DNA of 64,000 nt from Lactobacillus huangpiensis (lineage in GTDB: Bacteria; Bacillota; Bacilli; Lactobacillales; Lactobacillaceae). The notes below the pieces were generated by a model. The model was not told the origin of the DNA. It searched no databases and was given only the letters and a program-made list of their open reading frames with translations. The DNA lies in contig NZ_BPPA01000001.1 in the NCBI RefSeq assembly GCF_019972815.1, positions 310,001-374,000 on the forward strand, in the 5' to 3' direction. The position numbers were made by a program, and so were the translations under genes. Below are positions 1 to 64,000 of the stretch, piece after piece (the first letter of the stretch is position 1; each line of letters begins with the position of its first letter).

Positions 1-35
1 AAATAATAATCCAAATTTAAGAACAGGTTATAGCC

Positions 36-1024
36 ATGATTCAGTGCAATAAAAAAATTAATTTACTACACAAATTAAGGAATATGTCTTTTTCGAGTTT
101 ACCTTGTAGCAAGATTAAAGAAATTAATGACATTGACTTAATAAAATTTAATGCAATTGGCTATATGGGGAGGAATTCTTCTTATTTATATTCCACTCAT
201 AATGGCGAAATATTATGCACGAAATCCAGTAAAAGTCAAACTGCATTTCATGTAAAGCAAGTATTTGAAGATATTCAAGACTTTTCTACCAAAGCAGATT
301 GTAAACTTCTTATTGTTGTTGAAGAGGATTACGTCTTAAAAGATATGCAAAAAGCAGACTTTGAAAATCAAAATACGATTCTCAATAGAATGAAAGAAAA
401 TGGCTGCAAATTATTGGGGCAGCAGAATATCACAGCAGGTTTGGTTTTAAAGTTCCTAATAATACCCCGCCTTTAAATGAACAAGAAAAAAGAATTGTTT
501 ATTGCTTATATAAAGGGAAATGTGCTTATTGTGGTAAGTGTCTCCGTTTTACTGATAGTCAAATAGATCATATTGTTCCTAAAAAAGAGGGCGGCAATGA
601 TTATTATAAAAACTGGGCATTAGTTTGTGAGCCTTGCAACGAAAAAAAGTCTAATAGGATTTTTGGCGATCCTGAGGAATGTATCGGGGAGAAAGGAAAA
701 AACTACATAAGAAGGTTAAGTGAGTGTTACCACTTTTATAAAGCAAAAATAGATAATGACGAAAGATATAGCTTAGTTAGAGAACAAAAAAATTTGGGCT
801 TTAGAAAATACTTTACCATTTATAAAAAAGTAGATAATAAATATGTAAATAGGGATAATAAAAACGGTGGGTATCAGTTCATTATAAATACAGTTAACAA
901 AGATAATCTTGAGAAAATAAAAGAAAATGGGAACGAAATATCTGGAAAAGAAATAGAAAACGCGCTGGATCCTAAGGGAACGGATATGTGTGGAACATCT
1001 AAGATAGATAATTGGCTGAGTTAA
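36..1024 (+). pseudogene. HNH endonuclease, reading frame broken by a -1 shift
   Basis: Two frames make one protein. The first runs from ATG 36 to a stop at 474-476 (146 codons, no recognised domain). The second is open from 389 to the TAA at 1022-1024 and holds a zinc-type HNH nuclease core: a CAYC pair, then IDHIVPKKEGG with the catalytic His, then NWALVCEPCN with the HNH Asn and second Cys pair. The two frames join naturally at 446-452 (TTTAAAG), where a one-base step back lets the N-terminal frame enter the HNH frame. This may be a one-base deletion in the T run at 445-448, or true -1 recoding. HNH proteins of this kind act as restriction-like or homing-type DNA nucleases; no methylase or phage genes lie beside it. 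The ribosome binding site before ATG 36 is poor. HNH assignment is firm; functional state is unknown. Confidence 0.7.
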
Positions 1025-1093
1025 ATTTGAAATTAATAAAATTTAAAGGAAATTTTTCTACTAATTAGAATAGCTTATCAATATATAGTTAAG

Positions 1094-1132
1094 GACCGGC
1101 TATCATTATGCAAATGATAGCCAGTCATTTTT
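1094..1132 (+). terminator. intrinsic terminator after the HNH gene
   Basis: GACCGGCTATCATT pairs with AATGATAGCCAGTC (one mismatch) around a five-base loop, followed by a T-rich tract. It lies 70 bases after the HNH stop. Confidence 0.75.
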
Positions 1133-1195
1133 ATATGTTGCTTTTTTAAAAACATGAATTATTATTTGTTCAATATTATAAATGAGGGATCGCCT

Positions 1196-1558
1196 ATGAC
1201 TAGAAAAGTAAAATTTGTTATATTCGCGTGCATTGTTGCCGTTGGTCTTTTTTTATTTTACTATTGGGCATCAAATGATTATGTACCTGACGTAGCACAA
1301 TACCAGGTTAATCACATAATAAGGAATCACGATACACGAGAAATTAACCAAGTAGCAACTAATAGAAAAACAGCGGAATTTTTACATTCTCTTAAAACAA
1401 GTGATCGCTGCCAGAAAATTAGCGAGTTTCAAGGTGGAACTAAAGAACGGGGCTATTATGTTGTAAGTATCAAAAATAAAGCTGTTGGGATTTATATGCA
1501 AAAAAAATCCAATTCGTTTTGGAATTGGAAATTAAAAAGTATCGCATGTTTTGATTGA
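1196..1558 (+). CDS. small membrane-anchored protein, unknown function
   Basis: A 120-residue product. I place the start at ATG 1196 because GAGGGA lies seven bases upstream; an in-frame ATG at 1154 has no such site. The N-terminus is a short basic stretch followed by one hydrophobic segment (about residues 6-25), then a roughly 95-residue polar domain that should lie outside the membrane. The tail has two cysteines (one in SDRC, one in the last four residues) that could pair. I do not recognise the family. It stands alone between the HNH gene terminator and a gene on the other strand. Confidence 0.6.
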   Translation: MTRKVKFVIFACIVAVGLFLFYYWASNDYVPDVAQYQVNHIIRNHDTREINQVATNRKTAEFLHSLKTSDRCQKISEFQGGTKERGYYVVSIKNKAVGIYMQKKSNSFWNWKLKSIACFD

Positions 1559-1604
1559 GCTGTTGCAGTACTTTTTATTTACTACTTTTCCTGGAACCAA
1601 TAGG

Positions 1605-1946
1605 TTAAAATAGGATAAAAAATAAGTATGCATCAATCTGTGGAATATACGAAGTTAGATTATTCCTATCAAAAATTAATACTAGAAGCGAAAATGCCAA
1701 AGTTGCTAAAAATAAGCACTTGAAAAACTTTTCTCCGCCATCCAGATTAGCTTTTTGAATAATTTTTACAGGGTGGGTGGTTTTAATGAAAATAGCGCTT
1801 AGCACTAATATTACACCAAAGAAAAAGTAAGTATATGTAGCTATTTTACCTTTGTCATAATAAATAAAAAGAATACCAATTAAAAATTGTAAAATGCCCA
1901 TTAAGAATAAGGCGATTTTCGGATTAAGTTTATACTTCAGCATCAT
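1605..1946 (-). CDS. small integral membrane protein, unknown function
   Basis: A 113-residue product starting at ATG 1946 with GAAAGG upstream. It is almost wholly hydrophobic: segments at about residues 11-29, 36-53 and 77-94, with a short basic or acidic loop (IIQKANLDGGEKFF) between the second and third, and a hydrophobic C-terminus. No family is recognised. Its promoter region is shared, divergently, with the 5' remnant of a glutamine amidotransferase gene at 2116, and this arrangement mirrors the ABC exporter/amidotransferase pair at 3.8-4.0 kb. Confidence 0.6.
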   Translation of the reverse strand: MMLKYKLNPKIALFLMGILQFLIGILFIYYDKGKIATYTYFFFGVILVLSAIFIKTTHPVKIIQKANLDGGEKFFKCLFLATLAFSLLVLIFDRNNLTSYIPQIDAYLFFILF

Positions 1947-2021
1947 TTGAACCTTTCAAATTAAATTTAATAAGGCTACGCAATAAAAAAATTAATCTTT
2001 TTACTGTATAGACTTAAATTT

Positions 2022-2166
2022 TATTTTATCATTAAATTATAATAATATTAAAACATTATTATAATATTTTATTAAAAACATTATGATGCTAAATTATTTT
2101 AAAAGGAGCAAAATAATGAGAATTAATGTATTACAACACACGCCAAACGAAGGCCCTGGTTCAATA
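2022..2166 (+). repeat. diverged copy of the amidotransferase promoter and gene start (left copy)
   Basis: This stretch repeats 3858-4006 with scattered differences: the shared AT-rich stretch ATTATAATAATATTAAA, the ribosome binding site AAAAGGAG, and the first 17 codons of the downstream gene. The match stops after codon 17 (GSI). Confidence 0.8.
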
Positions 2167-2196
2167 TATAGCCGAATAATAAAAAATTTGTATTAA
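2116..2196 (+). pseudogene. 5' remnant of a glutamine amidotransferase gene
   Basis: ATG 2116 with AGGAGC upstream encodes MRIN..QH.PNEGPGSI, matching the first 17 residues of the intact amidotransferase at 3955 apart from two substitutions. After that the sequence diverges and the frame closes at TAA 2194-2196, giving 26 codons. It keeps an apparently good promoter region and ribosome binding site, so a 26-residue peptide could still be made, but the catalytic domain is absent. It is best explained as the scar of a duplication around the ABC exporter gene. Confidence 0.8.
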
Positions 2197-2198
2197 GT

Positions 2199-3809
2199 TT
2201 ATTTATTCTGTTCTAAAAGAGTGTTGTCTTGCAACACGTAATGTTTAAAGTTATTGTCTTTAAATATTTGCTCATCGTAATGGTGTGCAATTTCCAACAC
2301 AGTGCAGTTCAACCTGTTTATTACTTTTTGCACTTTTTTACCTGTTTCATTATCTAAAGCCGAGGTGGCCTCATCTACTAAAATAATCTTTTTACGGTAA
2401 ATCAGTGCACGAGCAATTTCAATTCTTTGCTTTTGTCCACCTGACAGATTTGCACCATTTTCACCATACTTTTTGTCTAAACAATTATCACCTAGTTCTG
2501 CTAATAAACCGACTGCTTTTAGTGCTTTCAAGCATTCTTCATCCGAAAACTCTTTACCTAGAGTCAGATTAAGACGTAAAGTGTCATTGAACATGAATGG
2601 ACTCTGAGCAATATAAGCAAGTTCACCAGAACCAGCGATATTTTTAACTACTTGAGAACCATCTTGAAGAAAAATTTGTCCGCTTGTAGGTTTGATGAAG
2701 CCTTCTATTAAGTTGAAGATTGTTGATTTGCCTGCACCGGATTTACCAGTAATTAAAATTTTGGTTCTGAATGGAATTGTTAAACTTAAATTTGTCAAAA
2801 TCACCTTTTTGTCATTGTAAGCAAAACTGACATCATCTATCTTGATGCTAGGAGAATTAAGGTGACTATTCTTGTTTTCTGCAAATTCAAGCGAATACAG
2901 TTTGAGACTTTTACGAATATTTTCTGTTGTCTTCATCTCATTTAGGCATTGTGCGGCATTTCTCAGGGGCCCAACAACACGGTCACTGGCTAAGAAAATG
3001 GCGATAATAGCTGCTGGTTCAGCCTGACCATTGATAACAAAAAACAAACCTGCACCAAGAGGAAGAATAAAACTCAATGCAGAAAGAATGGCGCTGAGAA
3101 AAATTGCCCAAGCTTGATAGTCATTCATCTTTTTGTAAGAATTTTCTGTTTGCTGCAAGTAGTTTTCTGTATCTGCAAACATTGTTTTTTCAGCTAAATA
3201 AGTTTTAATTGTGCGAATACCATTAAACAAGTCGGTTACTTTGCCTAAATAAGTGCTGCTGCTTTTTTGCCAAGTTTCAGAGGAATCACTTAATACTTTG
3301 CCAAAAATTTTGGATGAAAGCATTGGCAGCAGTGAAAACAAAATGAATAAGATCCCTATTGTAAAATTAAGCCAAAGAATATAAAAGCTGGATATTACAG
3401 CCATCAAAATGGCACCACACAACTCAAAAAAATTTTTAAAATAATTAGTTTCAATCAACTTGAAGTCATTAAAAATTTTTGAAACATTATCTGAAGCAAC
3501 TGCTGCAAAGTCTGGGTTAACTATCTGACCGTAAACAAAGCTATCTTTTATTTTGATATTCATTAATTTGATTGCCTGATTGATCCAGATTTGTTTTAGG
3601 GTCATGGCGAAATAAACTAATCCCAGAGCCAGCAAACTGCTAATGATATACAACACTGCTTTTATAGCGGGTGTATGGCGGTTGAAAAGCGTCACATTTG
3701 AAACTACTGATGATAAAACCACGCCATCAAAAGAATAAATTATAGTTGCAATTAGAATTCCCAATAATAATGACTTAGGTAATGTTTTAAAAAAAGTTTT
3801 GAAAGACAT
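2199..3809 (-). CDS. ABC exporter, fused permease and ATPase (536 aa)
   Basis: A half-transporter that should dimerise in the membrane to export a substrate with ATP. The N-terminal part (about residues 1-310) has five to six membrane segments of the type I exporter fold. The C-terminal ATPase has Walker A GKSGAGKST at residues 355-363, the signature LSGGQKQR, Walker B IILVDEATSA and the H-loop in IAHH. Its length and layout fit the bacteriocin/drug exporter type common in multiple copies in this Lactobacillus group; there is no C39 peptidase domain and no precursor peptide beside it, so the substrate is unknown. AGGAG lies seven bases before the ATG. It is transcribed away from the amidotransferase gene, and the two share one intergenic region. 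Confidence 0.9.
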   Translation of the reverse strand: MSFKTFFKTLPKSLLLGILIATIIYSFDGVVLSSVVSNVTLFNRHTPAIKAVLYIISSLLALGLVYFAMTLKQIWINQAIKLMNIKIKDSFVYGQIVNPDFAAVASDNVSKIFNDFKLIETNYFKNFFELCGAILMAVISSFYILWLNFTIGILFILFSLLPMLSSKIFGKVLSDSSETWQKSSSTYLGKVTDLFNGIRTIKTYLAEKTMFADTENYLQQTENSYKKMNDYQAWAIFLSAILSALSFILPLGAGLFFVINGQAEPAAIIAIFLASDRVVGPLRNAAQCLNEMKTTENIRKSLKLYSLEFAENKNSHLNSPSIKIDDVSFAYNDKKVILTNLSLTIPFRTKILITGKSGAGKSTIFNLIEGFIKPTSGQIFLQDGSQVVKNIAGSGELAYIAQSPFMFNDTLRLNLTLGKEFSDEECLKALKAVGLLAELGDNCLDKKYGENGANLSGGQKQRIEIARALIYRKKIILVDEATSALDNETGKKVQKVINRLNCTVLEIAHHYDEQIFKDNNFKHYVLQDNTLLEQNK

Positions 3810-3857
3810 TGCATTCTCCTGGTACTTTGGAATATAAATAGTTTTAATTAAATAAAC

Positions 3858-4006
3858 TTTATTTTATCACGAAATTATAATAATATTAAATTATTATTTG
3901 AAAATTTTAGAAAAAATATTGTGGAGATGAATCATTTTAAAAGGGAGCAAAATAATGAGAATTAATGTATCACAACATGCGCCAAACGAAGGCCCCGGTT
4001 CAATTC
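3858..4006 (+). repeat. promoter and gene start of the amidotransferase (right copy)
   Basis: Partner of the repeat at 2022-2166. This copy precedes the complete gene, so it is likely the parent or the better-preserved copy. Confidence 0.8.
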
Positions 4007-4620
4007 AGGAATGGGCTGACCTGCATCACCATGACTTTTATGTATATCATCCTTACCAATTTGGCATTTTGCCTGCTGCTGCCACAACAGATTTACTAGT
4101 TATTTTAGGCGGTCCTATGAGTCCAAATGATGATCTGCCATGGATTAAGCAGGAGCGTCAGTTAATTAAGCAGCTATTTCAAGAAAAAAAGCCTGTTTTA
4201 GGAGTATGCTTTGGCGCGCAACAAATTGTTAAAACTTTAGGCTATCAGGTTAAAAAGGCTCCAGTCAAAGAAGTGGGTTGGAGTCCGGTCAAGTTGCAGT
4301 CCAAATTAATTAGCGGTTTGCCTGAAAGTTTAGAAGTATTACATTGGCATGAAGAGATGTTTGAAATACCAGAAGAAGCTGAGGTCTTATTTGCCAATGA
4401 TAATTTACAAAATCAGGGTTTTGTCTTGGGAAAACAAGCTGTTGGTTTGCAGTTTCATTTAGAACCAGAAACAGATAATACCAAAGAAATTGTGGTTAAC
4501 GACGCGCAATATCTATCCGGTTCGGTGTTTAAACAAACAGCTAAGCAAATTATTGAGCATCCTGTTCCCAAGGAAAATAAAAGGGCAATGTTTCGCATTT
4601 TAGATTATTTGACAGAATAA
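3955..4620 (+). CDS. class I glutamine amidotransferase (GuaA-like domain, stand-alone)
   Basis: A 221-residue single-domain class I glutamine amidotransferase. The nucleophile is C85 in GVCFGAQQ (nucleophile elbow), and the other two triad members are H168 and E170 in LQFHLEP. LVILGGPMSPNDD near residue 50 is the usual glycine-rich oxyanion strand. It lacks the ATP-pyrophosphatase domain of GMP synthase, so despite the usual label it probably hydrolyses glutamine or a gamma-glutamyl compound rather than making GMP. Ribosome binding site AAAAGGGAG is nine bases upstream. It is divergent from the ABC exporter; a duplicate start of this gene lies on the exporter's other side. Confidence 0.85.
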   Translation: MRINVSQHAPNEGPGSIQEWADLHHHDFYVYHPYQFGILPAAATTDLLVILGGPMSPNDDLPWIKQERQLIKQLFQEKKPVLGVCFGAQQIVKTLGYQVKKAPVKEVGWSPVKLQSKLISGLPESLEVLHWHEEMFEIPEEAEVLFANDNLQNQGFVLGKQAVGLQFHLEPETDNTKEIVVNDAQYLSGSVFKQTAKQIIEHPVPKENKRAMFRILDYLTE

Positions 4621-4820
4621 ACAATTTAGATATAGAAAATTTGTTTTAAAGAGTGTCGCTTTATTTGTTCCCATAACTTTAATTGCTATACAACAAGAAA
4701 TGAACTATCTGCTGGGGCAGACCTTACTTCAAAATTATAAACGATACCATGGCAGAGGCATGATTAGCATTTGATGCGTGCATTAATAAGTATTGTAACT
4801 ACTGAAATAACCTTCAAAAT
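4621..4820. other. intergenic, no gene supported
   Basis: About 200 bases between the amidotransferase stop and a minus-strand hairpin. A 24-codon frame from ATG 4702 has no ribosome binding site and no recognisable similarity; it may be gene debris. Confidence 0.4.
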
Positions 4821-4848
4821 AAAAACCAAGCCATTTTAATGGCTTGGT
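4821..4848 (-). terminator. intrinsic terminator reading leftward
   Basis: CCAAGCCATT pairs perfectly with AATGGCTTGG, with the T tract on the minus-strand side. No minus-strand coding gene ends here, so it may end a minus-strand RNA that crosses the toxin locus to the right. Confidence 0.65.
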
Positions 4849-4900
4849 GTATATGATTATAGATAATTTTCTAAAATCCAGTTAATATTTGAGATTGGTT

Positions 4901-4909
4901 TGTTATAAT
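4901..4909 (+). promoter_or_regulatory. extended -10 promoter of the toxin transcript
   Basis: TGTTATAAT is a perfect extended -10 element, placing the transcript start near 4916, about 110 bases before the toxin ORF. No good -35 box is seen. Confidence 0.5.
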
Positions 4910-5024
4910 TTAATTAGCGTAGAAAAGTTAAAAGTACGGTAGCTGCCGCTTTCATGAAGGAAGTGAGGCCTATGAATTATCTTGATTCATACTTCAGTCT
5001 CCCAAAAGAAAGGAGCAGCAGTTG

Positions 5025-5117
5025 ATGAGCACTGCCGAAGCGTTAAGTTTAATGCTTAACATTGGTATGTTTATCTTGACCTTGTTAATGTTTATTGACA
5101 AGCATCATGATAAATAA
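5025..5117 (+). CDS. putative holin-like small toxin peptide (type I toxin-antitoxin candidate)
   Basis: A 30-residue ORF with AGGAGCAG upstream of ATG 5025. The peptide has the form of the small holin-like toxin family of lactobacilli: an STAEALSLML start, a single hydrophobic helix (about residues 6-24) and a charged IDKHHDK tail. Such peptides insert in the membrane and are silenced by an antisense RNA. The gene sits in a long 5' leader, between an upstream hairpin (TATGAAT/ATTCATA, 4971-4991) and a terminator at 5125-5160, with a 10-bp inverted repeat outside. The antitoxin RNA is not proven; a minus-strand terminator at 4821 fits one. Product recognition is good; the regulatory part is inference. 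Confidence 0.65.
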   Translation: MSTAEALSLMLNIGMFILTLLMFIDKHHDK

Positions 5118-5124
5118 GCAAATC

Positions 5125-5160
5125 AAAAACCGTCCTAGATACTGGCTGGGCGGTTTTTAA
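5125..5160 (+). terminator. terminator of the toxin mRNA (bidirectional)
   Basis: AAAAACCG-CC pairs with GG-CGGTTTTT eight bases after the toxin stop; A and T tracts on both sides make it usable in either direction. Confidence 0.7.
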
Positions 5161-5217
5161 TATTAAACAGAAAATATTATAAGCGCAGCTACCGTCCTTT
5201 GTGGCGGCTCTAAGTGA

Positions 5218-5249
5218 GGAAGACTTATTGAGGTAAGTCTTCCTTTTTC
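5218..5249 (+). terminator. strong hairpin with T tract, end of a plus-strand RNA
   Basis: GGAAGACTTA and TAAGTCTTCC pair perfectly around six bases and are followed by five T. No protein gene precedes it after the toxin terminator, so it likely ends a small RNA or read-through transcript of the toxin locus. Confidence 0.7.
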
Positions 5250-5429
5250 TTACACCTGTATTTTAGCATGAATGTATTTACGGTGCAATTAAGTATTATA
5301 AGAGCAGAATTCATAGCGTAAAAGAATACAAGGTATTTTAAATTGCAAAACTAGCACTAATTTAACAATATGCAGTTAATTTTATGCACTAAGCTTAAAC
5401 TGCCTTGAACAATCATATCTTGCTCACAC

Positions 5430-5458
5430 AAAAACCGTTTCGCTAGAAACGGTTTTTA
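5430..5458. terminator. bidirectional terminator
   Basis: AAAAACCGTTTC pairs with GAAACGGTTTTT around four bases. It lies 40 bases past the deoxyribosyltransferase gene on the minus strand and also closes the plus-strand side. Confidence 0.8.
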
Positions 5459-5496
5459 TTCGTCTTATTTAGTTTTACTTCAAGAAAATGTTATTT

Positions 5497-5973
5497 TTAA
5501 TAAACAGCACCATCATAAAAACCAAAGCGAGGCTTATTAAAATCAAAATCTTTTAATTCACTCACTTTAAGGGCAATGTCGCAAACGCCCCAGCTCATTA
5601 GATTAATTGGTTTGCCGTAGTCTTCATCAGGGATGACCAACACAATGTATTTTCCTTGTGATAAAGCATAGCCTAGTTCCATACCAAGACCTACGTCTTC
5701 TTCATCAGGTAGATATACCCCGATCATAACATCACTGGCTTTAATACCGGTTAAATCGCCACGGTAAGTTGCAGTTTCCCATTCACGATCACGCAGATAT
5801 TCGGGATGCTCCTCAACGCTGATGTTTTTATATTGATGATCCAAAGGAACATAACTGTTTTCAAGGTCAATGGTTGGGTTTTCTTCTAAAGCTTTCATTG
5901 CCTTTTTGTAAGCATCGTTTTGCTTATCGTTAAACCAACCTGCACCAAAATAAACAGTTTTTGTTTTAGTCAT
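5497..5973 (-). CDS. ntd: nucleoside 2-deoxyribosyltransferase (type II)
   Basis: A 158-residue cytosolic enzyme that swaps the base of 2'-deoxynucleosides, used by lactobacilli for nucleoside salvage. The sequence is very close, as I recall it, to the classic L. leichmannii enzyme: YFGAGWF near the start (active-site Tyr), NSYVPLD, the DEEDVGLGMELGYA segment that carries the nucleophilic Glu, PINLMSWGV, and the C-terminal FYDGAVY whose carboxylate reaches the neighbouring active site in the hexamer. Start chosen at ATG 5973, seven bases after AAGGAG; an ATG 18 bases upstream lacks a site. It lies 23 bases downstream of the phosphatase gene and is probably cotranscribed with it. Confidence 0.95.
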   Translation of the reverse strand: MTKTKTVYFGAGWFNDKQNDAYKKAMKALEENPTIDLENSYVPLDHQYKNISVEEHPEYLRDREWETATYRGDLTGIKASDVMIGVYLPDEEDVGLGMELGYALSQGKYIVLVIPDEDYGKPINLMSWGVCDIALKVSELKDFDFNKPRFGFYDGAVY

Positions 5974-5996
5974 AAAATTTCTCCTTACCATTAAAC

Positions 5997-6797
5997 CTAA
6001 TTTAAATAAATTTCACGCAACTTACTGATTTCATCATCAGTTAATCTCATAATATCACGTAAGTAGTTTTCAACGCTACCATAATTTTTATTTATAGTTG
6101 TAAGTACAAAGTCAATGTATTCAGAATGTACAGTTTGCAAGTCTTTTAAGATGTTTAGGGTTGCGTCATTTGCTCCTTCATCTTTAGCTTTTTGTAAAAA
6201 ATTATGAACAAAGTCTTTGGTGGCAACGTTTGTTAAAAGATAATCTTTTTTGATTGTTTCAAATGGTACGCCAAGAGCCGATAAAATTAATAATGCCGCA
6301 AAACCGGTCCGATCTTTGCCAGCAGTACAATGAAAAATCACACTTTGATTTTCCTGGTCATTAGCCAGCAACACGTCAAAAAAGTGGCGGTAGGCTCTTT
6401 GGGCAGACTCACTTTTAATCATGTCATCATAGGCTAAAAACATGTGGTCAAATCCAGCTTTAGGATCCTGATGCTTTTCGCTGAGAATTTCGTCAATTCC
6501 CTTAGAAGATTCAGTCAAATCTTCGCTAAATACTGGATCGAAGTTGTAAACAGCACCTTCAGGTATACGATCAGGTTCGCGGTCAACTTCGTCCTTGCTT
6601 CTAAAGTCAACAACGTATTTTACGCCATAGTCTTGTAAAAACTTCAGATCAGTCTTATCAAGCAATGCCAAATTAGCGGTTCTAAGCAATTTGTGCATTT
6701 TGACGGTTTTACCGCTATTAGTTTGATAGCCACCAAGCTCGCGAAAATTACGGCCACTTTTTACGCCAATTAATTGATTTTTTAGTTTTTGGGTCAT
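5997..6797 (-). CDS. tyrosine-specific protein phosphatase (LipA/Y-phosphatase 3 type)
   Basis: A 266-residue member of the cysteine-dependent phosphatases. The signature HCTAGKDRTG holds the catalytic Cys and Arg of CX5R; the N-terminal NFRELGGY motif and VVDFRSKDEVDREPDR (general-acid strand) are typical of the Y-phosphatase 3 family, whose Lactobacillus and Listeria members dephosphorylate phosphotyrosine and sometimes phosphoinositides. There is no signal peptide. Start at ATG 6797, four bases after GGAGG; an ATG 45 bases upstream is less well placed. It precedes the deoxyribosyltransferase gene in the same direction. The natural substrate is not evident. Confidence 0.88.
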   Translation of the reverse strand: MTQKLKNQLIGVKSGRNFRELGGYQTNSGKTVKMHKLLRTANLALLDKTDLKFLQDYGVKYVVDFRSKDEVDREPDRIPEGAVYNFDPVFSEDLTESSKGIDEILSEKHQDPKAGFDHMFLAYDDMIKSESAQRAYRHFFDVLLANDQENQSVIFHCTAGKDRTGFAALLILSALGVPFETIKKDYLLTNVATKDFVHNFLQKAKDEGANDATLNILKDLQTVHSEYIDFVLTTINKNYGSVENYLRDIMRLTDDEISKLREIYLN

Positions 6798-6938
6798 GAT
6801 ACCTCCACCTTTACGTTTGACAATTACACCTAATTTTAGCAATAAACAAGTATATAAACAATTATAAAAAAAGCCAAGAGTATATCAAAATTATGGTAAA
6901 ATAAACAAAAGAACAATATATTTCAAAAGGGTGAGAAC

Positions 6939-7430
6939 ATGGAAACGAAAAAAGCTAGTATTTTAGTTCCAGTCGACGGTTCAGAGTCGGCAGAAAGATC
7001 CTTTGATAAAGCAGTTAAAATTGCAATGACGGAAAATGCTCACATTGATGTTTTAAGCGTAATTGATACCAGACAGTTTTTAGGTGAGATGCAAGATACG
7101 CTGATTACAGGCGATACCGTTTATCAGATGACGCAAGATTCAGAAAAATATCTTAAGAGTTTAAAGGAATGGGCTCATGACAATTTGGGTTTTGATGATA
7201 TTGATTACCACATTCGTTATGGCAGTCCAAAAGCAATTATTTCCTATGACTTTATTAAAGACCATCATAATGATTTGATTATTATGGGTGCAACTGGTTT
7301 AAATGCAGTTGAAAGAATGTTGATGGGTTCTGTTACAGAATATGTTAATCAACATGCTTTGGCTGATGTCCTAATTGTCAGAACGGATATTGACAATAAT
7401 CCAATTAAGCCAGAACGTAAAAATAAATAG
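6939..7430 (+). CDS. universal stress protein (UspA family)
   Basis: A 163-residue single Usp domain. SILVPVDGSESAERSFDKAV opens the fold with the nucleotide-contacting Asp, and GATGLNAVERMLMGS matches the ATP-binding G-x2-G-x9-G-S pattern, so it is of the ATP-binding class. It is cytosolic and usually linked to stationary phase or acid stress. The gene is monocistronic, divergent from the phosphatase, with AAAGGGTG upstream and its own terminator at 7443. Confidence 0.92.
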   Translation: METKKASILVPVDGSESAERSFDKAVKIAMTENAHIDVLSVIDTRQFLGEMQDTLITGDTVYQMTQDSEKYLKSLKEWAHDNLGFDDIDYHIRYGSPKAIISYDFIKDHHNDLIIMGATGLNAVERMLMGSVTEYVNQHALADVLIVRTDIDNNPIKPERKNK

Positions 7431-7442
7431 AGTTCTAAAATT

Positions 7443-7480
7443 AAAAGACATATGATAGATAATTCGTGTGTCTTTTTTTA
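7443..7480 (+). terminator. terminator of the usp gene
   Basis: AAAAGACA pairs with TGTCTTTT, closing an AT-rich loop, and is followed by a T run. Confidence 0.65.
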
Positions 7481-7572
7481 TGCAAAATAAGGAACCTTAA
7501 AAAGTATCACGCTATTGATGTTCGGAAAGCTCAGTTTCATAATACAATAACGAAATAAAATCCGATATTTCC

Positions 7573-7602
7573 TTGCGTGATTGCGAATATTTATGGTATT
7601 AT
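7573..7602 (+). promoter_or_regulatory. promoter of the phn operon
   Basis: TTGCGT at 7573 and TATTAT at 7597 are 18 bases apart. A start near 7609 would give a leader of about 340 bases before phnD. Confidence 0.6.
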
Positions 7603-7647
7603 CTGTATGAAATGAACGTAATTATACTGTTTGGAAGGTTGAGGGTA

Positions 7648-7752
7648 ATGAAAGTAACAGGAAAAACCTATAATTTATTTTCCTATTTAAATACTTTAAA
7701 ATTATCTTCGTTAACCGTTCGTTTTTCTTTCAGAATAACTACTTGGGCATGA
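7648..7752 (+). CDS. leader ORF of the phn operon, 34 codons
   Basis: ATG 7648 is preceded by the purine tracts GGAAGG and GAGGG. The peptide is rich in Leu, Ser, Thr and Phe and has no family. Its TGA stop (7750-7752) lies inside the 5' arm of the terminator at 7746, so a ribosome finishing the ORF would open that hairpin. A second leader ORF with the same start context precedes phnD2, which argues that both are real regulatory ORFs. Confidence 0.4.
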   Translation: MKVTGKTYNLFSYLNTLKLSSLTVRFSFRITTWA

Positions 7753-7784
7753 TATGCAATAGGCATATTTTGCCTTTTTTATTT
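7746..7784 (+). terminator. intrinsic terminator inside the phn leader (attenuator)
   Basis: GGCATGATATGC and GCATATTTTGCC pair with two mismatches around five bases and are followed by six T. It lies about 165 bases before phnD, within the operon's own leader. Then come CGGGAGG and an eight-codon ORF (7807-7830). Confidence 0.65.
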
Positions 7785-7949
7785 GCTTAATTTCGGGAGG
7801 ATATTAATGGAAAATAGAAGCAGAAGTTAATTCAGATCGATTTTATTTGGATATTTACATGAATGTATTGCCATGAAAGTGACAACAATGTTTATGCTTA
7901 AGCAAAATGAAGTTATGGTAAATGTATTTATTAGGAGTGTAAAAAACAA

Positions 7950-8882
7950 ATGACCAAAATCAAAAAGTTTCTGATAGCATGTTTCGTACTGTTATTAACA
8001 GTTGGTGCTACAGCATGTTCCAATTCAAGTAAGAAGTCTAGTTCAAGTAGTAATACGCCAAAATCACTCAACGTTCAGTTCGTACCGAGTGTAGCTGCCA
8101 ATAAGTTGGAAGCAAGGGCTAAACCGATGGAAAAACTATTGTCCAAACGCCTTGGCATTCCAGTACATGTTTCAATGTCAACTGACTACAATGGCTTAGT
8201 TGAAGCTATGAAGTCAAAGAAAGTTGATGTCGGTTTTTTGCCTTCAGATGCATACATTATGGCTCACAAGCAAAAAGCAGCTGACCTGCTTTTACAATCA
8301 GTTCGTTATGGCATTAAACAACCAAATGGCGTTCAAACCAAAGAATTAGTCAACTCATATCGTGGTGAAATCCTGGTTAAGAAGGGTTCAAAAATTAAGA
8401 GCTGGAAGGACTTAAAAGGCAAGTCAATTTCTGTTCAAGACATCACTTCCGACTCTGGTTATGTATTCCCAGTTGCTGAATTAAAGCAAAAGGGATTAGA
8501 TGTAACCAAGAGTTGCAAGACTGTATCTGTTAAGGGTGCCGATCAAGGCGTCTTAAACGTTTTAAACGGTGATACTGATGCTGCTTTCGTATTTGAAGAT
8601 GCACGTAATAACGTTAAGAATGATGATCCGAAGATTATGAGCAAGGTAGTACCAATCTACTTCACCAAGCGTATTCCTAACGATACTATTTCAGTTATCC
8701 CAAGTTTGCCAAAATCCTTTAAAAAGAAGCTGGCTAAAGCATTTATTGCTATTGGCAAGTCTAAAGAAGGTAAGAAGATTATTGAAAATGTTTATAACCA
8801 AGAAGGTTATACTTACGCAAAAGACAGCGACTACGACATTATTCGTCAATACAATAAAGTAATTGCTTCTACTAAGAAATAG
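7950..8882 (+). CDS. phnD: phosphonate/phosphate-type ABC transporter, substrate-binding lipoprotein
   Basis: A 310-residue PhnD-family solute-binding protein. The N-terminus has a lipoprotein signal (FVLLLTVGATAC, lipid-bearing Cys near residue 23) and then a Ser/Lys linker. The mature part opens with LNVQFVPS.AANKLEARAKP, and the stretch SKKVDVGFLPSDAYIMAH plus WKDLKGKSISVQ are the usual ligand-cleft segments of this family. Members bind phosphonates, phosphite or phosphate esters; the ligand cannot be told from sequence. AGGAG lies 12 bases upstream. It begins the phnD-phnD2-phnC-phnE-phnE operon and is a close paralogue of the next gene. Confidence 0.9.
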   Translation: MTKIKKFLIACFVLLLTVGATACSNSSKKSSSSSNTPKSLNVQFVPSVAANKLEARAKPMEKLLSKRLGIPVHVSMSTDYNGLVEAMKSKKVDVGFLPSDAYIMAHKQKAADLLLQSVRYGIKQPNGVQTKELVNSYRGEILVKKGSKIKSWKDLKGKSISVQDITSDSGYVFPVAELKQKGLDVTKSCKTVSVKGADQGVLNVLNGDTDAAFVFEDARNNVKNDDPKIMSKVVPIYFTKRIPNDTISVIPSLPKSFKKKLAKAFIAIGKSKEGKKIIENVYNQEGYTYAKDSDYDIIRQYNKVIASTKK

Positions 8883-9041
8883 TTTGCTGATATTTTAAAA
8901 ATCTAAAAAAGCCGCATAATAGGAATTAAATAAACTTTCTTAAACAAAATAAGATTTCTAGTCAATTCTCTTTTCTAAATAAAACATTTCTGCTATTATT
9001 TGATAGAATAAATACAGTATGTCGAAAGGAGAGTGAAGGTA

Positions 9042-9185
9042 ATGCAAAAATATCAACGGCGCCTAGCGTTCATTGAAGTTTTTGCAAAAAAGCCTTTTCG
9101 TTCCTTTCAAAAAGGTATTGTTCGCTTTTTTAGTAAAAGTGTTATTGAAAGACTTAGTTTAATTCACGTTTGTGTTTTTAGCTAA
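9042..9185 (+). CDS. second leader ORF, 47 codons, before phnD2
   Basis: ATG 9042 follows AAAGGAGAGTGAAGGTA, a start context like that of the first leader ORF. The peptide is basic and rich in Phe, Arg and Lys and matches no family I know. The last codons run through both arms of the terminator at 9148-9197, the stop lying in the 3' arm. An alternative hairpin (CCTTTT with AAAAAGG, about 9090-9115) lies inside the ORF. It is a likely attenuation leader. Confidence 0.4.
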   Translation: MQKYQRRLAFIEVFAKKPFRSFQKGIVRFFSKSVIERLSLIHVCVFS

Positions 9186-9197
9186 AGTCTTTTTTTA
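9148..9197 (+). terminator. intrinsic terminator in the phnD2 leader (attenuator)
   Basis: AAAGACTTAGTTTAA pairs imperfectly with TTAGCTAAAGTCTTT (outer eight pairs perfect), followed by a T run, 17 bases before phnD2. It would separate phnD from the rest of the operon unless read through. Confidence 0.6.
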
Positions 9198-9213
9198 TGT
9201 CTGGGAGGGCATG

Positions 9214-10140
9214 ATGAGAAAATTTAGAAAAATATTAGCTTGTGCTGCTGTTTTTTTAGTAGCCTTAATGGCAACTGCCTGCTCAAATAAGGAAAAGAGC
9301 AAAGATAGTGGCACGCCCAAATCTTTGAACGTCCAATTCGTTCCTAGTCAGGCAGCCACTAAGTTGGAGTCTCGCGCAAAACCACTGGAAAAGATGCTGT
9401 CAGACCGTTTAGGTATTCCAGTTCACGTTTCAATGTCTACTGATTACAACACAGTGGTCGAAGCCATGAAGTCTAAGAAAGTTGATGTAGGTTTCTTGCC
9501 ACCAAATGGGTATATTTTAGCTCACAAGCAAGGTGCGGCAGATGTATTGCTTCAAGCACAAAGATATGGAGTTAAACAACCAAACGGACGTCCAACCAAG
9601 GAACTGGTTAACTTCTATCGTGCTGAGATTGTAGCTAAGAAAAATTCTAAAATTAAGAGTTGGAAAGATTTAAAAGGCAAGTCAATTTCTATTCAAAGCC
9701 CAACCTCTTCAGCCGGCTACGTTTTCCCGATTGCTGAGTTGAAGGAAAAAGGCCTTGATGTACGCAAGAGTTGCAAGTTAGTCACTGTGACTGGTCAGGA
9801 CCAAGCTGTTTTGAATGTCCTCAATGGTGACACAGATGCCGCATTTGTATTTGAAGATGCGCGGACAATTGTGAAAGACGATAATCCTAAAATCATGAGT
9901 CAAGTAGTACCAATTTACTTTACTAAGCCTATTCCAAACGATACTATTTCCGTTGTTCCCAGCATGTCTGATTCATTCAGAAAGAAGCTGGCCAAGGCAT
10001 TTATCGATATTGGCAAGTCTAAGAAGGGTAAAAAAGTCATCGAGAGTATTTACACCCATGAAGGATACGTTCACACTAAAGACAGTGACTTTAACGTTGT
10101 GCGTAAATATGAAAAAGTTATTGAATCGACCAAAAAATAG
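9214..10140 (+). CDS. phnD: phosphonate/phosphate-type ABC transporter, second substrate-binding lipoprotein
   Basis: A 308-residue paralogue of the preceding phnD, alike over its whole length (same SLNVQFVPS, HVSMSTDYN, AAFVFEDAR and FTK.IPNDTISV segments). The lipoprotein signal is LVALMATAC. I start it at ATG 9214, five bases after GGGAGG; ATG 9211 is also possible, and longer versions run back into the terminator. Cleft differences include FLPSDAYIM against FLPPNGYIL, and SYRGEI against FYRAEI, which suggest different ligands or affinities feeding one permease. The stop is 21 bases before phnC. Confidence 0.9.
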   Translation: MRKFRKILACAAVFLVALMATACSNKEKSKDSGTPKSLNVQFVPSQAATKLESRAKPLEKMLSDRLGIPVHVSMSTDYNTVVEAMKSKKVDVGFLPPNGYILAHKQGAADVLLQAQRYGVKQPNGRPTKELVNFYRAEIVAKKNSKIKSWKDLKGKSISIQSPTSSAGYVFPIAELKEKGLDVRKSCKLVTVTGQDQAVLNVLNGDTDAAFVFEDARTIVKDDNPKIMSQVVPIYFTKPIPNDTISVVPSMSDSFRKKLAKAFIDIGKSKKGKKVIESIYTHEGYVHTKDSDFNVVRKYEKVIESTKK

Positions 10141-10161
10141 GGAATACAAAGGAAGTATATA

Positions 10162-10935
10162 ATGGCAGATTCTGCAGTTAAGCCAATAATCGAATTAAAA
10201 AACGTTAAAAAAGTTTATGGCAAAGATGTTGTTGGTTTAAAAGACGTCAATTTAACTATCAATAAAGGTGAATTTGTCGTTATTGTTGGTCTATCTGGCG
10301 CCGGCAAATCAACGTTTTTGCGGTCGATTAACCGTTTAATTGATATTACCGAGGGTGATATTTTAATTAATGGTGAATCTATTACTAAGGCCAAAGGTAA
10401 AAAGTTAAGAACTTTGCGGCGTCATATTGGGATGATTTTCCAAAGCTTTAACTTGGTAAAGCGCTCAAGTGTGATGCGTAACGTTTTAACTGGCAGAGTG
10501 GGATATTATCCAACTTGGAAATCCACTCTAAACCTTTTTACTAAAGAAGATAAACAACGAGCCTATGATGCTTTGCAACAAGTTGATCTTGCAGACAAAG
10601 TTTACTCTCGGGCTGATGAATTGTCCGGTGGACAGCAGCAACGGGTAGCTATTGCGCGTGTCTTGACTCAAAACCCGGATATTATTCTGGCAGATGAGCC
10701 AACAGCTTCACTTGATCCGCAGACTTCACGCCGTGTGATGAAAGACTTGCAGATGCTTAATGAAAAGCATGGCATGACTGTTGTCATTAACCTGCACAGC
10801 GTGCAACTGGCACAGGAATTCGGCAAGCGGGTCATTGGAGTTCGTGCTGGTGAAATTATCTATGACGGCAAGATGTCTGATACTCCAGCAGCAACGTTTG
10901 ATCAGATCTATTCCGGTGGTGATGAAGATGAGTAG
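10162..10935 (+). CDS. phnC: phosphonate/phosphate-type ABC transporter, ATPase
   Basis: A 257-residue cytosolic ATPase of the PhnC family that powers import. Walker [10 protein letters not shown] is near residue 40, the Q-loop is in [16 protein letters not shown], the signature is LSGGQQQR, Walker B is [12 protein letters not shown] and the H-loop is in NLHSV. AGGAAG lies upstream of the ATG. Its stop overlaps the start of phnE1 by eight bases, so the two are translationally coupled. The two binding-protein genes upstream and two permease genes downstream form one operon. Confidence 0.95.
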
Positions 10936-11731
10936 CTCAGAACAAGAAAAGCTGAAGGCTTTGCCTAAGAAAAAGTTTAAAATCTTAAATTTGCTTTGGG
11001 TACTGCTTTTTATTGCTGGATTATTCATTTCTACTAATGAAACCAAAACTGACTTAGGCGCCTTGTTTGCCAACTTTGGTCAATTTGCCGACATTTTCCT
11101 GCAAATGCTGCATCCTGACTGGTCTTATCTGGGTACAGTAGTGCCACTTTTGCTGGAAACTATTAAGATGGCGATCTTGGGTACAGCAATCGGTTCTGTA
11201 ATTGCTTTTATTTACTCTTTGCTTATTGCCCGCAATATTGTGAAAAATAAAGCACTCACTGGGATATTGCGGATCATTATGAATATCATCAGAACAGTTC
11301 CCGACCTGCTTTTAGGTGCTATTTTCGTAGCTATTGTTGGTATAGGGCCAGTAGCCGGTGTTTTAGCCTTGGCTATCTGTACGTTCGGGATTGTGGTCAA
11401 ACTGTTTTACGAAGCAATTGAAACTATTGATCCGGGTCCAATTGAAGCCTTAACGGCTGTTGGTGCTAATAAGCTGCAAATCATTGTCTTTGCGGTTTTG
11501 CCTCAGGTTATTACCTATTTTATTTCCTATTGCTTGTATGCATTTGAAATTAACGTGCGTGCCTCAACTGTTTTAGGTTATATCGGTGCCGGTGGTATTG
11601 GTTTGTATCTGCAACAGACACTGCAGATTTTTGATTATCCTAAGACAGGTACAATTATTATCGTGATCATTATAGTAGTGGTACTGATTGATTATGTTTC
11701 ATCTAAATCACGGGAGGCGTTGATGCAATAA
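10928..11731 (+). CDS. phnE: phosphonate/phosphate-type ABC transporter, permease 1
   Basis: A 267-residue inner permease subunit with about six membrane segments. The conserved EAA-type cytoplasmic loop that docks on the ATPase is [22 protein letters not shown]. Start placed at ATG 10928, eight bases after GGTGG, overlapping the end of phnC; ATG 10922 is the alternative. The stop overlaps the start of the second permease (TAATG). Two different PhnE subunits, giving a heterodimeric channel, are usual for this Firmicutes operon. Confidence 0.93.
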
Positions 11732-12543
11732 TGGATACAAGTATGAAAAAATTGCCTCCTAGGCCCATAGATGTCAAAAAACGTGTTTTGCACTGGCTCA
11801 TAGCAATTGTTACAGCAGTCTTAATTATTTGGTCATGCACAGGAATCGATTTTGGCGGAATCAAAGAAACAGCCGGACAAATTGCCGGTGCGATCTTTTC
11901 TGGCATTTTTCATCCTGATTGGTCTTATGTCTATAACGGCTCAGGTGAAGACCTGCTGTCGCAATTATGGGAAACTGTCTGCATTGCCTTTTTAGGAACA
12001 TTCATTTCTGCCATTATTTCACTGCCCTTTGCTTTTTGGGCCGCAAATACTAAGCACAAGCACTGGTATGTCTCACGGTCAGGCAAGATTGTGCTGGCAG
12101 TAATCAGATCATTTCCAGAAATTGTTTTAGCCTTAATGTTTATTAAAGCTGTCGGACCAGGTTCTGCTGCCGGTGTTTTGGCACTAGGCTTTCACTCAGT
12201 GGGGATGCTCGCCAAGCTCTTTTCTGAAGCAATTGAAAACCTGGATGATGGTCCTAACGAAGCAGTTACAGCTGTCGGTGGTTCAAAGACAAATATTATT
12301 ATGTTTTCTACTTTGCCTAACTTAATGCCGGCTTTGATTTCAAACACGTTATATCGGTTTGATGTTTCGATTCGTTCTGCTTCTATCTTAGGTTTAGTTG
12401 GAGCCGGTGGTATTGGCTACCCGTTAATCATTGCGTTGCAATACCGTCAATGGAACCGAGTTGGTATCATTTTACTGGGTATCATCATTATGGTTGTGAT
12501 CATTGACTGGATTTCAGGCTGGATCCGTAAAAAATTAGTCTAA
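11731..12543 (+). CDS. phnE: phosphonate/phosphate-type ABC transporter, permease 2
   Basis: A 270-residue paralogue of permease 1 and last gene of the phn operon. It has about six membrane segments and the docking loop EAVTAVGGSKTNIIMFSTLPNL. ATG 11731 overlaps the preceding stop by one base, so it should be translated by reinitiation; ATG 11743 is a possible alternative. It ends at a strong terminator shared with the convergent tag gene. Confidence 0.92.
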   Translation: MDTSMKKLPPRPIDVKKRVLHWLIAIVTAVLIIWSCTGIDFGGIKETAGQIAGAIFSGIFHPDWSYVYNGSGEDLLSQLWETVCIAFLGTFISAIISLPFAFWAANTKHKHWYVSRSGKIVLAVIRSFPEIVLALMFIKAVGPGSAAGVLALGFHSVGMLAKLFSEAIENLDDGPNEAVTAVGGSKTNIIMFSTLPNLMPALISNTLYRFDVSIRSASILGLVGAGGIGYPLIIALQYRQWNRVGIILLGIIIMVVIIDWISGWIRKKLV

Positions 12544-12564
12544 AAACGAAAATATCTGAATATG

Positions 12565-12604
12565 GTGAATCAAGTAGTAAGTATCAGCTTGATTCACTTT
12601 TTTT
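12565..12604 (+). terminator. terminator of the phn operon
   Basis: GTGAATCAAG pairs perfectly with CTTGATTCAC and is followed by seven T. It overlaps the last codon of the convergent tag gene. Confidence 0.85.
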
Positions 12605-13169
12605 ATCCGTGATATTTGAAGGGACAATTTTCTAAATGATCGTTGACTAAACCAACGCCTTGAAGGAATGAATATAGAATTACAGGACCAACAAAAGTAA
12701 AACCGTCTTGTTTCATCTGTCTTGCTAGTTTTTGGGCAATCTTGTTTGTCGTTGGTACTTCATCACTTGTCTGAGGATGATGAATAATAGGAGTGGGAAT
12801 AAATTTTTGTAAATAATGTGCAAAATTGCCGTATTTGGCATCAATAATTAATAGTGCGCGTGCGTTGGTAATTGCAGCGGCAATTTTTCTTTGATTGCGA
12901 ATGATTCCTTTGTCTTGCAATAAGTGCGCCTGATCCTGTTCAGTCATTTGTGCAACTTCTGCTGGAACAAAATTGCAAAAAGCCTGGCGAAAATTTTGCC
13001 GTTTATGCAAAACTGTAGACCAACTGAGACCAGACTGAAACAGTTCCAGCACCAGCATTTCAAATAAGTAACGTTCATCTAAGTTTAATTTGCCCCATTC
13101 GTGGTCGTGGTAATCTCTAATTAAGGAATCATCATGGTCACTCCAAGGACAGCGAGTAATATTATTCAT
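12603..13169 (-). CDS. tag: DNA-3-methyladenine glycosylase I
   Basis: A 188-residue base-excision repair enzyme that removes 3-methyladenine. RCPWSD near the start and H..NCPFKYHG at the end supply the Cys/His ligands of the family's zinc site; YHDHEWG, FEMLVLELFQSGLSWSTVL and the C-terminal FVGPVILYSFLQGVGLVNDH are hallmarks of the Tag family. The length is as expected. ATG 13169 follows AAGGAG by seven bases; an ATG 48 bases upstream is less likely. It converges with the phn operon. Confidence 0.95.
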   Translation of the reverse strand: MNNITRCPWSDHDDSLIRDYHDHEWGKLNLDERYLFEMLVLELFQSGLSWSTVLHKRQNFRQAFCNFVPAEVAQMTEQDQAHLLQDKGIIRNQRKIAAAITNARALLIIDAKYGNFAHYLQKFIPTPIIHHPQTSDEVPTTNKIAQKLARQMKQDGFTFVGPVILYSFLQGVGLVNDHLENCPFKYHG

Positions 13170-13338
13170 TTTTATTCTCCTTAAATATATATTAATGTTC
13201 ATAAATAAATACGCCAAAATATTTTTATTCTTTTAAAAACAATTTGGTCGGTTGTTGTACTGAAATTCTTTAAATATTTTCTTTTTCCTTAAATATCAGA
13301 AACTTTTCCTTCAAAAAGTGCAATAGCTGTTTTTTTGG

Positions 13339-13344
13339 TATAAT
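13339..13344 (+). promoter_or_regulatory. -10 box of the 13370 gene
   Basis: TATAAT lies about 30 bases before ATG 13370. A convincing -35 box is not visible. Confidence 0.5.
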
Positions 13345-13369
13345 ATATAATGAACTTTAGGAGGATACC

Positions 13370-13855
13370 ATGGAGAAGTTAGAAATAATAACTTTGGCCG
13401 ATGACTTGGCCGCAAATCAAGAAAGTATTTTAAATAAAGAAAAAGATTTTGATGCCGAGGCAGTTTATCGTGTAATTGATAATTTGCACGTTTTGCATAA
13501 GCCAATAAAAGAATACTTCGGCATGAGTCAAGAGCAGTATTATGACACTGAAAGTGATCATAAACTGACTTTAATTAAGTTATCGGAGCAATTAACCGAT
13601 TTGCAGGATCGGATTTTGACTAACCATGTTGATGGTTTTGTTGATAAAAACGAAATTAATCTAACTTATAATCATGAGAATCCGTATGAAGACGGGTTTT
13701 ACAACAACCTGGTAGATTCTCATGTCGTTAGTTACAGTTTAAAAGTAATTGGAGCCGTTGAAGAAGTAGCGCCAAAAACATTACAAGGAGTTTTGTCTAA
13801 AGATGCACTTCTGTCAATTGGTTTAGCGGCACACGCTTTAGAAAAAAGTTTATAA
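13370..13855 (+). CDS. conserved-looking cytosolic protein, unknown function
   Basis: A 161-residue acidic soluble protein with no signal peptide or membrane segment; predicted mostly helical, with a KLTLIKLSEQLTDLQDRI stretch that could be coiled coil. AGGAGG lies six bases before ATG 13370. A perfect terminator follows at 13860. I do not recognise the family. Confidence 0.8.
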   Translation: MEKLEIITLADDLAANQESILNKEKDFDAEAVYRVIDNLHVLHKPIKEYFGMSQEQYYDTESDHKLTLIKLSEQLTDLQDRILTNHVDGFVDKNEINLTYNHENPYEDGFYNNLVDSHVVSYSLKVIGAVEEVAPKTLQGVLSKDALLSIGLAAHALEKSL

Positions 13856-13859
13856 TTTT

Positions 13860-13888
13860 AGAGCTGAATGTGTGTTCAGCTCTTTTTT
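13860..13888 (+). terminator. terminator
   Basis: AGAGCTGAA pairs perfectly with TTCAGCTCT and is followed by T6. It separates the 13370 gene from the metallophosphoesterase gene only 20 bases on. Confidence 0.85.
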
Positions 13889-13908
13889 CTTTCTGCTAGA
13901 GGCAAAAT

Positions 13909-15306
13909 ATGGGTATTTTAAAGTATACTAAAGGATTAGCTGATAAGATAAACGGGGCTAGATTACGTTCTTTATTTAAGAAAAAAGATGCACAGCTTGA
14001 TCCTATGCAAAATTATTTAACGGTAGGAGAGTATCATGTTGATGGTGAACAGGGTACACCTAATGATCAGCCGTATACTCTGACAGTTTACCAAGATGAA
14101 GAAAAAATTTTGCATCAAGCTCTCAGTTTGGAAAGTACAGATAAATTAGAGCCTGAATATGTCCGCCGATTTAGTCCTGAACTGCAGCGCTACCGCGCTT
14201 TTGTCAGCCGCAAAACTGGCAGACGCTATGTTGTAGAAGAATACCTGGATCGCTTTGTTGAAAGAGTCAAAGGCCACATTCGCACAGGGAAAAACTCTGT
14301 TAATGTCAGCGTTATTACTGATACCCATTATAAAGACCGTAATAGTATGGACTTTTATGGCTGGAACGGCTTAACTCACGTTAACGAATTTTCTTACCTT
14401 GATGACTCAGGACTTTTAAGTTTAAAAGTTCATTTGGGTGACTGGATTGATGGCTCTGATACCGGCTTTTTGGGTGAAAGTGAATTAACTAAATTGCGTG
14501 ATTCATTTGTTTCAGACAAAGTGCCTTATATACTTATTAAGGGAAATCATGATGAAAATGATAAATTTGATGAACATCATGATTTAAGAGCCTCTTTTCC
14601 TGAGAATGAGTTTGAAGGGATTATGTGGCCCGCCTTGTATAAGCAAAAAGGTGTCCATTATATTTCCCGGCAACATGGAGTTTGTTACTATGATGTGGAT
14701 GATTTACGCTTTATTTCCGTTAATACTTCTGATTTGCCTTACTATTTGGATGCACAAGGCAGAAAAAAATATGATGTGAAACTTACTTTGGCTGTGAGAG
14801 AAGATCAAATTGAAGAAATTATTGAAATACTGGAGCAGTCATCAAATAAGCAAATTATCTTTATGAGCCATGCTAATCCGATTAATCGTAAGGGTTCAAA
14901 TGCTTTGAAGTATAATGGTCGTTCTCTGCACGAGTTACTGGTTGCCTTCAATCAGGGTGAAAAAGGACAAATGCATTCCAGCCACGGAATTCCACCAGAG
15001 TTTCGTTTAGCTAATGACTTTGATTTTACTAATGTGAAAAATGCGCGCATTATTGCCTACTTTTGTGGTCACAGACATAACGAAGACCAATACCGCATTA
15101 ACGGAATTCAGTATATCTTGTTTAACTGTTCGGCACTGATGGGATCTAACCATGCTTTAACTACTAAATATAACAAGAATTGGAAAAGACAAATTGATCA
15201 TCAAACCGAATTTGCGGGTTATATTGTAAATATTGACATACAGAGGCATTATATTCAGGCTTTTGGTTATGGTGCTGCCAGCAAACGCAGAATTTTTTAT
15301 ATTTAG
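13909..15306 (+). CDS. metallophosphoesterase
   Basis: A 465-residue protein with all calcineurin-type metal-site blocks in order: DTHY (D-x-H), LGDWIDG (GD), KGNHDEND (GNHD), MSHANP and CGHRHNE (GHxH). It is a two-metal phosphodiesterase or phosphatase. The N-terminal 130 residues are an extra domain without clear family; there is no signal peptide, so it should be cytosolic. The substrate is unknown. Only a weak GAGG precedes the ATG, and there is a terminator immediately upstream, so expression may depend on read-through or a promoter hidden near the terminator. Confidence 0.88.
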   Translation: MGILKYTKGLADKINGARLRSLFKKKDAQLDPMQNYLTVGEYHVDGEQGTPNDQPYTLTVYQDEEKILHQALSLESTDKLEPEYVRRFSPELQRYRAFVSRKTGRRYVVEEYLDRFVERVKGHIRTGKNSVNVSVITDTHYKDRNSMDFYGWNGLTHVNEFSYLDDSGLLSLKVHLGDWIDGSDTGFLGESELTKLRDSFVSDKVPYILIKGNHDENDKFDEHHDLRASFPENEFEGIMWPALYKQKGVHYISRQHGVCYYDVDDLRFISVNTSDLPYYLDAQGRKKYDVKLTLAVREDQIEEIIEILEQSSNKQIIFMSHANPINRKGSNALKYNGRSLHELLVAFNQGEKGQMHSSHGIPPEFRLANDFDFTNVKNARIIAYFCGHRHNEDQYRINGIQYILFNCSALMGSNHALTTKYNKNWKRQIDHQTEFAGYIVNIDIQRHYIQAFGYGAASKRRIFYI

Positions 15307-15317
15307 TAAAATCGCGA

Positions 15318-15345
15318 CGGGCAATTTGGAAATTGCCCGGCTTTT
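15318..15345 (+). terminator. terminator of the metallophosphoesterase gene
   Basis: CGGGCAATTT pairs perfectly with AAATTGCCCG around two bases and is followed by GCTTTTA. Confidence 0.7.
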
Positions 15346-15415
15346 AGCATATAATAGAAAAGTTAAATTAAAGACAAAAATATACAAAGTAACATAAATT
15401 AAGGGAAGATAAGCA

Positions 15416-17365
15416 ATGTGCGGAATTGTTGCATTTTATAATCCAGAAATAAATGATAAACAAGCCGCTATCGGTAAAATGATGGCGGCAATTATGCATC
15501 GTGGTCCTGATTCAGATGGTTTTTATACCAACGATAAAGTTGCTTTAGGGTTTAGAAGATTATCAATCATTGATTTGCGTGGTGGCAGTCAACCAATTTA
15601 CAACGAAGATAAAACAATGGCCATTATCTTCAATGGTGAAATCTACAACTTCCAGCCATTGAGAGATGAATTAATTGCTGCGGGTCATACTTTTACCACT
15701 AAGTCTGATACAGAAGTTCTTCTGCATGGCTTTGAAGAGTGGGGCATGGATGGCTTGCTCAAGCGTGTTCGCGGCATGTTTGCTTTTGCGATTTGGGATG
15801 ACAATACTCAGACGCTATATGGTGCGCGCGATTTCTTTGGTATTAAGCCACTTTATTACAGTGAAGAGAATGGTCATTTAATGATAGGCTCAGAAATCAA
15901 AAGCTTTTTGGCAATGCCTGGTTTTAAAAGACGTTTAAACATTGAAGCTGTTAAACCATACTTGATGAACCAGTATAATGATTTGCATGAAACTTTTTTC
16001 AAGGGAATTTATAGATTTCCTGCCGGTCACTGGTTCGAATATAAAGATGGTGAAATGAAAACCCATCAGTACTGGGATGCAGAATATAAGGCCAATACTT
16101 TAAGTTTTGAAGAAACCGTCAATAAAATTGACGAAGATTTACATGAGTCAGTTAAATTGCACCATATTGCCGATGTTCCGGTTGGTGCCTTCTTATCAGA
16201 AGGAGTGGATTCAAGTTACATCACTAGTATATTAAATCCGGATGATGTATTCTCAATTTCTTTTGATGATGCAACTTATGATGAAGCTTCAAAGGCCAGG
16301 GCTTTAGCTGATATGAAGGGCTGGCATTTCTTTTCTGATAAGGTTAAGGCAGATGAAGCCATGTATGACTTTCCGGAAATGCAGTACCATATGGATGAGC
16401 CGGATGCTAACCCGTCAATAATTCCATTATGGTATTTATGCAAGATGGCACGTAAACATGTGACAGTTGCTTTGTCTGGCGAAGGTGCGGACGAATTATT
16501 TGCAGGTTACGTTAACTACGGAATGCACACGCACAACAGCATTATTAAAGTTTTTACTTCCCAATGCAAAAAGTTGCCGAAGAAGACCAGGGTTAAACTG
16601 GCACACAGAATTAAAAAAATGCCGAACTTCCCTGGTAAGGTTCATTTGTACACCAATTTGGCTGAACCGAGTGAATTTTACGTTGGTCAATCAGTTATCT
16701 ATGACATGGATTATCCGACTATCTTTACATCTGAAGATGCTAACAGTGTTTTAAAGCCATCTTATCGGAATAAATTAACTGTTAACGGGATTTACCAAAG
16801 TGACTTTAAAAAGGTAAAAGACCTCGATAATGTCCGTCAGATGCAGTACATTGATCTGCACCACTTTATGCTAAATGATATAGAACAAAAGGCGGATAAA
16901 ATTTCTATGGCTCATTCTTTGGAGTTAAGGGTGCCATACCTTGATAAAAAGGTTGCGGAAAGAGCCAATTCAATTCCGACTGATTACTTAGTGAACATGC
17001 ATGACACTAAGTATGCTTTGCGCAAGGCTTCAGAAAAGGTTTTACCGGATGAATGGGCTAAACGACCAAAATTAGGCTTCCCAACCCCAATCAAAGAATG
17101 GTTGCAAGAACCCCGTTTTTATAAACAAGTGCGCGAATTATTCAGTGAAGACTTTGTACAAGACGTTTTCGAGCAGGATAAAATTTTGGCTCTACTTGAT
17201 GAAAACTACAAGGGTGACGGTTCCCATCGTCGACAAATTTGGACTATTTATACATTTTTGGTATGGTATAAATTATTCTTTGTTGATTATGAAGGGACAG
17301 TTGCCAAATACCAGCATGTTCAACCAGAAGTTGCCAGCTTGATTAAGCAGGGCAAGCTGGTTTAA
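15416..17365 (+). CDS. asnB: asparagine synthase-like glutamine amidotransferase, probable D-Asp amidating enzyme
   Basis: A 649-residue class II amidotransferase. Cys2 of MCGIVAFYNP is the glutaminase nucleophile once Met is removed; RRLSIIDL, FNGEIYNF and KSDTEVLLHGFEEWG complete that domain. The ATP-pyrophosphate motif is LSEGVDSS at residues 260-267, with Glu in place of the common Gly. It lies directly upstream (19 bases) of a D-aspartate ligase gene. In Lactococcus and other D-Asx cross-bridge bacteria the AsnH-type enzyme amidates the cross-bridge D-Asp to D-Asn, so I infer that role here rather than free asparagine synthesis, though free synthesis is not excluded. A TATAAT box is at 15350. 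Confidence 0.85.
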   Translation: MCGIVAFYNPEINDKQAAIGKMMAAIMHRGPDSDGFYTNDKVALGFRRLSIIDLRGGSQPIYNEDKTMAIIFNGEIYNFQPLRDELIAAGHTFTTKSDTEVLLHGFEEWGMDGLLKRVRGMFAFAIWDDNTQTLYGARDFFGIKPLYYSEENGHLMIGSEIKSFLAMPGFKRRLNIEAVKPYLMNQYNDLHETFFKGIYRFPAGHWFEYKDGEMKTHQYWDAEYKANTLSFEETVNKIDEDLHESVKLHHIADVPVGAFLSEGVDSSYITSILNPDDVFSISFDDATYDEASKARALADMKGWHFFSDKVKADEAMYDFPEMQYHMDEPDANPSIIPLWYLCKMARKHVTVALSGEGADELFAGYVNYGMHTHNSIIKVFTSQCKKLPKKTRVKLAHRIKKMPNFPGKVHLYTNLAEPSEFYVGQSVIYDMDYPTIFTSEDANSVLKPSYRNKLTVNGIYQSDFKKVKDLDNVRQMQYIDLHHFMLNDIEQKADKISMAHSLELRVPYLDKKVAERANSIPTDYLVNMHDTKYALRKASEKVLPDEWAKRPKLGFPTPIKEWLQEPRFYKQVRELFSEDFVQDVFEQDKILALLDENYKGDGSHRRQIWTIYTFLVWYKLFFVDYEGTVAKYQHVQPEVASLIKQGKLV

Positions 17366-17384
17366 TGAGGAGAACAATTTATTA

Positions 17385-18641
17385 ATGAAACGAAACTTTA
17401 CGCCAATTTTACTTGGCAGTGACATTAATGTTTACGGCATGGCCCGATCGTTTAACGAGGCATACGGTATTAGCGTAAAGGCGCTGGCTGACAGTCAGCT
17501 GGCGGCAACACGTTATTCTAAAATTGTCAGTGTGGAGTTACATCATGGCTTCAGCGAAGATCCTACTTTTATTGAAGTTATGCGTGAGCAAATGAAAATT
17601 TACCAAGATCATGAAGAACCGGTAATTCTGATTTCGTGTGGAGACGGCTATTCTGAATTGCTTGCAAAGCATAAGGAAGAATTGGAACAAGTTTTTGTAG
17701 TTCCCTATGTTGACTACGATTTATTACAAAAACTAATTTCAAAAGAAAACTTTTACCAGATAGCTGAAGAATGTGGTCTGCCATACCCTAAAACCAAGAT
17801 TGTGACGATGGCTGATTACAAGGCAGAAAATTATCTGGAACTTCCCTTTGGCTATCCTATGGAACTCAAGCCGGAAGATCCTGTTTCCTGGCTTGATGTG
17901 CAGTTTGAGGGTCGTAAAAAAGCTTTTACCATTCATAATGAAACTGAATTGCGTGATATTGTCACCAAAATTTATGAAAATGGCTATCATGAAGACTTGA
18001 TCTTGCAAGATTTTATTCCTGGCGATGATTCCAACATGCGTGTATTAAATGCTTATGTTGATAAGGAGCATCATATCAAGATGATGTGTATGGGTCACCC
18101 ATTGCTGGAGGATCCGACACCTCAGTCAATTGGCAATTATATGGCAATTTTGCCTGATTATGACGAAAAGCTATACGAGCAAGTTGAATCATTCTTGGAA
18201 AAAATCAATTATACGGGGATGGCCAACTTTGACATCAAGTATGATACGCGAGATGGTAAATATAAATTCTTTGAAATCAATCTGCGCCAAGGTCGTTCAA
18301 GCTTTTATGTAACGCTTAATGGTTATAACTTGGCGAAATGGTATGTGGATGACTATGTTTATGACAGCTTAAACGATAAGGAGCCGGTTTACTGCAATAA
18401 GTTAAAGTCAAAGCATAAATTGTGGCTGGGCATACCTGTCAATGTGTTTAAGCAATACGCTGTTGATAATGAAGCCAAAAGAATGGCTGAAGAGTTAATC
18501 CATGAGGGACGTTATGGTACAACAGTCTTTTATGATCAGGACCGCAATTTTAAGCGGTGGCTGCTGTTGAAATATATGTTTCATAATTATAAAGGACGCT
18601 ACCAAAAGTATTATCAGGAAAATAAGAGTCAATTCTTCTAG
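17385..18641 (+). CDS. aslA: D-aspartate ligase (ATP-grasp, peptidoglycan cross-bridge)
   Basis: A 418-residue ATP-grasp enzyme that adds D-Asp to the Lys side chain of the peptidoglycan precursor, making the one-residue cross-bridge. It closely resembles the Enterococcus faecium Aslfm/Lactococcus AslA proteins from memory: the opening PILLGSDINVYGMARSFNEAYG, the central LQDFIPGDDSNMRVLNAYV, MANFDIKYD and FFEINLRQGRSSF (ATP/Mg site). It is cytosolic. AGGAG is 14 bases before the ATG. It forms an operon with the amidotransferase upstream, which fits D-Asp attachment followed by amidation. Confidence 0.88.
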   Translation: MKRNFTPILLGSDINVYGMARSFNEAYGISVKALADSQLAATRYSKIVSVELHHGFSEDPTFIEVMREQMKIYQDHEEPVILISCGDGYSELLAKHKEELEQVFVVPYVDYDLLQKLISKENFYQIAEECGLPYPKTKIVTMADYKAENYLELPFGYPMELKPEDPVSWLDVQFEGRKKAFTIHNETELRDIVTKIYENGYHEDLILQDFIPGDDSNMRVLNAYVDKEHHIKMMCMGHPLLEDPTPQSIGNYMAILPDYDEKLYEQVESFLEKINYTGMANFDIKYDTRDGKYKFFEINLRQGRSSFYVTLNGYNLAKWYVDDYVYDSLNDKEPVYCNKLKSKHKLWLGIPVNVFKQYAVDNEAKRMAEELIHEGRYGTTVFYDQDRNFKRWLLLKYMFHNYKGRYQKYYQENKSQFF

Positions 18642-18665
18642 GTTCTGGATTAATTAAACAGCAAT

Positions 18666-18704
18666 AAAGATGATTGCAGCAAATCGCTGGTGGTCATCTT
18701 TTTT
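18666..18704 (+). terminator. terminator of the asnB-aslA operon
   Basis: AAAGATGA pairs with TCATCTTT (inner part imperfect), followed by a T run. Confidence 0.65.
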
Positions 18705-18827
18705 CTCTAAGAATAAAATTATTATTTTGTATGCAAAATACCAGTTCAGCTATTTATTGGGGGTATTCTTTTTTAATACTTCTTGCTAAACTGGTAAATG
18801 GAAACTAAAAAAGAAAGGACTGAATAA

Positions 18828-20048
18828 ATGAAACTTAAACATGGATCTCATGAAGAAACTGAAATTAAGTTACGCTGGCTATTACTGGGGGAGCTGGCCA
18901 CGTGGATCGGGTCGAGTTTTGTTTGGCCCTTGACTTCGGTTTATTTAAACAAGCAATTACACATCAGCCTTTCTGTAATAGGGGTTGTTTTATTTTGCAA
19001 TTGTGCCAGCAATGTATTAGGTTCGCTTTTAGCTGGACGCTTATATGACCGTCTGAACCCATACCCACTAATTGTTACAGGATTAGGACTGGATGCCTTT
19101 GTTTTGTTCATGATGGCTTTTTTCCATGGCTGGCCGCAATATTGGTTTTGGCTTATTCTTACCGGTTGCATCAGTGGTTGGAATGGCACCTTAATTAACT
19201 CAATAGCAACAAGCTTGCGTAAATATTCAGGGCGTTATGTTTTTAATCTGATTTATTTTGCCCAAAATGTCGGTACTGTCACAGGGACACTGCTGGTAGG
19301 ATATCTTTATGACTTTTCAATTGAGTTCTTATTTATTTTAGCAGCTTCACTATTTGCCATTGCCTGCGTTAATGCAGCGATTCATTATCGCCCAATTAAT
19401 ACTTTTCACCAAAATCGCAAAAAGAATGGTATTAAAAAGGGCGTAAAGCAAAAAGTTGATCCTATGCCCAAATATAACGTGATGTTAATGGTCGGATTTT
19501 TGATTTCTTTGGCTGTGACATGGCTAATGTACATGAATTGGGAGTCTAACCTGTCAGTTTACATGGTTTCATTGGGAATACCTTTCCATTTATATAGCCT
19601 GTTATGGACTCTAAATGGTGCCGTAATAGTCATTATTCAAGTGATTTTGGCACGCTATCCTAATTTGTTTAAGAACTTGTTTCAGCAAATTATTTTTGGC
19701 ACGCTCATGTTTGCAATTTCTTTTGCCACGTTGATTTTTGCTAAAGATTTTGCCCACTTTGCATTATCAATGTTTATCCTGACTATGGGTGAAGCAACTG
19801 CATTTCCAGCTGTTCCGGCATACATTAACGATTTATCTCCAGCAAACAGCAAGGGCAAATATCAGGGTGAAATTAATGTTGCCCGTGGCATTGGTCAGGC
19901 TTTTGGTCCATTATTTGGCGGCATGATAATTGATCGTGCAGGTTACATTCCATTTTTCATTATTGCTGCCTGTGGTATTTTTCTGATGGTATTGCTCTTA
20001 TTGCCATTGCACGCAAAATTGCATAAGCATATCACGCTTTATAAGTAA
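18828..20048 (+). CDS. MFS transporter
   Basis: A 406-residue transporter of the major facilitator superfamily with about 12 membrane segments and a basic central loop (about residues 196-215). LLAGRLYDRLNPYP is the loop 2-3 motif A. The end of the protein keeps GEINVARGIGQAFGPLFGG, as in drug or sugar efflux members. Ribosome binding site GAAAGGA lies upstream. It has no operon partner, so the substrate is unknown. Confidence 0.85.
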   Translation: MKLKHGSHEETEIKLRWLLLGELATWIGSSFVWPLTSVYLNKQLHISLSVIGVVLFCNCASNVLGSLLAGRLYDRLNPYPLIVTGLGLDAFVLFMMAFFHGWPQYWFWLILTGCISGWNGTLINSIATSLRKYSGRYVFNLIYFAQNVGTVTGTLLVGYLYDFSIEFLFILAASLFAIACVNAAIHYRPINTFHQNRKKNGIKKGVKQKVDPMPKYNVMLMVGFLISLAVTWLMYMNWESNLSVYMVSLGIPFHLYSLLWTLNGAVIVIIQVILARYPNLFKNLFQQIIFGTLMFAISFATLIFAKDFAHFALSMFILTMGEATAFPAVPAYINDLSPANSKGKYQGEINVARGIGQAFGPLFGGMIIDRAGYIPFFIIAACGIFLMVLLLLPLHAKLHKHITLYK

Positions 20049-20143
20049 TTTTGTAAAGTCTTTTTAATGTTAAGGGTATAATTAGAATGATAATATTAAT
20101 TTAGTCTATTTTTAATTTAGATAAAAAGGGGAGGACTCTCTGA

Positions 20144-22093
20144 ATGAATAAAAACTTCGCAGTTCGAGGCGGTAGTGGTAATATCATCGAGCCTAAGCTT
20201 GATGCACGCCCACAGGACAACCTATACCTGGCTGTTAACTCAGAATGGATTGAAAAAACTAAGATTCCGGAAGACCGGTCACGAATGGCTTCGTTTGATG
20301 GTATTGATGTTGATGTTGAAAAGCATTTGATGCAGGATTTTGCTGATTTTGCGGCTGGAAAAAAAGAAGTACCAAGTGTGCCTAACTTTGATGAAGCCGT
20401 TAAGTTGTACAAATTGGCTAAAGATTTTGATAAAAGAAACTCTGATGGAGCTGAACCAATTAAGTCAGACTTGGAACTTCTTGATGGTTTAAAAGATTTT
20501 TCTGACTTTAATTTAAATGCACCAGATTTAGTAACTTTTTCCGCAATTCCTTTTGGTCTTGATGTTGAACCTGACATGAAGAACACCAAAGTCAATGCGT
20601 TGAATTTTGCAGGTCCTGGGACATTTTTACCAGATACAACTACTTATCAAACACTTGATGCGCCAAAATTGTTAGGTATTTTGCAAAAGCAATCAGTTAA
20701 ACTGTTAATTATGGCAGGTATAGCTGAAGAAAGAGCAGAAAAATATGCTGAAGATGCAATTAAGTTTGACAAAAAGCTGGCCAAAATAGTTAAGTCAAGT
20801 GAAGAGTGGGCTGATTATCCTGCTACTTATAATCCAATGAAGATTGCTGATTTTGAAGCTAAGTTTGCTGATTTCCAAATTTCTTATTTTCTTAGAGAAG
20901 TAATCGGTGAGGAACCAAGCAGAATTATAGTTCAAGAACCGCGTTATTTGGATCATATTAACGAAATTATCAATAAAGAAAACTTTGCTGAAATCAAAGG
21001 CTGGATGTTGGTTAACTTTATTAATGGTGTTGCCGATGTTTTGTCACAAGATTTCCGTGAAGCATCATTTCCATTTGCTCAGGCGCTTAGTGGTCAACCA
21101 CAATTGACAACTGGTGAAAAACAAGCTTATCACATTGCAAATGATTCATTTAGCGAAGTAGTTGGCGTTTATTATGGTCAAACCTATTTTGGTAAAGAAG
21201 CCAAAGAAGACGTTGAAGACATGATTCACCGTATGCTTGATGTTTACAAGGAACGTCTGCAGAATAACGATTGGCTTTCTGAACGAACCAAGAAACGTGC
21301 AATCATTAAACTTGATGCTTTGGTATTAAAGATTGGTTATCCAGATAAAATTGAAGAGATTTACAATCGTTTAAAGGTTATCCCAGCTAGTCAAGGTGGC
21401 AGTCTTTATTCTAATGAACGTGCCTTTGCTATTGTTGAACAAAAATATAATTTTGAACAATTACATAAAGAAGTAGATAGAACTGTTTGGGCAATGCCAG
21501 GTAATTTAGTCAACGCCTGCTATGACCCACAAAGAAATGATCTGACTTTTCCTGCAGCAATTTTGCAGAAGCCATTTTATGATTTGAAACAAGACAGAGC
21601 AGCCAACTTTGGTGGCATCGGTTCCGTAATTGCTCATGAAGTTTCCCATGCCTTTGATAACAATGGTGCTCAGTTTGATGAATTAGGCAATATGACTAAT
21701 TGGTGGACTGATGAGGATTATGCTGAATTCAAGAAACGGACACAAGCTGAAATTGACTTGTTTGACGGTATAGAATATGGACCAGTTACACTCAATGGTA
21801 AGCAAATAGTTTCTGAGAATATTGCTGATCAGGGTGGCTTGACTGCTGCTGTTGAAGCTGCCAAGAACGAAAATGATGATTTGAAGAAACTGTTTGAAAA
21901 CTTTGCACGCATTTGGGCTAATAAGCAATTGACTGAATCAATTAAGAGTCAAATTGCTGTTGATGTTCATGCGCCTGGTCCACTGCGGGCTAACGTTCAA
22001 AGTCAATGCCAAGATGACTTTTACAAAGTCTTCGATGTTAAACCGGAAGACGGCATGTGGCTCGACCCAGAGAAACGAGTACATATTTGGTAA
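20144..22093 (+). CDS. pepO: oligoendopeptidase O (M13 zinc metallopeptidase)
   Basis: A 649-residue neprilysin-family peptidase. The zinc motif HEVSH is at residues 498-502 in VIAHEVSHAFD, the third ligand is in ENIADQGG, and VHAPGPLRANVQSQ near the C-terminus is the substrate-binding stretch of M13 enzymes. With no signal peptide it works in the cytosol on oligopeptides (casein-type fragments in dairy species). GGGGAGG lies upstream. It is monocistronic with a perfect terminator. Confidence 0.96.
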   Translation: MNKNFAVRGGSGNIIEPKLDARPQDNLYLAVNSEWIEKTKIPEDRSRMASFDGIDVDVEKHLMQDFADFAAGKKEVPSVPNFDEAVKLYKLAKDFDKRNSDGAEPIKSDLELLDGLKDFSDFNLNAPDLVTFSAIPFGLDVEPDMKNTKVNALNFAGPGTFLPDTTTYQTLDAPKLLGILQKQSVKLLIMAGIAEERAEKYAEDAIKFDKKLAKIVKSSEEWADYPATYNPMKIADFEAKFADFQISYFLREVIGEEPSRIIVQEPRYLDHINEIINKENFAEIKGWMLVNFINGVADVLSQDFREASFPFAQALSGQPQLTTGEKQAYHIANDSFSEVVGVYYGQTYFGKEAKEDVEDMIHRMLDVYKERLQNNDWLSERTKKRAIIKLDALVLKIGYPDKIEEIYNRLKVIPASQGGSLYSNERAFAIVEQKYNFEQLHKEVDRTVWAMPGNLVNACYDPQRNDLTFPAAILQKPFYDLKQDRAANFGGIGSVIAHEVSHAFDNNGAQFDELGNMTNWWTDEDYAEFKKRTQAEIDLFDGIEYGPVTLNGKQIVSENIADQGGLTAAVEAAKNENDDLKKLFENFARIWANKQLTESIKSQIAVDVHAPGPLRANVQSQCQDDFYKVFDVKPEDGMWLDPEKRVHIW

Positions 22094-22108
22094 TTAGTAT
22101 TAAAAATA

Positions 22109-22140
22109 AAAACATTGTTCCAATCAGAACAATGTTTTTT
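22109..22140 (+). terminator. terminator of pepO
   Basis: AACATTGTTC pairs with GAACAATGTT around seven bases and is followed by T6. Confidence 0.8.
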
Positions 22141-22180
22141 GTTAACTTAATTATAGAGAATAGAAAAATCGATTTAACTA

Positions 22181-22217
22181 AAAAATAGCACCTGTAAATT
22201 TGATCTACAGATGCTAT
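22181..22217 (-). terminator. terminator of kup
   Basis: On the minus strand TAGCATCTGTA pairs with TACAGGTGCTA (one G-T pair) and is followed by T6, just past the kup stop. Confidence 0.75.
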
Positions 22218-22223
22218 TTTATA

Positions 22224-24254
22224 TTATTCAAATTCTTTATTCTTTAGATTGGAATAGTCCCGCGGGGCAACTCTCTTAATATGCAGGTTATGTCTTGGCT
22301 TACCTAAAATGAGTGGTACTTCCTCGACCACAGTGTCAGTGTATTCCAACCCAAACCATGAAGCTGGATTAGAAGAGAGGTTTTGTAACCAAACTCGTGC
22401 CTTTAGCATAACTTTTTCAAAGCCTTTAAGTCTAGTTAGGGGACTGACAACTTCATTAACAATTACAAATGAGAAGTCACCCACTTTACGACCGGGAGTT
22501 GTAGTATACTCCTGAGGCTGTGCTTCGATAGTACCATCTTTAATTAAATCATGGACAATTTGGCGCAGGTAAACATTAACACTGGTTTGTTTCTTGAACC
22601 CAAGGTAGAGCTGCACGTTAATGACATTCTTAGTACCAAAAGTATTAACAGCATATCTGGCAGTAAACGGTTCATTCGTAATATTGACAGTTACAAACCA
22701 GTAGGCTTGAGCACGTTTAGGTCTTTTATCCAAGATGGAGTACATAATTTCACGTTTGATAAATTTATTGTATTTAACTTTAGCCATGTAAACTAAGTTA
22801 GTGGCATAAGTGGGATAATCATCGTCGTGGCTTAAATCCGTCAGCATATCAGTGTATTCGTCCAAACGGACATAGGTATGAGCACCTTCATGCTTATCAC
22901 GAACTTTATTGCCAAAGTACCAGATGAACATAATGACGCCAATGAAACCGGCAATTAAAACGGTGACGTAGCCACCATGCATAAACTTGGTCAAACTGGA
23001 AATCAAGAACATGCCTTCAATAAAGCCAAAGGCTATTAAAAAGCAAAGGCGTAAAATTAATGGGTGATGCTTTGAACCTAAGTATTCAAAGAGCAGCAGG
23101 GTAGTCATTAACATTGTGACTGTGATTGACAGACCATAAGCTGCTTCCATATGTTCTGAAGTCCGGAAGAAAATTACGATAGCGATAGTTGCCACGCAAA
23201 TCATTTTGTTTACGGAAGGAATGTAAATTTGCCCATGCTTAGTAGTAGGATAATTAATATTCATCCGTGGCAAAAATTTCAGACCACTTGCTTCAGATAC
23301 TAATGTAAATGAACCGGTAATCAATGCCTGAGATGCAATAATTGCGGCTACTGTAGCCAAAATGATGGCAAAAAGTCGTAAATTTCCTGGTACAGCTTCA
23401 AAGAATGGATTCAGTTCACCACCATTTGTTTGGTAATGTGGATTTTGCAGAATCCAAACTCCCTGACCAAGATAATTTAAAGACAGGCAGAGAAAAACAT
23501 AAGGCCAGGATCCACGAATGTTTTCTTTACCAACATGACCGACATCAGAATATAGCGCTTCTGCACCGGTAGTAGCCAGAAAGATTGAACCTAAAATAAA
23601 GATACCGGCTTTATTAGATGGACTAAAAAGAACTTTAATAGCCCAAACGGGATTCAGTGCTTCTAAAATTGACCAGTCATTAGCCATATTATAGATACCG
23701 ATAATGCCTAAAAATGTAAACCAGACAAACATTATAGGACCAAATGCTTTACCAATGCTGCTGGTGCCAAGCATTTGAATTGAAAAAAGTACCAGCAATA
23801 TCGCAATTGTAATTATGATTACAGCATTTTGGTTAGGCACCGGTACGCTTGAACCGAAGTGCATATTTTTAAGCCCTTCAATCGAAGTGGTAACCGTCAC
23901 AGCAGGGGTCAATGTCCCATCAGCTAATAGGGCTGCTCCACCAATCAGTGCCGGCATAACAAGCCATTTGGCTCGTTTACGTACCAGAGCGTATAATGCA
24001 AAAATACCACCTTCACCACGGTTGGTAGCTCTGAGTGCAATCATGACGTATTTAACGGTGGTTAGCAGTGTGACTGTCCAAAAAATGAGCGAAATTGATC
24101 CTAAAATCAGTTCACGATCAACATTGACAATGCCACCGTTGCCTGTAACGATTGACTTCATTACATAGAGCGGACTAGTTCCGATATCACCATAAACGAT
24201 ACCGATGGTAATTAATAGACCGGCAGCTGAAATCCGCTTCGTCTTTTTATCCAT
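22224..24254 (-). CDS. kup: Kup-type potassium uptake protein
   Basis: A 676-residue K+/H+ symporter. The first 440 residues hold 12 membrane segments, opening with GIVYGDIGTSPLYV, the family signature, followed by NRGEGGIFALYALVR and GDIG-linked acidic residues implicated in K+ coupling. The C-terminal 230 residues are the cytosolic domain that regulates uptake (c-di-AMP binding in lactococcal KupB). GGGAG lies upstream of the ATG. I looked for a ydaO-type riboswitch in the 120-base gap upstream and saw no room or pattern for one; the gap holds the terminator of the preceding gene. Confidence 0.96.
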   Translation of the reverse strand: MDKKTKRISAAGLLITIGIVYGDIGTSPLYVMKSIVTGNGGIVNVDRELILGSISLIFWTVTLLTTVKYVMIALRATNRGEGGIFALYALVRKRAKWLVMPALIGGAALLADGTLTPAVTVTTSIEGLKNMHFGSSVPVPNQNAVIIITIAILLVLFSIQMLGTSSIGKAFGPIMFVWFTFLGIIGIYNMANDWSILEALNPVWAIKVLFSPSNKAGIFILGSIFLATTGAEALYSDVGHVGKENIRGSWPYVFLCLSLNYLGQGVWILQNPHYQTNGGELNPFFEAVPGNLRLFAIILATVAAIIASQALITGSFTLVSEASGLKFLPRMNINYPTTKHGQIYIPSVNKMICVATIAIVIFFRTSEHMEAAYGLSITVTMLMTTLLLFEYLGSKHHPLILRLCFLIAFGFIEGMFLISSLTKFMHGGYVTVLIAGFIGVIMFIWYFGNKVRDKHEGAHTYVRLDEYTDMLTDLSHDDDYPTYATNLVYMAKVKYNKFIKREIMYSILDKRPKRAQAYWFVTVNITNEPFTARYAVNTFGTKNVINVQLYLGFKKQTSVNVYLRQIVHDLIKDGTIEAQPQEYTTTPGRKVGDFSFVIVNEVVSPLTRLKGFEKVMLKARVWLQNLSSNPASWFGLEYTDTVVEEVPLILGKPRHNLHIKRVAPRDYSNLKNKEFE

Positions 24255-24302
24255 AGTAATTATGTACTCCCATAGACAATATTGAGATATTCATTCTTAA
24301 GT

Positions 24303-24328
24303 AAAAAAGAATGTCAGTGTGGCATTCT
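24303..24328 (-). terminator. terminator of the 24376 gene
   Basis: On the minus strand AGAATG pairs with CATTCT and is followed by T6. It lies between the 24376 gene and kup. Confidence 0.65.
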
Positions 24329-24375
24329 CATTCAAGTATCTATTTTGTTCTTTTTTTTGCTTTAGTACAAGTAAA

Positions 24376-24822
24376 TTATGATAAAGAAGTTGAAATTTTA
24401 TTGCGACGTTCTTCGTACCAGTTATCCCAATCTTTATATGTTGTCATTTTTTCTGCATCAACACCATCTTTAGCAGCAATTTCGTCAATTATACTTTGGA
24501 AATTCTGAGCATGGTATTGCAAAACGTGTTTAACTAATTCTTTGCGAGTGAATTTAATGTTATTAAGCAGATAGTGGTTGATGTCAACCATGTTGGAATT
24601 GGTATCATATAAGTTCATGATTTCCAAATCTCGTTGGTTAAACTGAGCAATGTAAAAGTCAGCGAAAACTTTAAGGTAATCCGGTTGCTCTGCAAACTCT
24701 TCTTCTGGCATGGTTGTCCATTCAGCGTCAGGCATCACAACCTTGATTTCTTCTTCTTTATCCTTTTTTTCTTGTTCTTTTTCGTTATCTTTTTCTTTGC
24801 TATTATTTTCTTTTTCAGTCAA
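24376..24822 (-). CDS. cytosolic protein with a charged repeat-like N-terminus, unknown
   Basis: A 148-residue product. I start it at TTG 24822, eight bases after AAAGGGG; an ATG 42 bases further upstream would put that ribosome binding site inside the gene. Residues 2-26 are almost only Glu, Lys, Asp, Asn and Gln and are probably disordered. The remaining 120 residues look helical and soluble (DYLKVFADFYIAQF, YEERRNKI). No family recognised. It precedes kup with a terminator between. Confidence 0.65.
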   Translation of the reverse strand: MTEKENNSKEKDNEKEQEKKDKEEEIKVVMPDAEWTTMPEEEFAEQPDYLKVFADFYIAQFNQRDLEIMNLYDTNSNMVDINHYLLNNIKFTRKELVKHVLQYHAQNFQSIIDEIAAKDGVDAEKMTTYKDWDNWYEERRNKISTSLS

Positions 24823-24999
24823 AGCAGACACCCCTTTAATAAAAATAGGAAACGTGAAAGTCAATAGTCATTTTACAGAGTTTAGGCTATAAAAGCAACT
24901 ATTGGAGCAATTTAACCTCTATATATGGTAGTTTTTAATAATATTAATAAAATTATAGCATTTTGCACAACTGCAATAAAATAGATAAACCGGCTAAAT

Positions 25000-25031
25000 A
25001 AAAACCGTCCCATGTAACGATCGGGACGGTT
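25000..25031 (-). terminator. terminator of the 25063 gene
   Basis: AACCGTCCC pairs perfectly with GGGACGGTT; the T tract lies on the minus-strand side. Confidence 0.85.
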
Positions 25032-25062
25032 CAGCATATTAAGTTTAACTTATTATTGTTTG

Positions 25063-25926
25063 TTACGGCTTAAGATAGTTTTGAATATCTTGTTTGGTAA
25101 TTTTGCTTGGTTTAGTTCGACCAGACTTTCTGTAAAGATCGATCAAATCCTGCGGACTCCAAGACATTGAGTCATAGCCAAACTTGCCTACACGTTTGCG
25201 CAGTTGTGCTATTTGCTTATTAGTAACTGTTTTACCATGTACTTTGTGGTTGCCCATGGAACCCTCACCGGTTTTACCGGCATTGCCAGTATCTGGTCCT
25301 TTACCTGAAATTGAATTGTAGCTTTGACTTGAAGAGCCATTATTATTTTCTTTAGCAGCTTTTTGGTTATCTTTGAGACCTTTTTCTGCTTTTGTCTTGT
25401 ACTGACTGTAATATTGTTCATCAATATAAGGCAGGTCCAGCACCTTTTGGTATTGGTCAGCTGCTTTAAGATATTGCTTAGCTAATTCCGCTTGGGATGC
25501 AGCGAGGAAGATTGGTTGAATTTCATGTTCATAATTATCTTGAACATCTTTGATAGTAGTCTTTAATTTTTTACCTTGTTTTACTAAAACTGCATAGCCG
25601 TTTTTTCTTTGAATTACATTGGCAGTTTCGTTTAACGCATCATTATATTTGCCTTTTTTAGTTGCGTTAATTGCGGAAATCATATTGTCCGACTGGTTTT
25701 TATAAGCTTTAGCCTGGTCAGTCTTCTTGATACTGAAAGCTTTGGCAAATGCAGAGCTTGCTTCTGAATAGTCCTTATCAGCAACCGCATTTTTACCAGT
25801 AGTCATTGCACTATTATAGGAAGCTTCAACTTTATCATTATTGGATTTTTGTGTTGCGTAAAAAACGCCACCACCAATAGCGATAATTACTACTGCTACA
25901 ATCGTACCAATTGTCGTTTTTTTCAT
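25063..25926 (-). CDS. membrane-anchored extracellular protein with TPR-like helical repeats
   Basis: A 287-residue protein. Residues 5-24 (TIGTIVAVVIIAIGGGVFYA) form an N-terminal anchor, with no lipobox Cys. About residues 30-190 are short helical repeats of the tetratricopeptide style (YNSAMTTGKNAVADKDY, KAADQYQKVLDL). A Gly/Ser/Asn linker follows, and the last 65 residues form a small basic domain with YDSMSWSPQDLIDLYRKSG. No enzyme motif is seen. It may be an envelope-associated scaffold protein. GGAGG lies upstream. Confidence 0.7.
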   Translation of the reverse strand: MKKTTIGTIVAVVIIAIGGGVFYATQKSNNDKVEASYNSAMTTGKNAVADKDYSEASSAFAKAFSIKKTDQAKAYKNQSDNMISAINATKKGKYNDALNETANVIQRKNGYAVLVKQGKKLKTTIKDVQDNYEHEIQPIFLAASQAELAKQYLKAADQYQKVLDLPYIDEQYYSQYKTKAEKGLKDNQKAAKENNNGSSSQSYNSISGKGPDTGNAGKTGEGSMGNHKVHGKTVTNKQIAQLRKRVGKFGYDSMSWSPQDLIDLYRKSGRTKPSKITKQDIQNYLKP

Positions 25927-26047
25927 AATAGGAATTTATCCTCCTTACTAATACTTAGTTTAATTATAGATGGTTTAAGCAGATTTGACTACTCAATGGT
26001 GTTTTTTCACCTTTACGTGACCATTTTTTAAGAAAAAATGTTACATT

Positions 26048-26076
26048 TTGACGCCCATTTTCGTTAGTAATAGTGT
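26048..26076 (+). promoter_or_regulatory. promoter of the DUF1659/DUF2922 pair
   Basis: TTGACG at 26048 and TAGTGT at 26071 are 17 bases apart. The -10 box is embedded in AATAGTGTA, whose exact inverse TACACTATT lies at 26101-26109, so an operator or an mRNA hairpin is possible. Confidence 0.5.
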
Positions 26077-26130
26077 AAGACATCTGGCGCGCGGGTTGAT
26101 TACACTATTTAGAAAAGGAAGAAAGATAAT

Positions 26131-26349
26131 ATGAATTTTGCATTATTAGAACAATCAGTCCAATACACATTTTTAAATTCCAAATACAGCAAAGACGGTA
26201 CTAAATCACGAATTTTAAAGAACGTTAGAGAAGGAGCAACAGCTGGCAGTTTGGCTAAAGTAGGTGCAGCTTTAGCACAGCTTCAGGGTGATGATCTGGG
26301 CGCAGCGACTTTAATTCAAAGACAGGGCATTCCAATTGGTGATGAATAA
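26131..26349 (+). CDS. DUF1659 family small protein
   Basis: A 72-residue protein of the DUF1659 type (EQSVQYTF start, RILKNVREGATAGSLAKVGAAL core). This family is regularly paired with DUF2922 in Firmicutes, as here (gap of 43 bases), and its function is unknown. AAGGAAG lies upstream. There is no signal peptide. Confidence 0.75.
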   Translation: MNFALLEQSVQYTFLNSKYSKDGTKSRILKNVREGATAGSLAKVGAALAQLQGDDLGAATLIQRQGIPIGDE

Positions 26350-26392
26350 TAAAATCTCTCAACTAAAAATGATTAAGACAGGAGCAAATAAT

Positions 26393-26641
26393 ATGGTAAC
26401 AAAAACCAAAACTTTACAATTAGTATTTCTAAACGGTGCAAACAAAAAGGTTAATTTGTCTTTACCAGATGCTGCCGCTAATTTGGCAGGAACAGAGGTA
26501 AAGAAAGCAATGGAAACAATAGCAAATGCAAAAGCATTTGCGCAAGAAGGGGTGGATTTGTATAAAACTCCACAATCTGCTTCATATGTTGAACGAACTG
26601 TTACTAGTTTGTTCGATAATACTCAGGGTCAGTCAATGTAA
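26393..26641 (+). CDS. DUF2922 family small protein
   Basis: An 82-residue protein of the DUF2922 type (KTLQLVFLNGANKKVNLSLPDA, then V..AME.I). I start it at ATG 26393 after AGGAGC rather than at an upstream ATG that overlaps the DUF1659 gene. It is the second gene of the pair and is followed by a terminator at 26722. Function is unknown in the family. Confidence 0.78.
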   Translation: MVTKTKTLQLVFLNGANKKVNLSLPDAAANLAGTEVKKAMETIANAKAFAQEGVDLYKTPQSASYVERTVTSLFDNTQGQSM

Positions 26642-26721
26642 CCTGCAGTTTTTGGAGACAATTAAAGAAACGATAATTAAAATCAAACAATTTTGCGGTA
26701 AAAATAATTAGTAAAGATAGG

Positions 26722-26755
26722 AAATCACGTCAAGGCAAGTTTGGCGTGATTTTTA
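26722..26755 (+). terminator. terminator of the DUF1659/DUF2922 pair
   Basis: AAATCACG pairs with CGTGATTT around a 15-base loop that also pairs in part, followed by T. Confidence 0.75.
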
Positions 26756-26904
26756 CTTTATTTCAAATTATTTTGTTATTATTTTGTAAAATTTAATAGA
26801 AAATAAAATAACTTTATTAACTTTGTTAGCGGCAAAAAACATTGAATGTAGTGCTGTTGAGGGTTTTATTATTTTTTGAAAAGTAAAAAAATAAGCTGTA
26901 AATC

Positions 26905-26921
26905 TGTAAGCGTTTGTTACA
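26905..26921. promoter_or_regulatory. inverted repeat upstream of the S-layer promoter
   Basis: TGTAA-N7-TTACA, centred about 33 bases before the -35 box. The left part TGTAAGCGTTT also resembles a cre site. It could be a binding site of a regulator of S-layer expression. Confidence 0.4.
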
Positions 26922-26946
26922 AAAGTATGTTAAATAACTACATGTC

Positions 26947-26975
26947 TTGCAATTTGAGCAAAAGGTAGGTACAAT
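26947..26975 (+). promoter_or_regulatory. S-layer gene promoter and long 5' leader
   Basis: TTGCAA (26947-26952) and TACAAT (26970-26975) are 17 bases apart. Transcription should start near 26982, leaving an untranslated leader of about 190 bases with several self-complementary stretches. Long stable leaders of this kind are known to protect slp mRNAs in the L. acidophilus group. Confidence 0.75.
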
Positions 26976-27170
26976 AAGAAATGTGGTAAGTAATAGCTAT
27001 GCTTCAGGTTCGAATGCCTGTACGCATGCGCGTTCTTCAGCTCGAAAGCTACCTCATAAGAGTTATAAACTTATGAATTCGGCTTGAAGGGTGTTGTAAC
27101 AATGTAGGCTCATCACGACTGAACCTATAGCCTATTACTATTTTGTATATACACAAGGAGGAAAGACCAC

Positions 27171-28964
27171 ATGAAGAAAAATTTAAGAATTGTTAGTGCT
27201 GCTGCAGCTGCTTTATTAGCTGTTGCTCCAGTTGCTGCAGCCGGTGTATCAACAGTATTTGCTGATACTAATATTCCAGTTGTTGGCGGAACTACACAAG
27301 ACGGCATTACTACTGCTACATTGGAATTGAATATAACTAACGCTACTAGTTTAGTAGATGGCGATGTAGCATCCAAAGTTGCTGCTTCACTTTCTACCCC
27401 AACTTTGCCAACAGGTGCTAATGTAATTCCTGGTAAAGCTTCTATTTATGAAGCTACAGCAAATGCTGATGGCACTGGTTCTGTAGCTAGCGGTGCAAAA
27501 GCAGTTGATAAGCTTGAAAAAGGTAAATCTTATGTAGCTATTGTTCCAGTTACTATTAGTGGCTTGAAAGCTAATACAGACTATACTGTTAATAAAGCTA
27601 CTAAGACTTCAGATGGTACTGGCGTAATTTCAGGCGTTCAAGTTCAAAGTAAAGTATTTAGTGTTGCTAACACTGATTTGAAGGGTGCACCATACGTTAC
27701 TTATAGAGATAAAGATACTGATAAGGATGTAATTGCTGACTCTGGTTCAGTAGATCTTGACACAAATAGTTACAGTGTTTCTGCTGTAGCAGACAAGATT
27801 GACGCTTCAAGAGGTAAGAATGGTAAGTATACCCCTAGAACAACTGCTGGCAATGACTCTTCAGCTGCTACACCAAGTTTCTTGAACCTTGAACAAGATA
27901 TTAGAGATGGCTTGAAGGCTGCTGGCGTTACTGTAAAGGCTAATGGTAGTTTTGACAAACCAGCAGCTCCATTTACAGTTACTACACACCTGTATGCAAC
28001 TAATGGTAAAACTGCTACATTTAATGTACGTGTTAACCCAACAGCAACGGAAGCTGATGGTTCATTCCCTCAAATGTACTTTAATGGACAAAGCACTGCT
28101 TTGAGAGGTACAACTACTCTTGACACAATTGGTGATGTTAGTTTCAACTATGTTCCAGTTAATGGTGTAGTTAATACTAAGGCTATTCAAGATGCATTTA
28201 AGACACAAGTAAGTAGTACTGACACAACTACTATGATTCCTACAGTTGATGTAAGTAAAGTTAATACTAAGGTTGCTGGTAAATATCCAGTTACTGTAAG
28301 TGCTACTAATGCTGACGGTAAGACTACTAAAGTTACTTTCTTACTAACTGTTGGTGTTAAGGGTGCAGAATACAAGACAGTTCAATCAGATGGTGATGTT
28401 CCAGTTTACAAGATTGATGGTAACACTGTAACAGATTCAAAGACTACTGTTAAGAACGGTGATCAGATTGCTATCTTTGGTGAACCAATCAAAGTTGGCG
28501 ATAAGACATATTACCGCATTAACAGTGCTGATTCAGACCTTTACGTAGAAAGCAAGTATGTTGACGGTACATTTAAGCCTGCAAACAAGGTTAAGAAGAC
28601 TGTTATGCACAACTCATACATCTACGATAAAGATCACAAGCGTGTTGGTACTGATATGTTACGTGCTTACTCCACAGTTGAAGTAATCGGTGCAGCTACT
28701 AAACTTGCTGATGGCAGCTTAGTTTACCAAATTGCTGACAACCAATACGTAATGGCTGATAACATCGATGGTACTTCACGTACATTAAGCCACAACGCTT
28801 ATGTGTACAAGACCAGCAAGAAGCGTGCAGACAGACGTGTATTGAAAGCTGGCTCAAAGGTTACTACTTTTGGTTCACCTTACACATTCAAGAATGGTAA
28901 GGCTTACTACAGAATTGGTGGACCAAGCAAGCAATACGTTAAGGTTGCAAACTTTGCTAACTAA
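27171..28964 (+). CDS. slpA: S-layer protein
   Basis: A 597-residue surface-array protein. The signal peptide is about residues 1-32 (cleavage after VSTVFA). The middle is rich in Thr, Val, Ala and Lys with few aromatic residues, and forms the exposed lattice part. The last 120 residues hold two SLAP modules (VMHNSYIYDKDHKRVG and LSHNAYVYKTSKKRA) that bind wall teichoic acid. Codon use is strongly biased (AAG, GGT, ACT), as expected of a very highly expressed gene. AAGGAGG precedes the ATG. In L. acidophilus two slp genes face each other around an invertible segment; only one is present here. Confidence 0.95.
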   Translation: MKKNLRIVSAAAAALLAVAPVAAAGVSTVFADTNIPVVGGTTQDGITTATLELNITNATSLVDGDVASKVAASLSTPTLPTGANVIPGKASIYEATANADGTGSVASGAKAVDKLEKGKSYVAIVPVTISGLKANTDYTVNKATKTSDGTGVISGVQVQSKVFSVANTDLKGAPYVTYRDKDTDKDVIADSGSVDLDTNSYSVSAVADKIDASRGKNGKYTPRTTAGNDSSAATPSFLNLEQDIRDGLKAAGVTVKANGSFDKPAAPFTVTTHLYATNGKTATFNVRVNPTATEADGSFPQMYFNGQSTALRGTTTLDTIGDVSFNYVPVNGVVNTKAIQDAFKTQVSSTDTTTMIPTVDVSKVNTKVAGKYPVTVSATNADGKTTKVTFLLTVGVKGAEYKTVQSDGDVPVYKIDGNTVTDSKTTVKNGDQIAIFGEPIKVGDKTYYRINSADSDLYVESKYVDGTFKPANKVKKTVMHNSYIYDKDHKRVGTDMLRAYSTVEVIGAATKLADGSLVYQIADNQYVMADNIDGTSRTLSHNAYVYKTSKKRADRRVLKAGSKVTTFGSPYTFKNGKAYYRIGGPSKQYVKVANFAN

Positions 28965-28989
28965 TTATTAGTTTTATAGCTAATTAAGG

Positions 28990-29021
28990 AACAGGAGCGA
29001 TTATATCGCTCTTGTTTTTTT
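28990..29021 (+). terminator. terminator of the S-layer gene
   Basis: ACAGGAGCGAT pairs with ATCGCTCTTGT and is followed by T7. Confidence 0.85.
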
Positions 29022-29110
29022 GTGCTTTTTTACCTTTGATTGAGCTATGCTAGCGATAACATTTTCAGTATAATAGTATTCGTCTACTTTAATTAAAGGA
29101 GAGGAATGAA

Positions 29111-29953
29111 TTGTCAAAAAAAGAAAGTGATATCTGGAACCTGCCTAGTGGACATAAATATCGTTTTTGGTCGCAAAAGCTTTTGCGTCAGAGAATTGGG
29201 ATAGATCGAGAAATCGATAAATACTTGGTTGAAGATAAACTTTATTGTGTAAATCCTGCAACTTTTGCTTTATATCAGTTTCAGAAGCAACCCCTTTTAG
29301 GAAAGTACAAAAGCGTAATTTTTGACTGTGATCAGGGGATTATTTTAAGTTGTCGCAGCACTCAAGCCCACCTAACATCTTTTGCTCAGAATTGTCTGTT
29401 AGCAGGGCTGGAATTTCAAAGAGAATTTGCACGTAAGATTAATTTAGTCGGGCACAATGTGATTGCCACAGGACGCTTAGCTTATTTTTCCTTGCGTAGC
29501 TATAATACTGGTAATATTGACTGGATTGCTCTGCATAATATGGCAAGTTTTTCGTCATTGCGAAATAATGTAACTGCTTTTGAATCCGTGACAATTAATC
29601 GCTTTAGCTATATTTTCACGTATAATAACTGCAGTCGTCATATTCCCCGCAAAGTTAGCGATAGTTTATTTTTTAATCACGCACTTTACCTTCTGGGTAC
29701 AGTACATTTAAAAAGTAATTTAGGCTGGCGGGTCAAAAGTTCTGTCGGAGATTCTCTTATTGACCAGTCTTCTTACTTTCATCCCCATCAATCTCTGGAA
29801 GAAATATCGTTAAAAAAAGTAATGACCGAATTATTAGATAAAAAGCATGCTCGGTATGGCAATTTATTAGCTGATTATTATGAATTACCGTTAATTTCTG
29901 ATGCTCACAAATCTGCTTATTTAACCAGTAAACGACCAGATACTCTTTTTTAA
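29111..29953 (+). CDS. ComK-like competence regulator (tentative)
   Basis: A 280-residue soluble protein starting at TTG 29111 (AAAGGAGAGG upstream; no in-frame ATG fits). About residues 100-205 show the spacing of ComK proteins: KINLVGHNVIA..RLAYFSLRS followed by NIDWIALHNM, compared with KISHKPPIMV..QIFLFPT and GWISHVHV in Bacillus ComK, then a TFTYNN-like strand and an IPRKVSDSLFFNHA stretch where ComK has ELPISYNSFENQV. It is longer than Bacillus ComK at both ends. The next gene is a sigma factor of the competence type, which supports the call. Alternative: an unrelated lactobacillar DNA-binding protein. Confidence 0.5.
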   Translation: MSKKESDIWNLPSGHKYRFWSQKLLRQRIGIDREIDKYLVEDKLYCVNPATFALYQFQKQPLLGKYKSVIFDCDQGIILSCRSTQAHLTSFAQNCLLAGLEFQREFARKINLVGHNVIATGRLAYFSLRSYNTGNIDWIALHNMASFSSLRNNVTAFESVTINRFSYIFTYNNCSRHIPRKVSDSLFFNHALYLLGTVHLKSNLGWRVKSSVGDSLIDQSSYFHPHQSLEEISLKKVMTELLDKKHARYGNLLADYYELPLISDAHKSAYLTSKRPDTLF

Positions 29954-29955
29954 GA

Positions 29956-29992
29956 AAATGCACGATCTTTCTGAAGTTCGTGTATTTTTTTG
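29956..29992 (+). terminator. terminator of the ComK-like gene
   Basis: AAATGCACGA pairs with TCGTGTATTT (one mismatch), followed by T. Confidence 0.6.
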
Positions 29993-30143
29993 CTCTTTTT
30001 TCACCCGTAGATTTATTGTAATTATGATATATGGGATAAGCTTAAAGAAATTAAAAGCAAAAGTTAAATGTTTATTAATCTAAACGCTAAAAACTTAATA
30101 TTATGTTTTTTAAATTTTAAGCAGTATTGCTAATCTATAAGAG

Positions 30144-30157
30144 CACAAGCGCTTGTG
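30144..30157. promoter_or_regulatory. perfect 14-bp palindrome before the sigma factor gene
   Basis: CACAAGCGCTTGTG ends 28 bases before the start codon. Such a dyad is typical of an operator for a dimeric regulator; it would lie in the promoter or very early mRNA. Confidence 0.5.
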
Positions 30158-30185
30158 ACATATTTGAAACAGAGGAATGTCACAA

Positions 30186-30677
30186 ATGAAGATTAGTAGG
30201 AAAGCATTTATAAATGCATGGCAGAATCAGAAATTAGTCAGAGGCGCATTGAAGTACGCCCACGTCAGAATGGACTATACTAATTACGAAGACTTTTTGC
30301 AGGAAGGTATAATAATTTACGCAGAAATGTTAACGCGATTAGCAGGCAGAACAAGAACTGAAGTTGATCGGCTTAGTTTTCGTAAAATTATTTGGCATAC
30401 TTTGGACTTATTGCGTAAGCAAAAGCGAATAACTGAGCAAGAAATTAGTTTTGACTCTGCTGAACAGGTAGGGTTGCTGGATAACTGGAATAATCATTTG
30501 GCACTTGAAAAAGAGTTAGCGCAAATGAAAAAGGTTGAACGTATTTTGTTCATAGATCATTTGCTGGGTGGACAGACAATCAGTGCTTTAGCTGAGAAGA
30601 CTGGTATTAATCGAGTACAACTTCAAAGATTGAAACGAGATCTTTTGTATCATTTACAGGAAGTCTTAGACAAATAA
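30186..30677 (+). CDS. sigma-70 family factor of the ComX/SigH type
   Basis: A 163-residue protein. YEDFLQEGIIIYAEML matches sigma region 2.1-2.2, FRKIIWHTLDLLRKQKR region 2.4, and the C-terminal HLLGGQTISALAEKTGINRVQLQRLKRDL a region 4 helix-turn-helix. Short alternative sigma factors of this layout are the ComX/SigH competence sigma factors of lactobacilli. I start it at ATG 30186, nine bases after GAGGA; ATG 30177 abuts that site. A 14-bp palindrome lies upstream and a possible ComK homologue precedes it. Confidence 0.65.
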   Translation: MKISRKAFINAWQNQKLVRGALKYAHVRMDYTNYEDFLQEGIIIYAEMLTRLAGRTRTEVDRLSFRKIIWHTLDLLRKQKRITEQEISFDSAEQVGLLDNWNNHLALEKELAQMKKVERILFIDHLLGGQTISALAEKTGINRVQLQRLKRDLLYHLQEVLDK

Positions 30678-30739
30678 ATTACTATTTGTAATATTAAAAC
30701 TGACAATATTACTTTTTGACTACAAATAAGCGGATTCTA

Positions 30740-30768
30740 TTGTTAATACTTTAATTGCTCGATACAAT
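30740..30768 (+). promoter_or_regulatory. promoter of the murein hydrolase genes
   Basis: TTGTTA and TACAAT are 17 bases apart, ending 32 bases before the start codon. A second overlapping pair, TTGACT (30716) with TATTGT (30738), is possible. Both are vegetative-type, with no competence sigma box seen. Confidence 0.65.
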
Positions 30769-30799
30769 AAAGATATCGGTTAAGGAGGAAATTTTATTT

Positions 30800-32017
30800 A
30801 TGAAGAAAAAACTAATCACTGGTTTTTCAGCAGCGGTGCTTGGTGCAGCGCTCTTGATGCCGGTTACCAACAACTTAATTGCCACTTCTCCAGCAAAGGC
30901 TGAGACAGTATCTGCAACTAAAGCAGATGAAACAACATTTTTAAATACTGCTGTTAAGCAGGCACAAAAAGTTTCTAAAAAATATGGGTTATACCCTTCA
31001 GTTATGATTGCACAGGCAATTGTGGAATCTAACTGGGGCAAATCAGGTTTGGCCGTTAATGCCAATAATTTATTTGGAATGAAGGCTGATGATAGCTGGC
31101 AAGGAGCAACCTATTCTTCTAAAACACGTGAAGAAGACAAAAATGGCAAGAGCTACTACGTGACAGCGAAATTTAGGAAATACAATACTTACCAGGATTC
31201 ATTTGATGATAATGGTAAAAAACTTCGTTTAGGTGTTACCTGGCAGCCAGAGCGCTACAAAGGAGCATGGCTCGAAAATGCTGCTTCTTATGCAGATGCC
31301 ACCAAGGCTCTAACTGGTACATACGCTACCGCCAATAATTACAACACTATTTTAAACACTAGGATAACAACTTCGAACTTAACGCAATACGATCCTAAGA
31401 TTTCGAACACCAGCAAATCTTATGTTGTTAAAAAAGCAGGTGCCACTTATGCTTGGCCAACTGACCACTCAGTATCTGCCAAAACCGATTCAGTTGCTAA
31501 AGGTGATGCAGTTACTGTAACTAAGACCATTACTTTTTATAACGGCAAAAAGCGCTTGTACATTGCCGGTAAGGGTTGGGTTAACGATACTATTTTAAAT
31601 ATGGGCAGTGCTCTTCCACCGGCTTCTCAGGCTCCAAAGGGTGAGAAAAAAGTTAACAAGACTTTGATGCATAACGCTTATGTTTACAATTCCAAAGGCA
31701 AACGAGTAAAAAAAGTTAAGGCAATTAAAGTAGGCAATACCGGTAAGGTGATTGCCACCTATGGCACTAAAACTATTAACGGCAAAAAGTATTATCGCAT
31801 TGGTGAAAATCAGTACATTGCTAGTGGCAATATTGACGGCACTATGAGACTTCTCAAGAAAAATGCTTTTGTTTACAACGACTATGGCAATCGTGACAAT
31901 AAAAAAGTGTTAAAGAAGGGTCAATCCATTGCAACCTACGGTGGAGCAATTTCAATATACGGACTTAAATATTATCGGGTAGGCATTCACCAGTATGTTA
32001 AGAAAGGCAATTTTTAG
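30800..32017 (+). CDS. SLAP-anchored endo-beta-N-acetylglucosaminidase
   Basis: A 405-residue secreted murein hydrolase. A signal peptide covers about residues 1-33 (cleavage after SPAKA). The glucosaminidase domain (about 45-190) contains LYPSVMIAQAIVESNWGKSGL, whose Glu is the expected catalytic acid, and NNLFGMKA. A GW/SH3-like stretch follows, and two SLAP modules (LMHNAYVYNSKGKRVKK and LKKNAFVYNDYGNRDNK) end the protein and attach it to the wall beneath the S-layer. AAGGAGG precedes ATG 30800. It heads a pair with the amidase 44 bases downstream. Confidence 0.92.
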   Translation: MKKKLITGFSAAVLGAALLMPVTNNLIATSPAKAETVSATKADETTFLNTAVKQAQKVSKKYGLYPSVMIAQAIVESNWGKSGLAVNANNLFGMKADDSWQGATYSSKTREEDKNGKSYYVTAKFRKYNTYQDSFDDNGKKLRLGVTWQPERYKGAWLENAASYADATKALTGTYATANNYNTILNTRITTSNLTQYDPKISNTSKSYVVKKAGATYAWPTDHSVSAKTDSVAKGDAVTVTKTITFYNGKKRLYIAGKGWVNDTILNMGSALPPASQAPKGEKKVNKTLMHNAYVYNSKGKRVKKVKAIKVGNTGKVIATYGTKTINGKKYYRIGENQYIASGNIDGTMRLLKKNAFVYNDYGNRDNKKVLKKGQSIATYGGAISIYGLKYYRVGIHQYVKKGNF

Positions 32018-32061
32018 ACAAAGGTAATTTCTCACAAACGAAATAAGGAATGAAAATTTAG

Positions 32062-33186
32062 ATGAAGATAAAGAAACTAATAACTACTGTTGCTATCGGA
32101 GTAGGTTTAGTTGCACCTATTTTTAACGTCAGTCAATCTCAGGCGGTAGAGGCTGCCTCAATTAACTCGATTGCTAAACAAAACAGTTATGTTGACGTTA
32201 CTTTTTTATATAAAATGCTCCAGACACAGAACATTAAGTATAACAAATTTTACGCCAATGGCAATAAGATCAAGTACAGAAAAGGAAAGCCGGAAGGTAT
32301 TGTAATTCACGAAACTGCAACTCCCGGGGCATCCGCTTATAATGAAGCTATTTACTTTAACCGTGAATGGAAAAATATGTACTCTTATGTCCACGCTTTT
32401 GTTGATCACAAACAGATTATTCAGATGATGACTCCAGGATATGGCGTCTGGGGTGCTGGAGCAATAGCCAACAACCGTTTTATTCAAATTGAACTTTGTC
32501 AAGAAACTACCAGAAATAAATTTGCTAAAAGTGTGAATAACAATGCCATTTATGCGGCTAAGTTGCTGCACCGCTATAACATCGAACCCTCTAATGCATC
32601 AAATACTGGTAAAGGGACAATCTGGTCTCATCATGCAGTATCGCGCTTTTTAGGAGGTACTAATCATACCGATCCTGATGGCTATTTCAAAAAATGGGGT
32701 TATTCAATGAATGACTTTTACTCACTTCTGAAGTACTATTACGATTTGCAGGCAGGAGAAACAGTTACTTCTACCCTTCCTGACGATTCATCAAATGCAA
32801 CCGATTCTGATCCTGTTTCTCAAGCGCCTACTGGCAAGAAAACTTTGATGCATGATGCTTATACATATGATGCTCAAGGTAAACATACTAATGCGGCATT
32901 AAAAACCGCTGGGACAGTTGTAACCGTGGCACAAGAAAAGGTGATAAATGGTAAAAAATATTTGCAAATTGGTAAAAATGAATACGTTGTAGCCAGCAAT
33001 ATCATTGGTTCCAAGCGTGTATTAACCCATAATGCCTATATTTACGATACTACCGGAATTCGTATTGGCACTACCAAGTTTTTGAAGGGCAAATCCATTC
33101 GGACATATGGTGGTCGCGTCAATATTAATGGTAATAAGTACTACCCAATTGATACTAATCGCTTTGTTAAAGCAGCCAATTTTTAA
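32062..33186 (+). CDS. SLAP-anchored N-acetylmuramoyl-L-alanine amidase
   Basis: A 374-residue secreted hydrolase that cuts the glycan-peptide bond. The signal peptide ends near VEAAS. The amidase_2 domain (about 70-240) has IVIHETATPG (first zinc His), YVHAFVDHKQIIQM, FIQIELCQE and SHHAVSRFLGGTNHTDPDGYF, where His and Asp complete the zinc site. Two SLAP modules (LMHDAYTYDAQGKHTN, LTHNAYIYDTTGIRIG) close the protein. It is in one operon with the glucosaminidase, so the two wall enzymes should be made together. A terminator follows. Confidence 0.92.
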   Translation: MKIKKLITTVAIGVGLVAPIFNVSQSQAVEAASINSIAKQNSYVDVTFLYKMLQTQNIKYNKFYANGNKIKYRKGKPEGIVIHETATPGASAYNEAIYFNREWKNMYSYVHAFVDHKQIIQMMTPGYGVWGAGAIANNRFIQIELCQETTRNKFAKSVNNNAIYAAKLLHRYNIEPSNASNTGKGTIWSHHAVSRFLGGTNHTDPDGYFKKWGYSMNDFYSLLKYYYDLQAGETVTSTLPDDSSNATDSDPVSQAPTGKKTLMHDAYTYDAQGKHTNAALKTAGTVVTVAQEKVINGKKYLQIGKNEYVVASNIIGSKRVLTHNAYIYDTTGIRIGTTKFLKGKSIRTYGGRVNINGNKYYPIDTNRFVKAANF

Positions 33187-33193
33187 TTAAAGA

Positions 33194-33227
33194 AACAGGT
33201 CATGATAATTGTCATGACCTGTTTTTA
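33194..33227 (+). terminator. terminator of the murein hydrolase pair
   Basis: AACAGGTCATGA pairs perfectly with TCATGACCTGTT and is followed by T5. Confidence 0.9.
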
Positions 33228-33348
33228 TGTGCAGAAAAATTTTAATTTATTGATTTTTGAAAGCTATGAATACTTGCTACCCTTTTTATTTTCTCTGCTC
33301 GTCAATATTTTGTATAATCGACTAAGAATAAATGAGGAGGTAATCCTG

Positions 33349-35178
33349 TTGGCACAGTTGTCTTTATTCCTAGTTGTTTTATTTGCCTTAATTGTTCCTA
33401 TTTTAATGGTACGATTAAAGGTAAATGCTGTTCCTACGGCCGTTGCAGAAATTATCATTGGTATTATTCTTGGTGCAAGTGGTTTTAATATTGTACAGCC
33501 CACGCATGACCTCGCGTTTTTATCAAATTTGGGCGTCATTTTGCTATTATTTTTGTCAGGGATGGAAATCAACTTTGATTTATTAAAACCAAAGCATAAG
33601 CAAGAAAAAAAGCCGAATCAGATATCTCCCTTTAAAATTGCTTTAGAAGCATTTTTAGGTATGGCTCTTTTATCTGTTTGTCTGGCATTAGTTTTAAAAT
33701 GGTTGGGCTTATTTGGAGATACGATGCTTGCAACCATTATTTTCATGACTATTGCACTGGGAGTAGTAATTGCGACCTTAAAAGAAAAAGATATTTTAAA
33801 TAGACCGATAGGTCAAACGATTTTATTAACTGCAGTTTTGGGAGAAGTAATTCCATTAATGCTGCTGACGGTTTATGCTGCGATTAATGGTGGCAATACC
33901 AGACAATTGTGGCTTATCATTTTGCTTTTTGGCGTAGCTATTTTACTGTTGTGGCACTTTAAGCAACCTTATCTGTGGTTTGTTAAAGTGACTAAGTCAA
34001 CTACGCAGTTAGATGTTCGTTTAGCCTTTTTCCTAATTTTTGCTTTGGTAACAGTTGCTGAAAGAGTCGGAGTAGAAAATATTTTAGGGGCATTTTTGGC
34101 TGGCATTGTCATGAAATTGCTGGAGCCTAGTCAGGAAACTGCTGATAAGCTAACTTCAATTGGTTACGGATTCTTTATTCCTATTTTCTTTATTATGACA
34201 GGAGTTAAACTCAATTTAAGATCACTTTTGGCACATCCCAACTCTTTAATTCTGTTACCAATTTTAGTTCTGTTTTTATTTCTGGCAAAATTGCCTGTTG
34301 CGTTAGTTTATGCTAGGAAATTTGGCTTAAGAAATGGTTTTGCGGGTGGCTTTTTAACCGCTACTACGATCACCATTGTTTTACCAACTTTAGCGGTAGC
34401 CAGAAAACTAAATGTTATTACACGCTTGCAATCTGATGTTTTTATTCTAGCCGCTGTAATAGTTTGCATTTTTTGCCCGATACTTTTTAATGCAATATTT
34501 AAATTAAAAGCTGAGGATCGTATCAAGGAAAAAGTTATAATTATAGGAACTAATGCGTTAACAGTTCCGGTCATGCTTGATTTGCATGATAATTGGTATT
34601 CGGTTCAAATGTATACTACCAGTAGTGAACACTATAATATTTATAAGAGCCGTGTGCCAGATTTAAAATTATTATCAAAGCTGGATGCAGAAAATCTGAG
34701 TCAATCTGACGCTTTTGCCGGGAATATTTTTGTTGCGGCTATGAGATCTGACGAAACTAATTTGCGACTGGGGCAATTGGCAAAAGCTAAGGGAAATTTC
34801 AAACGGATTATTATTTGTCAAAAACGTGCTGATATTGCCAAGGTTGAGCAATTGCGCAGCAGTGGCATGGAAATTTTTGACTTAAGCAATGTTACTTCAT
34901 CACTGTTGCGAGCACTGATAGAATCGCCTGCTGTTTATAATGTGCTGAGCGATACCAAAAATGCGGTCTATTCTGTTGTTGTCCGCAATAGGCAGTATTC
35001 CGGTCATCAATTGATGGATTGGGATATAGCAAGTGATATCACCGTCAGCCGTATTCGTCGTGGACAAGAATGGCTGGTTCCACATGGTCATACAGTTATT
35101 GAAATGGGAGACGAATTGATATTTACTTCTAAATATCAGGTTGCTGACCGTATTCGCAGGGTTGTAGGCAATAAGTAA
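33349..35178 (+). CDS. CPA2-type cation/proton antiporter with C-terminal RCK_C domain
   Basis: A 609-residue membrane protein. Start at TTG 33349, seven bases after GAGGAGG; longer in-frame versions run back over the upstream terminator. Twelve to thirteen membrane segments fill residues 1-380 and include GVILLLFLSGMEINFDLL and the FLAGIVMKLLEP motif of the CPA2 family. Residues 390-520 form a cytosolic nucleotide-binding-like fold, and the last 75 residues (YSGHQLMDWDIASDITVSRI) a TrkA-C ligand domain that gates Na+/H+ or K+/H+ exchange. The exact ion is unknown. Monocistronic. Confidence 0.88.
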   Translation: MAQLSLFLVVLFALIVPILMVRLKVNAVPTAVAEIIIGIILGASGFNIVQPTHDLAFLSNLGVILLLFLSGMEINFDLLKPKHKQEKKPNQISPFKIALEAFLGMALLSVCLALVLKWLGLFGDTMLATIIFMTIALGVVIATLKEKDILNRPIGQTILLTAVLGEVIPLMLLTVYAAINGGNTRQLWLIILLFGVAILLLWHFKQPYLWFVKVTKSTTQLDVRLAFFLIFALVTVAERVGVENILGAFLAGIVMKLLEPSQETADKLTSIGYGFFIPIFFIMTGVKLNLRSLLAHPNSLILLPILVLFLFLAKLPVALVYARKFGLRNGFAGGFLTATTITIVLPTLAVARKLNVITRLQSDVFILAAVIVCIFCPILFNAIFKLKAEDRIKEKVIIIGTNALTVPVMLDLHDNWYSVQMYTTSSEHYNIYKSRVPDLKLLSKLDAENLSQSDAFAGNIFVAAMRSDETNLRLGQLAKAKGNFKRIIICQKRADIAKVEQLRSSGMEIFDLSNVTSSLLRALIESPAVYNVLSDTKNAVYSVVVRNRQYSGHQLMDWDIASDITVSRIRRGQEWLVPHGHTVIEMGDELIFTSKYQVADRIRRVVGNK

Positions 35179-35249
35179 TTTTATTAATTAAAAAAGCAGT
35201 TTGCTGTTATGATAACTGAATTTGAGACACTTTATTAGAATTTAACTAC

Positions 35250-35288
35250 GGACTAACTTATAGGATAGCACAAGAGTTAGTCCTTTTT
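35250..35288 (+). terminator. terminator of the antiporter gene
   Basis: GGACTAACT pairs perfectly with AGTTAGTCC around 16 bases and is followed by T5. Confidence 0.75.
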
Positions 35289-35477
35289 GCGTGTCACTTT
35301 TTGATAAATTGTAAAAAAATAGGAGATAATTCTATATTATTAAAGAGCAAACCGTTTAATTGCAATATACAAAATGTTTGCTGTAAAAATAGCAAAAATT
35401 AGAATAGTTTTTGCGAGTGCGTATGACAAAAAATAATAATTTATTAAAACTATAGCCTTTTTTTTGGGTGTTTATAG

Positions 35478-35486
35478 TGTTAAAAT
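35478..35486 (+). promoter_or_regulatory. extended -10 promoter of the SLAP repeat protein
   Basis: TGTTAAAAT gives a start near 35493 and a leader of about 85 bases with a small hairpin (TAACTC/GAGTTA at 35498-35514). The remaining gap from 35289 is AT-rich with no gene seen. Confidence 0.4.
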
Positions 35487-35578
35487 GAATCCTATGTAAC
35501 TCAGTAAGAGTTATAGCGTTCTTAAGTCTGTTTAGCTAGGGGCGTCGAATTTGTCAATGAAAAAAGGAAGGCTCAAAA

Positions 35579-36397
35579 ATGAGTAAAAATAGTTTTTATA
35601 AGAAAATGATAGTTTCAGTAGCTGGTGCAACATTATTAGCTGTTGGTCTTAATCAGTTACCAGCCAACGCTTTAAGTAGCGCCTCAACTGAAGTTAGTGC
35701 AGCAAAGAAGGCCGCTAAGACTAAGAAAGTTGGCGCTAATTCTGCTGTTTACAAACTTAAGGGCAAAAAATTAGTTAAGACTAAGAAGACACTTAAGGTT
35801 GGTCAAAAAGTAACTGTTCTTGGCAAAAAGACTGTTAAGGGCAAGAAGTACTACAAAGTTGGAAAGAACCAATACATCAAGGCTGTTAATGTTACTGGTA
35901 AGGCTGCTAAAGTAGCTAAGAATACTGTTTTGGTTACTAGAAGTGGCAAAGCTTTGAAGAACGGTAAAGTTCGTAAGGGCCAAAAAGTAACTTTATTTGG
36001 TGCAGCTGTTACCATTAAGGGCAAAAAGTACTACTCAACTTCAGCAGGATACATTAAAGCAAGTGCTTTAGCTAAGAAGAAGACTGCTACAACACCAACT
36101 TCAACTCCATCAACTAGTTCTAATGGCTCGACAAGTTCAACAGGTTCCAACGGATCTAACGGCTCGACAAGTTCAACAGGTTCCAACGGATCTAACGGCT
36201 CGACAAGTTCAACAGGTTCCAACGGATCTAATGGCTCGACAAGTTCAACAGGTTCCAACGGATCTAATGGCTCGACAAGTTCAACAGGTTCCAACGGATC
36301 TAACGGCTCGACAAGTTCAACAGGTTCCAACGGTTCAACCGGCTCAACAGGTTCAACAGGTTCCAACGGTTCAACTAGCTCAACCCCTTCAAAGTAA
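35579..36397 (+). CDS. S-layer-associated SLAP protein with Ser/Thr/Gly/Asn repeat tail
   Basis: A 272-residue secreted protein. Signal peptide about 1-31 (ends near LPANALSSA). Residues 45-165 are two very lysine-rich SLAP-like modules (YKLKGKKLVKTKK...KKYYKVGKNQYIKA and VLVTRSGKALKNGK...). From residue 172 the protein is only Ser, Thr, Gly, Asn and a few Pro, built from a 12-residue unit encoded by an exact 36-bp repeat. The SLAP modules are N-terminal, so the tail should project outward, and it is a likely target for O-glycosylation. There is no LPXTG motif. AAAGGAAG lies upstream; use of AAG Lys codons suggests high expression. Confidence 0.82.
   Translation: MSKNSFYKKMIVSVAGATLLAVGLNQLPANALSSASTEVSAAKKAAKTKKVGANSAVYKLKGKKLVKTKKTLKVGQKVTVLGKKTVKGKKYYKVGKNQYIKAVNVTGKAAKVAKNTVLVTRSGKALKNGKVRKGQKVTLFGAAVTIKGKKYYSTSAGYIKASALAKKKTATTPTSTPSTSSNGSTSSTGSNGSNGSTSSTGSNGSNGSTSSTGSNGSNGSTSSTGSNGSNGSTSSTGSNGSNGSTSSTGSNGSTGSTGSTGSNGSTSSTPSK
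36125..36340 (+). repeat. 36-bp tandem repeat, six copies, in frame
   Basis: The unit starts GGCTCGACAAGTTCAACAGG and recurs at 36125, 36161, 36197, 36233, 36269 and 36305. Copies differ only by aac/aat at the end and in the last few bases of copy six. Degenerate 9-15 base pieces continue to 36385. Each copy adds 12 residues, so length change keeps frame. Confidence 0.95.
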
Positions 36398-36456
36398 AGA
36401 ATAATCATTAATTTGCTTTTTATATTAAATTATTGAGTAAATTTAATATCATAGAT

Positions 36457-36529
36457 AAAGAGGTCTTTGATGTTTTTTGAAAAACTTGTTTTTACAGGTT
36501 TTTTAAAAAAATTCTCTGACCTCTTTTTT
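36457..36529 (+). terminator. long terminator of the SLAP repeat gene
   Basis: AAAGAGGTC pairs with GACCTCTTT; the interior holds a second A/T hairpin. T6 follows. Confidence 0.7.
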
Positions 36530-36535
36530 GATACA

Positions 36536-36578
36536 AAAAAAACGCAACTTTCTCAACTGGAGAATTGATTGCGTTTTT
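36536..36578 (-). terminator. terminator of the oxidoreductase gene (bidirectional)
   Basis: AAAAACGCAA pairs with TTGCGTTTTT, with TTTCTCAACTGGAGAA as a nested second stem. Confidence 0.75.
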
Positions 36579-36590
36579 TAGTCAATAATA

Positions 36591-37562
36591 TTAATTATTA
36601 GAAACAGACTGCTTTGCTTTGGCTAATACATCCATGACAGCTATGCTATGCTCGTATAAATCATTAGCTTTCTGTGTATCGTGGGTATCAATAATTTTCA
36701 CAAAATCCGTAAACTCACTTGCCATTCGGTGATCAAACTCGTTAAAGTTGAACTCACTGTCATCACCGTTTCTGTGTTCAACCGTGAAATTTTTAATAAC
36801 ACCAGTTGAACCATCAAAGTAGATGGTTCCTTTTTCACCCTCAATAAATGATCTTGGAGTAGTATAGCTATCTTTTGCGGCAATTAAAACTGCTTGTTTA
36901 TCAGGATAAACTAAATTAAGTATGCCCGAAGTATCAACTTGTTTTTGCATTACTGGATAATATTGCACTTTTTCCGGCTTACCGAACAAACCAACAGCTA
37001 AGTGAATATTGTAAATGTTCAAATCTGTTAGGGTTCCACCATCTTTAGCAGGATCGAATACAGGTGCAATTTTGCCTTGCAAAAAATCATCATAGCGACT
37101 GGAATATTGCGTATAGTTTAAAGAAATAATGTGAATAGGTGCAATTTCAGCTAATTGTTGTTTAATTGCTTTGAAATTTGGCAAGTGAATATTTGTGATA
37201 GCTTCAACTATGATTAAATCCTTTTTGTCAGCGATTTCTTTAAGTTCTTCAGCTTGAGCAACAGTTTCTACATATGGTTTTTCACAAATAACATTTTTGC
37301 CTGCAAGAAGAGCTTCTTTTACGATTTCATAATGTAAAGAATTAGGTACGGCTACATAAACTGTGTCGACATTTTCATCATGACACAACTGCCCGTTATC
37401 AGCAAATACCTCTTTAATGTTGTATTGCTTAGCTAAGTTTTTGGCAATAGGCTGACTACGTTTAGTAGTGGATATTGCTGCAAGCTCAAGGCCTTTAATT
37501 TTAGCAGCAGTCGTTAAAAAATCGTGAACAATTTTACCGCTGCCAATAATTCCTAATTTCAT
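36591..37562 (-). CDS. Gfo/Idh/MocA family NAD(P)-dependent oxidoreductase
   Basis: A 323-residue cytosolic dehydrogenase. The N-terminal Rossmann motif is GIIGSGKI; NVICEKPYVE is the family's EKP motif with the substrate-site Lys; GGTLTDLNIYNIHLAVGLFGKP in the C-terminal half is the usual D-x3-H type substrate helix. It should oxidise or reduce a sugar or polyol. The substrate is not predictable, and there is no operon partner. GGAGG lies upstream. Length is normal. Confidence 0.88.
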   Translation of the reverse strand: MKLGIIGSGKIVHDFLTTAAKIKGLELAAISTTKRSQPIAKNLAKQYNIKEVFADNGQLCHDENVDTVYVAVPNSLHYEIVKEALLAGKNVICEKPYVETVAQAEELKEIADKKDLIIVEAITNIHLPNFKAIKQQLAEIAPIHIISLNYTQYSSRYDDFLQGKIAPVFDPAKDGGTLTDLNIYNIHLAVGLFGKPEKVQYYPVMQKQVDTSGILNLVYPDKQAVLIAAKDSYTTPRSFIEGEKGTIYFDGSTGVIKNFTVEHRNGDDSEFNFNEFDHRMASEFTDFVKIIDTHDTQKANDLYEHSIAVMDVLAKAKQSVSNN

Positions 37563-37712
37563 TTTTGGACCTCCGATTACTAATGAAAATATTTAAACGA
37601 CTCTATAGTCATTTTATCTCATTAAGTAACCTAAAAGCACCATAATTATGATAGTTAAATATTTACTAAAAACAGTTGTTTTCATATAAAGACCTTTACT
37701 TTATTGCTCAAA

Positions 37713-38483
37713 TTAGTTTGCAGATGCTGGAGTGGCGATTTTGACTTCATCTGGTAACTTCAAAGAGTCGGAATTACCGAAGCCAAAGATTCTAAAGTTG
37801 AATGAAGCTGGCATTTTTTTGTCGTAGTTCATTTTAAAAGAAGTAGCAGAGCTTGTTATTTTTTTATCTTTGATTTTAAAAGTAACATTACACTTGCTGA
37901 GTTTAACGTGCTTTTTGAACGACTTGAGATCTACCTTATAGTCTTTAAAAATTTTGTTCAGAAATTTACTTGCCTTAGTAATATTGACATTACTTTTGAG
38001 GGTATAAACTCCATCTTTATGACTAAGTTTGGCATTTTTGCTCAAATCAGTAGTGATGCTTTTAGCAAATTTCTTCAGATCGCTACTATATTTTTTTATA
38101 TCAGTTTTGGCAGTATCAGCGTCTGCAATAGGTGTATATTGCCATTTGCCATCTGCTTTGGTGTAGACACGTTTTGCGTCCATATCAATCCATTGCTCTA
38201 CTGTTTCAGCGTGTTTGCCAGATTTTACTTTAGTAATGGCTTGAACTAGTTCAGGCTTGGTGGTAAAAGCACCATGAGAGTCGAAATTTATTTTTTGCTT
38301 ACCACTTTTAATCTTTGTGCTGGTAGTATATTGGCCACTAGTTTGGTTGCTCTCTTTCTTTTTAACAATTGCAATAGCCTGCTTTTTTGATAATGCTGCA
38401 TCGACTGTTTTTGCATGAGTTAGACCACCACCAACTAAAGTGGCAGACAATAACATAGCCGTCAAAAATTTCTTCAATTTCAT
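37713..38483 (-). CDS. secreted protein, DUF6612-like, unknown function
   Basis: A 256-residue exported protein. Start at ATG 38483 (AAGGAG ten bases upstream); an ATG nine bases earlier abuts that site. A classic signal peptide ends near KTVDA, with no lipobox Cys. The mature part alternates strands and lysine-rich stretches, with WIDMDAKRVYTKADGKWQY and DGVYTLKSN repeating a pattern also seen in the 38822 lipoprotein, so the two are distant paralogues. The fold resembles LolA/DUF6612-type carriers of the envelope, by weak similarity only. Confidence 0.65.
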   Translation of the reverse strand: MKLKKFLTAMLLSATLVGGGLTHAKTVDAALSKKQAIAIVKKKESNQTSGQYTTSTKIKSGKQKINFDSHGAFTTKPELVQAITKVKSGKHAETVEQWIDMDAKRVYTKADGKWQYTPIADADTAKTDIKKYSSDLKKFAKSITTDLSKNAKLSHKDGVYTLKSNVNITKASKFLNKIFKDYKVDLKSFKKHVKLSKCNVTFKIKDKKITSSATSFKMNYDKKMPASFNFRIFGFGNSDSLKLPDEVKIATPASAN

Positions 38484-38778
38484 TGTGGACATCTCCTTTT
38501 TAATATTTTTATTTTACCTTAAGGAAATTATATAGCATTTTTAGTTAAGTTGATATAAAAACTTGTCCGATTTTTTTTAGTGTTACAACTGCATCATTGA
38601 AGTAATAGAGTTTAAAAATGATAAAAAATTGTTTTGTACATTAATCAGAGTATGATTTTTTAATTTTTTACATAAATTAGGCTTAAAAAAACAGGTTTTT
38701 GGTGAATTAATTAATCCTAAATTTGCAAGTCTTGGTTTTTTCTCTGGTCAAAGAATTATCTTAGGGGTCTTAAATAAA

Positions 38779-38809
38779 TAAAAACCCCGAAAGTTTTAGT
38801 TTCGAGGTT
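38779..38809 (-). terminator. terminator of the 38822 lipoprotein gene
   Basis: AACCCCGAAA pairs with TTTCGAGGTT (one mismatch); the T tract lies on the minus-strand side. The rest of the 38484-38778 gap is AT-rich with no gene seen. Confidence 0.75.
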
Positions 38810-38821
38810 GTGATTTAAAAA

Positions 38822-39619
38822 TTATTTTTTCTTTTTGTTTGTTTTAGGCAGTGGTTTAGCATTAAGGGCATTGGTAGGTATCTTTAAGAAGTCTTTGCTG
38901 CCCATGTTGCCATAACTTTGTCCAGCGCTGAATTGCATTAATTTATTTACTCTAATTTTAACTAGATATTGAAAGCTATACATCTTTTTATTTTTAATCA
39001 CAAGTTTTGCAGTCATACCTTTAATTTTGCCCATTTTGACTAATTTATGATAGATGGTTTTTTGCTTAGGGCTTTGAGTATTGGTGGTAAATATCGGATC
39101 TAATGCATCTTTCATCGTTTTCTGGTCTGTGATGTTCGCTTTTAAAGTATAAGTGTGACCTTTTCTAGTCATTTTATAAGCGTTAGTAAGAGCCTTAGGT
39201 GGATCCATTAACATTGAATTATTAACTATAGAATCGAGTAAATCAGCGTAAGAGTGCCCGGTTAATTTGTTAAAATCCGCTTTATACCAGTCACTTGAGC
39301 CGTTAATATAAACGTGATTGGAATTATCAACCCACTCTTGCGAAGATTGTGTTTTACCTTTGGCTTGAGTTTGGTAGTTAAGTTGAAATACAGTAGGGTT
39401 GCCACCAAAAACAGCAGTTGTAGTAACAATTTGCTTGGAAGTATCGGTTCCTAAGGTTACGACCTGCTTGGCTTGTCCACTCTTAAATGATTTCTGTGAA
39501 CATTTGATTACTTGGCTTTTAGTTAGAATGGGTTCGCTTTGCTTTTTCTGCTTGGAGCATCCGCCTGCAGCAAGCGCTGCAACTAAGCTCAAGCCCATTA
39601 ATAATTTTTTGAATTTCAT
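38822..39619 (-). CDS. lipoprotein, DUF6612-like, unknown function
   Basis: A 265-residue lipoprotein with lipobox LAAGGC (Cys near residue 21), so it is anchored on the outer face of the membrane. The mature part shares with the 37713 protein the order: a Q/N-rich opening, SSQEWVDNSNHVYINGSSDWYKA, then HTYTLKANITD and a strand-rich end, KKMYSFQYLVKIRV. The last residues are KKKK-type. Function unknown. The pair of related genes lies in tandem, each with its own promoter space. Confidence 0.7.
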   Translation of the reverse strand: MKFKKLLMGLSLVAALAAGGCSKQKKQSEPILTKSQVIKCSQKSFKSGQAKQVVTLGTDTSKQIVTTTAVFGGNPTVFQLNYQTQAKGKTQSSQEWVDNSNHVYINGSSDWYKADFNKLTGHSYADLLDSIVNNSMLMDPPKALTNAYKMTRKGHTYTLKANITDQKTMKDALDPIFTTNTQSPKQKTIYHKLVKMGKIKGMTAKLVIKNKKMYSFQYLVKIRVNKLMQFSAGQSYGNMGSKDFLKIPTNALNAKPLPKTNKKKK

Positions 39620-39777
39620 AGTGAGTTAGGTATTCTCTTTTCTTATAATCATCATTATATCTATTGTATCGTAAAACTTGGATTTTAAAAATGATTTTTA
39701 GTCCTAAACCCTATGAAAACAAAATGTAAATGTGTAAAATAGTAAGTGAAACATTTAATTTGCAAAGGAGATATTTC

Positions 39778-40470
39778 ATGTCAAAATTAGTTTTGATCCG
39801 TCACGGACAAAGTGAATGGAACCTTGAAAATAAATTTACTGGTTGGATTGATGTAGATTTATCAGAAAAAGGCGTTGAAGAAGCAAAGAACGCAGGTAAG
39901 TTAATTAAGGAACATGGTCTGCAGTTCGATCAAGCTTATACATCTGTTTTAACTCGTGCCATTAAGACTCTACACTATGCTTTGGAAGAAAGCGGTCAAC
40001 TTTGGGTTCCGGAAACTAAGAGCTGGAGATTAAACGAACGTCATTACGGTGGCTTGCAAGGCTTAAACAAGAAAGCTACTGCTGACAAATACGGTGATGA
40101 GCAAGTTCACATTTGGCGTCGTTCATATGATGTTTTGCCACCAAAGATTGAGGATGACTCTAAATACAGCCAAGTTCATGATCGTCGTTATGCCGATCTT
40201 GATCCACACATCATTCCTCGGACTGAAAACCTAAAGGTTTGTTTGGAAAGAGTTATGCCTTTCTGGGAAGACCACATTGCTCCAGACTTGTTAGCTGGCA
40301 AGAACGTTATTATTGCAGCTCACGGTAATTCACTTCGTGCCTTGACTAAGTACATCGAAAACATTTCTGATGCTGATATTATGAACTTGGAAATGAAGAC
40401 CGGTGAACCAGTAGTTTACACCTTTGATGACAAGTTGAATGTCACTAACAAAGAAAAATTAGACGACTAA
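39778..40470 (+). CDS. gpmA: 2,3-bisphosphoglycerate-dependent phosphoglycerate mutase
   Basis: A 230-residue glycolytic enzyme interconverting 3- and 2-phosphoglycerate. [10 protein letters not shown] carries the phosphohistidine, [14 protein letters not shown] and DVLPP are dPGM hallmarks, and [12 protein letters not shown] holds the second His. AAAGGAG lies seven bases before ATG 39778; an ATG 48 bases upstream has no site. Codon use is biased, fitting high expression. Terminator at 40488. Confidence 0.97.
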
Positions 40471-40487
40471 TTTTAAGTTAAAAAATA

Positions 40488-40520
40488 AAATTCCTAACTT
40501 TCACAGTTAGGAATTTTTTT
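40488..40520 (+). terminator. terminator of gpmA
   Basis: AATTCCTAACT pairs perfectly with AGTTAGGAATT and is followed by T. Confidence 0.88.
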
Positions 40521-40655
40521 AGTACTTGCAACTAAGTTGTTACTTGTTACAAAAATGTTAAGTGCTGTCACTGTAACTCAGTATATTTTGATGAAACTTT
40601 AATCTATAGAAAACCAGAAAGATATATCTTCTCGCCTTTTATTTGCCTCAAGTTC

Positions 40656-42470
40656 TTAATCCGGTTCATTAATGTTTAAAATTGCATCGAAGACGCTTTG
40701 GGGCAACTTAATGTCGCTTTTAACAGCTTGTCTTTTATTTAAACTTTGTCTGCGTAAAAGTTGTTGCTTTTTCGAGATGCTTCTTTTTTCACCGTTCACA
40801 GCTGCATTTTTGCGTAAAGGCGGCACGTCCACTCTCGCAATTGCTTTGTTTTCCACCATTGCTTGCACCGGCATCGGGTATAGACGACGCGGAACCGTAT
40901 ATTTCAATTTTTTAACTAACTTATGGGCGATCAAATCGGCTTTTTGACGTGGCACAATAATGTCGAGAGCATCAACAGCAGCATAGTTGATCTGAATTTG
41001 AATTTTAACTACATCAACCAGTTCGTAATCCAGAAATTCGGTGTCAAGCGTCGCAAACCCATGAGTAATTGATTTTAAGCTGTTGAAAAAGTCATAGGCA
41101 ATTTCGGAAACCGGCAGTTTATATATTAATGTGACTAAATCTTGTTGATTATCCAAGTCAACCATTTCCCCAAAATGCTGGTCACATAATTTCATGACTG
41201 CACCTAAATATTCATTGGGCGTGGTAATGACTGCTTTGACATAAGATTCAGTGACGTAATCAATTTCAGAAAAGTCAGGAAATTTCGCTGGATTGGTGAT
41301 AGTGAGGTATTCCTGCTTAGGCTGAGGCTGCTTGAGATAAACGTGATAGGTTGCATTCGGTGCAGTGGTTAATACTTCCACATGATATTCATCCCGCAGT
41401 CGTTCTTGGATTATCTGCAAGTGAAAAATGCCTAAGAAACCGCAGCGAAAGCCGGCATCAAGAGCTTCAGACTGTTCGGGAGCGTAATGAAAAGCGGAAT
41501 CATTGAGAGCTAGCTTACTAATAGCTTGTTTTAAGGCTTCATAACTGGTATCTCCCTTAGGATAAAAACCGGCATAAACCATTGATTGCGCTGGCTTAAA
41601 GTGGGGAATGGCATTTTTAGTAGGATTTTCTGCAGTGGTTAAGGTATCGCAAACCTGGACACTGGCAACATCTTTAATTCCAGTCACAATATAGCCGACT
41701 TCTCCCGCATTTAATTCTTTTACTGGCTGCATGTTTGGGGTGAAAATCCCTATTGCTTGCGCATTAAACTTGCTGCCGCCCTGCATTAGCTGCAATTTTT
41801 GCTGGTTCTTTAACTGACCATCAATTAGTCTGACATCCGCGATAATTCCCTGATATGAATCATACTGTGAGTCAAAAATCAGTGCCTTAAGTGCTGCATC
41901 GGGTTTTCCCTGAGGGGCTGGAATTTTTTGATAAATTGCTTCTAATACTTGATGAACATTTTCTCCTGTTTTAGCAGAAATTTTTAAAATATCCGCGTCT
42001 GCAAATTCTGGCCTTAAGGCACGTATTTGTGCCTCCGTTGCCTCTACGTCTGCCGCTGCATTGTCAATTTTGTTAATCACCGGAATGATAGTCAGATTAT
42101 GTTTTAAAGCTAAACGCAAATTGGCTACGGTTTGTGCTTGTACACCCTGAGTTGCGTCTACCAGTAAAATAGCGCCATCACTGGCAGCCAGACTTTTAGA
42201 AACTTCGTAAGAAAAATCAACGTGCCCTGGGGTATCGATTAAATTGTATTCGTATTCCTGACCGTTATCTGCTTGATAAAAGTTACGCACTGATCTTGAT
42301 TTGACTGTTACACCATGAGCCTGTTCAACTTCCATGCTGTCCAAAAGTTGGTCACTTAACTGCCTTTTGCTGACAGTATCAGTTTGTTCCATAATTCTGT
42401 CAGCTAATGTTGATTTACCATGATCAATATGAGCAATTATGGCAAAATTTCTAATATTAGCAAGTTTCAT
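40656..42470 (-). CDS. divergent LepA/EF4-type translation GTPase (second LepA)
   Basis: A 604-residue GTPase with EF4 domain order. G1 is AHIDHGKST, G3 DTPGH, G4 NKID, G5 SAK. It differs from the usual LepA: the effector loop reads EQAHGVTVKS where the standard form has RG-I-T-I; and the C-terminal tail, normally a strongly conserved basic KCYGGD-containing stretch that reaches into the ribosome, is replaced by VNGEKRSISKKQQLLRRQS. I infer a paralogue beside a standard lepA elsewhere. It lies one base after the stop of a TetR regulator gene and must be cotranscribed with it. Its role may be stress- or drug-linked ribosome rescue. Confidence 0.85.
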   Translation of the reverse strand: MKLANIRNFAIIAHIDHGKSTLADRIMEQTDTVSKRQLSDQLLDSMEVEQAHGVTVKSRSVRNFYQADNGQEYEYNLIDTPGHVDFSYEVSKSLAASDGAILLVDATQGVQAQTVANLRLALKHNLTIIPVINKIDNAAADVEATEAQIRALRPEFADADILKISAKTGENVHQVLEAIYQKIPAPQGKPDAALKALIFDSQYDSYQGIIADVRLIDGQLKNQQKLQLMQGGSKFNAQAIGIFTPNMQPVKELNAGEVGYIVTGIKDVASVQVCDTLTTAENPTKNAIPHFKPAQSMVYAGFYPKGDTSYEALKQAISKLALNDSAFHYAPEQSEALDAGFRCGFLGIFHLQIIQERLRDEYHVEVLTTAPNATYHVYLKQPQPKQEYLTITNPAKFPDFSEIDYVTESYVKAVITTPNEYLGAVMKLCDQHFGEMVDLDNQQDLVTLIYKLPVSEIAYDFFNSLKSITHGFATLDTEFLDYELVDVVKIQIQINYAAVDALDIIVPRQKADLIAHKLVKKLKYTVPRRLYPMPVQAMVENKAIARVDVPPLRKNAAVNGEKRSISKKQQLLRRQSLNKRQAVKSDIKLPQSVFDAILNINEPD

Positions 42471-42471
42471 T

Positions 42472-43134
42472 TTATTTTGCTCCTTCCAATTTTTGCTCTA
42501 AGCCTTGTAAATAAAAGAGCATTAATTGATTTGCTTCTTGTTCGAGGTCGATTTGAAAAACTTTAAAATCAACGGGTAATTGATCATGGTGAAACTCATC
42601 CAGGTTCATCATATTCATTAGTCCGCTAATAATTGCACTTTGAATGATGAAAAGGTGACTGGCTTGCTTAACGCTAAGCAGTGAAATTTTCTCGGCTATT
42701 GCTTGTCCCAGTTTCCTGTTTATTTCATAGAGTTTTTCGCGACCAGCCAATGTCTGTTCTCTGTCAGCGGCAGTTTCTAAAATTGGACCACGTAACGCGT
42801 TAAGACGTAATAAATCTGTCCTCTGACTGATTAACAAATGGTTTTGCTCTAGTATAAAAGAGGAAAAATCAGCCCACGAAGTGATATTTTTAGTTTTTTG
42901 AAAACGCTGAAGAACTTCCGTGAGGTAATCTTGGTAACCAGAAAGCAATAAGTACATAAAGATATTTTCTTTAGTTTTAAAATAATTAAATAGTGTGCCT
43001 TTGGCAACGCCAGATTCATGGGCAATTTGCGCCATAGATATTTGGTTAAAATCATTTTTTTGAAATAACTTGCTGGCGGCAGCTGCAATTAGCTGTTTTT
43101 TTGCTTCTTTTTCTTTGGCAGTCAAGACATACAT
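42472..43134 (-). CDS. TetR family transcriptional regulator
   Basis: A 220-residue repressor. The N-terminal helix-turn-helix is clear (LIAAAASKLFQKNDFNQISMAQIAHESGVAKGTLFNYFKTKENIF), and the C-terminal 150 residues are a ligand-binding helical domain. Start at ATG 43134 (AAGGAG 13 bases upstream); an ATG 27 bases earlier would put the ribosome binding site inside the gene. It is the first gene of an operon with the divergent lepA, and an operator-like palindrome lies at 43163 in its promoter, so it likely represses itself and lepA. Confidence 0.88.
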   Translation of the reverse strand: MYVLTAKEKEAKKQLIAAAASKLFQKNDFNQISMAQIAHESGVAKGTLFNYFKTKENIFMYLLLSGYQDYLTEVLQRFQKTKNITSWADFSSFILEQNHLLISQRTDLLRLNALRGPILETAADREQTLAGREKLYEINRKLGQAIAEKISLLSVKQASHLFIIQSAIISGLMNMMNLDEFHHDQLPVDFKVFQIDLEQEANQLMLFYLQGLEQKLEGAK

Positions 43135-43162
43135 AATGGCAGATATACTCCTTTCATTCAAT

Positions 43163-43179
43163 AATGACCAACGGTCATT
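43163..43179. promoter_or_regulatory. TetR-type operator
   Basis: AATGACC-AAC-GGTCATT, a perfect 7+7 palindrome around three bases, 28 bases upstream of the TetR gene start. It is the expected form of a TetR-family autoregulatory site. Confidence 0.7.
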
Positions 43180-43204
43180 TTACAAATAATTACCAATTTT
43201 TGCA

Positions 43205-43236
43205 AGAAAAAACCATCTTTATATGAAGATGGTTTT
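43205..43236 (-). terminator. terminator of the asparaginase gene
   Basis: AAAACCATCTT pairs with AAGATGGTTTT; T6 on the minus-strand side. Confidence 0.8.
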
Positions 43237-43246
43237 CATTGCTGAT

Positions 43247-44215
43247 TTAATTATTAATGTATTTCTTTAATTGCTCATTTTTCAGACCAGCACTTAAACC
43301 AACTAAGAGCTTAATTCTGGCTTTTTGTCCATTGAGGCCGCGGCAGAAGATAATGCCCATTTTGGCTAATCCGACACCGCCACCTTGATAATCATAAACT
43401 GGTTCAGCAATACCGTTAAAACATCGGGAAACCAATACCAGGGGAATTCCAGAATCAAGCAGTTTTTGCAATTCAGGTAATGTTTGGGGTGGCATGTTAC
43501 CGGCACCTAAAGCTTCAATTACTAACCCGTTTGTTGCTGGCTTATTTAAAGCTTGAAAGATCTCTGGTCCCATTCCTGCATAGGCCTTTACTAAATAAAC
43601 ATTTGAAATAATGTGGTCAATTGGTAAGTGTTGCTGGGGATTGATAGTTTGCACGTAATTAACGTGACCTTCGGATACAACTCCTATAGGACCAAATGTG
43701 GCTGTGCGAAAAGTAGCAACATTTGTAGTATGGGTCTTCGTAACATAACGAGCGGGATGAATTTCATCATTCATCACAACTACAACACCTTTGCCAATAG
43801 AAGCATCAGAACTGGCTACCATGATTGCGGTTCTGAAATTGTACAGTCCGTCGCTGCCAATTTCATTAGAAGAGCGCATAGCTCCGGTTACTACCACAGG
43901 CATTTTACTGGAAATGGTTAAATCTAAAAATAAAGCTGTTTCTTCCAGGGTGTCTGTGCCGTGAGTCACGACTGCCCCGAAAAAGCCTTCGGCTTCTGCT
44001 TGGCGGATCCGCAAAGAAAGTTGCAACATGCGCTCTGGTGTCATATGAGGAGAAGGCAAGTTGAAAATTTCTTCAGTAACTATCTGGACATCGTCATTAA
44101 CGTTTAAAGACAGGTCAGCCAAGGGATTTTGACTGTTAGGCTTAATTTTTCCATTTTCATCTTCTGACATTGAAATGGTGCCACCAGTATGTAAGATTAG
44201 AATTTTTTTACTCAT
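43247..44215 (-). CDS. ansA: L-asparaginase
   Basis: A 322-residue type I-like asparaginase. The two catalytic Thr motifs are LHTGGTISMS near the start and VVTHGTDTLEETA near residue 85; GSDGLYNFRTA and RCFNGIAEPVY follow. There is no signal peptide, so it works in the cytosol, turning Asn to Asp and ammonia. Given the D-Asx cross-bridge genes elsewhere in the window it could feed Asp, but that link is speculative. AGGAGC lies upstream. Monocistronic. Confidence 0.93.
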   Translation of the reverse strand: MSKKILILHTGGTISMSEDENGKIKPNSQNPLADLSLNVNDDVQIVTEEIFNLPSPHMTPERMLQLSLRIRQAEAEGFFGAVVTHGTDTLEETALFLDLTISSKMPVVVTGAMRSSNEIGSDGLYNFRTAIMVASSDASIGKGVVVVMNDEIHPARYVTKTHTTNVATFRTATFGPIGVVSEGHVNYVQTINPQQHLPIDHIISNVYLVKAYAGMGPEIFQALNKPATNGLVIEALGAGNMPPQTLPELQKLLDSGIPLVLVSRCFNGIAEPVYDYQGGGVGLAKMGIIFCRGLNGQKARIKLLVGLSAGLKNEQLKKYINN

Positions 44216-44314
44216 AATAGGTTTTTGCTCCTGTGATTTCTTTAATTAATACTTCTACAGGTTAGCATAAAATTAGGGATGCAGAAACCGTTAAAGACCA
44301 TAGATTTTAGACAT

Positions 44315-44346
44315 AAAAAGCAGCCGGACAAAAGGCCAGCTGCTTT
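44315..44346 (-). terminator. terminator of the cupin/CMD pair
   Basis: AAAGCAGCCGG pairs with CCAGCTGCTTT (one mismatch); T tract on the minus-strand side. Confidence 0.8.
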
Positions 44347-44358
44347 AAATTAAAGGTT

Positions 44359-44676
44359 TTAATCAGTGAAAATTTCTTTTGCCAAATCAAAAGCAGACCA
44401 AGCCTTCGGCCAGCCGCAATAAAATGCCAAATGAGTAATCAGTTCGACCATTTCGTCTTTCGTAATGCCGTTCTTTTTTCCAATAATCATATGTGATTTA
44501 AGTTGAGGAAAAGCTCCTTGTGCCATTAATGCGGCACAAGTAATTAAACTACGGTCACGTGCAGACAACTTGTCCTCTCTTGACCAGACTTCACCAAATA
44601 AAACATCATCATTCAATTCTGCAAACTTAGGTGCAAAATCACCTAAATTATCTCTACCGGCTGTTTGCTTTTTCAT
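44359..44676 (-). CDS. carboxymuconolactone decarboxylase family protein
   Basis: A 105-residue all-helical protein of the CMD family (RSLITCAALMAQGAFPQLKSHMIIGKKNGITKDEMVELITHLAFYCGWP). It lacks the CxxC of the AhpD subgroup; a single Cys is in LITCAALM. Such stand-alone CMD proteins accompany cupins and oxidoreductases in stress-inducible operons and probably detoxify reactive small molecules; the reaction here is unknown. It starts three bases after the cupin gene stop, so the two are coupled. Confidence 0.85.
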   Translation of the reverse strand: MKKQTAGRDNLGDFAPKFAELNDDVLFGEVWSREDKLSARDRSLITCAALMAQGAFPQLKSHMIIGKKNGITKDEMVELITHLAFYCGWPKAWSAFDLAKEIFTD

Positions 44677-44679
44677 TTT

Positions 44680-45093
44680 TTAATCCTCCAATTTTTCATA
44701 TTCTTCATCTGTGACTGGCTCCAGCCATTTTGGTGTTCCCGCAGTGATAGCAATATGCGCAAACCAACTATTTTTGGTAGCACCATGCCAGTGCTTAACA
44801 CCATCGTGAACAACTACTACATCTCCCGGATGTAATTTACGTGCAATCTTTCCTTCTTCTTGATACCAGCCTTCGCCAGCTGTAGCTAATAAAATTTGAA
44901 AGCCGCCCATATGTTGGTGCCAGTTGTTACGACAACCCGGTTCAAAACTAACGTTTGAGACGCTTACGTTAATCTTAGGATCATTGACCAAGCTTTGCAG
45001 GTAACTCTGGCCAATAAAATATTTTTGATAAGCAGTATTCTTTTCACCCAAAGCAAAAATACCATTTTGCACATCATCTTTGTGATCGTCCAT
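44680..45093 (-). CDS. cupin domain protein
   Basis: A 137-residue single cupin barrel. The first motif, GCRNNWHQHMGGFQILLATAGEGWYQEEG, keeps two metal-binding His, and the second, PGDVVVVHDGVKHWHGAT, adds more His. In many bacteria a cupin of this type is fused or paired with a CMD protein, as here. GGAG precedes the ATG. It is the first gene of the pair, behind a MerR-type promoter. A metal-dependent isomerase or oxygenase-like role is possible but unproven. Confidence 0.87.
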   Translation of the reverse strand: MDDHKDDVQNGIFALGEKNTAYQKYFIGQSYLQSLVNDPKINVSVSNVSFEPGCRNNWHQHMGGFQILLATAGEGWYQEEGKIARKLHPGDVVVVHDGVKHWHGATKNSWFAHIAITAGTPKWLEPVTDEEYEKLED

Positions 45094-45124
45094 ATTGATT
45101 CTCCTTTACCTGATTTATACGATT

Positions 45125-45155
45125 ACTTTAGTACTTAATGTGTACTTTAAGTCAA
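45125..45155 (-). promoter_or_regulatory. MerR-family type promoter of the cupin/CMD operon
   Basis: On the minus strand TTGACT and TAAAGT are 19 bases apart, two longer than optimal, and the spacer carries the dyad AGTAC-N7-GTACT (45130-45146). Overlong spacers with an internal dyad are the hallmark of promoters activated by DNA twisting by MerR proteins. No merR gene is in the window. Confidence 0.7.
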
Positions 45156-45221
45156 GTTATTTTAACAGTAATTATGAGTTAAATTACAGTTATTAATAAT
45201 TAGTTATTGTTTTGTGAATTT

Positions 45222-45240
45222 GTTATTTTTAAAAAATAAC
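45222..45240. promoter_or_regulatory. AT palindrome upstream of the first flavoprotein gene
   Basis: GTTATTTTT-AAAAAATAAC, symmetric but for one central base, next to a TAAAAT -10 candidate. It may be a regulator site, but AT-rich palindromes arise easily in such DNA. Confidence 0.3.
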
Positions 45241-45262
45241 GTGATAAAATTAACTTGTTAAA

Positions 45263-45276
45263 TGAAAACGATTTAA
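45263..45276 (+). promoter_or_regulatory. cre-like site before the first flavoprotein gene
   Basis: TGAAAACGATTTAA fits the catabolite-response consensus TGWNANCGNTNWCA except for one base near the end. The same near-match recurs at 48319 before another flavoprotein gene. Confidence 0.45.
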
Positions 45277-45293
45277 TTAATGAGGAGATTACT

Positions 45294-47096
45294 ATGATTT
45301 ATCATAAAAACTTTGAATGGGATGCAAATTATGATGTTGTTGTCTTAGGCTTTGGTGGTGCTGGTGCTACTGCAGCACGGTTTGCAGCTGACCATGATGC
45401 TAAAGTACTGCTGGTTGATTCGGCTCCAGAGGGTCATGAAGGCGGTAATACTCGTTATTCAGCTCAATTAATTGGTTCTGGCGATGACTTTAATGAAATG
45501 AAAAAGTATTATCAAAAACTAACGGCGCCAATGGAACTTGACGAAGACATGATCGATACCTACGTTGAGGGGATGGTTAATACACCGCAATATGTTTCCC
45601 AGTATTTAGGAGTCAAACCTAACAGTGCTAAAGAATATGCGCCAGATAAAAGTTATGCTTTCAGAGAATTTCCTGAGTTTGAGGGTTCAGAGTCTTATGA
45701 CTTTACCACTGTCACTAAACATTGGTTTGACGCTTCTTTATGGCAAATTTTGAAGGAGCAGGTAGTTAAGCGGCAAGACCAAATAGATGTTTTATATGAC
45801 ACACCTGCTGTAGAACTAATTCAGGATCCAGAAAGTAAAAAGATCTACGGTGTGGTCATTAAACGCGACGGCAAACTATTAAAAGTGCAAGCCAAGAATG
45901 GTGTCGTCATGACGACTGGTGGGTTTGAAAACAATCAAAGAATGATTGAAGACTTTATCGGGGCAAAAAGACTGGCACCGTTAGGTACCCTTTACAACAA
46001 AGGTGATGGTCTGAGAATGGCTCAGGAAGTTGGCGCTGACTTTTGGCATTTGCACAACTTTGAGTCTTTGGGTTTGCTTCATGGCATGGCTTTTGCAGTT
46101 CCAGCGGGCCAGCGTGGTCGTTTAATGTTGGGAGCTCAAAATGAAGCTGTTTCTACCGGTAGTGTTTTTGTTATAGGTGATGATGGTACCAGATACTTTA
46201 ATGAAGCAGAAGAAAATCGTCACGGTCACATCAAGAATCACGGCCAATGGAAAATACCACTAAACCAAGAACACCCATACTTGATTTTTGATGAAACCAA
46301 AAAGCATGAATTAGATAATGATAAAATTATTGGCGATTACAAGCCGTACACAGAAAATGTTATCAAGGCTGACTCTGTTTCAGAATTAGCCGATAAAATT
46401 GGGGTTGAACCGGCAGTTTTGTCTGATACTCTCAATCGTTTTAATAAAGCATGTCAGGAACAAGACGATCCCGAATTTAGAAGAGATCCAGCTACTTTGC
46501 GTGAGTTTGACGGTAATACAATTTATGCCGTCAAATTGGAGCAGACAATGCTTAACACTCAAGGTGGTCCAAGAAGAAATAAAAATGCGGAAATTTTGGA
46601 TACCAGAGGCAAAGCTATCCCTAATCTTTATTCAGCTGGTGAACTTGGCGGTATCTGTGCTAACCAATACCAAGGCGGCAATAACTTGGCAGAATGTTTG
46701 ATTTGGGGCAAGATTGCTGGAGAAAATGCGGCTAAACCAAAGGTTGATGAAGCAACCGATGCAGCAAGCGGTGCTACTATGCATGAAAAGCATTTAACTT
46801 CAGATCTTAAACATGAAACCTATGAAACGGAAGAGAACCAATACATTGGTAAATCTACTAAAGGCATGGGTGATGAAATAGTTGTACGGGTAACTGTTGA
46901 TGAGCAAAAGAACCTAAAGAATATTGAAGTTTTGAAACAAGCTGAGTCGGATGACTATGGTTTGAAAGCCATTAAGACTCTGCCTTCTAAGATGGTTCAG
47001 GAAAATACTGTTGATGTTGATGCAGTCAGTGGTGCTTCGAGTTCATCACGTGGTCTCAAAGACGCAGTTAGGGATGCGCTAAGTAAGATAAAATAG
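45294..47096 (+). CDS. FAD-dependent reductase with C-terminal FMN-binding domain
   Basis: A 600-residue cytosolic flavoprotein of the fumarate reductase/FAD_binding_2 superfamily. The dinucleotide motif is LGFGGAGATAA (residues 19-29). The FMN_bind domain (about 515-600) has the ApbE-type site DAVSGAS with acceptor S582; a second such motif, DAASGAT, is at 489-495 in the linker. The capping domain keeps an Arg after RYFNEAEENR, but where fumarate reductases have HTMGG it reads LNTQGG, and the later catalytic Arg (ANRLGG) is Gln in ANQYQGG. So the substrate is probably not fumarate; an unsaturated carboxylate is plausible. GAGGAG precedes ATG 45294. Followed by a terminator and the LysR gene. 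Confidence 0.85.
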   Translation: MIYHKNFEWDANYDVVVLGFGGAGATAARFAADHDAKVLLVDSAPEGHEGGNTRYSAQLIGSGDDFNEMKKYYQKLTAPMELDEDMIDTYVEGMVNTPQYVSQYLGVKPNSAKEYAPDKSYAFREFPEFEGSESYDFTTVTKHWFDASLWQILKEQVVKRQDQIDVLYDTPAVELIQDPESKKIYGVVIKRDGKLLKVQAKNGVVMTTGGFENNQRMIEDFIGAKRLAPLGTLYNKGDGLRMAQEVGADFWHLHNFESLGLLHGMAFAVPAGQRGRLMLGAQNEAVSTGSVFVIGDDGTRYFNEAEENRHGHIKNHGQWKIPLNQEHPYLIFDETKKHELDNDKIIGDYKPYTENVIKADSVSELADKIGVEPAVLSDTLNRFNKACQEQDDPEFRRDPATLREFDGNTIYAVKLEQTMLNTQGGPRRNKNAEILDTRGKAIPNLYSAGELGGICANQYQGGNNLAECLIWGKIAGENAAKPKVDEATDAASGATMHEKHLTSDLKHETYETEENQYIGKSTKGMGDEIVVRVTVDEQKNLKNIEVLKQAESDDYGLKAIKTLPSKMVQENTVDVDAVSGASSSSRGLKDAVRDALSKIK

Positions 47097-47106
47097 TAGG
47101 TATTGT

Positions 47107-47140
47107 TAAAAAGGGTCATTAATATTAAATGGCCCTTTTG
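47107..47140 (+). terminator. terminator of the first flavoprotein gene
   Basis: AAAAGGGTCATT pairs with AATGGCCCTTTT (one mismatch). Confidence 0.7.
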
Positions 47141-47244
47141 TATAGTTCAAAACAGTAACTAATAGGACAGTCTTTTTTAAGTATGTTAATTTTTAGTATA
47201 ATATACACAGGAAGAAAATTTTGCTAATTTGATGAGGTAATAAA

Positions 47245-48156
47245 ATGAATTTCACTCAATTACGCTGTTTTATTAAGGCCATAGATAATTCCAGTTTTAC
47301 TATCGCCGCAGAGCGCTTAAATTTTTCCCAGTCGGCAGTTTCTAAAAATATTAAGGATCTCGAGGACACTCTGGGAGTAACTTTAATCAATCGTGCTCAT
47401 CACCGTATTTCCTTAACAAGCGCTGGCAAGTATTTCTATCGTGTTGCTCGCAATGTGGTAGATGATATGGATTACACGGTAGCATACTTGCAAAGCAAAA
47501 AGAATGACCCTGAAACACTTTTAAGAATAGGAGTCTGCGATACACCATTTGAACAAAAAATTCTGCCAATTTTTTTACGAAGACTGCGTGAATCTGGAAG
47601 TAACTTGAATATCCAGTTTGTCTTTGTACTCAATAATTCTATTGGTGAACTTCTCAACCATCACGTTGATTTATGTGCAATTGCACGAGAAGATGTTGAT
47701 GTTGTTGAAGATATTCACTTTGAACCAATGGTTCAGGGTAAAGTGGTTGCTGCTTGTCCGAAAGGTTCTCCTTTAGCAGAAAAATCTAAAATTTCTATTT
47801 CAGATTTAATTGATCGTGACGTATTTTTGCTTGATCCTAACAGTACTTTAAACGTGCAGTTGAATTTTCAAACCGCTTTAATCAATAAATTAGGTATGGA
47901 ACATATCAAATTTGTGCAAGATTTCTTGGCCATGGATATTTATGTTAGAGGTGGCTGGGGTTATGGCATTTTGCCTAACTTTATTGCGGATTATCAATCA
48001 GAGGGAATCAAGTATATTCCCATTGATTATCATGATATTTCACCATATGGAATTGCATACATGGAAAGCTTTACTAACGACTCTGTACTTGAAAAAGTGG
48101 CCAGTACATTGAAAAAAGCAATAAACGAATATTTATCTGAGGATAAAAATAAGTAA
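47245..48156 (+). CDS. LysR family transcriptional regulator
   Basis: A 303-residue regulator. The N-terminal winged helix is typical: MNFTQLRCFIKAIDNSSFTIAAERLNFSQSAVSKNIKDLEDTLGVTLINR. A substrate-binding domain fills residues 90-300. It lies between flavoprotein genes, all on the same strand, and is the likely activator of the cluster; in L. plantarum a LysR protein (HcrR) governs a similar flavoprotein set for hydroxycinnamate reduction. A TATAAT box is at 47197 and the gene has its own terminator. Confidence 0.92.
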   Translation: MNFTQLRCFIKAIDNSSFTIAAERLNFSQSAVSKNIKDLEDTLGVTLINRAHHRISLTSAGKYFYRVARNVVDDMDYTVAYLQSKKNDPETLLRIGVCDTPFEQKILPIFLRRLRESGSNLNIQFVFVLNNSIGELLNHHVDLCAIAREDVDVVEDIHFEPMVQGKVVAACPKGSPLAEKSKISISDLIDRDVFLLDPNSTLNVQLNFQTALINKLGMEHIKFVQDFLAMDIYVRGGWGYGILPNFIADYQSEGIKYIPIDYHDISPYGIAYMESFTNDSVLEKVASTLKKAINEYLSEDKNK

Positions 48157-48180
48157 TGCACAAATAAAATTTGTTTTTGG

Positions 48181-48226
48181 AATGCTTGTAATCAGCATGT
48201 AAACGTTGATATTACAAGCATTTTTT
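48181..48226 (+). terminator. terminator of the LysR gene
   Basis: AATGCTTGTAAT pairs perfectly with ATTACAAGCATT and is followed by T6. Confidence 0.85.
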
Positions 48227-48318
48227 ATTTTGGCTTTTTAAACTGTTATGTTCTGTATTCCATTTAGTAATTCTTAATTCTAAAAATGGTGCATTAATTC
48301 ACTTGATTCATAGTATTA

Positions 48319-48332
48319 TGAAAACGGTTAAA
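48319..48332 (+). promoter_or_regulatory. cre-like site before the second flavoprotein gene
   Basis: TGAAAACGGTTAAA, one base off the cre consensus, about 30 bases upstream of ATG 48362; the same element in nearly the same place as before ATG 45294. Confidence 0.45.
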
Positions 48333-48361
48333 GGATTTGTTTAAAGAAGTGAGGTATAAAA

Positions 48362-49846
48362 ATGGAAAATACTTATGATGTCATTATTGCAGGTGCAAGC
48401 AATTCTGGCGCTATGGCAGCTTGTGCTGCTGCTGAAAAGGGAGCAAAAGTTCTCCTGATTGATAAGCAAGGAAGTTCAAGATTTTTATTCCGTTCATTCT
48501 TTGCTGCGCTGGACAGTAACGCCCAAAGAAGAGCAGGAATTAAAGTTGATAAAGCTAAACTAATGAACTTTTTAACCTTGTTCTTCCAAGATAATGTTGA
48601 TGAACGTTTATTGTGGACTTGGGCAAATCATGCAGATGAAACTGCCAATTGGCTTGAAGATAATATTTTGAAACCAAATGGTGGCGTTTTGAGACCACAA
48701 AAGGATGCCCACTATGAAACTGTTGTTAATACAGCTTTCAATACTGAGTTAGCAATTGCAACACCTGATAATGGCTGGGCTCATTATGGCGATTGGGTAA
48801 TTGATAAAGTTAAAGAATTAGGAGTAACCCTTAAATACAACACTAGATTAGAAGAATTAGTGACAGATGATAGTGGTGCAGTTACTGGTGTAATTACTAG
48901 TGATCGCGGAAGTGGCGAAAAGATTGAATATAAAGCTAATAAGGGTGTCATCATTTGTACTGGTGGTTACGGTGCCAATGTTGAATTAATGAAGAAATGG
49001 GATCCACTTGGCTACAAGAAGAATGTTTATTCCGATGGACCTCGTGATGATGGTTCAGGTATTCTTGCTGGTCTTAAAGTCGGAGCCGCTCGCGATGAAG
49101 AACCAGCTGAAATCATTTTTGACCGTGGTGCAGTTCCTGTTGGCACTAAGGCTGAAGACCATTATGTCATTGACTTTAAAGATCCAGGCTACTTCTGGAT
49201 GGGTGCTTATCCACTACTAAAAGTTAACTTAAAAGGTGAGCGTTTCGGCAACGAAAGTGTTCCTTACCAATTTGATATTAATGCGATGGCTAAGCAACCA
49301 GGCTACCTGGAAGCACAGATTTGGTCAGAAGATACTATGGATCACTTGGCACAATTTGATACTCAAGGTTGCTCTCGTTTAGGCTGGCCTGGTATTTACA
49401 ATACTGAGGAAAACAAAGAAGAAATTCAACGCAGAATTGACGACGGCCTAGTTAAGAAAGCAGATACGATTGAAGAATTAGCTGAAAAATTGAACCTGCC
49501 AAAGGATACATTAGTTGCAACTGTAAAACGTTATAACGAGATGTGCGCACAAGGCAAGGATACAGACTTTGGTAAAGAAAAGTTCAGATTATTCCCAGTA
49601 GATAAAGCACCATATTATGGCGTCATCATGGGCGGACGCTTACTTGCTACTCTGGATGGATTACGGATCAATACTAAGATGGAAGTCATTGACAAGAATG
49701 GTGATCCAATTCCTCACCTTTATGCAGCCGGTAATGCCAGTGGTGGTTTCTTCTGGGGCAGTTATCCAGATAGAATTCCTGGCCTTACTTGCAGTCACGC
49801 CCAGACCTTTGGTCGTTTAGCCGGACAATATGCTGCTGAAAATTAG
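48362..49846 (+). CDS. FAD-binding flavoprotein of the fumarate reductase superfamily (no FMN domain)
   Basis: A 494-residue FAD_binding_2 protein. The N-terminal phosphate-binding loop is unusual: AGASNSGAMAA in place of G-x-G-x-x-G. The acidic strand end (VLLIDKQG) and C-terminal HLYAAGNASG are normal. The fumarate reductase residues are missing: after GERFGNES there is no Arg, HTMGG is replaced by LLATLDG, and the second Arg is not found; instead WGSYPDRIPGLTCSHAQTFGRLAG ends the protein. It is therefore likely a dehydrogenase or reductase for another substrate. It heads an operon with an MFS carrier and a further flavoprotein. Confidence 0.82.
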   Translation: MENTYDVIIAGASNSGAMAACAAAEKGAKVLLIDKQGSSRFLFRSFFAALDSNAQRRAGIKVDKAKLMNFLTLFFQDNVDERLLWTWANHADETANWLEDNILKPNGGVLRPQKDAHYETVVNTAFNTELAIATPDNGWAHYGDWVIDKVKELGVTLKYNTRLEELVTDDSGAVTGVITSDRGSGEKIEYKANKGVIICTGGYGANVELMKKWDPLGYKKNVYSDGPRDDGSGILAGLKVGAARDEEPAEIIFDRGAVPVGTKAEDHYVIDFKDPGYFWMGAYPLLKVNLKGERFGNESVPYQFDINAMAKQPGYLEAQIWSEDTMDHLAQFDTQGCSRLGWPGIYNTEENKEEIQRRIDDGLVKKADTIEELAEKLNLPKDTLVATVKRYNEMCAQGKDTDFGKEKFRLFPVDKAPYYGVIMGGRLLATLDGLRINTKMEVIDKNGDPIPHLYAAGNASGGFFWGSYPDRIPGLTCSHAQTFGRLAGQYAAEN

Positions 49847-49876
49847 TTTTTATCATAAAAGGAGTTTTTATATATC

Positions 49877-51097
49877 ATGGATGAAAAACAGTTACCTAAG
49901 CTTTCAAATTATAGGTGGGTAATCTTAGCAATAGCTGCTTTGCTTGACGCAATTAGTAGTTACATTCAATTTCAGATTTCTGCTTTAGCTGTCCAAATTA
50001 TGCCAGAACTGCATATTTCACCAGCACAATTTCAAGGTTTATTAATGGCACCAATGCTCGTTGCAGTTTTCTTAAGTATTCCTGCCGGCTCTCTTGCTGA
50101 TAAGTTTGGAGCTAAGAAAATCGTTTCTTTCGGTTTGGTTATCTCAGTACTAGGTGCATACGGTCGCCTTTTTGCTAAAAACTTCGTCACAATGTTTTTA
50201 ACCCTATTACTTTTCGGAGTTTATATGGCTTTGTTAAATGCTAATACTCTGAAAATCTTTGGTACCTGGTTTAAACAAGATACTAATACAGCTATGGGTG
50301 TCTTCTTTGCTTCTGCTAGCGTTGGAATTATGCTTTCCCAAGCTACCAGTTCTTTGTTCCCGACTGTTGAAAAGGCATATATCTTTTCATCAACTGTACT
50401 ATTGGTTTTAGCTATTTGCTGGATGATCTTTGTTAAAGACACTCCTAAGGGTGAAGAGGTTCCACAACCCCAAACAGGACAAGGCAAATCTGAGTCAACA
50501 TTTGAATACTTTAAGGCTGCTGCTAAAAGTAAGAAAACTTGGTACGTAGCTTTAGCCGTTGGTTTTGGTATGGGTGCTAGTGAAGCCTTTTCCGGCATTT
50601 TGCCGCAAGCATTTGCTGCCAGGGGAATGACTCCTGCTGCTGCTGGTGTGGTTGCTTCTGTTGCTACTATTGGTAGTTTAGCGGGTTCACTCTTTGGCCC
50701 AGCAATTATTAATAAGGCCAAAAAGGCAAAACCAATGATGATTGTTATTACTGCTCTTGGTGGTTTGTTAATGGCCATCACTTGGTATATTCCATTAGGA
50801 ATGCCATTAAGCATTGCACTAATCCTTGGCGGCGTATTTGGCGCTATGACTGGTCCTATTATGCAGGCTATGCCAATTACATTCCCAGAGATCGGTCCTA
50901 AGAACGCTGGTAGTGCTGGTGGACTTGTTGGTACAGTATCACTGCTATTATCATTCTTCCTTCCAGTTATCATTTCCTCAATTGCCGGTAAGAACTATGC
51001 ATTAACCTTTGTTATTCAAGGTCTTGTATTTGTAGTGCAAATTATCGTACTGGCAGTTTTACCAGACGCAAACGCTGCTCGTCGTCATGCTGAATAA
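49877..51097 (+). CDS. MFS transporter (NarK/CynX-like)
   Basis: A 406-residue carrier with 12 membrane segments; the loop after segment 2 reads GSLADKFGAKKIVSFG (motif A). It resembles nitrate/nitrite/cyanate-type and organic-anion MFS members. It lies between two flavoprotein genes (30 bases after one and 29 before the other), so it likely imports their substrate or exports their product. GGAG lies upstream. Confidence 0.87.
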   Translation: MDEKQLPKLSNYRWVILAIAALLDAISSYIQFQISALAVQIMPELHISPAQFQGLLMAPMLVAVFLSIPAGSLADKFGAKKIVSFGLVISVLGAYGRLFAKNFVTMFLTLLLFGVYMALLNANTLKIFGTWFKQDTNTAMGVFFASASVGIMLSQATSSLFPTVEKAYIFSSTVLLVLAICWMIFVKDTPKGEEVPQPQTGQGKSESTFEYFKAAAKSKKTWYVALAVGFGMGASEAFSGILPQAFAARGMTPAAAGVVASVATIGSLAGSLFGPAIINKAKKAKPMMIVITALGGLLMAITWYIPLGMPLSIALILGGVFGAMTGPIMQAMPITFPEIGPKNAGSAGGLVGTVSLLLSFFLPVIISSIAGKNYALTFVIQGLVFVVQIIVLAVLPDANAARRHAE

Positions 51098-51126
51098 GAT
51101 TTTTTAAAGTGAAAGGGGTCATTTAT

Positions 51127-52992
51127 ATGACAAAAAAAATAACCGAGAATCCAGGAAAGTATACCGGTTCTGGTCAAGGTAAGGAAAGTCAAATCAACCT
51201 TGAAGTCGAAGTTGACTCAGACAAGATAGTAAATGTTAAACCGTTAGATAAATATACTCCCGACAGTTTGGCTGATAACGCATTTAAGAAAATGGCGCAA
51301 AAAATTGTGGATCAGCAATCAGTCGATGTTGATGTCGTTTCTGGTGCTTCTGAAACTTCACACGGTATTATTGAAGGCGTTAAAGAGGCTCTGAACAAGG
51401 CAGGAGTTGACTTTGATGCCCTTAAAGAAAATGGTGGTCAAACTGCTGGCAAGAAGGAAGAAACTATTGACGTTGATGTTGCAGTAGTTGGTGCCGGTGG
51501 TGCTGGTGTGGCAGCTGCTTTAGCAGCTCGTCAACATGGTGCAAGTGTAGCTTTGTTTGAAAAAACTATTTCCCCACTTGGTGCAACTACTTTTGCTGGT
51601 GGTATGTTTGCCAGTGACAGTCAACAACAAAAAGATCAAAATGCGGTTGTCTCTAAGAAGTGGCTCTATGACGAATACATGGATGCTTCTCAAGGCTACA
51701 TGAACTCAATTCTTGTGCGCCGCATTATTGATGAAGCAGGTAAGACGGTTGACTGGTTAAATGAAAACGGCGCAATCATGAAATTGGTTGATGCTGGTAC
51801 AGGTGGCAGTTATGACCATATTGGCATGCCAGCTACTCTTCATGGTTATCAAGAAGGCGGTACTAAGGCCGTAACCAAACTAATTGAAAAATTCAAGTCA
51901 ATCGGTGGCAATATGTACTTTGGTTTTGCCGGTAAAAAGTTGCTGCAAGACAGTGAAGGTAAAGTTACTGGTTTAATTGCCGAAAGCGATGAAAAAACTC
52001 TTCACGTTAATGCTAAGAAAGTTGTCATTGCAACTGGTGGCTTTGGTGGCAGTCCTGAAATGCGCAAAAAGTATCTTGGCGATGTCAGCACACAAGGTCA
52101 AGTTTTGCAAAACACCGGTGATGGCTTGAACATGGCATGGGATGCAGGTACTGCTCACCATATTAATGGTTCTACTCATTACTTCTGGCAAACTTTTAGT
52201 GATAAAGATATTGGCGAAATGGCTAAAATTGTCGGTCCAAACTGGATGCCTGTCAATGCTTTAGCTGATTTTCCTAACTTGCGTGTTAACAATCGTGGTC
52301 AACGTTATGCCAGTGAAACTCATGCACTAGATTTCGCTGTTCATGGTGCAGAATTGTCAGAACAACCACAACAAACTGAGTTTGTTGTCTTTGACCAGGC
52401 AATGCTGGATAAGATTAAAGAAGGCGGAACTGTCGCAATTGAAGATCACTATGGCAAGTGGAAGAACCATCATCAGTTTTACATGGAATTTAATTTCCCA
52501 ACGGATACTGATGAAAATATCAAGCACGAACACGAAAAGACCGACTTTACTTCATTATTGAATAAACTTGCTTCAACCAATGTTATTTTTGTTGCTGACA
52601 CCATAGAAGAATTAGCTGAAAAGATGGGTGTTGACAAAGATAATTTGGCCAAATCAGTTGAGCAATACAATAACGCTAAGAAGAAAGGCGAAGATGATTT
52701 GTTCTTCTCTGATACTAAGAGAATGATTCCAGTAGAGCAGGGTCCATTTTACGCTGTGAAATTCATCGCTCGTAACTTGGGCACTCTTGGTGGTGCAACC
52801 ATTGATGAAAAAATGCATGCTTTAGCTCCAAATGGTGAACCAGTACCAAACCTTTACGTAGCTGGTGCTGATGCATCAGGAATGTATGGTAAGGCATACG
52901 TTGATTTTGAAGGTGGTACTTTAGGCTTTGCATATATTTCTGGTAGACTTGCTGGAATCGATGCGGCTGAAACTGCCAAAGCAGGTAAGTAG
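51127..52992 (+). CDS. flavoprotein with N-terminal FMN-binding and C-terminal FAD domains
   Basis: A 621-residue protein whose domain order is the reverse of the 45294 protein: an FMN_bind domain at about 1-90 with ApbE-type motif DVVSGAS (69-75, acceptor S75), a short linker, then the FAD domain opening with VAVVGAGGAGVAAALAARQ. The Arg of the fumarate reductase cap is absent (QRYASETHALDF), HTMGG is NLGTLGG, and the last Arg is replaced within YGKAYVDFEGG. ATG 51127 follows AAAGGGG. It is in one operon with the MFS carrier. It probably reduces an unsaturated organic acid or related acceptor with NADH-derived electrons passed through bound FMN. Confidence 0.85.
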   Translation: MTKKITENPGKYTGSGQGKESQINLEVEVDSDKIVNVKPLDKYTPDSLADNAFKKMAQKIVDQQSVDVDVVSGASETSHGIIEGVKEALNKAGVDFDALKENGGQTAGKKEETIDVDVAVVGAGGAGVAAALAARQHGASVALFEKTISPLGATTFAGGMFASDSQQQKDQNAVVSKKWLYDEYMDASQGYMNSILVRRIIDEAGKTVDWLNENGAIMKLVDAGTGGSYDHIGMPATLHGYQEGGTKAVTKLIEKFKSIGGNMYFGFAGKKLLQDSEGKVTGLIAESDEKTLHVNAKKVVIATGGFGGSPEMRKKYLGDVSTQGQVLQNTGDGLNMAWDAGTAHHINGSTHYFWQTFSDKDIGEMAKIVGPNWMPVNALADFPNLRVNNRGQRYASETHALDFAVHGAELSEQPQQTEFVVFDQAMLDKIKEGGTVAIEDHYGKWKNHHQFYMEFNFPTDTDENIKHEHEKTDFTSLLNKLASTNVIFVADTIEELAEKMGVDKDNLAKSVEQYNNAKKKGEDDLFFSDTKRMIPVEQGPFYAVKFIARNLGTLGGATIDEKMHALAPNGEPVPNLYVAGADASGMYGKAYVDFEGGTLGFAYISGRLAGIDAAETAKAGK

Positions 52993-53000
52993 ATTATGGC

Positions 53001-53042
53001 AAAAATCATGTATGAATTAACTGATTTATACATGATTTTTTA
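53001..53042 (+). terminator. terminator between flavoprotein genes
   Basis: AAAAATCATGTAT pairs with ATACATGATTTTT and is followed by T. It lies only 16 bases before the next gene, so that gene may depend on partial read-through. Confidence 0.75.
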
Positions 53043-53057
53043 CTAGAGGAATAAACT

Positions 53058-54503
53058 ATGACGCAAGAAAAATATGATGTAGTAATTGTAGGAGCAGGAC
53101 TTGCAGGCTTTGCTGCTGCAGATGAAGCTGTTGATAATAATTTGAAAGCCTTGCTGGTTGAAAAAGGTAAAACAACAGGCGGTACTGGTAATTATGTTGA
53201 AGGAGTTTTTGCTGCTGATTCCGAAATGCAAAAAAAAGACAATGCAACTCTTGATAAGGATGATTTGCTCAAAGAAGAGTTAACTTATTCGCACTACAAA
53301 GCAGACGGCAAGATGTGGCAAAAATACATTGCCAATGCCGGCAAAAATGTTTCCTGGCTCGAAGATCATGGTGCTGAAATTGAAATGGTAGCTAATCTAG
53401 GTTCTGGTGCTAGAACTTGGCACTTGTTTAAAGGCAAGGGTCATGATGCCATTCACAACGGCTTGGAACCATATGCTAAGAAAAAAGGCATTACCATAGC
53501 TACCTTAACTAGAGTGACTGACTTAAAGCAAAATTCTGATCACACTTTTGATGTAACACTAACTAATGTAGTTGAAAAAGTTACTAAAGTAGTTACTGCC
53601 AAAAATGTTGTGCTTGCTACCGGTGGTTATTTAAATGACCAAAAACTATTAGAAAGTACGCCTCACCAAAATCCAGACAATATTATTCCAGTTAACTCTG
53701 GTAAAAACACTGGGGATGGTTTGAGACTTGCTTGGGAATTAGGTGCTAAGAAGTACTTTACTGGAATGGCAATGATGTTTGGCGGTCAGCTGAAAGATAA
53801 GACAGTCCCATCATTTAAATTGTGGGGTACTGCTATCTGGAGTTCTGTTTGTGATCAACCGCAAATGTGGGTTAACGAACTGGGCGAGCGCTTTGTCGAC
53901 GAAAGTGCAGCTGTGGTCAACTGGGCTAATGAAGGCAATTCAATGAACCGTCAAGACCGCGTCTTCTGCATCTTTAGCCAAAAGATCTTGGATGACTTTA
54001 CTGACAAGTCTTATCCAAGATCCATGAAGCCATTTGTTCCAGAAGACAGATACCCAACTTTGCGTGATGATATTGCCAAAGCTGAAAAAGAAGGTCGCGA
54101 ATACCTGCATAAAGCTGCAACGCTGGAAGAATTAGCTCAAGAAATTGATACTCCCAACTTAGTGGCATACGTCAAGCATTATAATGAAATGGCAGCAAAT
54201 GGTGAAGATACTGATTTTCATAAACCGGCCAAATACATGTTGCCAATTGATGGAGACGGCCCATTCTATGCTATCGAATTAGGTGTAGGTGCATACACTA
54301 CAGGTGACGGACTACGCGTAAACACCAATAACGAAGTTTTGAATACAAAGGGCAGACCTATTGCAGGTTTGTATGCTATTGGTGGCGATGGCTCTGCAGT
54401 TCTTTATGGTGACACTTACGGTGTTAATATTCCAGGAACACATGCAGGGTATTGCATCTTTTCAGGACGTAATGCAATCAAAGCAATTGCAGCTCAGAAG
54501 TAA
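53058..54503 (+). CDS. FAD-binding flavoprotein of the fumarate reductase superfamily (no FMN domain)
   Basis: A 481-residue protein opening with VVIVGAGLAGFAAADEAV, a normal FAD loop. It aligns in layout with the 51127 FAD domain. The catalytic Arg, the HTMGG His and the second Arg of fumarate reductases are again absent (ERFVDESAAVVNWANE, AYTTGDGLRVN, LYGDTYGVNIPG). GAGGAA lies upstream. It is the fourth flavoprotein of the cluster and ends at a shared terminator. No FMN domain, so electrons must come from another protein or directly from a nicotinamide cofactor. Confidence 0.82.
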   Translation: MTQEKYDVVIVGAGLAGFAAADEAVDNNLKALLVEKGKTTGGTGNYVEGVFAADSEMQKKDNATLDKDDLLKEELTYSHYKADGKMWQKYIANAGKNVSWLEDHGAEIEMVANLGSGARTWHLFKGKGHDAIHNGLEPYAKKKGITIATLTRVTDLKQNSDHTFDVTLTNVVEKVTKVVTAKNVVLATGGYLNDQKLLESTPHQNPDNIIPVNSGKNTGDGLRLAWELGAKKYFTGMAMMFGGQLKDKTVPSFKLWGTAIWSSVCDQPQMWVNELGERFVDESAAVVNWANEGNSMNRQDRVFCIFSQKILDDFTDKSYPRSMKPFVPEDRYPTLRDDIAKAEKEGREYLHKAATLEELAQEIDTPNLVAYVKHYNEMAANGEDTDFHKPAKYMLPIDGDGPFYAIELGVGAYTTGDGLRVNTNNEVLNTKGRPIAGLYAIGGDGSAVLYGDTYGVNIPGTHAGYCIFSGRNAIKAIAAQK

Positions 54504-54553
54504 AATAATCAAAAAATAATTTCTAAGAGATAAAATAAAACATTATACCAGCG

Positions 54554-54589
54554 AAAAAGCCAACCCATTTAATATGAGCTGGCCTTTTT
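54554..54589. terminator. bidirectional terminator between the flavoprotein cluster and add
   Basis: AAAAAGCCAACCCAT pairs imperfectly with ATGAGCTGGCCTTTTT, with A/T tracts on both sides. Confidence 0.65.
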
Positions 54590-54604
54590 GTTTGTATTTT
54601 TAAG

Positions 54605-55624
54605 TTATGAGTTTGCTTTTACAAATTGATCAATTTCATCTAGATATAATTGCTTTTGTCGTTGACTTATCCAAGAAGTTTCAAAAGAATTTTTAGCAAG
54701 TTGCACTATTTTATCTTTGCTAAGATCATATTTTTGTGCCAAAGCATAATAATTATCACTAATATAACCCTTAAAATAGGCTGGATCATCTGAGTTAATT
54801 GACACTTTGACTCCTGCATTCAAAAGGTCAATTACTTCTTTACCTTTCATCTCTGGTGACACAAAGCTATTAGACAGAGGACAAGATGTTAAGCCAATCT
54901 GTCTTTTGGCTGCTAATTCTACCAAATCTGGATCTTCCACGATATTGGTACCGTGATCAAGACGTTCAACTTCCATAATTTCTAAAGCTTGACGGATATG
55001 TTCGATTGAATCTTTTTGATCAATATCACAGTGAGTGGTGATATGCAGTCCGGCAGCTGCTGCATCTTCAAATTGCCGGGCAAACTTTAGAGGAGGATTA
55101 TTGTGTTCATCAGAATCAAGTCCAATGCCAATAATTTTATCCTTGTATTTCAGACCTTCGTGAAGTGTTTTTCTAGCTGATTCCTTTGAAAAATCACGTA
55201 AAAAGCACATGATCAAATGAGCATCGACATTTAAAGCTCTGGCATCAATCGTAGCTTGATAAAGTCCGTTTAGAACGACTTCAAAGGGAATGCCGCGACT
55301 GGTATGAGCTTGGGGATCAAAAAAGAGTTCAACGTGCCGTACATTGTTGGCAGCAGCTTTAGTTAAGTAATCCCAAGCCAAGTCGTAAAAGTCTTCTTCA
55401 GTTTGTAAAACATTCATTGCTGGATAATACACAGCTAAAAATGATGCTAAGTCATGATAATTGTACGTCTTCTGGACATCTGCAATGGTCGTTTGACCTA
55501 TATCGACATGATTGCGTTTAGCTAATTTTAGTTTTAGTTCTGGCTCTAAAGTACCTTCAATATGCAAGTGCAATTCTGCTTTAGGCAGGCCACGGGTAAA
55601 TTCTGGTGTAACGACTGAACTCAT
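54605..55624 (-). CDS. add: adenosine deaminase
   Basis: A 339-residue purine salvage enzyme turning adenosine to inosine. The zinc ligands lie in ELHLHIEG near residue 19, HITTHCDIDQ and SINSDDPAYF; the catalytic Glu region is GLDSDEHN, slightly different from the common G-D-E. A typical length and no signal peptide. AAGGAGG precedes the ATG. Monocistronic; it fits nucleoside salvage along with the deoxyribosyltransferase at the left end. Confidence 0.93.
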   Translation of the reverse strand: MSSVVTPEFTRGLPKAELHLHIEGTLEPELKLKLAKRNHVDIGQTTIADVQKTYNYHDLASFLAVYYPAMNVLQTEEDFYDLAWDYLTKAAANNVRHVELFFDPQAHTSRGIPFEVVLNGLYQATIDARALNVDAHLIMCFLRDFSKESARKTLHEGLKYKDKIIGIGLDSDEHNNPPLKFARQFEDAAAAGLHITTHCDIDQKDSIEHIRQALEIMEVERLDHGTNIVEDPDLVELAAKRQIGLTSCPLSNSFVSPEMKGKEVIDLLNAGVKVSINSDDPAYFKGYISDNYYALAQKYDLSKDKIVQLAKNSFETSWISQRQKQLYLDEIDQFVKANS

Positions 55625-55757
55625 ATAATCCTCCTTAATAATGTTCTTGTTTTTAACTCATTATCTTAGTTTAGCATAATTTTAATAACAAAAATAGATA
55701 AAAAGCGAACAAATTTAAACATTTATGGATATATGTTCTTAATAAAGCTAGATGCAA

Positions 55758-55793
55758 ATAAAAAACCTAACTAAAAATCTAGTTAGGTAAAAA
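55758..55793 (-). terminator. terminator of the ThrE-type gene
   Basis: ACCTAACTA pairs with TAGTTAGGT, with T5 on the minus-strand side. Confidence 0.8.
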
Positions 55794-55812
55794 GAATTTT
55801 CCTTGAATGAAC

Positions 55813-57168
55813 TTAGTCGCAATGGCGCCATTTTGCGTCCGTTAAAATCCGAGCAGTAAGTAAACCGATTGGAAGGGCAGTAATAATCATTAAAGCATCC
55901 ATAATCCAATAAGCTCCGACATTAATATTAGTAATACCAAAATTAAAGACAGCTCGATACATGTATAAACCGGGAACCATTATTACAATTGCAGGAACGG
56001 TAATTGCAATCCGAGGAAAACCAACTTTATCACGCACAAAGCTGGCAATCAGTCCTGCTAATAGTGCTCCGGTGAACGCTGCTAAGGCGGCCGGTACGTG
56101 ATTAAATTCAACTAAGCTAAGTCGCAAAGTGTTCGCTAAGGCTCCAATGGCTGCTGCTACTGTTGCCATTGATACTTTAGCATTAAACATGATTGAAAAT
56201 CCAAAAACACCACAGAAACTGGCAATTATTCTGAAAACTGTTAGTAATGTTGGATTAAGATTTAATTTAGGCATAGCACCTGGTGATAAGTTGAGTATGG
56301 TAGCCGTCCCCCAGCCTACCATTGATGCAATCATGACAACTAGTATTGCATAAGCCAGTCTTTCCAGTCCTGATCGCATATCAAGTTTTGACATATCAAG
56401 ACCAGAAGTAATAAAGGGGAATCCAGGAATGACATAAAGCATTGAACCAATGTAGCCATATGCATGATTATTGCTCCAACCACAAATTATTGTGCCTAAT
56501 CTAAAACAGATAAAATATACGGCGCAGGAAACAGCTACCCCAACAGCAATTTTGGCAACGAGAGTGACTTTTTTTCTTCCTAAAAGTTGACGAATATAGT
56601 TTCCAATTAAGGCTCCAAAAAATGTACATAACATTTCCGGTATTCCTCCACCAAGTAGAAAAATAAAGCTGGCACAGGCCAGACCGGCACTAAAAGCGGA
56701 AATGATTAAAGGATAATTTTGAGTATGGCGTTCAATTTGATTCAGTTTGTGGTGAACTGCTCCAATAGTCAAATAATCATTCTCAGTTTCAAATTTACGG
56801 ACAAATTCTTCCATTTCATTGAGCTTGTTCATATTTACTTCTGTAGTTGGTAAGGAAAGAGTCTGTGAGTAAGACTTGTTGTCAACATCAAAGCAGGTAT
56901 AGCTAATAGTTACCAGGCCAATGTCTGTTGAACATGTGATTTTAAGTGCACGTGCAATAGTATTCATCGAATCACGAACCCGCCAGGCTCCAGTACCGCA
57001 TTGCAGCAGCATTATACCAATTCTTCCGACTAAAGACCCTTTTTCTACCAAGGTGATATCTTTGACTAAGGTATCATCTGAACTTTTGAAAAATTCTTTC
57101 CAGTGAATTCTCATATGGTGTTTGCTAGAAATCTTGGGATATGATTCTGGAGACTGCTCGTCTTTCAT
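55813..57168 (-). CDS. ThrE-type threonine/serine exporter family membrane protein
   Basis: A 451-residue protein joining the two halves that are often separate genes: a cytosolic N-terminal domain (about 40-150, including the LLQCGTGAWRVRDSMNTIARAL motif with its conserved polar helix) and about ten membrane segments in two five-segment blocks. It is typical of the ThrE/YjjP-YjjB superfamily, which exports threonine, serine or dicarboxylates such as succinate. The start is uncertain: ATG 57168 is chosen, with AAAGG 14 bases upstream. Given the nearby reductases, export of a reduced organic acid is possible, but it is on the other strand. Confidence 0.85.
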   Translation of the reverse strand: MKDEQSPESYPKISSKHHMRIHWKEFFKSSDDTLVKDITLVEKGSLVGRIGIMLLQCGTGAWRVRDSMNTIARALKITCSTDIGLVTISYTCFDVDNKSYSQTLSLPTTEVNMNKLNEMEEFVRKFETENDYLTIGAVHHKLNQIERHTQNYPLIISAFSAGLACASFIFLLGGGIPEMLCTFFGALIGNYIRQLLGRKKVTLVAKIAVGVAVSCAVYFICFRLGTIICGWSNNHAYGYIGSMLYVIPGFPFITSGLDMSKLDMRSGLERLAYAILVVMIASMVGWGTATILNLSPGAMPKLNLNPTLLTVFRIIASFCGVFGFSIMFNAKVSMATVAAAIGALANTLRLSLVEFNHVPAALAAFTGALLAGLIASFVRDKVGFPRIAITVPAIVIMVPGLYMYRAVFNFGITNINVGAYWIMDALMIITALPIGLLTARILTDAKWRHCD

Positions 57169-57377
57169 AACTAAATTTATAACCTTTCTTTTGATAACGT
57201 AATATTTTAATTTTACCATATTCGTGGTTGGACTATTTTTATGGGTTTAATTAGAGCAAAAATTTTAAGTAAACACATTAGCTGTTATTTATGTCCTCTG
57301 TGGCAAATTACCATTGAAGCCATCAAGGTTTATCATAGACAACCATTATTTTTAGCCAAAAATGAACGCTTTTGCAA

Positions 57378-57406
57378 GAAAATGATGAATTATGATTGAA
57401 AATGAT
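57378..57406 (+). promoter_or_regulatory. direct repeats upstream of the fru operon
   Basis: GAAAATGAT occurs at 57378 and 57398, 20 bases apart (two helix turns), 50-75 bases before the fruR start. A probable site for the DeoR-type repressor FruR. Confidence 0.45.
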
Positions 57407-57453
57407 TGCTTTTAATTTTTAAAGCGAATAAAATACTGTCTGGGGTGAAATGT

Positions 57454-58209
57454 ATGCTAACACCGGAAAGACAAAAAGTAATTGAAGATTACGTTAACCA
57501 GCATGGTTTGTGTCGGGTAAGTGACCTTTGTTCAATGACCTCAACGTCTGAGTCAACGATTAGACGTGATCTTAACCAGATGGAAGAAAAAGGTCTGATT
57601 AAACGAGTACATGGTGGTGCGCAATCAGTCAAAAATTTTACTCATGATGTGTCCCAACATATTCGTTTTTCAATGAATCACGATGCTAAAAAGCTGATTG
57701 CTCAATATGCTGTTAAAAACTATGTACATAAAGATGATTACATTTTTATTGACGCGGGTACTACAACATATGAAATGGTTCCTTTTATTGCGATGATTCC
57801 AGGAGTAACGATTGTGACTAATGGTTTAGAGACTGCACTTTGTGCTCTTAATAACGGAATTAAGACCATACTTTTAGGTGGTCGAATAAAGGAAGATACC
57901 CATGCAGTAGTCGGAGAGACTGCTTTGCAGCAATTGCAAGAAATGAATTTTTCTGCCAGTTTCATCGGCACTAATGGACTTGATTGCCAAGGCAATTTGA
58001 CAACTCCCGATACTGAAGAAGCGGCAATTAAAAAAATAGAAATTTCTCGGGGAAATCATGCATACATTTTGACCGATACTTCTAAAATTGGTGAGCGTAG
58101 TTTTGCTACCTTTGCGAAAGTAAAAGATGTAACAATAATAACCACTTCTTTAACTACAAAGGACAAAAATTTACTGCCCGCAAAAATTAACCTGAAGGAG
58201 ATATGCTAA
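57454..58209 (+). CDS. fruR: DeoR family regulator of the fructose operon
   Basis: A 251-residue repressor. The N-terminal helix-turn-helix is VSDLCSMTSTSESTIRRDLNQMEEKGLIKRVHGGA, the DeoR signature; the C-terminal domain is the sugar-phosphate sensor (FIDAGTTTYEMVPF, VTNGLETAL, GGRIKEDTHAVVG). In such operons fructose-1-phosphate releases the repressor. ATG 57454 follows GGGGTG. The stop overlaps the fruK start (TAATG). Confidence 0.93.
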   Translation: MLTPERQKVIEDYVNQHGLCRVSDLCSMTSTSESTIRRDLNQMEEKGLIKRVHGGAQSVKNFTHDVSQHIRFSMNHDAKKLIAQYAVKNYVHKDDYIFIDAGTTTYEMVPFIAMIPGVTIVTNGLETALCALNNGIKTILLGGRIKEDTHAVVGETALQQLQEMNFSASFIGTNGLDCQGNLTTPDTEEAAIKKIEISRGNHAYILTDTSKIGERSFATFAKVKDVTIITTSLTTKDKNLLPAKINLKEIC

Positions 58210-59123
58210 TGATTTATACGGTTACAGTTAACCCAGCTTTGGATTATGTGATCCAATTGGAACAGGTTAACCGTGGTGAAGTTAATCGCGCAGATAACTG
58301 CACGTTTCTGGCAGGTGGCAAGGGAATTAACGTTTCCCAAATTCTTAACCAGTTAGATATTGATAACACCGCTTGGGGTTTTGTTGGTGGCTTTACGGGT
58401 AAAGAATTAGTGCGTCAGCTAAATCAGCGCCGCATTGTTAATGATTTTGTCACCATTTCTGACGTGACCCGCGTTAATGTTAAGGTGCATGCAGAAGAAG
58501 AATCAGAGATTAATGCTGCTGGTCCCAATGTTACAGATCAGGAAATAACTGCTTTTAAAGCACATCTTAGCGATTTGCAAAAAGGTGACATTGTGGTTTT
58601 GAGTGGTTCTTTAGCACCAAGCTTGCCGGTTGATTTTTATAAGGAACTTCTACCTATTATTAAAGAAGCAGGGGCAGAATTTGTAATTGATACCACCGGC
58701 CAGGCTTTGCTTGATACTTTGAGTTATAAGCCACTTGTGATTAAGCCAAATCATCACGAACTAGCTGATTTATTCAAAACTACATTTGAGTCAGATCAGG
58801 AGATGCTTGAGTGTGCGCGCAAATTGCTTGACATGGGTGCACAAAATGTTATGGTCTCCATGGCTGGTAAAGGTGGCTACTTGATTACGCCTAAACATTT
58901 TTATCATGCCAAAGCAGCTGTTGGAACTGCTGTTAATTCGGTTGGTGCTGGAGATTCAATGATAGCTGGCTTTGTCGGCACTTATGTTAAAACAAAAGAT
59001 CCAGCCGAAAGTTTTCGTATTGGTATGGCTTGTGGTGCTGCCACAGCTTTTACTAAAGATATAGCTGTTAAAAGTCAGATTGATGCGGTTTTGCCGCAAA
59101 TTAATGTTGAAGAAATTTCGTAA
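58209..59123 (+). CDS. fruK: 1-phosphofructokinase
   Basis: A 304-residue PfkB-family kinase that makes fructose-1,6-bisphosphate from fructose-1-phosphate. MIYTVTVNPALDYV is the characteristic start, AGGKGINVSQIL the first PfkB motif, and NSVGAGDSMIAGFVG the second with the catalytic Asp. I start it at ATG 58209, eight bases after AAGGAG; ATG 58203 is too close to that site. Middle gene of fruR-fruK-fruA. Confidence 0.96.
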   Translation: MIYTVTVNPALDYVIQLEQVNRGEVNRADNCTFLAGGKGINVSQILNQLDIDNTAWGFVGGFTGKELVRQLNQRRIVNDFVTISDVTRVNVKVHAEEESEINAAGPNVTDQEITAFKAHLSDLQKGDIVVLSGSLAPSLPVDFYKELLPIIKEAGAEFVIDTTGQALLDTLSYKPLVIKPNHHELADLFKTTFESDQEMLECARKLLDMGAQNVMVSMAGKGGYLITPKHFYHAKAAVGTAVNSVGAGDSMIAGFVGTYVKTKDPAESFRIGMACGAATAFTKDIAVKSQIDAVLPQINVEEIS

Positions 59124-59140
59124 TTTGAGGAGAATTTAAA

Positions 59141-61111
59141 ATGAAAATTAAAGATATTTTGGCTCCTGAATCCATGATTATGTCGCTTAAAGCGACTAAT
59201 AAGGAAGATGCCGTTAAGAAAATGGCAGACTTGGAAGTCAAAACCGGCATCGTCAATGACGAAGATGAATTCATCAAGTCAATTTGGGCTCGCGAAAATG
59301 AATCTACCACAGGCATTGGTGATGGAATTGCAATGCCTCATGCCCGTAATAAGACGATCAACAAGGCGCGTGTGCTTTTTGCTAAAAGCGAAAAGGGAAT
59401 TGACTACAATTCACTTGATGGTCAACCAGTTCATTTATTCTTTATGATTACTGCACCTGATGGTGCTGATAACACTCACCTTGAAGCTCTAGCTAAGTTA
59501 TCTGGTTTATTAATTGATCCCGATCTGGTTAATGCTCTTAAAAAAGCGCAAACACCTGAAGAGGTAATACAGCTTTTTGAAGATGCTGAAAAACAAAAGG
59601 ATCAAGATAAGAAAGCCGAGAAAGAACAGGCTGCAAGTACAAATGAATCTAATAAGGAAGAAAAGCCTTTAATTGTTGGTGTTACTGCTTGTATTAACGG
59701 TATCGCCCACACTTATATGGCTCAAGAGGCTTTGATCAAGGCAGGTAAAAAGCGCGGTGTTGATGTTCGCATTGAAACCAACGGTTCAGAAGGTGTCAAA
59801 GATAAATTAACAGCTGCTGAAATTAGCCGTGCTCAAGGTGTTGTCATTGCATCGGACAAGAAAGTTGATATGCCCCGCTTTGAAGGCAAACCGTTAATCT
59901 CTCGCCCAGTTGTTGACGGCATCAACAAACCTGACGAATTGATCGATAACATTTTAGATTCAAAAGCCAGCGTTTACCATTCTAATGGTGAAAAGAGTAA
60001 TGAAGAAAGTGACAACTCTAAAGAAGGCGTTTGGGGTTCAATCTACAAAAACTTAATGAACGGTGTTTCCCACATGTTGCCATTTGTTATCGGTGGCGGT
60101 ATTTTAATGGCAATCTCCTTTATTGTGGAAAACTATGCTGGTGGTCCAAAATCTCCTGCTTTCATTTTCTTAAACAATGCCGGTAACATGGCATTTGCAT
60201 TCATGGTGCCGATTTTGTCAGGTTACATCGCTGAATCAATCGGTGACTTGCCTGCTTTAATGCCCGGTTTTGTCGGTGGTTTTATGGCCACGGTTTATAG
60301 TGGTGCATATGGTGGTGCTTATGTTGCCAATGTTGTAACTAATGCTAAATCACCTGCCGGTTTCTTAGGTGGTCTGGCTTCTGGATTTATTGCCGGATAC
60401 TTGGTAGTCGGCTTGAAAAAATTATTTGCCAAGTTGCCGAAGTCTCTTGAAGGGATGAAGCCAATGCTCATTTACCCAATTTTGAGTTTGCTCTTCATAG
60501 CCCTTATTATGTACTACATTGTTAATCCAATCTTTAGTGCCGTTAACTTTGCAATTACTAATTTCTTAAACCAAATGGGTACGGGCAACCTGGTAGTTTT
60601 GACAACTATTTTAGCTGCCATGATGTCAATTGATATGGGCGGACCTTTCAACAAAGCTGCTTACGTCTTTGCTTCAGGTGCTTTTGCCAATGATCCTCAT
60701 TCAACTGTTGCTGCTGTAATGATGGCTGCTGTAATGGTTGGGGGCATGGTACCACCATTTGCGACTGCAATTGGTACGACTTTCTTTAAGAATAAATATA
60801 CTGTGGATGAACGTCGCGCTGGTGTAACCAACTGGATTTTAGGCTTTTCCTTCATTACTGAAGGTGCTATCCCATTTGCTGCGGCAGATGCTGGTCACGT
60901 TATTCCTTCATGTATCATTGGTTCTGCTGTCGGTGGCGCTCTAGTCGGATTATGGCGTATTGGCGTTCCCGCACCTCACGGTGGTCTCTGGGTATCTCCA
61001 CTTGCTAACCACATTTTGCTTTACTTCGTTGCTACTATTATTGGCTCGATTGTTGCTGGTGTCATTTTAGGACTGTGGAAAAAGCCGGTTGACCAACAAG
61101 AAGATAAATAA
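59141..61111 (+). CDS. fruA: fructose-specific PTS enzyme IIABC
   Basis: A 656-residue phosphotransferase that imports fructose as fructose-1-phosphate. The IIA domain (about 1-150) has its phosphorylated H67 in GIAMPHARN; a charged linker (about 150-175) leads to IIB, with C184 in VGVTACINGIAHTYMA; IIC (about 300-650) has eight to ten membrane segments with GGPFNKAAY and TEGAIPFAAADA. GAGGAG precedes the ATG. It is the last gene of the operon, ending at a strong terminator. Confidence 0.97.
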   Translation: MKIKDILAPESMIMSLKATNKEDAVKKMADLEVKTGIVNDEDEFIKSIWARENESTTGIGDGIAMPHARNKTINKARVLFAKSEKGIDYNSLDGQPVHLFFMITAPDGADNTHLEALAKLSGLLIDPDLVNALKKAQTPEEVIQLFEDAEKQKDQDKKAEKEQAASTNESNKEEKPLIVGVTACINGIAHTYMAQEALIKAGKKRGVDVRIETNGSEGVKDKLTAAEISRAQGVVIASDKKVDMPRFEGKPLISRPVVDGINKPDELIDNILDSKASVYHSNGEKSNEESDNSKEGVWGSIYKNLMNGVSHMLPFVIGGGILMAISFIVENYAGGPKSPAFIFLNNAGNMAFAFMVPILSGYIAESIGDLPALMPGFVGGFMATVYSGAYGGAYVANVVTNAKSPAGFLGGLASGFIAGYLVVGLKKLFAKLPKSLEGMKPMLIYPILSLLFIALIMYYIVNPIFSAVNFAITNFLNQMGTGNLVVLTTILAAMMSIDMGGPFNKAAYVFASGAFANDPHSTVAAVMMAAVMVGGMVPPFATAIGTTFFKNKYTVDERRAGVTNWILGFSFITEGAIPFAAADAGHVIPSCIIGSAVGGALVGLWRIGVPAPHGGLWVSPLANHILLYFVATIIGSIVAGVILGLWKKPVDQQEDK

Positions 61112-61132
61112 CAAAATTTAATTGAATTATAC

Positions 61133-61176
61133 AAAAACTGCACTGATCTGTTTAAAAAGTTCAGTGCAGTTTTTGC
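61133..61176 (+). terminator. terminator of the fru operon
   Basis: AAAAACTGCACTGA pairs perfectly with TCAGTGCAGTTTTT. Confidence 0.9.
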
Positions 61177-61274
61177 TTGTAAATAAATGCTTATAAGCTG
61201 AATACCTTTAATTATATAGGTTCTTCTATTGTATTACAGATGTATAATTAAAAAATATTGACGATATAAAAACG

Positions 61275-61487
61275 TTAGTATAAAAATCCTTTATATTCAT
61301 GTAATGACCATTTCCGGGCCAATTTCTTGGAACGGTACCAGTGAGCACAATTGTGTATTTTGCTACCATGCATAACATTAGTCTCAGTTAATACTTGATG
61401 TCCTTTAAGCTTCGACACGTTGTAGAAAAGACCTCCGTCTTCTTCGTGACCGCCAATGGCATTAGTTGAGTTCCACTGTTTTAGCAA
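61275..61487 (-). pseudogene. possible fragment of a surface or wall protein
   Basis: A 70-codon open frame on the minus strand, with only a TTG start and no ribosome binding site. It reads EEDGGLFYNVSKLKGHQVL, then VMHGSKIHNCAHWYRSKK and a YKGFLY end. The strong aromatic/His content and order suggest a real domain piece, loosely like a cell-wall binding module, but I cannot name it. The 61177-61746 gap otherwise shows only AT-rich DNA and the upstream region of lytS. Confidence 0.3.
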
Positions 61488-61746
61488 TTAATATATTATT
61501 AATGGTATCACTTGACAGCAAATAAATAAAAGCAAATTATCAGTTAGATGATTGCCTTTTATCTGTTTAATAAATTTCATAAGCAATAAGTCTTAAAACC
61601 TAAGTGAATTTAAGGCATAGATTTCACCATTTCAAGTATTATTTTGAGCAGTTGAATACGATTTCTATTGCGTAAACTGAAAAAATTGTCATACTTATAT
61701 GATATAAGAGGTTAATTCCAGCTTAGTTTACGGATTGGAGAAAAAC

Positions 61747-63492
61747 GTGTTCAGTCTATTCATATTATTATCAGAACGCCTGGGTATTATTATGATTCTG
61801 GCGTTTCTCCTTGTTAACATGCGCTTTTTTAGGGATTTAATTGAAAAAAGAACCTTAAAATCGCAAATCTGGTTATTTATCATTTTTTCACTCTTCGTTG
61901 TCATTGCCAATCTCACTGGTGTAGAAATTTCGAGTTCAAAAGAAATAGTTACCCCACTTATTCTGACAGAATTACCCCAGTCTGACTCAATAGCAAATAC
62001 CAGGATGTTGGTTATCACTACCGCCAGTCTGACTGCTGGACCCTATGTAGGACTTCTAGTTGGTTTAGTGGGTGGTTTACACCGTGTGATTTTTGGTGGC
62101 TTTTCGGATTATTTTTATATTGTCAGTTCTGTTCTAATCGGATATTTAATTGGCGTTTTAGGTGATAAGGTTAAGAAAAATAACTTGTATCCTTCTACTT
62201 TTTGGGTAGCAGTTTTATCTTTTTTAGCAGAACTAATTCAGATGGCCTTTATTTTTGCATTCCATGGTTTCGGCTTGATCAAATTAATTTTTGTACCCAT
62301 GATATTATTAAACACAATTGGCTCTTGCTTGTTCATAGAAATTTTGAAAACCTATTTATCAAATGAGCGTCAACTACGGGCTGTGCAAACTAAAGATGTT
62401 TTGGAATTGGCTAATAAAACATTGCCTTATTTTCGTCATGGTCTCGACTTTGATTCTGCAGAGCATGTCTGTAAAATTATCAAAAAATACACTAATTTTG
62501 ATGCCGTAGGCTTAACTGATCGTGTTAATGTACTGGCTCATGTTGGCGCGGGACAAGATCACCACATTGCTGGTGAGCCCGTAATAACTGATTTATCAAA
62601 AACGGTTATTGCTTCGGGACATGAAAAACTGGCACATTCAAAAGAAGAAATTGGTTGTCCTCATCCGAATTGTCCATTAACATCCGCTATCGTTTGTCCA
62701 CTGCAAGTAAATAAAAAAACGATTGGAGCACTAAAACTGTACTTTTGTGCTGAACAAGAAATGACTGTGGTCGAAGAAAATCTGGTTCGCGGTTTGGCTA
62801 TGATTTTTTCTGGACAACTGGCTATTGGTATTGCAGAACAGCAGACCAGTTTGGTAAATGAAGCAGAAATACGAGCATTACAAGTGCAAATTAATCCGCA
62901 TTTTTTCTTTAATGCAATTAATACAATTGGAGCCTTAATGAGGGTTAACGTTAGCGAGGCTCACAGAGCATTAATGCAGCTTAGTACCTTTTTTAGATTA
63001 AGCTTGAAAAATGGTCAGGCAAAAGAAATTACCCTTGATCAGGAAAAAAGATATGTTAGTGCTTATACCGGAATTGAAGAGCTGCGTTTTCCACATAAAT
63101 TTACAATTAACTATCAAATTAGTGTGCCTGATAGTACGTTGCTGCCATCATTTTGTTTACAAATTTTTGTGGAAAATGCTATTAAGCATGCTTTTAAAGG
63201 TAGAAAAACTGGTAACAAAATTGTCATTAATTTAAGTCAAAAAAATGATTACTTACAGATTTTAGTTAGTGATAATGGTGTAGGTATTAAACCGGAAATT
63301 TTAAAAAGACTGGGTCAAGAACCAATAAGTGAATCTGGCGGCAGCGGTACAGCACTTTATAATTTAAATAAACGGCTGATAGGCCTATATGGCACTAATA
63401 GTCAATTGCATATCAAAACTGGTGAGAGTGGAACGACTTTTCAAACCGAGATACCACTAAAACAAGCTGAAAAAAATGATTTTGAAGGTTAA
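61747..63492 (+). CDS. lytS: LytS-type sensor histidine kinase
   Basis: A 581-residue membrane sensor. It starts at GTG 61747, six bases after GGAG, giving MFSLFILLSERLGIIMILAF, which matches LytS starts; a TTG 12 bases upstream overlaps the ribosome binding site. Six membrane segments of the 5TMR-LYT type fill about 1-195, followed by a GAF domain (about 220-355, with GCPHPNCPLTSAIVCPL) and the LytS-type kinase core with phospho-acceptor H385 in QINPHFFFNAINTI and an ATPase domain with VENAIKHA and NKIVINLS..D..DNGVGI. LytS systems sense membrane potential or pyruvate and control LrgAB/CidAB-type holins. Confidence 0.94.
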   Translation: MFSLFILLSERLGIIMILAFLLVNMRFFRDLIEKRTLKSQIWLFIIFSLFVVIANLTGVEISSSKEIVTPLILTELPQSDSIANTRMLVITTASLTAGPYVGLLVGLVGGLHRVIFGGFSDYFYIVSSVLIGYLIGVLGDKVKKNNLYPSTFWVAVLSFLAELIQMAFIFAFHGFGLIKLIFVPMILLNTIGSCLFIEILKTYLSNERQLRAVQTKDVLELANKTLPYFRHGLDFDSAEHVCKIIKKYTNFDAVGLTDRVNVLAHVGAGQDHHIAGEPVITDLSKTVIASGHEKLAHSKEEIGCPHPNCPLTSAIVCPLQVNKKTIGALKLYFCAEQEMTVVEENLVRGLAMIFSGQLAIGIAEQQTSLVNEAEIRALQVQINPHFFFNAINTIGALMRVNVSEAHRALMQLSTFFRLSLKNGQAKEITLDQEKRYVSAYTGIEELRFPHKFTINYQISVPDSTLLPSFCLQIFVENAIKHAFKGRKTGNKIVINLSQKNDYLQILVSDNGVGIKPEILKRLGQEPISESGGSGTALYNLNKRLIGLYGTNSQLHIKTGESGTTFQTEIPLKQAEKNDFEG

Positions 63493-63505
63493 GAGGGAGC
63501 TAAAA

Positions 63506-64000
63506 ATGAGAATTTTAGTAGTTGATGATGAACCATTAGCCCGCACTGAATTATCTTATTTGATCAAAAAAAGTTCAGTTTTAAATAAACAAAATATTAA
63601 ACTCTATGAAGCAGAAGATATTAAAGAAGCACAGGGAACTTTGCTTAAGTATAAAATTGATTTGCTATTCTTAGATATTTCACTTAATGAAGAAAATGGC
63701 TTTGAGTTGGCCGATGAATTGAAACAACTGAGTTATTCACCGATGATTGTATTTGCTACAGCGTACGATAACTATGCTGTGAAGGCTTTTGATGTTGGTG
63801 CACTTGACTATGTTCTGAAACCATTCGAACAAGAGAGGGTTGATCAGGCACTGCAAAAGGCTGTGAAAGTTTTAAACAGTCAAAATAACAATTCTGTGCA
63901 GGCTCAAAAAGCGGAAAGTGACGTTCTTAGTATTGAGCTTGAGGATCGCAATGTTGTTATTAAGAAACTGGAAGTAATAGCTGCAACGGTTAATAATGGT
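63506..64000 (+). CDS. lytR: LytR/AlgR-type response regulator, cut by the window end
   Basis: At least 165 residues. The receiver domain (1-125) has the acidic pocket VVDDEP, phospho-acceptor D57 in LLFLDISL, and Lys in LDYVLKPFE. The LytTR DNA-binding domain begins near residue 140 and is truncated at base 64000. AGAGGGAG precedes ATG 63506. It lies 13 bases after lytS and is cotranscribed as its partner. Confidence 0.93.
   Translation, partial: MRILVVDDEPLARTELSYLIKKSSVLNKQNIKLYEAEDIKEAQGTLLKYKIDLLFLDISLNEENGFELADELKQLSYSPMIVFATAYDNYAVKAFDVGALDYVLKPFEQERVDQALQKAVKVLNSQNNNSVQAQKAESDVLSIELEDRNVVIKKLEVIAATVNNG

Follow-up and report, generated by a model that had tools for sequence, protein, structure and literature searches.

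Organization and conservation of the locus

The 64-kb window (the whole stretch of DNA analysed here) contains, between 45294 and 54503, four flavoprotein genes that we call F1 to F4, together with genes for a LysR-type regulator and an MFS carrier, all on the + strand. Gene coordinates and Pfam agree with the preliminary description on this inventory, with FAD_binding_2 found in all four flavoproteins (E 1e-35 to 7e-46) and the LysR and MFS_1 domains likewise matched. F1 (45294..47096, +, 600 aa), which couples FAD_binding_2 to a C-terminal FMN_bind domain, lies upstream of the regulator (47245..48156, +, 303 aa). Beyond the regulator follow a terminator-like hairpin with a T tail (48172..48235, +; -18.8 kcal/mol, z -4.31), equalled in stability by 0 of 200 shuffles and absent from the listing of a consensus terminator scan, and a conserved LysR-type (T-N11-A) box, ATTCCATTTAGTAAT (48257..48271, +). 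Across the 13 loci L002-L014 the alignment shows this box unchanged in 12, with one mismatch in L006; it is the single exact site in the window, where matches with two mismatches occur at chance level. An inverted repeat, TTCATAGTATTATGAA (TTCAT-N6-ATGAA; 48307..48322, +), falls within a stretch ahead of F2 that is conserved in part. There follow F2 (48362..49846, +, 494 aa; FAD_binding_2 only), the MFS carrier (49877..51097, +, 406 aa), F3 (51127..52992, +, 621 aa; N-terminal FMN_bind plus FAD_binding_2) and F4 (53058..54503, +, 481 aa; FAD_binding_2 only), with gaps of 30, 29 and 65 bases that suggest one transcription unit. The carrier, for which none of the 14 NCBIfam models listed reached its own cut-off, is presumed to serve uptake or exchange of substrate or product.

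The order LysR-F2-MFS-F3-F4 is intact in all 13 loci, a set gathered by matches to F4; it is also found in a further genome of the same genus (G098). F1 is complete in nine of these loci, represented only by its C-terminal end at the locus edge in L003 and L004, and missing beside LysR in L012 and L013. Wherever F1 is complete (9/9), it is adjoined by genes for an asparaginase, a divergent cupin (44680..45093, -, in the window) and, next to the cupin, a carboxymuconolactone-decarboxylase-family protein (44359..44676, -), the last two assigned by Pfam and locus comparison. Recent tandem duplication was rejected as the origin of F1-F4, given identities of 24-31% in the five pairs measured (F1-F2 was left out) and separate tree clades.

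Active-site residues

When aligned with Shewanella Fcc3 and UrdA, F1-F4 have all replaced His504 (by N, A, G and T), as has every relative in that family alignment (9 F1, 14 F2, 15 binned as F3, one of them only 30% alike, and 33 F4/VprA-type); the HTMGG histidine is thus missing from all four, as previously proposed. The Arg402 column reads N, Y, L and V in F1 to F4, with no Arg in F2, F3 or F4; the Arg of EENRHGH in F1, a putative cap Arg, lies one residue past this column and is kept in 22/22 F1-type rows. The Arg544 column is Tyr in all four proteins and in those relatives, an assignment that depends on the placement of a short insert. F2, which has ATLDG at the His504 position, carries SYPDRIPG near the Arg544 position, with Tyr468 and Arg471 both conserved; a pairwise alignment with UrdA places Arg471 (kept in 15/15 F2 rows) in the Arg544 column, whereas in the family alignment Tyr468 takes this column and PDR becomes an insert. 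The last Arg had been described as lacking in all four proteins; as judged from these alignments, its loss is firm for F1, F3 and F4 and alignment-dependent for F2.

F1-F4 belong to the same family as Fcc3 and UrdA, the latter also having an FMN domain that feeds FAD, but as a set they do not carry the catalytic Arg402/His504/Arg544 residues as such. The alignment is able to see such residues, because the genome's fumarate-reductase paralogue (L036) keeps Gln363, His365, Glu378, Arg381, Arg402 and Arg544, position 504 being Tyr. L036 scores 618.0 bits (cut-off 542), adjoins genes for fumarase and a malate/lactate-dehydrogenase-family protein, and is the genome's own fumarate reductase candidate. 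Classical fumarate reductase identity was accordingly rejected for F1-F4, and automatic labels to that effect are probably wrong, as the preliminary description suspected.

All four proteins contain a Tyr/Gly pair of the Tyr487/Gly491 type found in 3-ketosteroid delta1-dehydrogenase (residue roles for KSTD1 Tyr487 as given in PMC5348764), an enzyme to which their overall similarity is low. The pair (Tyr591/Gly596 in F3 numbering) is invariant in 24/24 rows of F1-F4 and relatives; the F3 Tyr aligns with KSTD1 Tyr487 directly, and those of F1, F2 and F4 via the family alignment. In F3, F4 and perhaps F2 it would occupy the place at which fumarate reductase holds the substrate carboxylate, and there an acid would suit it less well than the oxygen of a phenol or carbonyl group, as in vinylphenols, stilbenes or enones.

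Relation to VprA, HcrB and Par1

F4 falls narrowly over the cut-off of the curated equivalog model for vinyl phenol reductase VprA (NCBIfam NF053717; 612.5 versus 600 bits), with F2 (209.6 bits) and F3 (243.4 bits) far under it. VprA reductases are defined by turning vinylphenols into ethylphenols under VprR control. Of the 12 VprA-family proteins scored, F4 ranks last (the others range from 620.5 to 833.2), and a stronger candidate with its own neighbouring LysR gene lies elsewhere in the genome (636.5 bits). In the tree F4 is nested in the VprA clade (support 100/100), and a wider clade (96/93) takes in F2 and F3 as its neighbours; the joining of F2 and F3 was flagged as a possible long-branch artefact. 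The VprA/VprR locus of Lactiplantibacillus plantarum (lp_3124-lp_3125, PMC10295242) likewise consists of a LysR gene and a FAD_binding_2 protein without FMN_bind. It differs in that here three genes separate LysR and F4, and the operon of F4 adds two more reductases and an MFS carrier. Also in distinction to that locus, no phenolic acid decarboxylase (PAD) was found in the genome, so vinylphenols would need an outside source.

Likeness to the hydroxycinnamate reductase locus, raised in the preliminary description, was a sensible lead, HcrAB being likewise a LysR-controlled flavoenzyme locus with an NADH-fed flavin relay (inferred in our case), but F1-F4 were the wrong genes to compare. The genome encodes its HcrB-like protein elsewhere, as L039, which keeps Arg402/His504/Arg544 and shares 62-65% identity with two fused proteins of the HcrB-like kind, the HcrB gene among those fetched being assigned provisionally from gene layout. 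HcrB-like proteins are FMN_red-FMN_bind-FAD_binding_2 fusions (two scanned) with all three residues kept (3/3 aligned); F1-F4 differ from them in lacking His504 and, in 4/4 by Pfam, a fused FMN_red domain (PF03358).

F1, with its motifs NTQGG, NQYQGG and RHGH, is by inference a 'Par1-like' member of a separate F1-type clade. Proteins of this type from other lactobacilli with the arrangement FMN_red-FAD_binding_2-FMN_bind are 46-55% identical to F1, share the NTQGG, Tyr and RHG motifs, and possibly represent the family of Par1, a gene required for hydroxycinnamic acid reduction according to PMC10295242. An FMN_red domain occurs in the same chain in five of the seven F1-type relatives fetched: three of the five scanned with Pfam have it at the N terminus, and the two compared by BLAST align along most of their sequence with the FMN_red proteins at 39-43%. 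In the other two, L135 and L139, Pfam detects no FMN_red domain at the threshold applied, and F1, like L135, lacks the N-terminal domain of the fused proteins.

These comparisons bear on the possibility that F1-F4 form a reductase set acting on a range of unsaturated acids (urocanate, acrylate, hydroxycinnamates). Such enzymes exist within the superfamily, the family of F1 may contain Par1, and both the near-cap Arg of F1-type proteins and Arg471 of F2 are kept throughout their rows. However, it is Arg411, Arg560 and His520 that touch the substrate carboxylate in UrdA, as reported in PMC10882135, and of the corresponding residues His504 is gone from all four proteins, Arg544 from F1, F3 and F4, and a cap-column Arg from F2, F3 and F4, while the HcrB-like protein that has all three is encoded elsewhere in the genome. 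We regard this set as unlikely, though with some claim to attention. That every substrate is an acid is doubtful: neither Arg544 nor His504 survives in F3 or F4, and both proteins group with vinylphenol reductase, an enzyme of neutral substrates. What fits best in the NAD+-regenerating acid pathway put forward earlier is the use, governed by LysR, of plant-type unsaturated compounds as a redox sink.

Electron supply

FMN_bind together with the flavinylation motif D-x-x-[ST]-G-A-[ST] (taken from PMC12052999) is present in F1 and F3 and absent from F2 and F4. In F1 the domain spans aa 524-597 and contains DAVSGAS (aa 576-582; 47019..47039, +); a second motif, DAASGAT (aa 489-495; 46758..46778, +), lies outside it in the linker, where a conforming motif is found in 10/10 F1 rows (the window and nine orthologues) and in one of the seven fetched F1-type relatives (L139). 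In F3 the domain spans aa 18-90 and contains DVVSGAS (aa 69-75; 51331..51351, +). By eye, no signal peptide was seen in F3 or in the product of the single ApbE gene in the genome; the nearest F3 relatives outside the genus (g1) resemble lipoproteins. F1 and F3 therefore combine a motif-bearing FMN_bind domain with a genomic ApbE, and would carry a site for a second, covalently attached flavin that likely feeds electrons. The preliminary description remarked on neither these motifs, nor the VprA match of F4, nor the FMN_red fusion of F1 relatives. Among 301 Lactobacillaceae genomes searched, this genome and G098 have the most FMN_bind matches, 14 each.

The absence of an HcrA-like partner, noted previously, holds locally. 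Two FMN_red genes adjoin the genome's only ApbE gene, and since the relatives of F1 are mostly FMN_red-fused, the 'missing' partner probably acts in trans in the form of this pair.

Proposed function

We hypothesize, with about even confidence, that these genes make up a cytoplasmic module, inducible and NAD+-regenerating, by which bee-gut-type lactobacilli reduce phenolics. Its substrates would be neutral phenolic alkenes for F3, F4 and perhaps F2, and perhaps phenolic acids for F1. A pollen phenolic would be brought in by the MFS carrier and sensed by LysR, and its C=C double bond reduced by the FAD of F3, F4 and perhaps F2; acids would be possible for F2, which keeps its Arg, and for F1, which is of another family. 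ApbE would attach FMN to the FMN_bind domains of F1 and F3, and electrons would pass from NADH to the FMN_red pair, to this FMN, to FAD and to the substrate, F2 and F4 drawing theirs from the FMN of F3, the FMN_red pair or free FMNH2. The gain would be NAD+ regenerated without expenditure of pyruvate. According to PMC5726620, Firm-5 bacteria deplete flavonoids, and coumaroyl and caffeoyl phenolamides are used by the bee microbiota. Our reading is weakened by the low VprA score of F4, the better VprA candidate elsewhere, the retained Arg471 of F2, the failure to find a PAD, the doubtful F2-F3 join, and the lack of a Pfam FMN_red domain in L135 and L139.

A flavonoid-degradation module, its reductases acting on C-ring or chalcone double bonds of pollen flavonoids, would suit the apparent fit of the F3 and F4 active sites to neutral phenolics, and bees and cultures with Firm-5 build up putative ring-breakdown ions as flavonoids are depleted (PMC5726620); we nevertheless consider it improbable, for flavonoid use in vitro varies among the four species studied in PMC8456714 and the module is nonetheless present in one record of each. 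Slightly less probable still is a steroid, sterol or cyclic-enone pathway in which F2-F4 would act like ketosteroid dehydrogenases and take pollen sterols or further cyclic enones as substrates: apart from the Tyr/Gly pair, its support is that 3-ketosteroid dehydrogenases head the PDB matches of the F3 C-terminal piece (52.2 bits, barely over Fcc3 at 51.6), yet the VprA model outscores every KSTD model listed for F2, F3 and F4, and no known steroid gene occurs among the nine cluster and neighbour proteins scanned.

A motif scan also found ApbE motifs in pyruvate, lactate and glycerophosphate oxidases, where they occupy tails or inserts; three matches in FtsH, RpoC and a phage-like ATPase (named by eye) and two in frames under 31 aa were taken as chance. 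The motifs in the F1 linker and on the oxidases suggest a native flavin-tag electron network. More speculatively, and we think it rather unlikely, short ApbE tags might be a general plug, in which FMN, tethered by a flexible tail, linker or loop to soluble oxidases (pyruvate, lactate, glycerol-3-phosphate), to PAS proteins and to reductases such as F1, passes oxidase electrons to FMN_bind reductases anaerobically, bypassing NADH. On that view the genes described here would form one exit from a cytoplasmic 'flavin wire' that starts at pyruvate or lactate and ends at pollen phenolics. The pyruvate, lactate and glycerophosphate oxidases of lactobacilli are usually viewed as oxygen-only makers of peroxide, a view that would need revision if their flavin tags are real. 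For the locus itself, the residues and family placements presented here would correct a likely fumarate reductase mislabel and may tie a group of bee-gut symbionts to the reduction of plant phenolics.

Cluster organization, distribution and regulation

In a genome of 1.90 Mb, the cluster runs in the order F1 (FAD_binding_2 with a C-terminal FMN_bind domain), LysR, F2 (FAD_binding_2), MFS carrier, F3 (N-terminal FMN_bind followed by FAD_binding_2) and F4 (FAD_binding_2), with gaps of 30 bases between F2 and MFS, 29 between MFS and F3, and 65 between F3 and F4. F4 as a query on one-genome-per-species contigs returned 13 loci, every one titled Lactobacillus: seven carry species names (laiwuensis, kullabergensis, kimbladii, helsingborgensis, melliventris, apis, bombicola) and six are Lactobacillus sp. 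strains or metagenome bins. Strain W8174 has the nearest F4 (99%). The honey-bee 'Firm-5' lactobacilli are described as including apis, helsingborgensis, melliventris and kullabergensis (PMC8456714), and from kinship with these species we infer a bee origin of the window. A limited literature search found no paper linking the cluster to bee lactobacilli.

LysR-F2-MFS-F3-F4 is present in 13/13 loci and also in a relative genome of the same genus (G098); as the 13 were fetched by F4, the observation is that F4 never occurs without the others there. A complete F1 adjoins LysR in nine of the 13. In two loci (L003, L004) just the C-terminal end of F1 is visible at the locus edge, and beyond it come another short remnant of the F1 C-terminus and an additional LysR-MFS pair; in L012 and L013 F1 is not adjacent to LysR. 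Extra LysR-MFS or LysR-F2-MFS copies flank the cluster in the first 4.2 kb of L003 and L004 and at L013:262-4200, which suggests that the module is duplicated as one unit. A gene pair encoding a cupin and a carboxymuconolactone-decarboxylase-like protein (44359-45093, minus strand) adjoins F1 in all nine loci with a complete F1, in either orientation.

A hairpin 3' of LysR (-18.8 kcal/mol, z -4.31) is followed downstream by a ATTCCATTTAGTAAT box (48257-48271), which is identical in 12 of the 13 loci and differs at one position in L006; a TTCAT-N6-ATGAA repeat (48307-48322) lies between the box and F2. This is the single exact match to the box in the window, and within the window two-mismatch matches were no more frequent than chance.

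Counting the window genome itself, 8 of 397 Lactobacillaceae genomes yielded F3 relatives (E 1e-70 or better), four in its own genus (g1, 79-100% identity) and four in genus g38 (56-58%); at 1e-90 no relative appeared beyond the window's own genome among 398 genomes of the phylum. By eye, a lipoprotein-like signal (e.g. LLLSVAGCGNG) stands at the start of all four g38 proteins, and the window F3 has none; because of this difference, F3 may have changed membrane side, in either direction. Next to each g38 F3 gene lies another gene, which is AraC-type in both of the cases scanned. The lipoprotein-type homologues (L058:8746-10668 and counterparts in L059-L061) would pair surface with cytoplasmic versions of one reductase.

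Relationships among the flavoproteins

F4 exceeds the cut-off of the vinylphenol reductase (VprA) model NF053717 (612.5 vs 600 bits), while F3 and F2 score 243.4 and 209.6. It is the lowest of 12 VprA-family proteins scored, the remaining ones ranging from 620.5 to 833.2. The same genome encodes a second, better-scoring family member (L043, 636.5 bits) beside a divergent LysR, similar to Lactiplantibacillus plantarum vprA in having a LysR-type neighbour gene: there, vprR is reported to adjoin vprA (lp_3124-lp_3125) (PMC10295242).

In a careful tree of 49 rows, from which one very long paralogue (L038) was omitted and whose remaining rows were thinned by hand, F2 and F3 group with VprA in a single clade (96/93) and F4 is nested within VprA (100/100); the joining of F2 with F3 is flagged as possible long-branch. 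The locus of the omitted paralogue (L038:3703-8443, minus strand) may serve quinate/shikimate reduction: genes for type I 3-dehydroquinase and shikimate dehydrogenase lie next to those for an MFS carrier and for a flavoprotein reductase that has FMN_bind and carries motifs close to either end.

F1 clusters with its F1-type counterparts in other lactobacilli (100/100). Seven of these from other genomes (L133, L135, L136, L139-L142), picked by hand among FMN_bind matches, mostly in places with long frames, share 46-55% identity with F1. Pfam scans of five of them found an N-terminal FMN_red domain in L133, L136 and L141 and, at the threshold used, none in L135 or L139. BLAST aligns the other two, L140 and L142, with FMN_red proteins of the window genome at 39-43% identity, and L139 weakly (24%). 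The par1 homologues named for L. plantarum are lp_0055 and lp_0952 (PMC10295242); judged from neighbours and place, L133 and L135 may be these genes. HcrAB-like loci (L143, L146), encoding LysR, FMN_red and a fused FMN_red-FMN_bind-FAD_binding_2 protein, group with a window-genome paralogue (L039; 62 and 65% identity), apart from F1-F4.

Active sites

Active-site columns were read from an alignment of F1-F4 with the fumarate reductase Fcc3 and the urocanate reductase UrdA. The preliminary description had the four proteins lacking fumarate reductase residues, and that observation holds, with F2 a possible exception at the last Arg. His504 is replaced in all four (N, A, G and T in F1 to F4), the Arg402 column reads N, Y, L and V, and the Arg544 column of the family alignment is Tyr throughout, with no Arg in the surrounding stretch of F1, F3 or F4. 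In F1 an Arg follows one residue past the Arg402 column and is kept in 22/22 F1-type rows (the window, nine orthologues, five paralogues and seven from other genera). In F2, a pairwise alignment with UrdA puts Arg471 at the Arg544 position, where placement of a short insert is uncertain; since GSYPDR[IV]PG is also conserved in 15/15 F2 rows, F2 may still be able to hold a carboxylate.

Every aligned row (24/24 and 23/23) has the Tyr and, five or six residues later, a Gly, the pair being Tyr591/Gly596 in F3 and Tyr454/Gly460 in F4. The C-terminal piece of F3 aligns Tyr591 with the RFYPGPGVP Tyr of 3-ketosteroid dehydrogenase, which is Tyr487 by the published residue table (Y487, P490, G491, V492, P493); Tyr487 together with Gly491 is described as bringing about the keto-enol change of that enzyme's substrate (PMC5348764). 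The carboxylate contacts reported for UrdA are Arg560, Arg411 and His520 (PMC10882135). F3 and F4 are thus probably not made for a carboxylate in the Fcc3 manner. Presence of the Tyr is not enough to set the substrate, as F1-type proteins share it and may use phenolic acids. The proposal that the cluster reduces unsaturated or aromatic acids is half right. F1 and F2 may take acids; F3 and F4 appear not to be built for them.

A likely true fumarate reductase is encoded elsewhere (L036:4828-8772, minus strand), between fumarase and malate/lactate dehydrogenase, with Tyr at the His504 position.

Flavinylation motifs and proposed electron supply

F1 carries a second flavinylation motif, DAASGAT (residues 489-495), in the linker behind its FAD domain, and D-x-x-[ST]-G-A-[ST] fits this linker in 10/10 F1 rows. 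The motif is only modestly better conserved than its surroundings (majority fraction 0.91 vs 0.80 in the 11 residues before, 0.84 in the 28 after and 0.90 in the whole FAD domain; invariant columns 4/7 vs 4/11 before and 8/28 after), and its weight lies in every substitution staying within the motif.

A whole-genome DNA scan gave 37 matches vs 2 for the backward-read pattern. Translation yielded the exact motif in 29 of the 36 matches with sequence at hand. Of these, 24 belong to flavoproteins, to PAS proteins or to a remnant of FMN_bind, three to unrelated proteins and two to frames under 31 residues. Half of the 24 lie outside FMN_bind domains: one each in the linkers of F1 and a paralogue (L037), on the C-terminal tails of the paralogues L038 and L039, in a lactate-oxidase-like protein and in glycerol-3-phosphate oxidase, two in pyruvate oxidase, three in one PAS_10 protein and one in another. 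The PAS_10 motifs sit on C-terminal tails (L132:3926-4672, minus strand, three; L046:4118-4660, plus strand, one). Seven-residue engineered tags are reported to perform best at protein ends (PMC12052999), natural tags on C-terminal tails of FMN_red proteins to be flavinylated (PMC11334425), and a trypanosomatid fumarate reductase to require its N-terminal tag for activity (PMC8065229).

The pyruvate oxidase (L042:14450-16258, corresponding to C1:118449-120257 of the window genome, plus strand) lies above the TIGR02720 cut-off (733.2 vs 637.85) and bears its two motifs on a C-terminal tail; a match occurs in 52 of 61 genus genomes. Among the best-matching 30 loci, the window's own included, 29 have at least one motif on the tail and 25 have two; the L080 enzyme has none. 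Second copies in five genomes, whose match ends at residue 582 or 585, short of the tail end, speak against a general rule. Solved pyruvate oxidases, which we take to be the Lactiplantibacillus plantarum and Aerococcus enzymes, stop matching at residue 572 or 573, ahead of the tail. The lactate-oxidase-like protein (L131:2998-4227, plus strand, same contig, ~5 kb beyond the window end) ends in DAVTGASQA and scores under its model's cut-off (430.9 vs 645.5); the tail motif is present in all six loci in which the gene was found, among eight examined, the window genome included. The type 1 glycerol-3-phosphate oxidase (L125:1116-2861, minus strand; 881.9 vs 840 for NF033461) has DAATGAS at residue 365, where, in this one copy, the alignment breaks at an insert of solved alpha-glycerophosphate oxidase (2rgo). 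The main texts of PMC8238504, PMC11334425 and PMC12052999 contain neither 'pyruvate oxidase' nor 'lactate oxidase'.

The genome has a single ApbE, the enzyme attaching FMN, with no signal peptide by eye; its gene is lined up with two genes for FMN_red proteins and one for a phosphatase-family protein, and a third FMN_red match elsewhere is partial. In Klebsiella a cytosolic ApbE is reported to serve a soluble reductase (PMC12052999). Electrons would pass from NADH through the FMN_red pair to the attached FMN of F1 and F3 and on to FAD. F2 and F4 have neither FMN_bind domain nor motif and need another donor. Counted as matches rather than proteins, partial ones included, FMN_bind occurs 14 times in the window genome and 14 times in G098, the top of 301 Lactobacillaceae genomes (next 11; any match in 143), and 5-15 times in the 13 genomes that gave the F4 loci.

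The cluster is a variant of known reductase loci with putative substrates, and it is the pattern of flavin tags that most deserves testing.
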